43,026 nt of DNA from Candidatus Poribacteria bacterium. GTDB taxonomy: Bacteria > Poribacteria > WGA-4E > WGA-3G. Of this stretch, positions 1 through 43,026 are shown piece by piece (the stretch's first letter is position 1; the number at the start of each line of letters is the position of its first letter). A model generated the notes under the pieces. That model searched no databases, was not told the DNA's origin, and saw only the letters and a program-made list of their open reading frames with translations. Location: NCBI GenBank assembly GCA_012270795.1, contig JAAXHO010000029.1:1-43026 (forward strand). Direction: 5' to 3'. The position numbers and the translations under genes are program-made.

Positions 1-6
1 TGCCAG

Positions 7-24
7 AACCCATTTGGGTTTTTT
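7..24 (+). terminator. Short terminator-like hairpin
   Basis: AACCC (7-11), a four-base loop and GGGTT (16-20) are followed by a run of T's. It could end a gene lying left of the window. The stem is only five pairs, so the call is weak. Confidence 0.35.
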
Positions 25-382
25 GACACGGATGAACAACAAGTTTGGTGGTTTCACACTCGGTGTTTTCATAAATAAATGTTTAGGTCGTAAGTTGATG
101 GCATTAAAAGATGTTGTTTATGCATAAATAAACAATACAACATGTTGTATATTATGAATAGTAATTAGCACAAGTCGTAGGTTTACGTATTTTTTCTTAA
201 AGTCTCGCTGATAAGCGGATTTGAGGGGACTGGTCCATAGCGATAGCGTATGGAAGATAAAACACTGGAATAACGACTTTTTAACCCCCTTATATGAAGA
301 TTAATTTATTAATTGGGTAATCCCAATTTTATCCTTGATATGCCAATTTGAGGCAATAAAACCTATTCTGGGTTATTATGTT

Positions 383-536
383 CTCTGTTGTCTGAACCAG
401 GATTTGCAGGATTTACAGATTTTCAGGATTTACCTTATCAAGGACTTTTGATGTGCGTTTACGTTCTTTTTTGGAATAGGATATGATGAGAAAAATCCTG
501 GTAATCTGGTAATCCTGAAAATCCTGGTTCAGACAA
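383..536. repeat. Imperfect inverted repeat of CAGGATTT-like units
   Basis: The left arm (about 388-431) reads TTGTCTGAACCAGGATTT and then near-repeats of CAGGATTT. The right arm (491-536) is its imperfect reverse complement, ending GGTTCAGACAA. Each arm is itself made of 8-9 base iterations, so the unit could fold into a long hairpin. A single arm of the same family recurs at 14861-14893, showing this is a dispersed repeat. It has no coding capacity, so REP/MITE-like is the best description. Confidence 0.65.
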
Positions 537-646
537 AGAACAGGTATACCACCCAATTACTCTAAAAAATTACAAAAATAAGATATTACCCATAGTATTT
601 CTTAATCTTCGTTCAAGGGAGAATGCACCCATCCTAAATTTTATAC

Positions 647-675
647 TTGACATAGCCATATCAAATAAGTACAAT
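647..675 (+). promoter_or_regulatory. Sigma70-type promoter of the giant TPR gene
   Basis: TTGACA (647-652), a 17-base spacer and TACAAT (670-675). The -35 box is perfect and the -10 box has one mismatch. A start near 682 would leave a leader of about 200 bases before the ATG at 883, long enough for post-transcriptional control, though no named riboswitch was recognised. The same -35/spacer/-10 combination occurs upstream of modA. Confidence 0.7.
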
Positions 676-882
676 TACCCATGATACATCATGTTCATTA
701 TCCACCGTGGGAATGTTCAGTTATTCTTTGTTTACACAACATTACGAAATCCTCCAATATCCAAAAAATATGCACCCGTACCTGCACAAAATCGCGTCAT
801 TATAAATAAACAAGACTACCACAGAAACGGTAGTCGTGAAAAAACGAACAAACCCGCTGCATTTTCATAAGAGGATCATTCT

Positions 883-3800
883 ATGTATAGTCGACAGTTC
901 AACATTTATATCGTATTCGCTTTGTGTATGCTTACCTTATCACTAAGTTTCACCGCCTTAAACATTGCACAAGAACCCATTGACGACAAACAGATAATAG
1001 AACGTTACAAGTTGATGCTCAGGAACAAGCCGAAAGAGGGCAGCACTTTTGACCGTCTCTATCAGTTATACTTGGAGGGAGCTGGTTTAGATGCTTTGTT
1101 ATCTGACTATCAAGCGGAAGCAGAAGTAAAACCTGATGACACTAATATTCAACTCATTTTAGGACATATCTACAAACGTCTTAGAAAAGAAACGGATGCA
1201 GTCAATGCGTATAAACGTGCTGTTGAACTTGAACCGAACAGTTACTATCCGCATTTTGCTCTTGGACAAACATACACATTGCTATTGCAACATGAAAATG
1301 CCATCAACGCACTAAAACAGGCTGCAACATTAGCCAAAAACACACAAGACGCAACCCCAGAAGAATTTGCTACAATATACAAATCTCTCGGTAGGGCGTA
1401 CTTCCGCAGAGACCGGATTGATGAAGCAATCAGTGCATGGTCAAAGATCGCCGAACTTAACCCAAATGACATATTTGCACGCACTGAACTTGCAGACCTA
1501 TTCATAGAACAGGAACTCTACCAACAAGCAATAGAACAGCATGAAGCAATTATGAAACTCAAAAAAGACGATCCTTACCAAATATGCTTGAGTCACCGTG
1601 AAATTGGTAATATACATGAAGCACAAGGGGATTATCAAAAAGCTATACAAAGTTATGATGGTGCACTCACATTGACTGCCCCAGGGAACTGGTTGCGAAA
1701 AGACCTTCAACACCGAATCATCGGTATTTTCGCTGCTGATAGTGATTGGCAAGGACTAATCCGATATTACCAACAAAAACTTGAAAAAACACCAAATGAG
1801 CCGGAACTACTTGGACTACTGGCAGCAGCATATATCGAAAATCAGCAGCTGGATGAAGGAATAAAAGGTTATAGGAAAGGTTTAGAATTAGCTCCGACAG
1901 ACACGAATCTAAGACTCGATCTTATCGCAGCACTCCGTAACGATGAACAATTTGCAGAAGCCGCAGTTGAATATGAGGTCATCCGCCAACAAGACCCTGA
2001 CGATTTCGGTATCTATCGCGAACTCGGTGAATTGTACATACAGTTGGAGGATGAAGAAAAAGCAAGGTCAATATATCAACAGATGCTAGATCGTGATCCG
2101 AATAATGCAAGCACACATCTCATCCTCGCTGAAATCTATACAGGTAATGAATGGATTGAAGATGCAACTAAGGCATATCAAAAGGCAATTTCCCTTGCAC
2201 CCAACAACCTTGACTATATTGAGTATTTTGGAGAGTTCTATCTTCGTCAAGGCAGTCGCGACAAAGCAATAGAAACATGGAACTTGATGGTGGCAGACAG
2301 CAAGGGAATCGCTGAAAACTACAACCGATTGGCAAAACTACTTAGCTCAAAGAACTTCCATACAGAAGCAATCGCAGCAAGTCAAAAAGTAGTTGAACTC
2401 ATGCCAGATGTCTATGAATATCGTAAGGTGCTGGCGCAGCGACTCATGAAGCATAGAGACTTTGATGCAGCACAAATCCAATTTGCTGAGGCAGCGAAAA
2501 TCGCACCAAACACATTCTTTGCTGAGGAAATGGACGATCAGCGAATTGAACTATACCGCAGACAAGGCACCCTTGTAGAGAAAATCGAAACACTGGAAAC
2601 AGACCTTGAAAAATCGGGACAATCATATACCGAAATCTTTGCACAGCAGAAAAGGCTTGCTAAGATGTATCTGAAATTAGGCAATATCACTTATGCACTG
2701 GAAGTTACTCTAAAAGCAAAAGAACTTAAACCTGATGATGTGGTTGTCAACCGATGGCTTGCAGACGTATATATAAAACAAAACAGACTTGATGATGCAA
2801 ATGCTGTCTACATGCATCTCATTCAAGTTGACAGCGCGAATGCACGTGAATACTGGACAAATATAACCCATTTACATCTCAATGTAATGGACTTTGACGC
2901 TGCTACTGAAGCAGCAAAACAGGTAATTGCAAATAGTCCACGCAACCCAGAAGGATATCAGTTACTTGCCGAAATTTCAAAGCAACAAGCAAAATATGAT
3001 AGTGCAATTGATAACCTAAAACAAGCAATTCGATTGCGTCCAGATGCGATAAATATACGGACAGAATTAGCAGAAACTTACAAGTTTGCCGACAAACCCC
3101 GACAAGCACTTGCACAGTATTGGCGTTGCTGGGAATTGTGCGATACTGTCAACGATAAAATCAGTTTTGTCAAACCCATATCCGAAACATATTACGATTT
3201 AGGACAGAGCCGCGAATTCAAGGAAAAACTAAAACAACTCTCAAAATCCAATCCCTCTGATACTGCTCCTGTTCTGGCACTTGCAGAACTACACCGAATG
3301 GAAGGTGATCTACCCAGTGCAAGATTCCAACTTGCACGCGCGTTAGACAAACAACGCAATGATCCAAACCTCTTGTCTCAACTTGTCAGTATCAGTCTCA
3401 ATCTTGGCGATAACCAAGATGCATTATCTTATCAAGAACGACTTGTAAAAGCACATCCTGACCCAACACATCAAAGACGACTCGGTGAACTGTTGTTTGA
3501 CGCAGGACGCGAACAGGAAGCTATTCAAGCATGGACAAAACTCCTACACGCAAAAAACCAATCGCTTGAAGCTGAAGTGAAACTGGCAATCTTGCTCATT
3601 CAACACGGGCACCTAAACGAGGCTATCCTTGTCCTTGACAGAGCAGCTGAAAAAATAACGGGCAAAGATGCGCATTTGACACGCTTCCAACTCGGCACGG
3701 TCTTCGTATCAATGAATGAATTTGATCGCGCTCAATCACATTTCAAACATATTTTAAATATGCAAAAACCCCCCCGAAAGCGGAAGCTCTACTCATACAA

Positions 3801-6800
3801 AAAGACGTTTTCAAGCATATATTACGATAAATTTGACATTGCCAGGTATTTTCTATATGACATACAAGACCAATCATATCGTGGTAGAAACGTCCAGGCA
3901 TGGAAACCGAGTAACTTTGATGAAGCGCAAGCAGGCGCACTCGTACATTTGATGACTATATCTCAGTACCAAGGAAAACTAAATCAGTTCATCCAAAACT
4001 ATGAAAAACAGATAGAAAATAACCCAAAGGACATCAAAACGCTTGAAATTTTAGCACAAATTTATACTTTGACCGAGAACACTGAGAAAACAGAAAAAAC
4101 TCTTGAACAATTGATTGCAGCTTCTCCAAACGATTCAACCTATCAATCCATCCAATTTAACAGGGCATTAAGAAAGAAATCTTCTCCTGAAACTTTAGAA
4201 AATTATCTAAGCAAGTTCCCTGAAATGGATGAAGAAAAACGACTATTGTATGATTTACAATACATAAATAGACTTTATCTTGACGGTAAAAAGACTGAAG
4301 CGGAAAAACTCATACGCAAATATGAAGATATAAAGGTGATGGATCTTGACGTTATTGAAGAACTCATTGAGACATTGGCATTAATGATGAAGCCTGAAAT
4401 TGCAGAAAGAGTATTAGATAGAGTACCACTACCAACACAATCCCAGCAATCACAATATAGATATCTTTATAATGATATTACCAATACATACCTAAACCTT
4501 GAACAATATGAGAAAGCAATGGATCTCTTCTGGACTTACTGCACACGGACCCAACCTCAATTGACGAACATACGTCGTATGGCTTCACTAACAACCAGTT
4601 CCTCACCAAGTAGTTCCTCATTGCAGGTGATTTTTCCCGCACGAACTGTTTATTTTGAAGGAAGTAGGTTGGGATATTTGAAAACCTTTTCACGACAACT
4701 ATGGTTCAAAAATCAACATGAAGCTTTGTTTACAAAGTTAAAGACTACTTTTGATGCATCAGAGGGTAGAGATAGAATCTTCCCTGGATTAGCACTCAGT
4801 TACTGCTATTGGTGGAATGGTGAACGCGAAAAAGCACAAGAGATTCTTGTTTCGCTGCAGAAAGAGTTCCCGAATGACCTTTCACTCAAACTTAACACAG
4901 TCTTCATCTCTATTCAAACTGGACAAAATGCTGGAACTTTCAAATTGCTTGAGGAGCTTTCAAACACCGACCCAAGCAATCGAAACCATTATTACAACCT
5001 GATCCTAAAGTTAGCAATAAAATCCGGTAACACTGTCGTCGTGAGAGATTTAATAACAAATCTGTTGAAAACGCCAAGTAGTGCGCGTGAACTTTATTCA
5101 ATTTCCAAGCAACTGCAAAATGCTGGATACATTCAACATGCTTCTGCTATTATGAATAAAGGCATGAACTTAGCTATGGGGGTTCAAGATCCGAATTTCC
5201 TTATGGATGTAAGTGAGTTGTTAGAGGATCTTGGAAGAGGACAGCATGCCGCTCAAATCGCAGAACGCGCACTCCGTTTTGCAAATAAACGTGACCGATA
5301 CGGTAGAACTATATCTATTTGGAAGCGACAACAAGCAACCCACCTAACAAGTCAAACTAATTCCAAAAAAGAACGAGAAACTTTACTGATTGAAGCAGCA
5401 AAAAAGAACCCAAACTCTTATAGAGCTCAACTGAACTTAGCAGATTTCTATCACGGGAAAGATCAGATAGACAAGGCTTCAGCTGCATTCAAAAAAGCAC
5501 TTGAATTAAGACCGACTGATGCCTCTACTCGAAAACGTTTCGCTGATCTTCTGTTTCAAAGCGGAAGATATGATGAAGCCGTTACAGAGTATACGAGACT
5601 GCTCAAAGATAACCCAAATTCACTCGCTTACGATACTTGGGATACAATCGAATGCTTTTTTAAAGCTGAAAAAGATGACGAACTCATCTCACTCGCGAAA
5701 GGCATGATCTCTCCTTCTATCGGACGGGACTATAATAACGATTTAGCACGTGATGTCGCATACGAACTCAGAGATTTAAACAGACACACTGAAGCTATTG
5801 AGATTTATGACATACTTATTCAAGCACAACCTACGGATCCATATTATCATCGCAACAAGGCTGGGGCTTATGCACAATTAAATGAATATGATAAGGCTAT
5901 TCAAATATTACGCGATGCCTTAGATATAGATGATGAATACTCTTTGATAATTACCATAGATATGTTGATCCGTTACTACAAATCCCTTGGAAAACTCAAT
6001 GAGTTGATTACAGAGTTTGAAGATAAGCTTGCAAGAAAACCGAATGATAATAATTTGCGTTTTTTTCTTGCTAAAATGAAAATCGCTGAAAATGACCTAA
6101 AAGGTGCAGAGGAACTTACTTCCCAAATGCTAAATGAGGAGCCTATTAATACAAACTACCTTAATAGAATAGCTGAGGCATACCGTCTTACTGATGCAAG
6201 GGAAAGAGAACAACACATCCTTGAAAAAATTGTTCAAAAACGGAAAGGTTACTGGCACACCTATCGTAGACTCGGCATGATCTACGCACTAAAAGGTGAG
6301 ACGGAAAAAGCACAAGACGCATACAGAAAAATGGCAAGACTCAGGATTCGAAGTGGCAATTGGATGGATTCTATAAATGTCGCTTCAATATTTATACAAG
6401 AGCAGATGTGGGAGGAAGCTGAACCGCTATTAACTGAAATCATCAATGACCAATCAGTTCAATCACACCACAGAAGAGAAGCAGAAGAAAAGTTGGTTTC
6501 AATTAAGAAACGACAGAAGGATCTATCTAAAACGACCCAACTCAAAGATAGAATTAGGGAAATGGACATTGGGACATTGCGCACATTAGCAAAAGATTTC
6601 GTTCGACGTGGTGAGAAACAAAATGCTCTACTTATCTACACACATCTTGAAGAAGTCATACCTGAAGACTTCGAATCCCGCGCACAACTCGCTACACTTT
6701 ACACTGCACAAAACCAACATGAAAAAGCTGTCAAAACTTGGGAAACACTACTTGCAGAGGATCCAAACAACACAAAGTTTCAAGATGGACTTGTCAACAC

Positions 6801-9800
6801 ATATCAAAAAGCTGGAAAAATTGACAAAGCTCTTGAAACCACACAGCAATTCATTGATGAGGATATTGACAATCCTATCAACTATGAACGCAAAGCAAAA
6901 CTCTATGCAGTTAATGATGAGATAGATAAGGCAATTGCTTCCTACCAAACAGCAATTGAACTTGCACCGGGAAACGTAAAACGCTATAAAGATTTGGCTG
7001 CACTGTATATTCGCAAAGACGACAAAGACGCTGCCAAAATGGCATTCCAAGAAGCATTACGATTCACCGGACAAGAATATGAACGGCAGAGAATCCAAAA
7101 AGAAATTTTGAAACTATCTGGATCTAAAGAAAAGATTGAGGAAACAGTGCAAAAAGCTGCGGATGCAGGTACAATAACTTTTGACATGCAAAAAGAACGT
7201 GCTAAAACGTTCAAAGATAACGGTAAACTTACAGAAGCTGGCACCGCTTATGAAAAAGCTCTTGAGATGACTTCCGATAGTTATGAGCGTAGAAGAATAT
7301 ATGAGCAATTGCTGGAGATTTACCCTAAAATCGGGAATGACGAAGCAGCCTTAAAAGCACATGACGAACTCGCTTTTTCTGTATATATTGCAAATTCTGC
7401 TCCGTTGGCACGCGATAGATTGATCAGGGCATACAAAAATATCAATAAGCTTGATGTCCTAACCTCTATCTTCAAAACAAGGCTTGACAACGATCCGGAT
7501 AGTATAGTCAATTTAGAAATGCTCGCTACGATATACAACAGCACAGAGCAATTTGGGAAAGCGGCTGAAACTTATAAAGCACTCAGCGAACTACAACCCA
7601 GCGGCGTGATGTATTATTACAAAGCTGCAGCAGCATATAATAGAGATGGACAAACTGAGTTAGCAAGAGAGATGTTAAAACAAGGTGAAAGTGATCTTTT
7701 TGTCAGTAATAATAATGATAGTAGATATTTTCTGGAGGACCTCGGCAATATCTGTTATGATGGAAAACTTTATGACGCGGCTATTAAATTAGCTGATGCT
7801 GCAATCGCTGAAAGTGCTAATTCCCGCGTACACGGTTTTGGAATAACGGGTGAATATGCTTATAAACTACTTGCCAAAAGTTACTATGCCGCAAAAAGGT
7901 ACGAAGAAGCTGTCTATACCTATCAGCAAGTCCTTAACATGGCTGATTATTCTTGGGATAGAGATGATGCAAGAAGGAAAATAGAAAGCGCATCAAGACT
8001 TGGAAACCTTTATGAAAAACAGATACCAAAACTTTTGAAGAAGGTCCAGGAATATCCCAATGATCCAGATGCACGTCTTAACCTTGCACAAACATGCGAG
8101 AAAGCCAATAAACATAACGATGCTATTACACATTATGCAGCACTTAGTCAACTCCAACCCGATAATGTTCAATGGCACAAAAAAATTGGATCGCTGTATC
8201 TGCAAATGCCACCTGAAAAACGTGAGACAGGTGAAGTCAGAAAGAGTAACGCACTTACTCTGAAAGGAAATGGTAGTTTCGTTGAAGTGCCTCCCAGTGA
8301 GTCTTTAGACAGCATAACGGATCAGGTGACGGTGTCGGCATGGATATACCCAACCAGTTTTCCAAACAACTATGTCCGTATCGTTTTTAAAAGTGATGAG
8401 AAGAGACAAAATTATCGACAACGTAGTTATATCCTTGTCATCAGGCAAGATGGGAAACTCAAAATTAATGCATCACCTAAAGCAGAAGGATATGCATCCC
8501 TTTATTCTGCACCGAATCTCATAAAACTAAATACATGGACTCACATCGCAGGTGTCATCAATGCAAAGCAGGATTACATGAAGGTATTTGTTAATGGGCT
8601 TGAAGTCGGTAATAGACATTTTAATGGACAAGATAGTTTAATGCAAACTCAACTGCCACTTCGTATAGGAGCAACCCATGTGACTGCCGAAGTAGAAACG
8701 TCCTTATTTATCGGACAGATTGATGAAGTGCGTATCTGGAATATCGCACGAATACAGCAAGAAATCCTGACTGATATGAACCACGAACTGAACGGCAATG
8801 AACAAGGATTAGTGGCATATTGGAAATTTGACGGTGAAACCAATGGAATAACACTTGATTCTACTGACAACAAGAATCATGGAACACTAATCGGTGATGC
8901 CAGTATTACCCCTTATGTGAGAGATGTCTTTGAGAGTACCAAGGCTTCTCATTTTACTAAAGCTGCCGTTGCGTTCAATAAAGCTATTGAACTCGATCCA
9001 ACCTCCTATGAATTATACAGGTCATTAGTAGAATCCTATACTAAACTTGGACAGATTTCTAATGCAGAGAAAGTCTATATTCGTGCCTTGGATGCGCCCC
9101 TGACACAGGATAACCACAATGATGCAATTAAAGCCTTATGGGCATTTTACTCAAATACGGAAAATCAGAACAATGGTATTGCCAAACTTGAAGAACTTCA
9201 GCAGAAAATAAAAAACAATGCTGCCCTATACGAACTATTAGGCGATGCTTATGAAAAAGCAGGTGAACCAGAGAAAGCCAAAAACGCTTACACACAGTGG
9301 GTAGAGTTACGACAACGACAAGTAAATCAGCAAGGTTCTGCAAGTACCTATAGAGATTTTGCTCGTGAAATCCTTGATAAAGGTATTTTACCTGAAGCAG
9401 CAATTAAAAATGCAAAACTTGCAGCACAACTTGACAACTCCTCAGAAAATGTATTAACTTTGGGTTATGTCTACCTCGTTATCGGACAGAAGCCAGAAGC
9501 ACTTGAGCAGTTCAAAAAAGGACTCTTGAACTTGTCATCAGGAACTTTTCAACGCAAATTCTTCGGTTGGCTTTCTGATTACGGCAACAATACAGACGAT
9601 AAAGAGGCTTATGTTGCCTTATTAACCGAGCTTGTTAACACTATCTCCAATAATGTTATTGCCCAACTCAATCTCAATCTACTGCTGGCAGAATACTGCT
9701 TAAAAAATGACATGCAGGAGAAGTATAAAGAGACTATTCGAAATACTGGATTTATTGTTGAAGACTTCTGGTTACATCTCGGTCCTTTTGATAATAACAA

Positions 9801-10251
9801 TACAAACGGATTGAATATAGTTTTTATCCAAGAAGAAGCAACAGAGATGGATCTAAATGCAAAGTATGATGGGAAAAATGGTGAAATAAGTTGGAAGCAA
9901 CTTAACGACGACGATTTAAACGCTTTTATCAATCTCGGTGAAGGTTTAGATAACTGTGTCGGTTATGCCTTTACTACCATCACTTCACCTGATGACAGGG
10001 AAGTACAATTCCGTTTTGATAGTGATGATCAAGGAAAAGTCTGGTTGAATGGCAAAGAGGTTTTTGTGAATACGCGAACTTTTGCTGCATCTATAGACAG
10101 ACTGGTTAATCCTGTAAATCTCAAAAAAGGCAGAAACAGCGTCCTTGTCAAAGTAAACGAAAATACGGGTGGATGGGGATTCTACCTACGTGTTACTGAC
10201 CAAGACGGCAATCCTTTTGATGATTTAGTTTTCTCACCTCCAGAGTATTAA
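883..10251 (+). CDS. Giant exported TPR protein with embedded LamG domain
   Basis: This 3122-residue protein starts with a signal-peptide-like N-terminus (charged start, hydrophobic residues about 8-28). Most of its length is degenerate tetratricopeptide repeats, seen as recurring A..Y..A(I/L)..P patterns (for example AVNAYKRAVELEPNS). About residues 2460-2665 form a LamG/concanavalin-like domain (VTVSAWIYPTSFP, then IDEVRIWN and LVAYWKFD). TPRs resume after it. The last 170 residues (2955-3122) look like a carbohydrate-binding-type beta domain with FDSDDQGKVWLNGKEV and WGFYLRVTD. Known TPRs are protein-binding scaffolds and LamG modules bind glycans or proteins, so an exported or surface interaction role is inferred. 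AGAGGA lies eight bases before the ATG. No enzyme motif was seen. It is monocistronic: the downstream neighbour coaE is separated by an inverted repeat. Confidence 0.9.
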   Translation: MYSRQFNIYIVFALCMLTLSLSFTALNIAQEPIDDKQIIERYKLMLRNKPKEGSTFDRLYQLYLEGAGLDALLSDYQAEAEVKPDDTNIQLILGHIYKRLRKETDAVNAYKRAVELEPNSYYPHFALGQTYTLLLQHENAINALKQAATLAKNTQDATPEEFATIYKSLGRAYFRRDRIDEAISAWSKIAELNPNDIFARTELADLFIEQELYQQAIEQHEAIMKLKKDDPYQICLSHREIGNIHEAQGDYQKAIQSYDGALTLTAPGNWLRKDLQHRIIGIFAADSDWQGLIRYYQQKLEKTPNEPELLGLLAAAYIENQQLDEGIKGYRKGLELAPTDTNLRLDLIAALRNDEQFAEAAVEYEVIRQQDPDDFGIYRELGELYIQLEDEEKARSIYQQMLDRDPNNASTHLILAEIYTGNEWIEDATKAYQKAISLAPNNLDYIEYFGEFYLRQGSRDKAIETWNLMVADSKGIAENYNRLAKLLSSKNFHTEAIAASQKVVELMPDVYEYRKVLAQRLMKHRDFDAAQIQFAEAAKIAPNTFFAEEMDDQRIELYRRQGTLVEKIETLETDLEKSGQSYTEIFAQQKRLAKMYLKLGNITYALEVTLKAKELKPDDVVVNRWLADVYIKQNRLDDANAVYMHLIQVDSANAREYWTNITHLHLNVMDFDAATEAAKQVIANSPRNPEGYQLLAEISKQQAKYDSAIDNLKQAIRLRPDAINIRTELAETYKFADKPRQALAQYWRCWELCDTVNDKISFVKPISETYYDLGQSREFKEKLKQLSKSNPSDTAPVLALAELHRMEGDLPSARFQLARALDKQRNDPNLLSQLVSISLNLGDNQDALSYQERLVKAHPDPTHQRRLGELLFDAGREQEAIQAWTKLLHAKNQSLEAEVKLAILLIQHGHLNEAILVLDRAAEKITGKDAHLTRFQLGTVFVSMNEFDRAQSHFKHILNMQKPPRKRKLYSYKKTFSSIYYDKFDIARYFLYDIQDQSYRGRNVQAWKPSNFDEAQAGALVHLMTISQYQGKLNQFIQNYEKQIENNPKDIKTLEILAQIYTLTENTEKTEKTLEQLIAASPNDSTYQSIQFNRALRKKSSPETLENYLSKFPEMDEEKRLLYDLQYINRLYLDGKKTEAEKLIRKYEDIKVMDLDVIEELIETLALMMKPEIAERVLDRVPLPTQSQQSQYRYLYNDITNTYLNLEQYEKAMDLFWTYCTRTQPQLTNIRRMASLTTSSSPSSSSLQVIFPARTVYFEGSRLGYLKTFSRQLWFKNQHEALFTKLKTTFDASEGRDRIFPGLALSYCYWWNGEREKAQEILVSLQKEFPNDLSLKLNTVFISIQTGQNAGTFKLLEELSNTDPSNRNHYYNLILKLAIKSGNTVVVRDLITNLLKTPSSARELYSISKQLQNAGYIQHASAIMNKGMNLAMGVQDPNFLMDVSELLEDLGRGQHAAQIAERALRFANKRDRYGRTISIWKRQQATHLTSQTNSKKERETLLIEAAKKNPNSYRAQLNLADFYHGKDQIDKASAAFKKALELRPTDASTRKRFADLLFQSGRYDEAVTEYTRLLKDNPNSLAYDTWDTIECFFKAEKDDELISLAKGMISPSIGRDYNNDLARDVAYELRDLNRHTEAIEIYDILIQAQPTDPYYHRNKAGAYAQLNEYDKAIQILRDALDIDDEYSLIITIDMLIRYYKSLGKLNELITEFEDKLARKPNDNNLRFFLAKMKIAENDLKGAEELTSQMLNEEPINTNYLNRIAEAYRLTDAREREQHILEKIVQKRKGYWHTYRRLGMIYALKGETEKAQDAYRKMARLRIRSGNWMDSINVASIFIQEQMWEEAEPLLTEIINDQSVQSHHRREAEEKLVSIKKRQKDLSKTTQLKDRIREMDIGTLRTLAKDFVRRGEKQNALLIYTHLEEVIPEDFESRAQLATLYTAQNQHEKAVKTWETLLAEDPNNTKFQDGLVNTYQKAGKIDKALETTQQFIDEDIDNPINYERKAKLYAVNDEIDKAIASYQTAIELAPGNVKRYKDLAALYIRKDDKDAAKMAFQEALRFTGQEYERQRIQKEILKLSGSKEKIEETVQKAADAGTITFDMQKERAKTFKDNGKLTEAGTAYEKALEMTSDSYERRRIYEQLLEIYPKIGNDEAALKAHDELAFSVYIANSAPLARDRLIRAYKNINKLDVLTSIFKTRLDNDPDSIVNLEMLATIYNSTEQFGKAAETYKALSELQPSGVMYYYKAAAAYNRDGQTELAREMLKQGESDLFVSNNNDSRYFLEDLGNICYDGKLYDAAIKLADAAIAESANSRVHGFGITGEYAYKLLAKSYYAAKRYEEAVYTYQQVLNMADYSWDRDDARRKIESASRLGNLYEKQIPKLLKKVQEYPNDPDARLNLAQTCEKANKHNDAITHYAALSQLQPDNVQWHKKIGSLYLQMPPEKRETGEVRKSNALTLKGNGSFVEVPPSESLDSITDQVTVSAWIYPTSFPNNYVRIVFKSDEKRQNYRQRSYILVIRQDGKLKINASPKAEGYASLYSAPNLIKLNTWTHIAGVINAKQDYMKVFVNGLEVGNRHFNGQDSLMQTQLPLRIGATHVTAEVETSLFIGQIDEVRIWNIARIQQEILTDMNHELNGNEQGLVAYWKFDGETNGITLDSTDNKNHGTLIGDASITPYVRDVFESTKASHFTKAAVAFNKAIELDPTSYELYRSLVESYTKLGQISNAEKVYIRALDAPLTQDNHNDAIKALWAFYSNTENQNNGIAKLEELQQKIKNNAALYELLGDAYEKAGEPEKAKNAYTQWVELRQRQVNQQGSASTYRDFAREILDKGILPEAAIKNAKLAAQLDNSSENVLTLGYVYLVIGQKPEALEQFKKGLLNLSSGTFQRKFFGWLSDYGNNTDDKEAYVALLTELVNTISNNVIAQLNLNLLLAEYCLKNDMQEKYKETIRNTGFIVEDFWLHLGPFDNNNTNGLNIVFIQEEATEMDLNAKYDGKNGEISWKQLNDDDLNAFINLGEGLDNCVGYAFTTITSPDDREVQFRFDSDDQGKVWLNGKEVFVNTRTFAASIDRLVNPVNLKKGRNSVLVKVNENTGGWGFYLRVTDQDGNPFDDLVFSPPEY

Positions 10252-10287
10252 TAGTTCAATTATTTAACCCAAGTTGCTACCTATTAT

Positions 10288-10387
10288 TTGTTGGAGGGGT
10301 TTCTAACCCCGATTGATAACAAAAAACATGACACAACGAATTTTGATGCGGCTTGTCATAAATCGGGGTTAGAAACCCCTCCAACAA
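10288..10387. repeat. Inverted repeat with 27-base perfect arms
   Basis: Arms 10288-10314 and 10361-10387 are exact reverse complements (core GGAGGGGTTTCTAACCCCGA) with a 46-base loop. The element fills most of the gap between the TPR gene and coaE. It could act as a transcription barrier after the TPR gene, but it lacks a T tract. It belongs to the same class of gene-end palindromes as 13326-13411, with a different sequence. Confidence 0.85.
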
Positions 10388-10449
10388 GAGTATTCTAAAG
10401 TAGGTGGCACCTTAGGTTATTTAGTGAATTGCTCTTGTCTTTAATACCT

Positions 10450-11088
10450 ATGATGAAACAACCAAACAACAAACACGGGACCATCGTTGGAATAACAGGC
10501 GGAATTGCGTGTGGAAAAACTACCGTATCCAATCTATTAGCAGAAAAGGGGGCAGTCCCTATTAATGCAGACGAAATCGGACATCAACTACTCAAGTCCG
10601 ATAGTCCTGTTATTGGTAAACTCGTTGATTCTTTTGGGGTAGAGATACTTGAAGATAGTGGGGATGTAAGTAGAAAAAAATTGGGGGCAATTGTATTTAA
10701 TGACAAAAAGGCACGTGAAAAACTAAACGCAATCCTTCACCCGTTGATTATCACAAGTTCACGCGCCCGCGCCCGCGAACTTGTGACGGATAACCCGTCA
10801 TGCGTTGTTCTTCTGGATGCCCCCTTACTCATAGAAGCGGGTGCTTATGATGCCGTTGATCTGATTGTTGTTGTAACTTCCGCTTATGAAACACAGATAC
10901 AACGCATCTTAGACCGTAGCAAAGAACAGAATCGTCCTCTATCTGAAGCAGAAGCACAAGCACGGATTGATGCACAGATGCCGATCTCAGAAAAAGTTAA
11001 GTATGCAGATATAGTGGTAAACAATGATGGTACTTATGAAGAACTCCAAAAACAGGTAGATGCACTTTGGATGAAATTGCAGAAATAG
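10450..11088 (+). CDS. coaE: Dephospho-CoA kinase
   Basis: It catalyses the last step of coenzyme A synthesis, ATP-dependent phosphorylation of dephospho-CoA, in the cytosol. The P-loop GITGGIACGKTT sits at the N-terminus, followed by the family signatures INADEIGHQLL, the lid-region LHPLI and LLDAPLLIEAG, with VVVTS and a VVNNDGT end. The length of about 212 residues is normal. The reading frame extends upstream to a TTG at 10429, but the ATG at 10450 fits family N-termini better. No clear ribosome binding site is visible. Its stop codon abuts the stop of convergent modC with no bases between. Confidence 0.93.
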   Translation: MMKQPNNKHGTIVGITGGIACGKTTVSNLLAEKGAVPINADEIGHQLLKSDSPVIGKLVDSFGVEILEDSGDVSRKKLGAIVFNDKKAREKLNAILHPLIITSSRARARELVTDNPSCVVLLDAPLLIEAGAYDAVDLIVVVTSAYETQIQRILDRSKEQNRPLSEAEAQARIDAQMPISEKVKYADIVVNNDGTYEELQKQVDALWMKLQK

Positions 11089-12174
11089 TTATCCCTCGTT
11101 CCACAGTAGATTGACTGCATTTGCTTTGATAACACAGTATACTTCCTTCCCTTTACATAACTGAAGTTGTTCACGTGCTTCATGAGTTATCTTTACAGAA
11201 AATCGTTGCTCCTCAACGAGAATAGATAGGAGTACTTGATCATCAACCTCATCAACCTTTCCACGTAAAATGTTACGAGCACTAATCGGCAAATTCGGTT
11301 CAAGTGAAATGATGATATCCTCTGCTCTAATCGCGATTGGAATGCGTTCTCCGATTTCCACATCCATATAGGGCACGACCAGACTTTGTGATCCAATCTC
11401 TAATTCCGTGATACCCTTTTGTTGATCTGAACTTGTTACAGGTAGATTGAATATGTTCTCAACCCCTGTCAGATTTGCTATTGGAAGCACAGATGGAGAA
11501 GTGAGTATTTGATGCGGTTCACCACTTGCAGCGATCTTCCCATCAGATAGTAAATACGCTTCATCTGCAAGTGCCATCGCTTCTGAAATAGCATGCGTAA
11601 CGTAGATAATCGGAATCTCATAAGCATTCTTGATGTGATGAATATAAGGTATTATTCGGCTCTTTAGACCGCCATCAAGTGATGCAAGGGGTTCATCCAT
11701 CAATAGCAAACGCGGTTTCATCGCAAGGGCGCGAGCAATCGCAACACGTTGGCGTTGTCCGCCTGAGAGTTGACTTGGGTAACGATTTTGTAGTTCTGCG
11801 ATTTCAAGTATTTCAATTTCTTGAGAAATGCTATCTTTCTCTCTACGCAATTTACGTGATTGCCCATATCGGATATTTTGCTCAACGGTCAGGTGTGGAA
11901 AAAGATGCCCTTCTTGGAACACATATCCAAAGCGACGTAGGTTAGATGGAACGTTGATTTTCATATCATAAGAATACAATACTTCGTCACCAAATGTAAT
12001 CACACCTTGATCAGGTGCAAAAGTTCCACAGATGCAATTAAGTAGCGTTGTTTTCCCACTACCAGATGCACCTAAAAAAGCAGTCACCTTTTGATGCAGT
12101 TGACAATCCACTTCCAATTTGAAATTTCCTAAGCTAATGCTAAAGTCTAAGGAGATACTGCCTATGTCTTTCAT
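11089..12174 (-). CDS. modC: Molybdate ABC transporter ATP-binding protein
   Basis: This 361-residue ATPase energises molybdate import with ModB. Visible motifs are Walker A GASGSGKTT (about residues 35-43), Q-loop FQEGHLFPHLTV, signature LSGGQRQR, Walker B LLLMDEP and the switch His in YVTHA. The last 70 residues form a TOBE/Mop-like oxyanion-binding domain (NILRGKVDEVDDQVLLSI), which is characteristic of ModC rather than a generic ATPase. It is last in the minus-strand mod operon, after a small membrane protein gene. It faces coaE tail to tail with zero spacing. Confidence 0.92.
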   Translation of the reverse strand: MKDIGSISLDFSISLGNFKLEVDCQLHQKVTAFLGASGSGKTTLLNCICGTFAPDQGVITFGDEVLYSYDMKINVPSNLRRFGYVFQEGHLFPHLTVEQNIRYGQSRKLRREKDSISQEIEILEIAELQNRYPSQLSGGQRQRVAIARALAMKPRLLLMDEPLASLDGGLKSRIIPYIHHIKNAYEIPIIYVTHAISEAMALADEAYLLSDGKIAASGEPHQILTSPSVLPIANLTGVENIFNLPVTSSDQQKGITELEIGSQSLVVPYMDVEIGERIPIAIRAEDIIISLEPNLPISARNILRGKVDEVDDQVLLSILVEEQRFSVKITHEAREQLQLCKGKEVYCVIKANAVNLLWNEG

Positions 12175-12265
12175 CTCATCTTAAGGTCTAACCAAGTAAT
12201 TGTCCATTACTGACAGATTCCCACAGAACATGGATTATTTTTAATGAATGCTATTCACATCCACC

Positions 12266-12550
12266 TCAACCATCAAAACCGCCACCATCAAAACCGCCAC
12301 CACCATCAAAGCCACCATCAGATCCTCCCGCATCTGAATCCGCAGAAGTATCGTTTGAACTATCATCGCTTAGCATATTGCCAAGTAGTAAACCCATTAA
12401 TAAGCCATCATCTGATCCAGATGAATCAACAAAACCATCCCCTTGATGCCTTCTCTTCTGAGATTGCCGTCTTTTAGAATGACGACTGATGACAGCAAAT
12501 AGTGTGAAAACAATAGCGAAACTAGCTATAAAGACGACCAATAAATCCAT
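12266..12550 (-). CDS. Small membrane protein with Gly/Asp-rich tail
   Basis: The family is not recognised. About 94 residues: one N-terminal membrane segment (LLVVFIASFAIVFTLFAV), a basic stretch (HSKRRQSQKRR), then a Ser/Asp-rich and finally Gly-rich tail with GGFDGGG repeats ending at the stop. The start at 12550 is preferred because AAGGAG (rc of 12559-12564) lies about nine bases upstream; an ATG two codons earlier is only three bases from it. It sits between modB and modC in the same direction, so co-transcription with molybdate transport genes is likely. The tail resembles the Gly-rich C-terminus of TPM-type proteins, but no TPM domain is present. The opposite strand is open but is a shadow of the repeat. 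Confidence 0.72.
   Translation of the reverse strand: MDLLVVFIASFAIVFTLFAVISRHSKRRQSQKRRHQGDGFVDSSGSDDGLLMGLLLGNMLSDDSSNDTSADSDAGGSDGGFDGGGGFDGGGFDG
12269..12318. repeat. Short tandem repeat coding for the Gly/Asp tail
   Basis: CCATCAAAACCGCCA-like 15-18 base units repeat about three times. On the minus strand they encode FDGGG repeats. Units of this type change copy number by slippage, so the tail length may vary between strains. Confidence 0.7.
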
Positions 12551-12594
12551 GTGCATTTTCTCCTTTTGTTTAGTTAATATATCTACACAAAAAC

Positions 12595-13281
12595 CTAATT
12601 TAGGATTTTAGAAATAGAAGTAGATTGAAATTTTTCAGTTATCCATATTGCAATAAACGCTAGAATAGTTGAGATAAACACCAACCTATAAACAGTAATA
12701 TCTTGTCCCAACTGAACAGCAGAAAAAATAGAGAGTGCCAATGTTTGTGTTTTTCCAGGGATGTTACCCGCAACCATCAAGGTTGCACCAAATTCACCAA
12801 GACTCTTGGCAAAACCAAGGATAACACCAGCGATTATTCCCTGCTTCGCAAGTGGTAATGTTACAGTAAAGAAAACTCTTATAGGAGTTGCACCTAATGT
12901 TCGTGCGGTATCTTCAAGTTCCGACGGAACTGATGCAATTCCTGTCATTATTCCCCTTACTAACAACGGAAAGGAAATAATTGATACCGCGATGACTACA
13001 GCAAATTGACTAAAAACAATTTCAATTTTGAATAGGTCATATAAAATACCTCCGATGGGGCCGTTCCTGCTTAATAGGATAAGGAGTAGATACCCACTTA
13101 CGACAGGGGGAAGAACCAGCGGTAACATCACAATAGTATTGATGACGGATTTCCCAGGAAAATCACGTTTAGCAAGAATCCATCCAACCAACAGACCAAG
13201 TGGAAACATTACAACAAGGCTGAATAACGCAACTTTGACAGATAGTAATAGAGCAGTAACTTCTTCAGGGGTAATCCTCAT
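12595..13281 (-). CDS. modB: Molybdate ABC transporter permease
   Basis: This inner-membrane permease of 228 residues has about five to six hydrophobic segments. The binding-protein-dependent transport EAA loop is clear (ELEDTARTLGATPIRVFF, then LPLAKQGIIAGVILGF), followed by KSLGEFGATLMVAGNIPGKT, a sequence typical of ModB/CysT-type permeases. It partners with ModC for ATP hydrolysis and with ModA for substrate delivery. It is transcribed after modA, from which it is separated by a 31-base-arm inverted repeat. The start at 13281 gives the usual N-terminus just before the first membrane segment. Confidence 0.92.
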   Translation of the reverse strand: MRITPEEVTALLLSVKVALFSLVVMFPLGLLVGWILAKRDFPGKSVINTIVMLPLVLPPVVSGYLLLILLSRNGPIGGILYDLFKIEIVFSQFAVVIAVSIISFPLLVRGIMTGIASVPSELEDTARTLGATPIRVFFTVTLPLAKQGIIAGVILGFAKSLGEFGATLMVAGNIPGKTQTLALSIFSAVQLGQDITVYRLVFISTILAFIAIWITEKFQSTSISKILN

Positions 13282-13325
13282 TGAAACCTGACTAGTGTTT
13301 AGTCAACATCTGTTTGATAGTTCAA

Positions 13326-13411
13326 TTGTAGGTCGGGTAGAGGAACGAAACCCGACAGGCATACATTTATTATTGGTAAAGTCGGGTTTCGTTCCTCTAC
13401 CCGACCTACAA
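13326..13411. repeat. Perfect 31-base inverted repeat between modA and modB
   Basis: Arms 13326-13356 and 13381-13411 are exact reverse complements (core GTAGGTCGGGTAGAGGAACG) with a 24-base loop. It occupies the 168-base gap inside the mod operon. In RNA it would form a very stable hairpin that could separate modA from modBC expression or protect the modA transcript end. It looks like a dispersed REP-type element rather than a terminator, because no T tract follows on either strand. Confidence 0.88.
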
Positions 13412-13449
13412 GTTAGGTGTTGACACAGCACTAGACTTTGCTTGAAGGT

Positions 13450-14256
13450 TTATTCCTGTATTAAATGGATAAATCCGTGTTTTTTAAATATCTCAGTTGC
13501 TTGCTGTGCCTTCAAAAAGGTAATATAATTTTCAGCTGTCTGTTTACGTTTGCTATTTTTCAGTATGACAACAGGATAGATGATAGGCGAATGTGTTTCA
13601 TCTGGAAAACGGAAAATAACTTTTATTTCACCACTTAGAATTGTGTCGGTTTCATACACAATTGCAAGGTCTACATCACCAGCTGTAAGATATGCAAGTG
13701 TTGACCGAACATCTAAACCGTATATAAACTTCGGTTGCAACTTATCCCATACACCAAAGTGTGCTAGTGCTTCCTTTGCATAAGTACCAGCAGGAACGAT
13801 TTCAGTTTGACCTATAGCAATTCGTGAAATAACAGGACCCGATAATTGTTCAACACTGTCTAATTCAATCTCTCTTTCCTGATGAGAAACAATAACTAAG
13901 CGATTCTTTAATAGATCGTTGCGACTATTTACTTCAACAAAGTCCAAAGATTCTAAGGTATCCACCTGTATAGGACTCGCAGATATAAAGACATCAGCGG
14001 AAGCCCCCTTTTCTATCTGTCTTTGTAAGGTTGTAGAAGCAGCCAAGTTGTAATAGACGGCAGTCTTATTCGTTTTTGTAAACTGTTCTCCTATTTCGGT
14101 GAGTGCATCTGATAAACTCATAGCAGCAAAAACGCTTAACTCATCAGTCTTCTGTTGTTCAGAAGCACATCCAAAGAATCCAATGAACAATAAGAAATAT
14201 GTAATTATGGAACTACATTGTGATAACAGATGTTTATACTTTCTTGTTATAGACAT
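13450..14256 (-). CDS. modA: Molybdate-binding lipoprotein
   Basis: This 268-residue substrate-binding protein has a lipoprotein signal: a basic N-terminus, a hydrophobic core and a lipobox ending FFGC at Cys30, so it should be membrane-anchored outside the cytoplasm. The ModA hallmarks SVFAAMSLSDAL, YNLAASTTLQRQIEKGA and ADVFISAS follow, then LAYLTAGDVDLAIVYETD. It captures molybdate (or tungstate) and passes it to ModB. It heads the minus-strand operon behind a near-consensus promoter at 14298-14326. No clear Shine-Dalgarno sequence precedes its ATG. Confidence 0.92.
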   Translation of the reverse strand: MSITRKYKHLLSQCSSIITYFLLFIGFFGCASEQQKTDELSVFAAMSLSDALTEIGEQFTKTNKTAVYYNLAASTTLQRQIEKGASADVFISASPIQVDTLESLDFVEVNSRNDLLKNRLVIVSHQEREIELDSVEQLSGPVISRIAIGQTEIVPAGTYAKEALAHFGVWDKLQPKFIYGLDVRSTLAYLTAGDVDLAIVYETDTILSGEIKVIFRFPDETHSPIIYPVVILKNSKRKQTAENYITFLKAQQATEIFKKHGFIHLIQE

Positions 14257-14297
14257 CAGTATTGATAATATATTGACGCTAATTTGTATATGTATTC

Positions 14298-14326
14298 ATT
14301 GTAACAGAAATAACGTGTTATGTCAA
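14298..14326 (-). promoter_or_regulatory. Sigma70-type promoter of the mod operon
   Basis: On the minus strand: TTGACA (14326-14321), a 17-base spacer and TACAAT (14303-14298). The expected start near 14291 leaves a leader of about 35 bases before modA. That is too short for a molybdenum-cofactor riboswitch, and no clear ModE box was recognised. Confidence 0.75.
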
Positions 14327-14380
14327 GGAGTGTGTCCTGGGTTATTTATGGTGAATTATTGAAATAATTATACATATCTT

Positions 14381-14410
14381 CTGTAGGAGCGACCGCACGG
14401 TCGCGACCCG
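14381..14410. repeat. Palindrome fragment related to the GTAGGAGCGAC family
   Basis: GTAGGAGCGACCGCACGGTCGCGACC contains a perfect hairpin GCGACCG-CA-CGGTCGC (14389-14404). Its first half matches the centre of the MITEs at 29159-29314 and 33216-33371. It lies just upstream of the transposase relic and looks like a truncated member of that repeat family. Confidence 0.6.
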
Positions 14411-14422
14411 CAAATCAACGGT

Positions 14423-14824
14423 ATGAATCAGGGCGAATCAGATAAACGCTTGAAGAGCAACAAGTTTCCGAAAAATCATAAGGTGAAAGTGTTCCGGGTG
14501 GTGTCTAAAAGACGCACGGATTATGTTGCTACAAATGACCATAATCAATCGGAGGTGTCCGCTGTGCGACAGGTGTGTAGTACACGCTGGAAGCTTGAAG
14601 AATTTCACCGTGACACGAAACAACTCACAGGTATCGAAAAATGTCAATGCTGTTTACCCCGTATTGTGAGAAACTATATCACTTGTGCTGTTTTAGTATG
14701 GGTTTATCTAATGGAAAAAGCTTATGAAACTGAGCAAACGCTTTATCAAGTCAAAGATGGAATGTTTTCTGATTTTCTACGTCAACAACTAAAATCACCT
14801 ACTTTGAAAATGGATATCGCGTAA
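14423..14824 (+). pseudogene. C-terminal relic of a DDE (IS4/IS701-like) transposase
   Basis: About 133 residues remain. TDYVATND and WKLEEFHRDTKQLTGIEKCQ match the region around the last catalytic acidic residue of IS4/IS701-type transposases, followed by ARNHI-like helix sequence (here RIVRNYITCAVLVWVYL). The N-terminal half with the first two catalytic Asp residues is missing, so it cannot be active. No terminal inverted repeats could be paired around it. Repeat fragments flank it on both sides (14381-14410 and 14861-14893), marking this as a site of old insertions. Confidence 0.75.
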
Positions 14825-14860
14825 GTCCTACTAAGGATAGAACCTTGATGGGCAAACTCT

Positions 14861-14893
14861 TATCCTGCTAATCTGAAAATCCTGGTTCAGACA
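14861..14893. repeat. Single arm of the 383-536 repeat family
   Basis: TATCCTGCTAATCTGAAAATCCTGGTTCAGACA closely matches the right arm at 495-535. Only one arm is present, so this is a fragment. Confidence 0.65.
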
Positions 14894-14931
14894 TAACCAA
14901 AACTTTACACACCCTAAATTCACAAACAAAG

Positions 14932-14961
14932 TTAACCTTTTACAACAAAATATGGTATAAT
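14932..14961 (+). promoter_or_regulatory. Extended -10 promoter giving a probable leaderless mRNA
   Basis: TGG-TATAAT (14953-14961) is a perfect -10 with the extended TGN motif, and TTAACC (14932-14937) is a partial -35 at 18 bases. The -10 ends only eight bases before the ATG at 14970, so transcription should begin at or within one or two bases of the start codon. No ribosome binding site can exist between them. Confidence 0.65.
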
Positions 14962-14969
14962 ACATTATT

Positions 14970-15722
14970 ATGAAAATTCAGAAACTTCAAAAATATTTAC
15001 ACATCCTCTTTCTGTTGTTATCAGTTGCTCTCATATCAGCATGTGATACAGACAACTTGCTGGACATAGACAGAGAGATGCTTGATATTGATTTGACAAC
15101 AGACGCAGGCACTGTCAATATTGGTGACACAACGACTATAAACGCACATATAGATTATTCTGGTGATGCCGCAGTGTTAGTATACGAATGGGACACAAAC
15201 GGTGGCAGGATTGTAGGAGAGGGGACGAGCATTGTTTTCGTTGCACCAGAAACTGCTGGCACCTATACGATTACACTTGAAGTCAGTGATGGATCGGTAT
15301 CAGAACGAACAAATATTCAGATTCAGGTAGATTTAGGAAATGCCATAATTGCGACACCTAACCGATATTGGCAAGGTGCCACTTTTACACAAACATTGTC
15401 ATTTCGTTTGAACATAGAAGAACTGTTTAGGGATAACATTACATTGCGATATGAGATACTTCAGGACACTGCTCAAGCGGGGGCGTTCCTGAGTATTGCT
15501 ATTGACGGTACGCCTGTCATTCAGGACAAAAGAATCGGCAGTGTACAACCGGCACGCATGATGAGTATTGCGGATGATGTGGATGTCTCCTCATTTATTT
15601 CTGCACCCGGGAATTATGAACTGACACTTTCACTTGAAATCGTAAATGTGATGGAAGATGCCTGGTTGCTCCAAAAACTTACTATTATCGGGGCAGAAGG
15701 CACACTTTCAGAGATTCGTTGA
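14970..15722 (+). CDS. Lipoprotein with PKD/Ig-like domain
   Basis: The 250-residue protein has a lipoprotein signal with lipobox ISAC (Cys25). Residues about 45-118 resemble a PKD/Ig-like beta-sandwich: YEWDTNGGRI, then TAGTYTITLEVSDGS. The rest (from about 125) is not recognised. It is likely anchored on the membrane outside the cytoplasm. It heads a group with alr, whose start lies about 16 bases after this stop codon. The ATG is the only candidate that keeps the signal peptide, and it lies right behind the -10 box. Confidence 0.8.
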   Translation: MKIQKLQKYLHILFLLLSVALISACDTDNLLDIDREMLDIDLTTDAGTVNIGDTTTINAHIDYSGDAAVLVYEWDTNGGRIVGEGTSIVFVAPETAGTYTITLEVSDGSVSERTNIQIQVDLGNAIIATPNRYWQGATFTQTLSFRLNIEELFRDNITLRYEILQDTAQAGAFLSIAIDGTPVIQDKRIGSVQPARMMSIADDVDVSSFISAPGNYELTLSLEIVNVMEDAWLLQKLTIIGAEGTLSEIR

Positions 15723-15738
15723 CACGACAGGAATTGTG

Positions 15739-16845
15739 GTGGAAGCCAAACTACAAACGCACGCAGAAGTTAACCTAAACGCCATTCAGAACAACGGTTT
15801 AGCGATAAAAGCATTGGTCGGTAAGCAATTAATTGCCGTTGTAAAAGCAGATGCGTATGGACACGGTGCCATTCCAGTTTCTAAGGCACTGCACACAATT
15901 GCGAATATGTTCGCTGTCGCAACTGTTCAGGAAGGTATAGAACTGCGTGAAGCAGGAATCCAAGCTCCAATATTCATCCTATTTAGTCCACTTCCAGAAT
16001 TGGCTACAGAAATTGTTGCTTTTGATTTGACCGCCGCGGTAGATAATTTGGATTTTGCACAACGGTTAAATCAAGAGATAGCTAAGCAACCAAAGCACAA
16101 TTCAAATGAAAGAATTAAGATTCATATTGATGTCAACACAGGGCTGAATCGTTGTGGTGTTCACTATACACAAGTAAGTAAGTTTCTAACAGAACTCAGA
16201 GAATTGCAAGGTCTTAAGGTAGCAGGTATCTTCACACATTTTGCAACAGCGGATGAGGAAGATAAAAGTTTTGCACATATTCAAATAGAAAGGTTTGCTT
16301 CCATACTTCCTAACGTGTCGGACATCCCGATGAAACATGTTGCGAACAGTGCAGCGGCATTGGCAATACCTGAATCCCATTTTGACGCAGTGCGTCCCGG
16401 TATAAGTTTATACGGAATCTATCCTGCAAATGAAAAACCGATCCAATTACAACCCGCGTTAACGTGGAAGGCGCGCGTCGGATGGGTAGATTCTATTGAA
16501 GCAGGTGAGGGTGTCAGCTATGGATTGATGTATAAGGCACCGTCTCGAACCCGTGTGGCAGGGATACAAGTTGGTTTTGAGGATGGGTATCCGCGCGCAC
16601 TCTCAAATATCGGTGAAGTATTGATTGGCGGTTTCCGCAGACCAATAGTCGGACGGGTCTGCATGGATATGATGGTTGTTGGATTAGAAACTTCAGACAA
16701 AATCTCTGTTGGTGATGAAGTTGTCTTGATCGGCAAACAGGACAACGAGGAAATAACGATATATGAAATTGCGGAAAAAGCAAACACAATTCCATATCAA
16801 ATATTAACAAACATTGGAAAACGCGTAAAACGAATCTATTCGTAA
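15739..16845 (+). CDS. alr: Alanine racemase
   Basis: This PLP enzyme interconverts L- and D-alanine to supply D-Ala for peptidoglycan. The PLP lysine motif AVVKADAYGHG is near the N-terminus, HIDVNTGLNRCG and GIFTHFATADE follow, and the catalytic tyrosine motif GVSYGLMY and VGRVCMDMMVV lie in the C-terminal beta domain. The frame is open back into the preceding lipoprotein gene, but family N-termini start just before AEVNLNAI. The second of two adjacent GTG codons (15739), six bases after AGGA, is therefore chosen; 15736 is the alternative. The length of about 368 residues is normal. Confidence 0.92.
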   Translation: MEAKLQTHAEVNLNAIQNNGLAIKALVGKQLIAVVKADAYGHGAIPVSKALHTIANMFAVATVQEGIELREAGIQAPIFILFSPLPELATEIVAFDLTAAVDNLDFAQRLNQEIAKQPKHNSNERIKIHIDVNTGLNRCGVHYTQVSKFLTELRELQGLKVAGIFTHFATADEEDKSFAHIQIERFASILPNVSDIPMKHVANSAAALAIPESHFDAVRPGISLYGIYPANEKPIQLQPALTWKARVGWVDSIEAGEGVSYGLMYKAPSRTRVAGIQVGFEDGYPRALSNIGEVLIGGFRRPIVGRVCMDMMVVGLETSDKISVGDEVVLIGKQDNEEITIYEIAEKANTIPYQILTNIGKRVKRIYS

Positions 16846-16877
16846 TTTATTCTTATTATACACATATTAGAAACCAA

Positions 16878-17795
16878 ATGTTAATTGAAGTCAATAATTT
16901 ATCTGTCTTTTTTGGCACTAACCCTGCGTTAGACGACCTTTCGGTAGAATTAGAGGGTGGTGCAATAGGCTTGTTGGGACCGAACGGAGCAGGAAAAAGT
17001 ACGTTGATAAAAATGCTACTCGGTTTTATTAGACCAAGTCGTGGTGCAGCAAAAGTTTTCGGTTTAGATGTGCAAGTCAATCCGTTGGATATCCGACAAA
17101 AGGTGGGATATATGCCGGAAGACGATTGCCTAATTCCGCAGATGAATGCCGTTCAACTTGTGGCTTATGCGGGAGAACTCTGTGGCATGTCTTCACGCGA
17201 TGCAATGCAGCGTGCCCACGAAGTGTTATATTATGTCGGTGTTGATGAAGAACGTTACCGTCCCATTAGTGGATATTCAGCTGGTATGCGACAACGTGTT
17301 AAGTTAGCACAGGCATTAGTGCATGATCCAAAGTTGTTACTGCTTGACGAACCAACAAATGGCATGGATACAACGGGCAGAGAGGAGATGCTATTACTTG
17401 TCCAAGACATTGCTGTAGATAAAGGGATAGACGTGGTATTGTCTTCCCACCTATTGCCCGATGTAGAATCTGCATGCCAACATGTGATGGCACTCTCTCA
17501 CGGCAGCCTTGTGATCCAAGGTAATATTGATGAACTCAGAAAAAACCAAAGTCAAGCATTTGATCTCAAAATTGTTGGCGATCGTGATGTCTATGTCAAC
17601 GCTTTAGAGAAGTATCCTTATGATACGGAGTTGCGACCCGATGGACATGTGCGGGTTACCTCAAAAGCAACGGAACAAACAGAAGGCTCGTTCTTTTTCA
17701 AATTGGCACATGAAACAGGTGTTCAACTCCGTCAATTGCGGGAGGTAAAGCACTCTCTTGAGGATGTTTTCGCTGATGCAATGGAATTGGAGTGA
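16878..17795 (+). CDS. ABC transporter ATP-binding protein without a permease
   Basis: This 305-residue ATPase resembles the ABC-2/CcmA type. Motifs: Walker A GPNGAGKST, Q-loop YMPEDD, signature YSAGMRQR, Walker B LLLLDEP and the switch His in LSSHLL. A C-terminal extension of about 85 residues ends LEDVFADAMELE, as usual for ABC-2 exporter ATPases. The expected membrane partner is absent: upstream is alr (32-base gap) and downstream an LRR gene. It may work with a permease encoded elsewhere. Substrate cannot be predicted. Confidence 0.88.
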   Translation: MLIEVNNLSVFFGTNPALDDLSVELEGGAIGLLGPNGAGKSTLIKMLLGFIRPSRGAAKVFGLDVQVNPLDIRQKVGYMPEDDCLIPQMNAVQLVAYAGELCGMSSRDAMQRAHEVLYYVGVDEERYRPISGYSAGMRQRVKLAQALVHDPKLLLLDEPTNGMDTTGREEMLLLVQDIAVDKGIDVVLSSHLLPDVESACQHVMALSHGSLVIQGNIDELRKNQSQAFDLKIVGDRDVYVNALEKYPYDTELRPDGHVRVTSKATEQTEGSFFFKLAHETGVQLRQLREVKHSLEDVFADAMELE

Positions 17796-17855
17796 TGAAA
17801 CTATCTTTAAAAACTTTTAAAAAAAGACTACGTATCTAATGAAGGATACTCTTAA

Positions 17856-19916
17856 ATGAAACAAACTGTTATCAATTTGCTTTGTTTATTAACTCTTGTT
17901 TTAGGTATAAATGTCTCAGCGGAAGATGTCAAGGTGGTCCATATCCCAGATAAGAATTTGGAACAAGCAATCCGTGAAGAAATTGACATTTCTGATATGA
18001 TACAACTGACTCCTGCACACATGAAAATGCTAACACGGTTAAAAGCCCTTGACTAGTCAATTACAGACCTCACAGGATTAGAATATGCTGCAAATTTACA
18101 ACAACTTGATTTAGGGAACAACAAACAGTTAAGTGATATACGTCCTATTGCGAAATTAAAAAAGTTAGGTTTTTTATCAATAGCATATACACAGGTAAAT
18201 GATTTACGTCCGATTTCTGATCTAACTAATCTGAAAACCTTGTATTTCTGGGGTACACCCATTTCTGATTTAGAACCATTGAAGTCTTTACCTGAATTAG
18301 AAAGGCTTAACGCTGGTGGTTGTAAAATATCAGATGTCACACCCCTTACTTCTTTAACACAGTTAAAGCATTTGCATCTCCACTACAATTTGATTGAAGA
18401 CATTGCACCATTAGGAGGTTTGACGCAATTAGTTGTATTAGGTTTGAGTCACAATCAGATAATAGATGTCAGTCCGTTGGGGAAGTTAACCAACTTGAGA
18501 ACCCTATACATTCAGGGTAATAAAATTGTAGATCATAGTCCACTTAATACGCTCTCATTACAAGTGTTTGAATATGACGAAGTTTGTATTCTACCACGTT
18601 TATCTATTGCCGAACGCATGCAAAACAGACGTTTCCCGTCAGTATTTACTGCGTGGGGCGGTATAGGTTGGAGTTCTGTCCTTAATCTACCTGAAAAGTC
18701 GGATTTAGAGCAGATGGCACTTCATGATCTCTATTTCTGCTGTGTGATTTTCGGGCAGAAGTTTCGCGACATTTCAGAAGGAAAACGTGTTATCGGTGAG
18801 ATGACGCAGGCAACTGAATTACGCGACACATACCTTGAGCAGAATCCTAACATGCTTTTCATTGCTGGATTGGAGATGCGGGAAGCTTATCCAACAAGTC
18901 ATTCAGCAGATTCACCTTTCTGGTTGAGAGACGAAAAGGGTGAACGCGTTGTTGCATGGAAGGATGGGGGGTTATTGTTAGATTTTACAAATCCTGTGGT
19001 AATTGATAAAATCGTTAATGAGGCGATTGCAATAGCCAAATGTGGCCTCTATGATGGTATCTTTTTTGATTGGTGGAATGAACACGGACCTGTTCTTGTA
19101 GGTTGGTGGAATGAAAACGGACCTCAAGGTATAGTTTATCGTGGTAATGAAGCAGAACAGCGAGCAAGAGATGAAATTCTACAACGTATCCGTGCTGAAG
19201 TCCGTGATGATTTTCTTATCTTGGTAAATGGAAACCGACGCACAATGCCGCGCACAGGATGGGCAATTAACGGTACCTTCATGGAAACTCTTAGGGATCA
19301 CGATGAAGGTTATAACTATAAAGGCTTAAAGGAGATTGAAAGCACGCTCTCTTGGGCAGAAGAAAATCTACGAGAACCTCGGATTAACTGCTTGGAAGGA
19401 TGGGGTGTTACCACGGAATCCCCCGACAGTCCTCTAAATCGAAAATGGATGTGTGTTTTTACAACTATGAGTCTCACGCATTCAGATGGTTATGTGCTTT
19501 ACAATGATGGTATTCAGCATCAACATTACTGGTACGATTTTTGGGATACTGATTTAGGAAAGCCAATTGGAGAAAAGGTAAAGTTGTATGAAAACCGAGA
19601 AGGTTTATTTATCCGTGAGTTTACTAATGGCTGGGCGGTTTACAACCGAAGCGGAATTCAACAGGAGATACAATTCTCTGAGTTTGTCAGCGGTGTATCC
19701 AGTGAAGTCATTGCAAAACGTCATTTAATCCCTGACTTAGATGGGGAGATATATTTAAAAGGTGCTTCTTACCCAGCAGACCTAAACGATGATGGGTTAG
19801 TAAATATCCAAGACCTTGTCATTGTAGCAAATGGATTTGGTAAATCCGAACCAGACCTAAATGGTGATGGTGTCGTAAATATTCAGGATCTCGTAATTGT
19901 AGCAAACGCTTTTTAG
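17856..19916 (+). pseudogene. LRR / putative glycosidase / dockerin protein broken by an in-frame amber
   Basis: One continuous frame of 687 codons is interrupted only by TAG at 18054-18056 (codon 67). The N-terminus has a signal peptide (LLCLLTLVLGINVSA). Leucine-rich repeats run across the stop without loss of phase (MLTRLKALD, stop, SITDLTGLEYA) to about residue 235. The middle 300 residues look like a TIM-barrel glycosidase-like domain with DGIFFDWW. The end carries two dockerin-like calcium loops (DLNDDGLVNIQDL and DLNGDGVVNIQDL). An exported carbohydrate-active role is inferred. The downstream part could be translated from an internal start such as TTG at 18240, but it would lack the signal peptide. 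Nonsense mutation, sequencing error and readthrough cannot be separated here. Confidence 0.8.
19068..19133 (+). repeat. 33-base tandem duplication in the glycosidase-like domain
   Basis: Two adjacent 33-base units (19068-19100, 19101-19133) both begin G(A/G)TTGGTGGAATGAA and encode DWWNEHGPVLV and GWWNENGPQGI. The duplication starts at the Asp of the DGIFFDWW motif, a likely active-site strand end. It keeps the frame. Confidence 0.8.
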
Positions 19917-19932
19917 TTTGGAGAAATTAAGT

Positions 19933-21264
19933 ATGGTAGACAAAAATAATCTCATTGAAGTTGGTGTGGCACATATAGACATTACCCCAGACTATCCGAT
20001 TCGGTTAAATGGTTATGGAAGTCGCCGAACAGTATCCGAAGGTATTATCCAACGGATATATGCGAAAGCACTTGTTATCGGTGGTGATGATGAAAACCCC
20101 GTTGCTATGGTAATGGTAGAAAACTGTGGATTACCGGATGAGTTAACCGAGGAGGTGTCTGCCCGTGTAGAACATAAGTCAGGTATTCCACGTGAGAGAT
20201 TTGTTGCCTGCTATACACATACGCATAGTGCACCATGCTTAACGGGTGCAGCATCGTTTATCTTTAGTGCTGATATTTCTCCTGAAGAACAGGAGACGAT
20301 TGATCGCTACACACAGCATCTAAAAAACTGGATGGAAGCAGTGGTTTTAGAGGCACTCACAAGACGTAAACCGTGTCGAATTGCATGGAATGTCGGTCAA
20401 CTCGGATTTGCTAAAAATCGGCGGACAGATGGTGGACCGGTAGATCACTCGTTACCTGTCATGCAGTTTATTGATGAAGATGGCACTTTGCGTGCAGTAT
20501 GGGCAAGTTATGCGTGCCACTGTACAACGTTAGCAGGTTCAGACAATCATATCTGTGGAGATTGGGCAGGTTTCGCACAAGAGGAAATACAGCGGAGGCA
20601 TCCAGAAGCGACTGCATTCATTACTATCGGCTGTGGTGCGGATGCTAACCCGGAGTCACGGATGCGCACCATGCCAGAAGGCAAGCAAGAGGTGTTTGAA
20701 ACCCGTCTCGCTTATGCCAAAGAACATGGCAACACACTTGTACAAGAGGTAGAACATCAACTCAAACGAGATGTCAATACATTATCTAATGTGCCGAAAA
20801 GTATGCTTGAAAGAGTGGATTTACCGTTTGATAAACTGCCAACCCAGCAGGAATGGGAAGCAAAAGCAGCACAAGGTGGTGCCGTTGGTTACCACGCCAA
20901 AAAACACCTTGAAATGCTGCAAAATGGACAAGACATCAAGACCGAGATCTCTTATCCGATACAGGCATGGACATTCGGTAATGATTTAGTGATTCTCTTC
21001 CTTGCAAGTGAGGTTGTCGTGGATTATTCAATACGACTGAAAAAAGAGTTTGATGCAACAAGGTTATGGGTCGGTACTTACGCAAATGCGTTTCCCGGCT
21101 ATATCCCATCAGAACGGGTGTTAGCAGAAGGGGGTTACGAAGGGGGTGGCGCGATGATCTATTTCGGTCAACCTACCCAATTTGCCCCTGGTGTTGAACA
21201 ATTGGTAATTGATACTGTACATAAGTTGCTACGGACAGACTTCCTTGAAAAATCCCACAACTAA
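19933..21264 (+). CDS. Neutral/alkaline ceramidase-like hydrolase
   Basis: The 443-residue protein matches the N-terminal part of the neutral/alkaline non-lysosomal ceramidase family: VGVAHIDITPDYP and LNGYGSR at the start, the zinc-binding-type YTHTHSAPCLTG, then YACHCTTL and GDWAGFAQ, and GCGADANP. Family enzymes cleave the amide of ceramide, but many bacterial relatives of this size have unknown substrates, so a general amidase/hydrolase call is safer. No signal peptide is visible, which suggests a cytosolic enzyme. The ATG at 19933 lies nine bases after TTGGAG; the frame is open to a TTG at 19918 that is part of that site. It follows the LRR gene by 16 bases. Confidence 0.82.
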   Translation: MVDKNNLIEVGVAHIDITPDYPIRLNGYGSRRTVSEGIIQRIYAKALVIGGDDENPVAMVMVENCGLPDELTEEVSARVEHKSGIPRERFVACYTHTHSAPCLTGAASFIFSADISPEEQETIDRYTQHLKNWMEAVVLEALTRRKPCRIAWNVGQLGFAKNRRTDGGPVDHSLPVMQFIDEDGTLRAVWASYACHCTTLAGSDNHICGDWAGFAQEEIQRRHPEATAFITIGCGADANPESRMRTMPEGKQEVFETRLAYAKEHGNTLVQEVEHQLKRDVNTLSNVPKSMLERVDLPFDKLPTQQEWEAKAAQGGAVGYHAKKHLEMLQNGQDIKTEISYPIQAWTFGNDLVILFLASEVVVDYSIRLKKEFDATRLWVGTYANAFPGYIPSERVLAEGGYEGGGAMIYFGQPTQFAPGVEQLVIDTVHKLLRTDFLEKSHN

Positions 21265-21277
21265 AAGAGAGAATTAG

Positions 21278-22033
21278 ATGAAAATTAGACACAATAGCGT
21301 TAAACAGAAATTGGTAAATGGTGAACTTGCTTATGTTGTCGCAGAATTGACAAACGCAGATGATATTGATGCTTTTGGTCCTAACGGATACGACGGTGTG
21401 TGGTTGGAAGGAGAACATGGGAATGTAACCGCATTGAACCTCAGCGACCTTACCCGTGCATGTGATATATGGGGTATGACTCCTATTGTCCGTGTTAATC
21501 GCAACGACCAAGCACTTATCTATCGCACATTAGATTGCGGTGCAATGGGTATCGTTGTGCCACATGTCAACACCAAAACGGAAGCACAAAACGTTGTTGA
21601 CGGTGGAAAATTCGCACCGATTGGACATCGGGGTATGTTCACAAGTCGTCAAGGATACGGCGTTGACAACTATCTTGAGGTCGCTAATGAACAGACATTA
21701 CTGGTCGTCTTAATTGAAGATATTGTGGCAGTTGAGAACTTGGACGAAATCCTCACTGTTGAACACATTGATGTGTTCTTTGTAGCACCGTCAGATTTAG
21801 CAGCATCAATGGGACACATCGGCAATAATAACCATCCAGATGTTCAGAACACGATTGACACGACATTGGCACGAATCCAAGATGCCGGACGCATTGCAGG
21901 AACAATGACATCAACTGCTACTGTTGAGAAATATGTCAAAGCAGGTGTGCAGTTTCTGCTCGTAGGTGTTGAGGGATGGATTTCATCCGGCGCGAAGGAA
22001 TATAAACTACGTGCGAAAAGTGCAAAAACTTGA
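21278..22033 (+). CDS. HpcH/HpaI-family aldolase
   Basis: This class II, metal-dependent aldolase of 251 residues belongs to the family that cleaves 2-keto-3-deoxy sugar acids or 4-hydroxy-2-ketoheptanedioate to pyruvate or a tartronate semialdehyde-type product. Motifs: WLEGEHGN (the acidic-His pair near the active site), RVNRND, GAMGIVVPHV (normally followed by the metal-binding acidic residues), FAPIGHRGM and FFVAPSDLAASMG. It lies 13 bases after the ceramidase-like gene and probably shares its transcript. The exact substrate cannot be told from sequence. Confidence 0.87.
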   Translation: MKIRHNSVKQKLVNGELAYVVAELTNADDIDAFGPNGYDGVWLEGEHGNVTALNLSDLTRACDIWGMTPIVRVNRNDQALIYRTLDCGAMGIVVPHVNTKTEAQNVVDGGKFAPIGHRGMFTSRQGYGVDNYLEVANEQTLLVVLIEDIVAVENLDEILTVEHIDVFFVAPSDLAASMGHIGNNNHPDVQNTIDTTLARIQDAGRIAGTMTSTATVEKYVKAGVQFLLVGVEGWISSGAKEYKLRAKSAKT

Positions 22034-22057
22034 TCTTAGTTCAAAAAGGAGATTCAC

Positions 22058-22321
22058 ATGAGAGATTTCATAAATTTTAAAAAAATGATCACACCAACTA
22101 TCATTGCAATGATTTTTTGGCTTGGTGTCATTGTTTGTATAATAGCTGGAATTAAAATTATACAGGAGCGTAGTATCCAAGAAGGGGTTGCGTTTCTCAT
22201 TTTAGGACCATTGGTTCTACGTGTTATCTGCGAGAACTTAATAATCCTGTTTTCCATTAATGCAAACTTGTTAGATATCAAAACTATATTGAAATCTCAG
22301 CAAGATAGGGAAAATCAGTAA
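22058..22321 (+). CDS. DUF4282 small membrane protein
   Basis: 87 residues with two membrane segments (IIAMIFWLGVIVCIIAGI and a second one over VAFLILGPLVLRVICENLII). The stretch GPLVLRVICENLIILFSINANL fits the DUF4282 pattern, a family of unknown function. AAGGAG lies seven bases before the ATG. It is 24 bases after the aldolase gene and six bases before the cobalamin adenosyltransferase gene, so it is likely co-transcribed. Confidence 0.8.
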   Translation: MRDFINFKKMITPTIIAMIFWLGVIVCIIAGIKIIQERSIQEGVAFLILGPLVLRVICENLIILFSINANLLDIKTILKSQQDRENQ

Positions 22322-22327
22322 AATTCT

Positions 22328-22870
22328 ATGAAAATCTATACCAAATTTGGTGACACTGGTGAAACTGCATTATACGGTGGCACACGGATTCCGAAAGACG
22401 CACTTCAGATTGAAGCAATAGGAACAGTTGATGAACTCAATGCTTATATCGGCTATGCAGAAACATTTATTGAAGATACCGATATTTCCGATTTACTGGA
22501 GTGTATCCAAAATCAACTTTTTTCACTCGGCGCGGACTTGGCGACTCCAGTATCACATACAAAATCTTCCGAGATGCGAATATCAGCAAATTTTACAATA
22601 GAGATGGAAAAAGCAATTGATACTTTCTCTGATGAACTTCCTCCGCTGACAAACTTCATTTTGCCCGGTGGGGGTGCTGCTGGTGCTGTTCTTCATGTTG
22701 CCCGTGCTGTATGTCGACGAAGTGAAAGGTGCGTTGTACGACTAACACGTGAAGTAGATGTGAACCCAGAAATTGTCCGATTTCTAAATAGACTATCAGA
22801 CCTACTGTTTGTTTTGGCGCGCGTGGTAAACCACCGATCTCAAATGCCAGAACCGATATGGACATCTTAG
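22328..22870 (+). CDS. pduO: Cob(I)alamin adenosyltransferase, PduO type
   Basis: It transfers the 5-deoxyadenosyl group of ATP to cob(I)alamin to make adenosylcobalamin. Family motifs are complete: YTKFGDTGETALYGG (ATP-binding N-terminus), EAIGTVDELNAYIG, FILPGGGAAGAVLHVARAVCRRSER and FLNRLSDLLFVLAR. The length of 180 residues is normal for the PduO/MMAB single-domain form. It implies B12-dependent enzymes elsewhere in the genome; none lies in this window. A BMC vertex protein gene about 4 kb away may be related, since PduO enzymes often serve B12-dependent microcompartment pathways. Confidence 0.92.
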   Translation: MKIYTKFGDTGETALYGGTRIPKDALQIEAIGTVDELNAYIGYAETFIEDTDISDLLECIQNQLFSLGADLATPVSHTKSSEMRISANFTIEMEKAIDTFSDELPPLTNFILPGGGAAGAVLHVARAVCRRSERCVVRLTREVDVNPEIVRFLNRLSDLLFVLARVVNHRSQMPEPIWTS

Positions 22871-23280
22871 AGAATACGACCATGGTAAAAAACGTTGAAG
22901 GTATTGTAGAGAAACATTATTGGCGTGCTGTGTCATTCCTGATTGTCCTTATTTTGTTAGGGACAGGATTCTGGAGCTTGCGACGATTTCACCCCACGTT
23001 ATTCCTTGGCAAACCTGATTTTACTGCTGTCCCAAACAAAGCACTTCCTAAACAGGATATTCCAAAACAAATTGAAGTCAAGCCGACACTCCTAAATATC
23101 AATACTGCTTCCGCTGAAGAACTTCAAACCCTCTCTGGGATTGGTCCGCAGATGTCACAAAAGATTATCCAACATCGTGAAGAAAACGGTAATTTTTCTT
23201 CAGTTGACGAACTGACGAATGTGAAAGGATTGGGTGAAAAGACGTTAGAGAAGTTGAAACCGTTTATTAGTGTGGAATGA
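22858..23280 (+). CDS. ComEA-like helix-hairpin-helix protein
   Basis: Up to 140 residues: one N-terminal membrane segment (AVSFLIVLILLGTGFW), a Pro/Lys linker and a C-terminal double HhH domain (LLNINTASAEELQTLSGIG, then LTNVKGLGEKTLEKLKPFI). ComEA proteins bind double-stranded DNA non-specifically at the cell surface during uptake. The ATG at 22858 overlaps the adenosyltransferase gene by 13 bases; an ATG at 22882 is equally plausible and leaves the membrane segment intact. It is convergent with fthC, only 24 bases away. No other competence genes are nearby. Confidence 0.85.
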   Translation: MDILENTTMVKNVEGIVEKHYWRAVSFLIVLILLGTGFWSLRRFHPTLFLGKPDFTAVPNKALPKQDIPKQIEVKPTLLNINTASAEELQTLSGIGPQMSQKIIQHREENGNFSSVDELTNVKGLGEKTLEKLKPFISVE

Positions 23281-23304
23281 CATAATATATTAGGAGATGA
23301 TCCG

Positions 23305-23883
23305 TTAAATCTTACCATTTTCAGTAAAAACATGTTGCACTGGAATATCCCACGGTTGAGGGTATAAGTTTTCTACTATTTGTATCTGAAATGCAAGACC
23401 GATAGAAACAGCATTGGGACAGGTAGGTAAGAAACGGTCATAATAGCCTTTACCGTATCCGAGACGATTACCAACTAAATCAAAAGCAACTCCTGGAACA
23501 AGGATAAGTTGGATCTGATCGTTTGGAATGACAGCACAATTTTCATTGGGTTCCATCATACCATAACGGTGTATAACCAAATCATCACCCAAATTCTGAA
23601 TACGTCTTGGAATAAGCTTGCTACTATCTACATCAACTACCGGAGCGATGACCTGCTTTCCCTGTTTGAGAAGAGCACTACACAGTTCCCATGTTTCTAC
23701 TTCGCTCTTCATACTTAAATAAACCATTACAACATTAAACGAACAACTTTCTTTTTGCTCAATCCATTTCAACACATTATGTATAATTTGTTTGCTGTGT
23801 AATGTACGCTCAGCATGAGAAAGGTTGGCACGTTGTTGCAGCATTTCTCTGCGAATGGATTCCCGTTCATGTGTGTCATCCAT
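23305..23883 (-). CDS. fthC: 5-formyltetrahydrofolate cyclo-ligase
   Basis: It converts 5-formyl-THF to 5,10-methenyl-THF with ATP, returning a storage/inhibitory folate to the one-carbon pool. The C-terminal signature VPGVAFDLVGNRLGYGKGYYDRFL region is intact (Gly-rich ATP site GYGKGYYDR), with YLSMKSEVET upstream. The 192-residue length is normal. It starts seven bases after the response-regulator stop codon, so it is the last gene of the eutN-kinase-regulator run. Confidence 0.9.
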   Translation of the reverse strand: MDDTHERESIRREMLQQRANLSHAERTLHSKQIIHNVLKWIEQKESCSFNVVMVYLSMKSEVETWELCSALLKQGKQVIAPVVDVDSSKLIPRRIQNLGDDLVIHRYGMMEPNENCAVIPNDQIQLILVPGVAFDLVGNRLGYGKGYYDRFLPTCPNAVSIGLAFQIQIVENLYPQPWDIPVQHVFTENGKI

Positions 23884-23889
23884 TTTTCT

Positions 23890-25236
23890 TTAGTCTTCCC
23901 AGTCAATATGGTTTATATGCTTTGCAAGTGCATCCCGAAAAGTAGAGGGTTTCATAGATAGCAACTTGGCAGCCTGAGTCTTATTCCCTTGCGTTTTTCT
24001 CATCGCCCAAGCAATTAGCTCCCGTTCAGTAGATTTGATAATTTCATGGTAAGAAGTTAAACTCGGTGTGCTGTCAAATTTTTGATAGGTCGGAAGTTTT
24101 AATTCTATCGGTATGTCGTCTGCAGTAATGTCTGTTCCACTTTTGACAGCGACAAGCCGCTCAATGATATTTTCAAGTTCACTGACGTTACCCGGCCAAG
24201 GATATTCTGTTAGTATATTGACTGCATCCGGTTTCATTCTGATGGCTTGATGTGGTGAGAAAATGTCTAAAAAATGTGATATAAGCATCGGGATATCACC
24301 CTTGCGTTCACGCAACGGTGGCAGGAAAAGAGGAACAACATTCAACTGATAATATAGTTCCTCAAGAAAATTTCCATGTTTTGTTTTCTCTTTTAGACAT
24401 TCCCTGCTTGTTGAAATGATACGCATATCAACTTCTTTAGGTTCATTTACAGAAGTATCAATCAATTTGTTTTCTTTCAACACGGATAAAAACTTGGCTT
24501 GTAAGTCTATCGGCACTATATCCACATTTGCAATAAACAAGGTGCCATGTTTTGCTAATTGTATTTTTCCTTGTTGGTTTTGACTACCAAACAGCTCAGC
24601 TTCAATTGCATCCGTGGAGAGCCCAATACAATTGAGGCTGACATAGGGTTGATGCTGACGCGCGCTCTGGAGGTGAATAGTTTTTGCTAACAAAGATTTA
24701 CCTGTTCCTTCCTCACCGAATATCATAATGTTACTGTCTGATGACGCAATCTTAGGTAAGACCTTGAGTATTTCTTGTATCTGTTGGCTTTTCCCAATCA
24801 ATGTGTGGTAAAGTGAGGGTTCTTGGGTTGTAGCAGATGTCTTGAGAGAAGAATCCTTACTATCAATAGGTGTTTTCCCCCTCAAGGTTTTGAGTTTATC
24901 TAACATGATGATTAACTCATCGCTTGAAAAAGGCTTTTTGATGTAGTTGTATGCACCAAATCTCAGTGCTTCTACGGCGGTTTCTACACTTGCGTAAGCA
25001 GTCATGACAATTACGGTGATGTGTGGGTGCTCCTTTTTGACCTTTTTTAGGAAATCAATCCCGTGCATCTGTGGCATCCGTAAATCAGTTACCAAAACAT
25101 CAAACTTTTCCTGCTGCAACAGTTGCAGCCCAATCATGGGTGACTCAACAGCAATAGCCTCGTAATTGCATTCGCGTAAATCATCACGGAGCGTCATACG
25201 TTTTAGTTTTTCATCATCAACAACAAGGATTTTCAT
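23890..25236 (-). CDS. NtrC-like response regulator with degenerate AAA+ domain
   Basis: 448 residues: receiver domain (ILVVDDEK, phospho-acceptor in VTDLRMP, Lys in IKKPF), AAA+ domain, and C-terminal Fis-type HTH (GNKTQAAKLLSMKPSTFRDAL). Walker A GEEGTGKS and the arginine-finger stretch LPPLRERKGDI are kept. The GAFTGA loop is deleted: ELFGSQNQQGKIQLA replaces the usual ELFG...GAFTGA...G.FE.A. The Walker B acidic pair is lost (TLFIAN instead of TLFLDE). It should therefore neither contact sigma54 nor hydrolyse ATP normally, and probably acts as a phosphorylation-controlled DNA binder. The start at 25236 lies six bases after AGGAGG, which overlaps the kinase stop. An ATG at 25266 would add ten residues with no site. 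Confidence 0.9.
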   Translation of the reverse strand: MKILVVDDEKLKRMTLRDDLRECNYEAIAVESPMIGLQLLQQEKFDVLVTDLRMPQMHGIDFLKKVKKEHPHITVIVMTAYASVETAVEALRFGAYNYIKKPFSSDELIIMLDKLKTLRGKTPIDSKDSSLKTSATTQEPSLYHTLIGKSQQIQEILKVLPKIASSDSNIMIFGEEGTGKSLLAKTIHLQSARQHQPYVSLNCIGLSTDAIEAELFGSQNQQGKIQLAKHGTLFIANVDIVPIDLQAKFLSVLKENKLIDTSVNEPKEVDMRIISTSRECLKEKTKHGNFLEELYYQLNVVPLFLPPLRERKGDIPMLISHFLDIFSPHQAIRMKPDAVNILTEYPWPGNVSELENIIERLVAVKSGTDITADDIPIELKLPTYQKFDSTPSLTSYHEIIKSTERELIAWAMRKTQGNKTQAAKLLSMKPSTFRDALAKHINHIDWED

Positions 25237-25246
25237 TTTGATCCTC

Positions 25247-27010
25247 CTAAGTCTGTTTTCCTGCAATCGGCAATTTTACAGTAAATGTTGAACCCAAACC
25301 TTCCTCACTTTCTACCTCAATGACACCATGATGTTGTCTAATAATCCTGTCGGAAACTGAAAGTCCGAGACCAGTTCCCTTTTCTGTTATCTGTGTCGTA
25401 TAAAATGGGTCAAATATTCTATCTTGAGATGTTTCTGAAATACCTATGCCATTATCAATGACTTTAACATAGACACTGGGTTGTGCTAAGAAAGGATCTA
25501 ATATCAATTCACCCGTTCTATACTGCAGTCTTCCGCCTTCTGGCATCGCTGTTATTGCATTCAGAGATAGGTTAAGAACAACTTGTTCTAATAGATGTTT
25601 ATCACCATGAATGAGGGAAATCCTATCTGGGAATTCTTTCTCAATCTGGATACCTTTTTCAGATGCACCAAATTCAATTAAACCTATTGTCTCATTTACT
25701 ATATCATTGAGGTTAACAGAAGTTAGTGTCAACTCATGCGGTCTTGAGAAGTCAAGCAATTTCCCAATTGTCGCTTCAATTCTGCGAATCGCTTCCTCCA
25801 TTAAACCGAGATATTCTTGTGTTTGTTCTATGTTTTTTGGGTTGCGTTGTATGCGAAGTATGCAGTTCAAGAGTCCGTCAAGAGGGTTATTGATTTCATG
25901 TGCTACCCCTGCGGCTAATTCACCGATAGCAGCCATCTTTTCCGAAAAAATAAGTTGCTGTTCCATCCTTTTTCTATCGGTTACATCACGAGATACAAGC
26001 ACTGTACCAAGGTAATTATCTTCTCCGTCACGCACAGCAGCATAAGTATTCTCGTAGTGCTTTTCACCTATCTGTTGGTCTTTTCTTTCAATAGCTTCGT
26101 TACCTTCGGTGAATTCTCGTGATATTTGTGCCAGCGTTTCAGTGCTCCCAAAATGCAGGTTCGGTGTCATATTATGATCAGACTGTTCTTCTTGTATCTG
26201 TAGTGCTGCTTTGTTGAATAGCGTTGATTCGTTAGTAGAGTCAACAAATACAACACCTTCCTGCATGCATTCAATAATAGATTTCAGTTTGTTTCGTTCA
26301 AAAACTAATTCTTTGCGCGTTTCAACAAGTTCATAAACTTTTTCTTCCAAATGTTCTTTTAGTTCGCGGGTTTCTGCTTCACGTTCTCTTGCTGTCTGTG
26401 TGATTGTCGTGGCAAGATATACAGAAAAAAAGAGAGTACTTGTAAAAACAAATAGCACTCCAAGAATATAGTGGGGATCACGCCATAGGTTCTCATCAGG
26501 CAGGAAATTATTGAGATGGTTGTGCGGGAGTATTTCAAAATACTCAAGGAATATAAGTGAACTCAACAGCAACGTGTTCAGTGTGGCTAAGATATAACTC
26601 ACACGTTTGGATAAGATAATGCTTGCGATGACAAGGTGAAATACAAAATAAAAAATAAACGGGTTTTCAACACCACCGCCGAAGTGGATGAGTGCGATTA
26701 ACGACAGCAAATCAAGGATAATATGAATACAGGCTTGCCGTTTGATATACTCTAACCGTTGCTGCTCTGGTGCCTTTTGGTACATCTGAGGTTCAAAATT
26801 ATAAAGCACCATCAGACCCGCAATGATATACAACGGTACAGGCTGCGCTATCATGTCCCACGCTAAATTAGCAACCGTTACAGTGAAGAATACACCTACG
26901 ATTGCAATCCAACGGAGCCGCACTAACCATCCGATCTGTTTGATTAACTCCAGTTTTAACGGCAGTTCATCTTCGACTGCTTTTTCCTGGAACAATTGTG
27001 TCTGTTCCAT
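25247..27010 (-). CDS. Membrane sensor histidine kinase with PAS domain
   Basis: 587 residues. The first 205 hold about six hydrophobic segments with short loops, suggesting sensing in or near the membrane. A coiled coil (about 205-245) leads to a PAS domain (about 245-355, ending VLVSRDVTDRKRMEQQL). The H-box ELAAGVAHEINNPLDG carries the phospho-His. The ATP lid shows the N-box NLSLNAITAMPEGG, DNGIGI, FDPFYTT and GTGLGLSV, so the catalytic core is complete. Its stop codon overlaps the ribosome binding site of the regulator, indicating translational coupling. It begins 14 bases after the EutN-like gene. Confidence 0.93.
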   Translation of the reverse strand: MEQTQLFQEKAVEDELPLKLELIKQIGWLVRLRWIAIVGVFFTVTVANLAWDMIAQPVPLYIIAGLMVLYNFEPQMYQKAPEQQRLEYIKRQACIHIILDLLSLIALIHFGGGVENPFIFYFVFHLVIASIILSKRVSYILATLNTLLLSSLIFLEYFEILPHNHLNNFLPDENLWRDPHYILGVLFVFTSTLFFSVYLATTITQTAREREAETRELKEHLEEKVYELVETRKELVFERNKLKSIIECMQEGVVFVDSTNESTLFNKAALQIQEEQSDHNMTPNLHFGSTETLAQISREFTEGNEAIERKDQQIGEKHYENTYAAVRDGEDNYLGTVLVSRDVTDRKRMEQQLIFSEKMAAIGELAAGVAHEINNPLDGLLNCILRIQRNPKNIEQTQEYLGLMEEAIRRIEATIGKLLDFSRPHELTLTSVNLNDIVNETIGLIEFGASEKGIQIEKEFPDRISLIHGDKHLLEQVVLNLSLNAITAMPEGGRLQYRTGELILDPFLAQPSVYVKVIDNGIGISETSQDRIFDPFYTTQITEKGTGLGLSVSDRIIRQHHGVIEVESEEGLGSTFTVKLPIAGKQT

Positions 27011-27024
27011 ATCAGTCGGTCTCT

Positions 27025-27312
27025 CTATTTCATGTAACGGACTTCACCGTCTACTTCAATGGTATCAACGATCGCCATGACAACACCATCAACAGGCTTG
27101 TTGCTGGTCACACTTGTCTGGCGCGCGGAGCTGCCTGAAGCCACCAGCACAATTTCACCGATACCAGCACCTACAGCATCTACGGCGACTATATACTTCC
27201 GTTCTAATTCACCTTCTAAATTCACATCTTGGACAATCAGCAACTTACTCCCTACAAGTTTCTCATCCTTTTGCGTTGCTACGACTGTCCCTGTAACCTT
27301 TCCAAGTGTCAT
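27025..27312 (-). CDS. EutN/CcmL bacterial microcompartment vertex protein
   Basis: 95 residues over the whole pentamer-forming family: GKVTGTVVATQKDEKLVG at the start, KLLIVQDV, VAVDAVGAGIGEIVLVASGS, SSARQT and a C-terminal VDGVVMAIVDTIEVDG. BMC-P proteins cap the vertices of the icosahedral protein shell. No BMC-H/BMC-T hexamer genes or encapsulated enzymes are in the window, so this is a satellite copy. AAGGA lies six bases before the ATG. It heads the run eutN-kinase-regulator-fthC, which is not a known BMC operon layout to me. Confidence 0.92.
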   Translation of the reverse strand: MTLGKVTGTVVATQKDEKLVGSKLLIVQDVNLEGELERKYIVAVDAVGAGIGEIVLVASGSSARQTSVTSNKPVDGVVMAIVDTIEVDGEVRYMK

Positions 27313-27388
27313 TCAATATCCTTATCTCTACTTTTGTATTAGAATATGTTCTTAGTGTGTTTTGTGATATTCCCAGAGAAATTGAAAA

Positions 27389-27417
27389 TTGACAATTTCC
27401 TATCACCATGTTAAACT
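27389..27417 (+). promoter_or_regulatory. Promoter of the glycine oxidase-like gene
   Basis: TTGACA (27389-27394), a 17-base spacer and TAAACT (27412-27417). The -35 overlaps an AAATTG-A-CAATTT palindrome (27386-27398) that could be an operator. It lies in the 147-base divergent gap shared with the EutN-like gene. Confidence 0.6.
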
Positions 27418-27459
27418 ATTTATGATGACTAAGTCAAGTCAAAAAATTGGAGAATATTA

Positions 27460-28566
27460 TTGAACCAGAATATTACTGATGTAGCAATAATTGGCGGTGG
27501 TATAATTGGGTGTTCAATTGCATATCAACTTGCCAAAAAGCAAGTGGATGTGCTTGTAATTGAAAAAGCATCACGGGCGGGTACGGAAGCATCTTGGGCA
27601 GGTGCGGGGATTTTGACTTCTCACGCCTCAACACATGAACCGTATCCAGAACTCTGTCGCGCAAGTCTCGCTTTGTATCCAACCTTAGCAACAGAACTGA
27701 AAACCGAAACAGGAATTGATATTGAGTTTATCCGTTCTGGTACACTATCAGTCTTTTTTGACGAAGCAGAAGCAACAGGTCTGATCGGTTTAGCAGAACG
27801 AAGAATAAACCGAGGTTTTACTGCAGAAATTTTATCTCCCGAACAAGCATGGCAATCAGAACCTGCTATTTCAAAATCAATAGCAGGCGCAGTACTTTTC
27901 CCAGAAGATGGACATGTAAAAAATCCCAAAATGGTTACAGCCTTAACAAAGGGTGCCGCAAATTTAGGGGCAAAATTCCTGTTCGGTAATCCAATTACTG
28001 GCTTTGTCAGAGAAAATGACCGAGTTATTGGCGTGATTGTGAATGGTGAGGTTATCCACGCTGAGAAATTTGTGATTGCTGCAGGATGTTGGTCGGGTCA
28101 CTTGGTAGGATTACTTGACTTTTCTCTACCAATTTCTCCTGCTAAAGGACAGATTGTCCTGCTTGAAACAATGCCACCGATTTTTCACCGAATTATAGAC
28201 GGTCTTGGCATCTACATAGTTCCGCGTGCAGACGGAAAGATTCTGCTGGGGGCAACAGTAGAGTTTGCCGTCTACGATAAGACTCCATCAGTTGACGGGA
28301 TGAAACAGATGATTGACGCTGCCGTTAAAATTGCTCCAGAACTCGCGCAAAGTACATTTGTGCAAACTTGGGCTGGATTGCGCCCCTATTATAAGCGGGG
28401 CCCCTGTTTAGGGTATCTGCCAGGACTTGACAATGTAATTCTTGCCTCCGGCCACTATAAAAATGGTATACTTTTAGCACCAATTACGGGTCAACTCATT
28501 GCAGAACTACTTACGTCAGGTGAGACTTCTTTGTCTCTTGCTCCTTTTGCACCAACCATGAATTAA
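27460..28566 (+). CDS. thiO: Glycine oxidase-like FAD-dependent amine oxidase
   Basis: A 368-residue DAO-family flavoenzyme with N-terminal Rossmann motif VAIIGGGIIGCSIAYQLA and VLVIEKA, then ASWAGAGIL near the flavin and a C-terminal GHYKNGILLAPITG that closes the FAD site. ThiO oxidises glycine to the imine used in thiazole synthesis; other DAO members act on other amino acids, and no thi genes are adjacent, so the substrate is inferred from family resemblance. Translation appears to begin at TTG (27460), seven bases after GGAG; no upstream ATG is possible without losing the Rossmann start. Confidence 0.83.
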   Translation: MNQNITDVAIIGGGIIGCSIAYQLAKKQVDVLVIEKASRAGTEASWAGAGILTSHASTHEPYPELCRASLALYPTLATELKTETGIDIEFIRSGTLSVFFDEAEATGLIGLAERRINRGFTAEILSPEQAWQSEPAISKSIAGAVLFPEDGHVKNPKMVTALTKGAANLGAKFLFGNPITGFVRENDRVIGVIVNGEVIHAEKFVIAAGCWSGHLVGLLDFSLPISPAKGQIVLLETMPPIFHRIIDGLGIYIVPRADGKILLGATVEFAVYDKTPSVDGMKQMIDAAVKIAPELAQSTFVQTWAGLRPYYKRGPCLGYLPGLDNVILASGHYKNGILLAPITGQLIAELLTSGETSLSLAPFAPTMN

Positions 28567-28762
28567 AATATTTTCAGACACTATGACTTAGGACTATATG
28601 GTATAGGTTTTCAGTCACATACCTCAAAACTCAAAATTCGCTTCTGTTGTTCCGTTCTAAGTTTACTGTAGTTACGATGATGGTTTAAATAAAGTGCAAT
28701 ATTAAAATTGGATACTCAATTTTCAAGAAATCTAATAAATTAACCGAAACAGCGGAGGAAAA
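28567..28762. other. Intergenic region with one hairpin
   Basis: No gene seen. It has one simple hairpin, AAAATTG-GATACT-CAATTTT (28704-28723), shortly before the small membrane gene. No convincing promoter boxes were found. Confidence 0.4.
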
Positions 28763-28957
28763 ATGGAATCTACTTTTGAAGTTTTAGTCTTGACTATCAT
28801 GATAGCACTTATGATCACATTGCCATTGACAATTTTTGGGTTGTTCATGTGTTGGCGCGTGGTGCGTTCGTTTAATAAAATCGCTGATTCTATTGAAACG
28901 TTGACGCGACATAATACAAACCGAGAACAACGATCCGATCTATCAAATGATGATTGA
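28763..28957 (+). CDS. Small membrane protein, paralogue of 29334-29528
   Basis: 64 residues, family not recognised. One or two hydrophobic stretches (VLVLTIMIALMITLPLTIFGLFMCW) are followed by a charged tail with RVVRSFNKIADSIETLTRHN and an acidic end (NDD). GGAGG lies six bases before the ATG, which supports real translation. The arrangement membrane segment, W-R, R, KIAD, acidic end matches the protein encoded at 29334-29528, so the two are probable duplicates separated by MITE sequences. Confidence 0.75.
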   Translation: MESTFEVLVLTIMIALMITLPLTIFGLFMCWRVVRSFNKIADSIETLTRHNTNREQRSDLSNDD

Positions 28958-28968
28958 GATTATACTGC

Positions 28969-29082
28969 TACCATTTCTAATTGATGACCCTCTTTATCCT
29001 CGTAAGCGAGGGAAGATGAATCTCCCACAGATAAGGAGTTCTTTCAACAGGGCAAATGAAATATTATGTATTAGAAATGGTA
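28969..29082. mobile_element. MITE-like element, short variant
   Basis: TACCATTTCTAAT at the left end is mirrored by ATTAGAAATGGTA at the right, giving near-perfect terminal inverted repeats in a 114-base unit. The middle holds CCTCG-TAAG-CGAGG (28998-29011). Ends read TA-CC...GG-TA, as expected for a TA target duplication. No transposase is encoded. Confidence 0.75.
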
Positions 29083-29158
29083 TTACACAATTTCCTTAAA
29101 GGTTTATTGGGGTATAACATTAAAGTCGAGATACGATAACAAATTAATTTTCAATCTA

Positions 29159-29314
29159 ATACCATTTCTAATTGATAATATCGCATTAGTTGGAGAGATC
29201 TGGTAGGAGCGACCTCCCGGTCGCGACCAGGAGGTCGCTCCTACCGAAGAGAGGCACCCCATCCAGCAATACAGTGGAATTCCTTAATGAGATATTATTT
29301 TTTAGAATTGGTAT
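29159..29314. mobile_element. MITE with central palindrome, copy 1
   Basis: A 156-base unit with about 32-base imperfect terminal inverted repeats (ATACCATTTCTAA... and ...TTAGAATTGGTAT). Its centre is a palindrome with 16-base arms GGTAGGAGCGACCTCC (29202-29217, 29230-29245). It is the same length and largely the same sequence as 33216-33371. Its right end lies five bases before the ribosome binding site of the next small gene. Confidence 0.85.
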
Positions 29315-29333
29315 AATTAAGGAGATATTATAC

Positions 29334-29528
29334 ATGATGAATATTCAAGGTATGCAAGGATTAGCTGTATTAGCATTTTTGTGGGCACTGTTTACCGCAA
29401 TTTTATGGTTGGTTATCGGTTGGCGCGCAATGCGAGCACATGAAAAGATCGCTGATCTTTTGGAATGGATAGCGCGACAACAAAATCAGACACGTGAACC
29501 ATTTACTGGCAATAGAGATGATGATTAA
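29334..29528 (+). CDS. Small membrane protein, paralogue of 28763-28957
   Basis: 64 residues, family not recognised. A hydrophobic N-terminal segment (LAVLAFLWALFTAILWLVIGW) precedes RAMRAHEKIADLLEWIARQQ and an acidic end (DDD). The frame is open to 29190 within the MITE, but AAGGAG (29319-29324), nine bases before the ATG at 29334, decides the start; 29337 is the next codon. Size, topology and the W-R..R...KIAD motif match the neighbour at 28763. Confidence 0.75.
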   Translation: MMNIQGMQGLAVLAFLWALFTAILWLVIGWRAMRAHEKIADLLEWIARQQNQTREPFTGNRDDD

Positions 29529-29551
29529 GGATATCAAAACAGAACGAAAAC

Positions 29552-29581
29552 GACCCGTGTAAAACTTGTGTAACGCGGGTC
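29552..29581 (+). terminator. Weak hairpin after the small membrane gene
   Basis: GACCCG and CGGGTC pair across an 18-base loop in the gap before the VOC gene. No T tract follows, so it may be a simple hairpin rather than an intrinsic terminator. Confidence 0.3.
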
Positions 29582-29620
29582 ATATACTTTGATTCACCAA
29601 TTACATTTCTAAGGAGATAA

Positions 29621-30016
29621 ATGAAACCACATATCACTATCGTTACACTTGGCGTTGAAGACCTTCAGCGCGCTATTGAATTTTACCACAATGGATTAGG
29701 ATTTCCACTTATGGATGAGGGCGACACAGAGAGTATCGCATTTTTTAAGTTGGAAGGTATAATCCTTGGGCTCTATCCGAGAGACAAACTAGCTGAGGAT
29801 ATAACAATTTCTCCCGAAGGGTCAGGTTTTCAAGGATTTACACTTGCTCACAATGTCGGTTCTCCTGAGGAGGTAGACAACACCTTAGCAGAAGCGGTTG
29901 CAGCGGGGACAGAACTTGTAAAACCGGGACAGAAAGTCTTTTGGGGTGGGTATTCAGGTTACTTCAAAGACCCAGATGGGTTTTATTGGGAGGTTGCTCA
30001 TAATCCCTTTCTATAA
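29621..30016 (+). CDS. VOC-superfamily (glyoxalase-like) protein
   Basis: 131 residues with two beta-alpha-beta-beta-beta modules of the vicinal oxygen chelate fold: HITIVTLGVEDLQRAIEFYHNGLGF at the start and GYFKDPDGFYWEVAHN at the end. The first His and the C-terminal Glu fit metal-ligand positions of glyoxalase or extradiol-type members, but the reaction cannot be named. AAGGAG lies a few bases before the ATG. It is followed 55 bases later by a Gfo/Idh dehydrogenase. Confidence 0.87.
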   Translation: MKPHITIVTLGVEDLQRAIEFYHNGLGFPLMDEGDTESIAFFKLEGIILGLYPRDKLAEDITISPEGSGFQGFTLAHNVGSPEEVDNTLAEAVAAGTELVKPGQKVFWGGYSGYFKDPDGFYWEVAHNPFL

Positions 30017-30071
30017 AGTTTAATCAGTTCAAAATAATAATAACGCAAAACTGAATTTGGAGAAATATAGT

Positions 30072-31091
30072 ATGGACAAAATAAGAGTTGCTTTTATCGG
30101 TTGTGGTGGAATGTCATCTATTTTACAACAGTGTATCCCGATGATACCTGAGTTTGAATTTGTCGCTACCTGTGATCTCGTTGAAGACAAGGCGAAATCC
30201 AATGCCCGTAGATTTGGGGCACTTCGCCACTACACCGATTACAATGAGATGTTCAAAAATGAAGACCTCTATGCAGTGGCTGTTGTAGGCAGACCAGAGG
30301 ACAAACTACATCGTGACATCGGTATTGCCTGTCTCAAACAGGGTTACCATATCTATACTGAAAAACCGCCTGCAACTACATCGGAAGGCACGAAATCGTT
30401 GGTAGATGCGGCAATTGAGGCTGACAAAACGGGAATGGTCGGCACAATGTGGCGGCATGCCCCCGCGCATCAGATCGCAAAACGACTGATTGACGAAGAC
30501 GATTTTGGAACTGCCTGTCAATACCATACACGATATCTTGCCCCAGGACCTCGGCTGAATCAAGCAGGTTCGCCTTTTGCGTGGCCCTTTATGCTTGATC
30601 AGGTCATACATCCCACAGACTGCATGCGTTTCTTTATGGGACAGGTCAGTGAAGTCTATGCAGTCGGCACGATTGATGCACCCTCCAGTTGTGTGTCAAT
30701 TTCCGTGAACTTGCGTTATGAAAATGAGGGCATGGGTACGATGACACTCGGCACCGGTCCCGTTTTAGAAGCGATGGTTTTCATCAAAGGCACGAACAAT
30801 CAGGCAATCCAGGTGTTTGAGACACGTAAGTTGCGTCGGTACCGTGTCCCAACTTGGCTCGGTCATGGCGGTGGTTATGCCGACACACCAACTGAAGAGT
30901 GGAATCTCAATACAGCATATCACGGGATTAGTAGACCCGGTTATCTGGAAGAGATGCGACATTGGGCACACTCACTGAAAGCAGGGACACAACCGCATTC
31001 CAGCCTTGAAGATGCGTATCAAAATATGCGTGTTTTGGAAGCAATAAGTCAAAGCATAGTAACTGGCGAGGTAGTTAAAATATCAAATTAG
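30072..31091 (+). CDS. Gfo/Idh/MocA-family oxidoreductase
   Basis: 339 residues with an N-terminal NAD(P) Rossmann fold (RVAFIGCGGMSS, then ATCDLVEDKA) and the EKP motif (YTEKPPATT) that carries the catalytic Lys of the family. The C-terminal half is the substrate domain, with HPTDCMRFF. Members oxidise sugars, inositols or related polyols; the substrate is unknown. The ATG at 30072 follows TTGGAG by nine bases, as in the ceramidase-like gene; the frame is open to a TTG at 30057 inside that site. Confidence 0.9.
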   Translation: MDKIRVAFIGCGGMSSILQQCIPMIPEFEFVATCDLVEDKAKSNARRFGALRHYTDYNEMFKNEDLYAVAVVGRPEDKLHRDIGIACLKQGYHIYTEKPPATTSEGTKSLVDAAIEADKTGMVGTMWRHAPAHQIAKRLIDEDDFGTACQYHTRYLAPGPRLNQAGSPFAWPFMLDQVIHPTDCMRFFMGQVSEVYAVGTIDAPSSCVSISVNLRYENEGMGTMTLGTGPVLEAMVFIKGTNNQAIQVFETRKLRRYRVPTWLGHGGGYADTPTEEWNLNTAYHGISRPGYLEEMRHWAHSLKAGTQPHSSLEDAYQNMRVLEAISQSIVTGEVVKISN

Positions 31092-31102
31092 TGGAGGTAG
31101 GC

Positions 31103-31303
31103 ATGGAAAAATTAGATCGGATCCAGATTAATCCCAAGATTTGCCTCGGACAACCTGTGGTTCGAGGCACTCGAATCACAGTGAGTGTAATTCTCAAATT
31201 GTTAGTCAGCGATAAATCAATTGATGATATTATTGAGATGTATCCAGAGTTAGAGATTCCTGATGTTCAGGAGGCTATGAAGTATGCCTATGGGAAAATG
31301 TGA
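31103..31303 (+). CDS. DUF433 protein, antitoxin-like
   Basis: 66 residues. The signature RIQINPKICLGQPVVRGTRITV and the C-terminal helix-turn-helix-like region (DIIEMYPELEIPDVQEAMKYA) cover the whole DUF433 domain. DUF433 genes usually precede a DUF5615 PIN-like toxin gene; here that partner is absent and a zinc-ribbon protein gene follows after about 24 bases. The ATG at 31103 is five bases after GGAGG; a GTG at 31091 would lie in the preceding stop region. Confidence 0.88.
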   Translation: MEKLDRIQINPKICLGQPVVRGTRITVSVILKLLVSDKSIDDIIEMYPELEIPDVQEAMKYAYGKM

Positions 31304-31327
31304 TACAAAAAGAAAGTGAGGTAAACC

Positions 31328-32227
31328 ATTACGAATTGGGCACCACGAGTAAAACCTATCAAAATCCGTAGTTTATACCGATTTGCACGGCTTGGCATCT
31401 ATGATGATATGTTACTACACGATGTCGGTTGGGAACTTTATGCTCGTTGCGCAGATATTGTAACGGTCAATAATGTTTATCGGGATGGACGCGTCCCTTG
31501 TCCACAATGCAAGACAAAGATAACGAGGCGGATTGACCCACTCTTTAGTACTGGTGAAGGTGGGACGCACGAGACATGGTTCCATTGTTCACATTGTGGA
31601 GAACGGTTGCTATGGCGTGATTGCCGTCTAGCTCTGCGTGACACACCACGATGTTTTTCATGCCGTTCCGTCTTGCAGCAAAATACCGATTTGCAGTGTG
31701 CTTGCGGTAAAAGTTGGTCCCCCGAAGCATACAAACGGTCTGTAAGAACCAGAATTCGTTTACCTTGTCCGCACTGTTTAAACCTGGTCCGCAGACTGGA
31801 TAAACTCCCTATAACGCCAACGGTCAAACATCGGCGACCTGAACCTGAATTACAATGTCCGAAATGCCAAGGAAAGGCGTTACATGTGCCTGGCAACATT
31901 CAGTGCACAGTCTGTGGATACAAACGTAGATGGCGAGATTATCGCAAAAGCCTGAAAAAGAAGGATGAAAAATTGACTTGCACGGACTGCGGATATTCGT
32001 TTAGATGGCAAGTTTGGCGTAAAAGCACTCGGACACTCAGAACAGGCAATCCAAAACCTGCCCGTGAATTTGTCCAAAAATGGCTCAGATGCTACACACC
32101 ACAACAACGTATGATACAGGTTGATACCTTACTTCAAACATTGCATGGTAGAGGCCCTTTAGCACCGTTGTTTATTGATAGCGGAGAACGTTGCATCCGA
32201 GAGATGCTTGATAATTTAGCGTCATAA
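31328..32227 (+). CDS. Multi-zinc-ribbon protein, probable ATT start
   Basis: The family is not recognised. About 299 residues carry repeated CxxC knuckles (CPQC, CSHC, CFSC, CAC, CPHC, CPKC, CTVC, CTDC), giving several zinc ribbons in a basic protein, and a non-ribbon C-terminal helix region (from about 235). A nucleic-acid-binding role is inferred. The first ATG is at 31409, but the same frame upstream reads TNWAPRVKPIKIRSLYRFA and runs into GIYDD without a stop, back to a TAA at 31322. GAGG (31318-31321) sits six bases before ATT (31328), so ATT is the likely start. A lost ATG or an annotation start at 31409 are the alternatives. It follows the DUF433 gene. Confidence 0.75.
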   Translation: MTNWAPRVKPIKIRSLYRFARLGIYDDMLLHDVGWELYARCADIVTVNNVYRDGRVPCPQCKTKITRRIDPLFSTGEGGTHETWFHCSHCGERLLWRDCRLALRDTPRCFSCRSVLQQNTDLQCACGKSWSPEAYKRSVRTRIRLPCPHCLNLVRRLDKLPITPTVKHRRPEPELQCPKCQGKALHVPGNIQCTVCGYKRRWRDYRKSLKKKDEKLTCTDCGYSFRWQVWRKSTRTLRTGNPKPAREFVQKWLRCYTPQQRMIQVDTLLQTLHGRGPLAPLFIDSGERCIREMLDNLAS

Positions 32228-32348
32228 GTTTGGGCTTAGTTTTACATATCATAGGAATTCTTAAAACTAAATAACCCTGTTACTGTAGTTTGTGCTATTG
32301 CAGCGAAATGTGATTACTTTGTCCCACAGAGGATTGAGAGGGTTGATA

Positions 32349-33173
32349 ATGTCTGAAGGTCAGGTGGTTCGAAAGACGGAGACACCCGCCACGATCGAAT
32401 CGTTACAAGCTGATTTTACAACACTTGGTATTGAAAAAGGAATGGTCTTACTCGTCCATTCATCCTTGAGCGCGATGGGGTGGGTCTGTGGCGGTGCCGT
32501 CGCTGTCATTATGGCACTTCAAGAGGTCTTGGGGGAAACTGGCACGCTTGTAATGCCGACCCACTCGACCGACCTCAGCGATCCGAGTCAATGGGAGAAT
32601 CCCCCAGTGCCTGAATCGTGGTGGCAAACGATACGCGAGACGATGCCTGCTTATGACCCTAATTTGACCCCTACCCGCTCAATGGGCAAAATTGCTGAAA
32701 CCTTCCGAAAACAGAGCTGCGTTCTCCGAAGCGCACATCCACAGAGTTCTTTTTGTGCAAGCGGTCCCCAAGCATTGGACATCATAAATGAGCATTCCTT
32801 GGCTTATGGTATGGGTGAAAATTCACCGCTTACCAGAATCTACGATTTACAAGGTTATGTTCTGCTCCTCGGTGTTGATCATTCGAGTAATACATCCATA
32901 CATCTTGCAGAATATCGGGCGGACTTTCCAGGCAAACACTTTGTCCAAGAAGGTGCCCCAATCTCACAGGCGGGGTCAAGGATATGGACCACCTTTGAAG
33001 ATATCCATGTAGACGCTTCAGATTTCGATCGTCTCGGCAAGGATTTTTTGCGTTCTGATACAGGCAAAGTAGTTCGGTGCGGCAAGGTCGGCATAGCGGA
33101 TTGCCAGCTCATGCCACAACGCGCTGTCGTTGACTTCGCCATTGAGTGGCTTGAGAAAAATAGACAAGGATAA
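32349..33173 (+). CDS. AAC(3)-family N-acetyltransferase
   Basis: 274 residues of the aminoglycoside 3-N-acetyltransferase fold: LLVHSSLSAMGWVCGG, TLVMPTHS, then LRSAHPQSSFCASG and LLLGVDHSSNTSIHLAEY, the last containing the family Thr/Ser-His active-site segment. Many environmental members acetylate amines other than antibiotics, so resistance should not be assumed. The ATG at 32349 lies behind a GAGAGGG site; the frame is open to a TTG at 32292. It stands alone between the zinc-ribbon gene and a MITE. Confidence 0.88.
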   Translation: MSEGQVVRKTETPATIESLQADFTTLGIEKGMVLLVHSSLSAMGWVCGGAVAVIMALQEVLGETGTLVMPTHSTDLSDPSQWENPPVPESWWQTIRETMPAYDPNLTPTRSMGKIAETFRKQSCVLRSAHPQSSFCASGPQALDIINEHSLAYGMGENSPLTRIYDLQGYVLLLGVDHSSNTSIHLAEYRADFPGKHFVQEGAPISQAGSRIWTTFEDIHVDASDFDRLGKDFLRSDTGKVVRCGKVGIADCQLMPQRAVVDFAIEWLEKNRQG

Positions 33174-33215
33174 GCTGAAACTATGCCTGATGCAAAATAT
33201 CCGTATATCAACTTA

Positions 33216-33371
33216 TACCATTTCTAAAATATAATTTCTCATTAGCTGCGGAGAACTGGTAGGAGCGACCTCCCGGTCGCGACCGGGAGGTCGCTCCTAC
33301 CGAAGAGAGACACCTCAACCAGCAATAACAGTGGAATTCCTTAATGAGACAATATTTTTTAGAATTGGTAT
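33216..33371. mobile_element. MITE with perfect 44-base palindrome, copy 2
   Basis: A 156-base unit with TACCATTTCTAA... / ...TTAGAATTGGTA terminal inverted repeats. The centre (33258-33301) is a perfect 44-base palindrome starting GGTAGGAGCGACCTCCCGG. It matches copy 1 at 29159-29314 in length and sequence. Both ends carry TA, consistent with TA target duplication as in IS630/mariner-derived elements. Non-coding. Confidence 0.88.
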
Positions 33372-33397
33372 TACTAACTCGGTAACAAACTAAAAAC

Positions 33398-33425
33398 TTG
33401 ACATACTTTTTGCTTTTCGTATAAT
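33398..33425 (+). promoter_or_regulatory. Consensus sigma70 promoter of the DNA methyltransferase
   Basis: TTGACA (33398-33403), a 16-base spacer and TATAAT (33420-33425): both boxes are perfect. A palindrome GTAGT-TTAG-ACTAC (33436-33449) lies just downstream of the expected start near 33432 and could be an operator. The -35 is 26 bases from the MITE end. Confidence 0.8.
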
Positions 33426-33513
33426 GAACTATATAGTAGTTTAGACTACAAAGTTGCTGTTTTCATATTTTGCCTGCTCTCCACAAAGACTCTGAAGGGA
33501 CAAAAGCAAACTG

Positions 33514-34557
33514 ATGAATTTTGACCAAATGCGAAACATAGACTTAAAAAAAGAACTCAAAAATCGCGGGTTGAAAGGTTACTCATCGCTAAAGAAAGCG
33601 GAATTGATTGAGTATCTTTCCACAGGAATTCATTCACTGAAAAACACTAACGAATCTATAGAGATAGTCAAAGACAAAATACATGAACCTTTTTCTGAAG
33701 ATACTGAATATTCAACAACACTATTAAGCAAGACATACAAAAAACTTCCGATAAATCAGATTCTATCGGGCGATTGCTTACAGATATTGCCTACTTTTCC
33801 AGATGGTGTCTTTGATTGTTGTATCACCGACCCACCTTTCAATATGTCCAAAAAGAAAGGATTGGGTTGGGCATTTAGCTCCCATGTCACTATGCAAGAA
33901 CAGTGGGATATATTTTCCAAAGATGATTATTTTCAGTTCTCGGTAGATTGGATTAGAGAAGTGTTGAGAGTTCTAAAGACAAATGGAAACCTATTCATTT
34001 TTGGATCGTTTCACTGCATTTTTACAATTGGTTTTATTCTCCAAAACCTGTTTGACAGAAGGATTATCTCACAGCTTGTGTGGTATAAACCAAATGCGCA
34101 GCCTAATATTACCTGTCGAATGTTTACTGAGTCTACGGAGTTTATCATTTGGGCAGTCAACAATGAAAGCAAAAAAGCAAAAAACTGGACATTCAATTAT
34201 GAAACAATGAAGGGGATGAACAGTGACAAGCAGATGCGAAACATGTGGGAAATTCCGCTTACGCTACGATCAGAGCGAAAGCATGGTAAACATCCTTCTC
34301 AAAAACCTGTAGCAGTTGTCAATCGGATTATGTTGGCAGGAACTAATGAAGGCGATCTCATTCTTGACCCATTCTCAGGTTCTGGGACCACAGCAGTCGT
34401 TGCGGATCAGCATAACCGCAAATGGATAATGATTGAGAAGGACGACACATATAACCAAATTGCCCAAATGCGTATTGATGAGTTGTCTAATAGGTTATTT
34501 GAGGAAAACCTAATAAAATCACAAAATTTGATCAGTCATGGATCTTACGTTGGATAG
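33514..34557 (+). CDS. SAP-domain DNA methyltransferase (orphan)
   Basis: 347 residues. The N-terminal 45 residues form a SAP/Rho_N-type DNA-binding helix pair (DLKKELKNRGLKGYSSLKKAELIEYL). The catalytic motif CITDPPFN (motif IV) comes first, and the AdoMet-binding motif DPFSGSGTT (motif I) lies near the C-terminus, so the order is beta-class. DPPF fits an adenine-N6 or cytosine-N4 methylase of the PF01555 family. No restriction endonuclease gene is adjacent, so a regulatory or protective role is inferred. A near-perfect promoter precedes it. PhyH follows after 18 bases. Confidence 0.88.
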   Translation: MNFDQMRNIDLKKELKNRGLKGYSSLKKAELIEYLSTGIHSLKNTNESIEIVKDKIHEPFSEDTEYSTTLLSKTYKKLPINQILSGDCLQILPTFPDGVFDCCITDPPFNMSKKKGLGWAFSSHVTMQEQWDIFSKDDYFQFSVDWIREVLRVLKTNGNLFIFGSFHCIFTIGFILQNLFDRRIISQLVWYKPNAQPNITCRMFTESTEFIIWAVNNESKKAKNWTFNYETMKGMNSDKQMRNMWEIPLTLRSERKHGKHPSQKPVAVVNRIMLAGTNEGDLILDPFSGSGTTAVVADQHNRKWIMIEKDDTYNQIAQMRIDELSNRLFEENLIKSQNLISHGSYVG

Positions 34558-34575
34558 CCTCAAGGAGAAAGTGAA

Positions 34576-35613
34576 ATGGAGGAACTAAAAGAACTCCGCG
34601 TATCTAATGATGTGATGAACGATCCGAAGGAGTTGCGCGTCCGGATGTCAGAAGCGGGGTATCTTTTCTTCAAGAAGTTGCAAGACCCTGACAAACTTTT
34701 GGCATTACGACGAGAGATGCTAACGACAATGCAGGATGGCGGGTGGCTCATTGCAGGTACCGACCCGATGGATGGTATTGCCGACATCTCTACGCAGTGT
34801 ACCGAAGGTGATCCTGAATATACTGACGTATACCATGAAGTATATAAGTTGGAGTCATTTCACCGATCAGGTCACTGGGACGAAGTCGTTGATATGGTAG
34901 AGAAAATCATCGGGAGAGAAGTGCTGCCGCATCCACAGAAGATCGCACGTCTCTGGTATCCGAAGTATACTGAACATACGACACCGATACATCAAGACTT
35001 CGTTCACTTCCAAGGTAATTTCCAGACCTATACCTGTTGGGCACCGGTTGGTGATTGTCCAATTGAGTTAGGCGGCTTAGCTGTGCTATTCGGTTCACAT
35101 AAAGTTGACAGGGTCATGGAACACCATTTTTCACTCGGTGCAGGCGGTCTGTGTGTCAATATTGATGAGCTATCAGGTGAATGGCATACAACAGACTATG
35201 AAATAGGTGACACTTTGATCTTCCCTGCGCTAACTATCCATAAGGCACTGCCAAATTTGACTGAGGATAGACTTCGCGTGTCGCTTGACAATCGGTATCA
35301 AGCAGTTGACGATCCGATAGCAGAGCACATGCTTGAACCACACTTGAACATCTTCAACTCGTTGCAATGGGACGATGTTTATCGCAACTGGGAATCTGAT
35401 GATCTCAAGTATTACTGGAAAAACTTTGATCTCACTGTCCTGCCAAGAGACTTCAGTTATTCACTCAAAGGGTTTGAAGAAGCATTAGCGTTGGCAAAAG
35501 ATGGCGATGATCGCGCAGTAATACAATTGAACCGCATCATCAAACGCGATCCGACAACTGATTTGGCGAAGAGAGCATCCGTTGTTTTACAAGAAGTGAA
35601 CTCCGAACATTAA
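34576..35613 (+). CDS. PhyH-family Fe(II)/2-oxoglutarate dioxygenase
   Basis: 345 residues. The facial-triad H-x-D appears in IHQDF (about residue 140) and the distal His in TIHKALPN, followed by the 2-oxoglutarate-binding Arg in RLRVSLDNRYQ. The fold is that of phytanoyl-CoA dioxygenase relatives, a family often expanded in Poribacteria-type genomes. Substrate unknown; no acyl-CoA genes are adjacent. It starts 18 bases after the methyltransferase stop and is convergent with the GNAT gene (20-base gap). Confidence 0.88.
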   Translation: MEELKELRVSNDVMNDPKELRVRMSEAGYLFFKKLQDPDKLLALRREMLTTMQDGGWLIAGTDPMDGIADISTQCTEGDPEYTDVYHEVYKLESFHRSGHWDEVVDMVEKIIGREVLPHPQKIARLWYPKYTEHTTPIHQDFVHFQGNFQTYTCWAPVGDCPIELGGLAVLFGSHKVDRVMEHHFSLGAGGLCVNIDELSGEWHTTDYEIGDTLIFPALTIHKALPNLTEDRLRVSLDNRYQAVDDPIAEHMLEPHLNIFNSLQWDDVYRNWESDDLKYYWKNFDLTVLPRDFSYSLKGFEEALALAKDGDDRAVIQLNRIIKRDPTTDLAKRASVVLQEVNSEH

Positions 35614-35633
35614 GTCGTGTAATAGATTTTCCT

Positions 35634-36554
35634 TCACTTTGTTCCTTCAGAAAGTTTTTTTTGAAAACTGTAAGTCCAATCGACGACTTTGTAACCGAAG
35701 TTGCTGTAAAAGAGGAGGGCAAGTTGATTATCAGAATGCGTGCTAAGTGCGGCATGTCGGTATCCGACCTTGTGCATTTCTTGTAGTGAGTATTGCAGTA
35801 GATATTTCCCTAAACCTTGTCCTTGGAAATCATCTTCCACACCAAGCCAATCGGTATAGACCCAATCTTGCACGTCAGGGTAGCTTGAAAACTCACCACA
35901 AGAAACAGACCAGCAGACACCTACTTCTTCACCATCCTTGTGGGCAGTGATGTTACAGTTCGGTAGTTTTCCACGTCCTTCTCTCCATTCTACAGCAACT
36001 GTAACAGGTAGACTTGTGGGTGTAGGGGTAACAGAAAAGTTCTCCCAATCTAAAAAGATTTGTCCATTGCCGCGTTCGTATCCGTTTAATCCAAGCAGGG
36101 CTTGAACATGATCAAGTGCATTCGATAGATGCGCGTATTCAAAATGATAGAAACGATATTTATAGATTTTGGAAAAAGCGAGGATATCAGAAACGTTATA
36201 TGCTTTTAGGTATGATTCAGCTTTTTCAAGCACGGTTTGTCCTGCTAACCGCTCACCACGTTTGTAACCAAAAAACCTGATAATACCTACGTTCTCTTTC
36301 TCATTGTTTTCATTTTCATCTTCATACATAGCTGCGTGAATAAATGCCTGAATGGTCCCATTTTTCTTAGCAACAAACGCCATCTGTGAATGAAGTTCTT
36401 CATGAACATTGTCGGTTTGGCCAGTCACACCGCTCAAGACACCAGCAAGTTCTTCCTCCTTTACGGGATAGCAATGTGGGACATCTGCGGTAAGGTGGTT
36501 GTAAAATTGGGTTACGGATGTAAGGTCGTCAAATGTATATTGTAAAATTTCCAT
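35634..36554 (-). CDS. GNAT-family acetyltransferase
   Basis: 306 residues. The C-terminal third holds the acetyl-CoA-binding motif A (VEDDFQGQGLGKYLLQYSL) and motif B (LFYSNFGYKVV). The N-terminal half (residues 1-180) is not clearly assigned and may be a second, degenerate GNAT-like module. Substrate unknown. Its ATG lies 16 bases after the stop of a WD40 gene, and its first codons (ATGGAAATTTTACAATA) recur as fragments upstream of two WD40 genes. Confidence 0.82.
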   Translation of the reverse strand: MEILQYTFDDLTSVTQFYNHLTADVPHCYPVKEEELAGVLSGVTGQTDNVHEELHSQMAFVAKKNGTIQAFIHAAMYEDENENNEKENVGIIRFFGYKRGERLAGQTVLEKAESYLKAYNVSDILAFSKIYKYRFYHFEYAHLSNALDHVQALLGLNGYERGNGQIFLDWENFSVTPTPTSLPVTVAVEWREGRGKLPNCNITAHKDGEEVGVCWSVSCGEFSSYPDVQDWVYTDWLGVEDDFQGQGLGKYLLQYSLQEMHKVGYRHAALSTHSDNQLALLFYSNFGYKVVDWTYSFQKKLSEGTK

Positions 36555-36570
36555 GTGTTTTTTCTATTTT

Positions 36571-38796
36571 TTATTGTGGAACCTTCCATAGTAGAATTGT
36601 ACCGTCATAACTACCACTGGCAAGTGTTTTTCCGTCTGGACTGAATGCAATTGAACTAATCCCACCTGTATGTCCGGAGAGTGTTTTGAGACGTTCTCCA
36701 GAGTTGGGATTCCATATTATTGCAGTTACATCCACACTACTTGCTGTAGCAATAGTCTGTCCATTATGGGAAAAACGCATATCACTGATAGTCCCGCCAC
36801 CACAATAAGGATGGCTCTCATGCCCAGCTAAACTTCTTATATGTTGTCTTTTACTGATGTCAAATAAATCCACTACACTTCCGTGTCCATCTACAATTGC
36901 CATGATCTTTCCATCTGGTGAAGAACTCACAAAACTTGTAGCCCCTGAGTAGTTTAGATCTCTGATGTGCTGTCCAGTCATCCCATCCCATAAAAATGTT
37001 CCATCTTCATCACTTTCTTCATAAATACTTGTGACAATTGTATTTGAATTCTTTGAAAAGTAAGCTCCATCAATACTACCATAAATTCCAGTGATGGTTC
37101 TGATAAGTTGACCGGTGTTGGGATCCCAAAGTTGTGTACTTTCCGAACTTCTACTTACGATGATTGAACCATCAGCGGAATACTTAATTTGATAGAGTTT
37201 ACCTTTTATATCAGAAATAGTATTGAGGAGTTTTCCTGTGTTAGCATCCCATATCAAAATTGTATCATCATCACCTCTACAAGCAATTGTTTTTCCATTA
37301 GGCGAAATGTGCACTTGCTCAATGTAATTATCACGTTCTGACATTCTACTGATGAGTTCGCCAGTGTTCACATGCCACAAACACAGATGACTCCTAATGC
37401 TCCGGGTTATGAAAGTGTTCCCATTTGGAGAAAAGTAAATGGTGCTAACGTCGCCTTTTATTCCATTGAGTTTATGTTGTTCATTGAGATTATATTGTTC
37501 ATGCAACTTTCCAGTACTGATATCGTACAAACGTAATGTTTTGTCTGAACTCCAACTTGCTACTGTATTTCCGGCTGGTGTAATAATTATATCGTATATG
37601 CTTTCGGTATATCCATCAAGTGTTGTGAGGAGTTTGCCTGAAATAGCATTCCATAGATAGACTGTGTTATCCCTGCCTTTACTGAGTAAAGTCATTCCAT
37701 CTGGAGAAAAAACCATACTGTTAATTGCATCTTTATTCCCAGAAAAGGGTATCAGATGCATCCCCTGTTTCGCTGCCCATAGATGTATCGTTCCATCGTA
37801 TCCACTTGTAGCGATAAGCCTGCTATTTGATGAAAAACTTAAGGTGCTTATCTTACTCCCGTCAATTCCGATAAGACCCCTGATATATTCTCCCGTGTTA
37901 ACATCCCATAGGTCAACCTTACCATCAGATTTATGTATGGTCGCAAGGGTATTCCCGTCGGGAGAAAAGAACATACTGGCATAACCCTTATCATCTGATT
38001 TTTGTGTAGACCTTTTTAGTTGATTCCACCCCTCTGAGTTGATATTTCTATAGAACACACCTCCAATGCCTGGATACCAACTACTCAAGACTGAAAGGGT
38101 CCTTCCGTTGGCAGATAATTGGACATCTTCTATTTTGCTATCATGTAGAGATTCAGCTGGGTTGTTAATGGTTTTAAGTTGCTGTCCTGTTGCAACATCC
38201 CACAACTTTATTTTCCCATACTGCCAAGTTAAAAGTGTCTTGTTATCTGGCGAAAAACGGACGTTATAGAAACGGTTGGTAGGTTCGGATATTGTGTTTA
38301 TGTGTTTTCCTGTTTTGACATCATACAATCGAAGCGTTTTACGAAAATATGTGAATTTTTCTGCACATTGTACCGTAACCATCTTTCCATTTGGTGAAAA
38401 GAGAGGATCATAAAGACCAAATTCACTATCACTGAGTGTATGAATATGATTACCTGTATTCGTATTCCACAATAGAACGCTGCCCTCTGGACTTTCTGTG
38501 GCGAAAGTTTTTTCATCAGGTGAGAATCGGATCCTGTAAACACCTTTGGTGTGGTCGGTAAGTTGGTATAGTTCTTTGCCAGTGATTGAATCGTAGATCC
38601 AAACCCCAACTGAAGTTGCGACTGCAAACCGCGTGCCATCCGGAAAATAAGCGATTTCTCCCAACGTGCCTTTCCCAATGCGGAGTTTTGCACCTTCTGG
38701 CAAATTTGATTTTGCGGTACCTTGAGCCGAGGTCATTTGCAGAGAAAACAAAAGTAGTAAGGTTATGGTGATGATGAGTTGATGCAATTTTTTCAT
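36571..38796 (-). CDS. Exported WD40 repeat protein, copy 1
   Basis: 741 residues. A signal peptide (LIITITLLLLFSLQMTSAQ) is followed by about 16 WD40 blades, each ending in variants of LWD..TG.., enough for two seven- or eight-bladed propellers. Blades carry SPDGKT-type turns. WD40 propellers bind proteins, so an extracytoplasmic interaction role is inferred. The N-terminal 70 residues (LPEGAKLRIGKG...GVWIYDS) and the last blade are almost identical to copy 2. AAGGAG precedes the ATG. It is followed by the GNAT gene after 16 bases. Confidence 0.9.
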   Translation of the reverse strand: MKKLHQLIITITLLLLFSLQMTSAQGTAKSNLPEGAKLRIGKGTLGEIAYFPDGTRFAVATSVGVWIYDSITGKELYQLTDHTKGVYRIRFSPDEKTFATESPEGSVLLWNTNTGNHIHTLSDSEFGLYDPLFSPNGKMVTVQCAEKFTYFRKTLRLYDVKTGKHINTISEPTNRFYNVRFSPDNKTLLTWQYGKIKLWDVATGQQLKTINNPAESLHDSKIEDVQLSANGRTLSVLSSWYPGIGGVFYRNINSEGWNQLKRSTQKSDDKGYASMFFSPDGNTLATIHKSDGKVDLWDVNTGEYIRGLIGIDGSKISTLSFSSNSRLIATSGYDGTIHLWAAKQGMHLIPFSGNKDAINSMVFSPDGMTLLSKGRDNTVYLWNAISGKLLTTLDGYTESIYDIIITPAGNTVASWSSDKTLRLYDISTGKLHEQYNLNEQHKLNGIKGDVSTIYFSPNGNTFITRSIRSHLCLWHVNTGELISRMSERDNYIEQVHISPNGKTIACRGDDDTILIWDANTGKLLNTISDIKGKLYQIKYSADGSIIVSRSSESTQLWDPNTGQLIRTITGIYGSIDGAYFSKNSNTIVTSIYEESDEDGTFLWDGMTGQHIRDLNYSGATSFVSSSPDGKIMAIVDGHGSVVDLFDISKRQHIRSLAGHESHPYCGGGTISDMRFSHNGQTIATASSVDVTAIIWNPNSGERLKTLSGHTGGISSIAFSPDGKTLASGSYDGTILLWKVPQ

Positions 38797-38822
38797 TATA
38801 CCTCATCTCCTTTTAACTAAGG

Positions 38823-38843
38823 TATGTATTGTAAAATCTCCAT
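38823..38843 (-). other. Fossil of the GNAT gene start
   Basis: On the minus strand ATGGAGATTTTACAATACATA (from 38843) nearly equals the first seven codons of the GNAT gene (ATGGAAATTTTACAATATACA) and sits at a matching distance, about 27 bases, after a WD40 stop. It runs into WD40 copy 1 within a few codons. It marks a tandem-duplication boundary. Confidence 0.6.
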
Positions 38844-38859
38844 CTGTCTTTAATCTGTT

Positions 38860-40896
38860 TTACGGAACGTCCCATAGTAAAATTGTACCGTCGCCACTAC
38901 CACTGGCGAGTGTTTTTCCGTCTGGACTGAATGCAATTGAACTAATCCCACCTGTATGTCCGGCGAGTGTTTTGAGATTCTGACCAGATGTTGTAGACCA
39001 TAACCTAACGGTTTTGTCTAAACTTCCGGTAGCAATAGTATTTCCATCTGGAGAATAACTTGCGTGGCTTTCAGCCCCCGAATATCCAGAGAGTTTTTTG
39101 ATATGTTGACCTGTTTTTCCATCCCACAGATACACGCCATCGTCCTTATATTCGTCATATATACTGGTAATAATAGTATTTATTTTAGGGGAAAAGTATG
39201 CTCCATCAATAGACCCCGTAGTTCCAGTAAGTGTATTTAGGCGTTGTCCTGTGTTGGCATCCCATATCTGTACTGTATTGCCTGAACTCTGGACAACGAG
39301 TTTAGTGCCATCGCTTGAATAATCTACTCCGAAGAGTTTCCCCTTAATCCCAGTCAGTGTACTTAGCAGTTTTCCTGTGTTTCCATTCCATAATCGAGCA
39401 CTATTATCCGAACTTCTACTTACAATCGTGTTACCATCAGGTGAATAGTTTAACTGGGCAATATCGTGTCTTTGCTTTGAAAACGTGTTGAGGAGTTCTC
39501 CTGACTTTACATCCCACAAAAATGCCATACCCCGTGTACATATTACAGCGAAAGTATTTCCGTTAGGTGAAAAATGAAATGAGTTAACCTCCCCTTTTAA
39601 ACCATTGAGTTTATAATGTTTCAGTAACTTTCCTGTATTTGCATCCCACAACCGAATAGTTTTGTCATTATCCCAGATTGCAAGAGTTTTTCCGTCTAGT
39701 AAATAGGTAACTTTGTTCACGCTCTCCGTGTATCCAGACAGTGTTTTCAGTAACTGTCCTGTGAACGTATCCCATAGACGCACAGTCTTGTCAGAACCCG
39801 TACTAAGTAGGTTTGTTCCATCTGGCGAAAAGGAAACGGTATCAACATTTCCCACATGTCCAGAAAGACTTATCAGCTCTTGTCCCGTGGTAGTAGACCA
39901 GAGAAGTATCGTGCCATCACTCCCAGCCGCAGCGATAATTTTTCCGTTTGGTGAAAAGCGGACACAAGACGCTTCACCTGCCGTATGCCCAATAAAACTT
40001 TTCAGGTATTGTGTTGTGTTTACATCCCATAGATGCACCGAACCGTCAGATGAACCTGTGGTAGCAATAGTCTTTCCATCAGGTGAAAAACATACACTGG
40101 AAAAATCATTGGTATCTTCTTGAGTGATTGAATTTAGATGTTCTCCCGTGTCAACCTCCCATAAACGCACTGTCTGATCTAACCCACTCGTTATGATAAT
40201 TTTCCCATCAGGAGAAAAATTGACACTGGTAATACTACCCTCATGAGCCATGAAGGTGTTTAGGTGTTTTCCCGTACTCACATCCCATAGCTCCAAGTTT
40301 CTGCTATTATATTCCCAAATTGTAAGTGTCTTGCCATCAGGTGAAAAGCGTCTGTTATAGAAACCAGCGTTAGGTTTGGCGAGTGTTTTTATGTGTTGAC
40401 CTGTTCTGACATCCCACAAATTTATTGTCTTGTTGGATATTTCAGATAGGGTTCCACTTGATGTAGCAATAGTATTACCATCGGGAGAAAAGATCGGATT
40501 GTAATGCTCCTTCTCCTCATCTGCAATAGACCTCAAAAGCTGACCTGTGGAAGTTTTCCAAATTAGTACAGTTCCATCCGGACCTTCTGTCACGGTTAAA
40601 TTCCCATCGGATGAAATGGATACGTTTTCTATACCATTTACACGGTTAGCAAGATCAGTGAGTTGGTATAATTCATTTCCAGAGATCGAGTCGTATATCC
40701 AAACCCCAACTGAAGTTGCGACTGCAAACCGCGTGCCATCAGGAAAATAAGCGATTTCTCCCAATATCCCTTTACCAATGCGGAGTTTGGCACCTTCTGG
40801 CAAATTCGTATTTGTGCTTTCTTGTGCGAAGACATTCGCCAAGAATATCGTTAACAGTAGGCAAAGGTATAAGATATGTCGTTGTCTTATTTGCAT
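38860..40896 (-). CDS. Exported WD40 repeat protein, copy 2
   Basis: 678 residues with a signal peptide (ILYLCLLLTIFLANVFAQ) and about 15 WD40 blades. The region after the signal peptide (NLPEGAKLRIGKGILGEIAYF) and the final blade (HTGGISSIAFSPDGKTLASG) are nearly the same as copy 1 at DNA level, while the middle is diverged. This suggests duplication with later exchange at the ends. It lies 12 bases after the third WD40 gene and is probably co-transcribed. The signal peptide differs from copies 1 and 3. Confidence 0.9.
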   Translation of the reverse strand: MQIRQRHILYLCLLLTIFLANVFAQESTNTNLPEGAKLRIGKGILGEIAYFPDGTRFAVATSVGVWIYDSISGNELYQLTDLANRVNGIENVSISSDGNLTVTEGPDGTVLIWKTSTGQLLRSIADEEKEHYNPIFSPDGNTIATSSGTLSEISNKTINLWDVRTGQHIKTLAKPNAGFYNRRFSPDGKTLTIWEYNSRNLELWDVSTGKHLNTFMAHEGSITSVNFSPDGKIIITSGLDQTVRLWEVDTGEHLNSITQEDTNDFSSVCFSPDGKTIATTGSSDGSVHLWDVNTTQYLKSFIGHTAGEASCVRFSPNGKIIAAAGSDGTILLWSTTTGQELISLSGHVGNVDTVSFSPDGTNLLSTGSDKTVRLWDTFTGQLLKTLSGYTESVNKVTYLLDGKTLAIWDNDKTIRLWDANTGKLLKHYKLNGLKGEVNSFHFSPNGNTFAVICTRGMAFLWDVKSGELLNTFSKQRHDIAQLNYSPDGNTIVSRSSDNSARLWNGNTGKLLSTLTGIKGKLFGVDYSSDGTKLVVQSSGNTVQIWDANTGQRLNTLTGTTGSIDGAYFSPKINTIITSIYDEYKDDGVYLWDGKTGQHIKKLSGYSGAESHASYSPDGNTIATGSLDKTVRLWSTTSGQNLKTLAGHTGGISSIAFSPDGKTLASGSGDGTILLWDVP

Positions 40897-40908
40897 AGTC
40901 GCTTTCTT

Positions 40909-42841
40909 CTATTTTCTTATTGGTACACCCCACAGCAGAATAGTTCCGTCATCACTTCCACTGGCGAGTGTTTTACCATCAGGACTGAACGCTAATGTAT
41001 TCACAGTCCACTTATGGCCTGAAAAGGTATGCTGTTTCTTACCTGTTTCTAAATTCCATAAATGGATCATACCGTTTCTCCCTACGCCAGCGATTGTCTT
41101 CCATCTGATGAATACGCAAGGTCCTCAACCATACTACCCATCATTATATCAAGAAGAAATCCCTTGTGTTCATCAATATCATCCATATTAAATGGTAGTT
41201 CAAGTGTCTGAATACATTCTCCGCTGATTGTATGCCACAACTTTATTTGTGGACCTGATGTAGCAAGCAATACACCATTTGGTGAATAGGCAATAGAAAA
41301 CCCATTTCCAGTTTTTGGAAGTGTGAGTTTCTGATCACCTGTTTCAACATCCCACAAAAGCACCATTCCATTAAATCCACCACTTGCTAACGTCAGATTA
41401 TCAGGGGAAATGCTACCGAAAAAACCTGTCCCTTTTCTTCAGTCAATGTCTGTATCTCTTCACCGTTTTCAGCATTCCATATACGAATTGTCCGGTCATT
41501 TCCCGCACTTGCTAACCTACTACCGTCTGAGGAGAACGTTATTGAAGAGATTCCATCTGTATGCCCCTTGAGAGTTATTACATGTATAGGTGTAGTATAA
41601 TCCCATAAATAGATGTTACCATTCCCATCAGCACTGGCGACTGTGCGATTATCAGGTGAAAATGCTAAAGATGCTATAGATGATTTCACACTTTGTTGAT
41701 TTCCTTGAAGTGTCTGTAAATGTTGTCTCGATTTCACATCCCACAATGCAATCCCTGATCCAGATGTGCTTGCTATAGTCGTTCCATCTGCAGAAAACGC
41801 GAGTGCACGAACATTGCGTGTATGACCATTTATGGTCAAAATGTTTTCACCGTTTTCAAGGTTCCAAAAAAATATTTTTCCACCCCGGTCCATACCAACA
41901 AGAGTTTTCTTATCTGGAGAATAAAGGATTTCAGAAACTTTACCTTCTGGAATGTGAATTGTTTGTTCAACTATTCCAGTAGAAACATTTAAGAACTCAA
42001 TCTTGCTTTTATAGTAGATACTAAACGCGACTGTGTTACCGTCTGGACTATACGCGATAGTTCCATAATTTTCTTCACGTTCAGTACGTTCAGTAAGAAT
42101 CTTTTTCTGTTGTCCAGTGGCAGTATCCCACAAGCGAATTGTGCCGTCATTACTTCCACTGGCAAGGATAGTTCCATCTGGCGAAAACGCAAGAATACGT
42201 ACCCAATCAGTATGTCCAAAATAATTATGTTTAATTTGTCCATCGTCAACATTCCATGAAAAAATTGTGTTGTTTAACGCAGAACCCGCCACAGTTTTTC
42301 CATCAGGTGAAAACACTACTGATAGAATTTGTTGTTTCAAACCTGAAAGCATATGTATGGATTCACCTGTGCTTACATCCCACAGTTTAACATTACCACC
42401 TTGATCTCCACTGACGAGTGTAAGACCGTCTGGAGAAAACGCTAAGGCACGAACATCTTCACTATTTCTTGAAAGAACTACGTGCTCACCTGTCAGTGTA
42501 TCCCATAGTCGAATTGACTTGTCATTTCCTAATCCTCCACCACTTGCAATTGTTATCCCATCTGGTGAGTATGCAACAGAACGTACTGCAGTTTTATGTC
42601 CGGTAAAAAGCATAATGACATCACCAGTTTGTGTATCATATAACCAAACCCCAATTTTACTTGCGACCGCTAACTGTTTTCCAGTTGGAGAAATTGCAAT
42701 ATCCTCAATAGTTCCTTTTCCAAGTCGTGCTTTTGCCCCCTCTGGTAAACCCAACAGCGTAATATCTTGTGCAGAGGTTATTTGCAGAGAAAACAAAAGT
42801 AGCAAGGCTATGGCAATGATGAGTTGGTGTAATGTTTTCAT
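40909..42841 (-). pseudogene. Exported WD40 repeat protein, copy 3, with two frameshifts
   Basis: The N-terminus is intact: signal peptide LIIAIALLLLFSLQITSAQ, then LPEGAKARLGKGTIEDIAISP. About ten blades are continuous to near 41405, where one base is missing in a T-run (GCATTTCCCCTGAT for GCATTTTCCCCTGAT) and the frame ends at 41393. A second single-base loss at about 41100 (GATGGAAGACAATC for GATGGAAAGACAATC) ends the next segment. Restoring both gives 644 residues and about 14 blades ending ILLWGVPIRK at 40909. Both changes are in homopolymers, so sequencing error is as likely as decay. The ATG at 42841 matches copy 1; 42850 is the alternative. Confidence 0.8.
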
Positions 42842-42851
42842 TTTCTCCATC

Positions 42852-42884
42852 TTCTTTTAACGAAGTTATGTATTGTAAAATCTC
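42852..42884 (-). repeat. Upstream element shared with WD40 copy 1
   Basis: GAGATTTTACAATACATAACTTCGTTAAAAGAAG upstream of copy 3 matches GAGATTTTACAATACATACCTTAGTTAAAAGGAG upstream of copy 1. It contains TTTTACAATA, which could serve as a -10, and is also the GNAT-start fossil. Duplicated leader or shared promoter are both possible. Confidence 0.55.
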
Positions 42885-42987
42885 GGGTGTGTAAAGTTCT
42901 TGTTCAATATAAAATTCTATTTTGTTTTTTTACGTAGTGTAAATATCATTTTGCATGCAATTTTTTGTTAACTCAGATTTTCCAAAA

Positions 42988-43025
42988 CATACCACGTGGT
43001 ATGAAATAACATACCGTGGTATGTT
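42988..43025. promoter_or_regulatory. Two adjacent operator-like palindromes
   Basis: CATACCACGTGGTATG (42988-43003) is a perfect 16-base palindrome. Four bases on, AACATACC-GT-GGTATGTT (43008-43025) is a perfect palindrome of the same half-site. Paired half-sites about 20 bases apart, roughly two helical turns, suggest a dimer-binding operator about 150 bases upstream of the WD40 block. A mobile-element end at the window edge is an alternative. Confidence 0.5.
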
Positions 43026-43026
43026 T

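Follow-up and report, generated by a model that had tools for sequence, protein, structure and literature searches.

The NtrC-type response regulator encoded at positions 23890 to 25236 of the window (the whole stretch of DNA analysed, 43,026 nucleotides) keeps, among the residues for ATP hydrolysis, only its Walker A motif and the switch Asn202. With moderate confidence, and on the evidence of sequence, I read it as an ATPase-dead pseudo-AAA+ transcription factor that would be sigma54-independent, controlled by phosphorylation, probably nucleotide-binding, and active on housekeeping promoters. The absence of hydrolysis, the independence from sigma54 and the control by phosphorylation I infer from its residues and surroundings; the binding of a nucleotide is more speculative.

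The regulator and its motifs

The DNA comes from a sponge-associated Candidatus Poribacteria genome, and the nearest contigs in the databases are Candidatus Poribacteria MAGs. The open reading frame is correctly delimited, from the ATG at 25236 to the stop at 23890 on the minus strand, and the matches to Response_reg, Sigma54_activat, AAA_lid_14 and HTH_8, all above the Pfam cut-offs and in one protein, place it in the NtrC family. Its features are as follows.

23890..25236 (-), gene of the NtrC-type response regulator with degenerate AAA+ domain, 448 aa; 30 orthologues
24901..25230 (-), receiver domain PF00072, aa 3-112; Pfam, pocket residues invariant
25084..25086 (-), codon of the predicted phospho-acceptor Asp51; invariant
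24313..24801 (-), AAA+ core PF00158, about aa 146-308; Pfam, E 1.9e-38, 132 bits
24694..24717 (-), Walker A GEEGTGKS, retained; 8/8 columns invariant in genus g1 and g4
24553..24597 (-), shortened L1 loop ELFGSQNQQGKIQLA without GAFTGA, 9-aa gap versus homologues; alignment
24520..24543 (-), degenerate Walker B TLFIANVD; A236 at 24529-24531, N237 at 24526-24528
24400..24420 (-), degenerate sensor I IISTSRE, Asn replaced by R278; alignment
24337..24375 (-), degenerate arginine-finger motif GNFLEELYYQLNV, Arg replaced by L291 and Arg by Q297; alignment
24175..24201 (-), degenerate sensor II PWPGNVSEL, Arg replaced by S352; alignment
24097..24312 (-), AAA+ lid PF25601; Pfam
23920..24033 (-), Fis-type HTH PF02954; Pfam

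The motifs were read against outgroup homologues and the solved bEBPs NtrC1, NtrC4, LuxO and FleQ. The original prediction had claimed that GAFTGA is cleanly deleted and that AN stands in place of the Walker B DE pair, and both claims are borne out: relative to both reference sets the GAFTGA region is a clean in-frame gap of nine residues, with 15 residues in L1 versus 24 in the homologues, and the DE or DD of Walker B aligns with A236 N237. Among the parts it had listed as intact, the receiver (D7, D8, D51, T79 and K101 of its pocket are unchanged, n = 29 orthologues), the Walker A GEEGTGKS and the HTH are so, but the arginine-finger region is not, with L291 and Q297 in place of the arginines; four losses had escaped notice, namely both arginine fingers, the sensor I Asn and the sensor II Arg. 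The RxDxxxR motif of bEBPs reads LEELYYQ, with Glu where most sister species keep the Asp, and AATN of sensor I has become STSR and GNxREL of sensor II GNVSEL, which leaves neither sensor in the bEBP form. Following the Walker A Lys, where bEBPs typically have Glu, the regulator has Ser, the generic P-loop form.

The same pattern of motif losses is found in all 17 orthologues of genus g1 (17/17), so the losses are due neither to chance nor to sequence error. A GAFTGA motif was sought in all 30 orthologues of the order and found in none (0/30), these being the related homologues in which an intact motif would be expected if the loss were local; with the loss common to 30 independent genomes, sequence error or local decay is ruled out.

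That the regulator still activates sigma54, through non-canonical residues, would fit its PF00158 score of 132 bits and the presence of rpoN, but is very improbable: the loop that would contact sigma54 is missing, other residues stand at Walker B, at both arginine fingers and in both sensors, and single changes of this kind all but abolish the ATPase of PspF, in which D107A, E108A, R162A and R168A each bring Vmax from 39.5 down to 0.15-0.23 per min (PMC3419264). In PspF, K42A impairs ATP binding, and R162 and R168 variants are constitutive hexamers (PMC3419264). As the four PspF-equivalent acidic and arginine positions are changed here and the Lys is retained, hydrolysis is very unlikely, binding appears possible, and oligomerisation may be nucleotide-independent.

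An AlphaFold2 model of moderate quality (mean pLDDT 73.9, pTM 0.48) predicts that the bEBP fold is kept, its top structural matches being NtrC4, NtrX, PspF, NtrC1, FlrC and FleQ (Z 25-27), with VpsR at Z 23.5. FleQ also ranks first in the PDB by AAA+ sequence, and both likenesses would suit a VpsR- or FleQ-like protein with cyclic di-GMP as ligand of its AAA+ domain. However, the residues for receiver phosphorylation and a kinase are present, and a search of the genome (G000, 95% complete) turned up no GGDEF protein, so that control by cyclic di-GMP was rejected as having next to no probability.

Kinase, operon and promoter

The regulator is the third gene of a locus on the minus strand, whose features are these.

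27400..27437 (-), conserved upstream element with the sigma70-like hexamer TTGACT; positionally conserved
27025..27312 (-), microcompartment vertex protein of EutN/CcmL type, opening the locus; E 3.6e-30, synteny
25247..27010 (-), cognate histidine kinase with PilS-like membrane domain, PAS, HisKA and HATPase_c; Pfam, catalytic boxes intact
23305..23883 (-), 5-formyltetrahydrofolate (FTHF) cyclo-ligase, closing the conserved locus; Pfam, synteny

Most loci across the order share the arrangement eutN, kinase, regulator, FTHF cyclo-ligase, and Kamke et al. 2014 (PMC3909097) had already remarked on two-component genes next to the shell genes of poribacterial microcompartments. The kinase carries a PilS-type six-helix membrane domain (PF25323, E 7.8e-9), and its H, N, G1, F and G2 boxes are conserved at every poribacterial locus examined, in agreement with the earlier view that it looks fully active. 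The sequence features of a phosphorylatable receiver and an adjacent cognate kinase are thus both present.

EutN/CcmL-type proteins like that at 27025-27312 occur in 84 of the 85 genomes of the phylum, and this eutN is retained even where the kinase-regulator pair has gone; the two BMC hexamer genes of the genome are on contigs other than that of eutN. In genome G000, a second EutN-type gene (L004 region, G000:C253:9514-10813) lies downstream of another NtrC-type regulator with a GAFTDA loop, some 500 bases from its AAA+ match; by this arrangement, another EutN gene stands beside a regulator of the NtrC family.

If the regulator is indeed an ATPase-dead, phosphorylation-controlled transcription factor, the adjacent membrane kinase would phosphorylate Asp51, and phosphorylation would shift the oligomeric state through the receiver and the AAA+ scaffold, which in turn would control binding of the Fis-type HTH to DNA at promoters that depend on the housekeeping sigma factor and not on sigma54. 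The intact P-loop would probably hold a nucleotide as a structural or allosteric ligand, without hydrolysis. That the regulator controls its own eutN operon is speculative. The core of the original prediction, a sigma54-independent, phosphorylation-controlled protein that may bind and not hydrolyse ATP, is supported as far as the residues go, with the exception of its intact arginine fingers.

The region upstream of the operon contains a conserved TTGACT or TTGAAA/TATAAT-type element, a putative sigma70-like promoter, the sigma70 score of which is only slightly above that of shuffled sequences in most single genomes; no sigma54 site above chance was found upstream of the operon. The element is suggestive only as a hint at regulation of a sigma70 promoter. 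Its copy at 27400..27437 is the sole match in the genome, and because it occurs once it yields no list of other targets.

The genome has rpoN and eight enhancer-binding proteins that match PF00158 strongly or have a GAF-type loop. The presence of rpoN rules out that the motif losses followed a loss of sigma54 from the genome, and as rpoN and the eight proteins coexist with the regulator, the loss of its motor is no by-product of losing sigma54. Inactive AAA+ subunits can tune or poison the hexamers of other hetero-oligomers, and the regulator might in the same way mix with a canonical enhancer-binding protein, such proteins being encoded in the same genome, its own fold being still bEBP-like. 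I consider this improbable, as no partner is genetically linked, the conservation of receiver, kinase and HTH fits a stand-alone regulator, and the loss of the arginines that act in trans takes away the usual function of such a partner.

Elsewhere in the window, the sigma54 -24/-12 consensus is matched exactly (TGGCACGCGGTTTGCA) at 38623-38638 and 40723-40738, in either case about 160 bases into a WD40-repeat gene. The two genes are neighbours and the offset is the same; probably the matches are shared coding sequence of paralogues. The open reading frame at 883-10251 encodes 3122 residues, rich in TPR, with a laminin-G/concanavalin-like domain, and is of the kind of eukaryote-like repeat proteins reported for sponge symbionts.

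Distribution, order of loss and selection

An orthologue with 51-96% identity to the regulator is present in 30 of the 73 genomes of the order, distributed unevenly over its groups (g1 17/18, g4 1/1, f2 2/2, f4 9/9, g2 1/38, g3 0/2, f3 0/3). The closest relatives outside the Poribacteria, with 33-42% identity, are from Deltaproteobacteria, KSB1, Neomarinimicrobiota, Ignavibacteria or Bacteroidetes, and Planctomycetota. All 12 outgroup homologues from other phyla have a GAF-type L1 loop, and their Walker B (LDD or LDE), sensor II and arginine fingers are preserved; the gene immediately upstream encodes a kinase. Their neighbourhoods were also considered as a guide to the ancestral function, but the neighbours differ and show no consistent theme.

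In a tree that included these 12 homologues and left out the motif columns, the poribacterial regulators form one clade (support 100/100). On this tree, the deep branching of which has only moderate support inside the poribacterial clade, a single change accounts for the loss of GAFTGA and two for that of the Walker B Asp, and the second Walker B residue, the second arginine finger and sensor II were each lost once. The Walker B Asp is replaced by K or Q in genus g8, and by A in g11, f2 and f1, whereas L037 and L039 retain LDD and most other catalytic residues; L1 has 24 residues in the outgroups, 20 in g7, g11 and f2, 15 in f1, and 13 in g8 and g10. The end point of the stepwise loss is the regulator's own family, f1. 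It is conceivable, and I propose it tentatively, that this lineage turned a sigma54 AAA+ motor into a pseudo-ATPase switch, in which a non-hydrolysed nucleotide and phosphorylation would control DNA binding, and that sister lineages keep the intermediates of a series that began with the loss of GAFTGA, went on with two independent losses of Walker B and ended with those of the arginine fingers and sensors.

The kinases of L056, L057, L058 and L062 lack the PAS domain, in frame (residues 214-343 of the window kinase), with identical boundaries in lineages separated by the regulator tree; this may reflect recombination, or the sensor domain may have been lost repeatedly.

The main rival of the favoured reading is a slide to dispensability, in which a regulator nearly superfluous after the loss of GAFTGA lets its catalytic residues drift towards gene loss. 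Besides the stepwise order of the losses, the fate of the pair in other genera is in its favour. In the g2 and g3 genomes examined (L136-L140), eutN is joined straight to the FTHF ligase gene, both of these kept and the kinase-regulator pair cleanly gone, from which it follows that the system is dispensable in the sister genus. G021, the only g2 genome still with a regulator (L135, G021:C37), has no kinase, and its regulator, on a long branch, has lost the Walker A Lys (GSGT), apparently the last step before gene loss. However, the open reading frame is intact in 17 of the 18 genomes of genus g1, the boxes of the kinase and the receiver pocket are intact, and for each of the domains dN/dS between close relatives is low (AAA+ core about 0.05-0.17; receiver 0-0.07; HTH mostly <=0.1). 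The AAA+ core is under purifying selection. In addition, the lost catalytic residues are not drifting but have been replaced by fixed, conserved ones (AN, LYYQL, SEL), and these together with the low dN/dS argue that the stripped form is functional in g1. I therefore regard slow decay as unlikely.

By the dN/dS values, the kinase boxes and the residues retained or replaced, the input and output halves of the system have been preserved, and the motor half survives as a fold but not as an ATPase. The P-loop columns 174-181 are all invariant (8/8, versus 62/165 core columns; g1 and g4, hypergeometric p = 3e-4), a conservation that could be purely structural.

Comparison with known systems

GAFTGA-less relatives of NtrC are known to act on sigma70 promoters (PMC3162934; PMC10274813), and the TyrR and HupR that had been cited for this regulator are valid precedents for working without sigma54 (PMC3162934). 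A bEBP stripped of both Walker B and arginine fingers was not found described earlier in the open-access literature, to which the search was confined, subscription papers being outside its scope. By its sequence the regulator appears to be an extreme form of the GAFTGA-less NtrC proteins, such as RcNtrC, HupR, NtrX and VpsR, and such proteins carry a practical warning, in that a PF00158 match alone mislabels them as sigma54 activators.

The outgroup homologues, in Deltaproteobacteria, KSB1 and others, are the nearest proteins outside the Poribacteria and share the kinase directly upstream, but differ in all the catalytic motifs that they have kept. The PilS-type membrane domain of the kinase recalls PilS/PilR, whereas the regulator lacks the GAFTGA and the ATPase residues for the sigma54-dependent activation by PilR. 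Brucella NtrX is a full-length structural match (Z 26.6) with a shortened L1, likened here by fold and loop length alone. Vibrio cholerae VpsR is likewise a GAFTGA-less bEBP with, by loop length, a shortened L1; however, it responds to the cyclic di-GMP for which the poribacterial genome yielded no GGDEF protein, while the regulator has a kinase and a phosphorylation site.

Further parallels are NtrC-type response regulators without GAFTGA. Like RcNtrC and HupR (PMC3162934; PMC10274813), the regulator has lost this motif, but in contrast to them it has also lost Walker B, the arginine fingers and both sensors, and its use of sigma70 promoters is a prediction. Caulobacter NtrC has an eight-residue L1 deletion that includes GAFTGA, an intact receiver and a paired kinase; it depends in vivo on residues of Walker A and of Walker B alike, whereas the poribacterial regulator has no Walker B (PMC10274813). 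The need for the ATPase in GAFTGA-less NtrC proteins thus differs from case to case, as for Rhodobacter capsulatus NtrC, also without GAFTGA and acting on sigma70 promoters, ATP binding is needed and hydrolysis is not, according to the work as cited in PMC10274813. The poribacterial lineage appears to offer a natural answer, in that the hydrolysis residues were shed in steps after contact with sigma54 was lost, Walker B on two independent occasions, whereas strong selection continued to act on phosphorylation input and DNA binding; it provides a ready series, from nearly intact to fully stripped, for examining the role of an AAA+ domain without hydrolysis.
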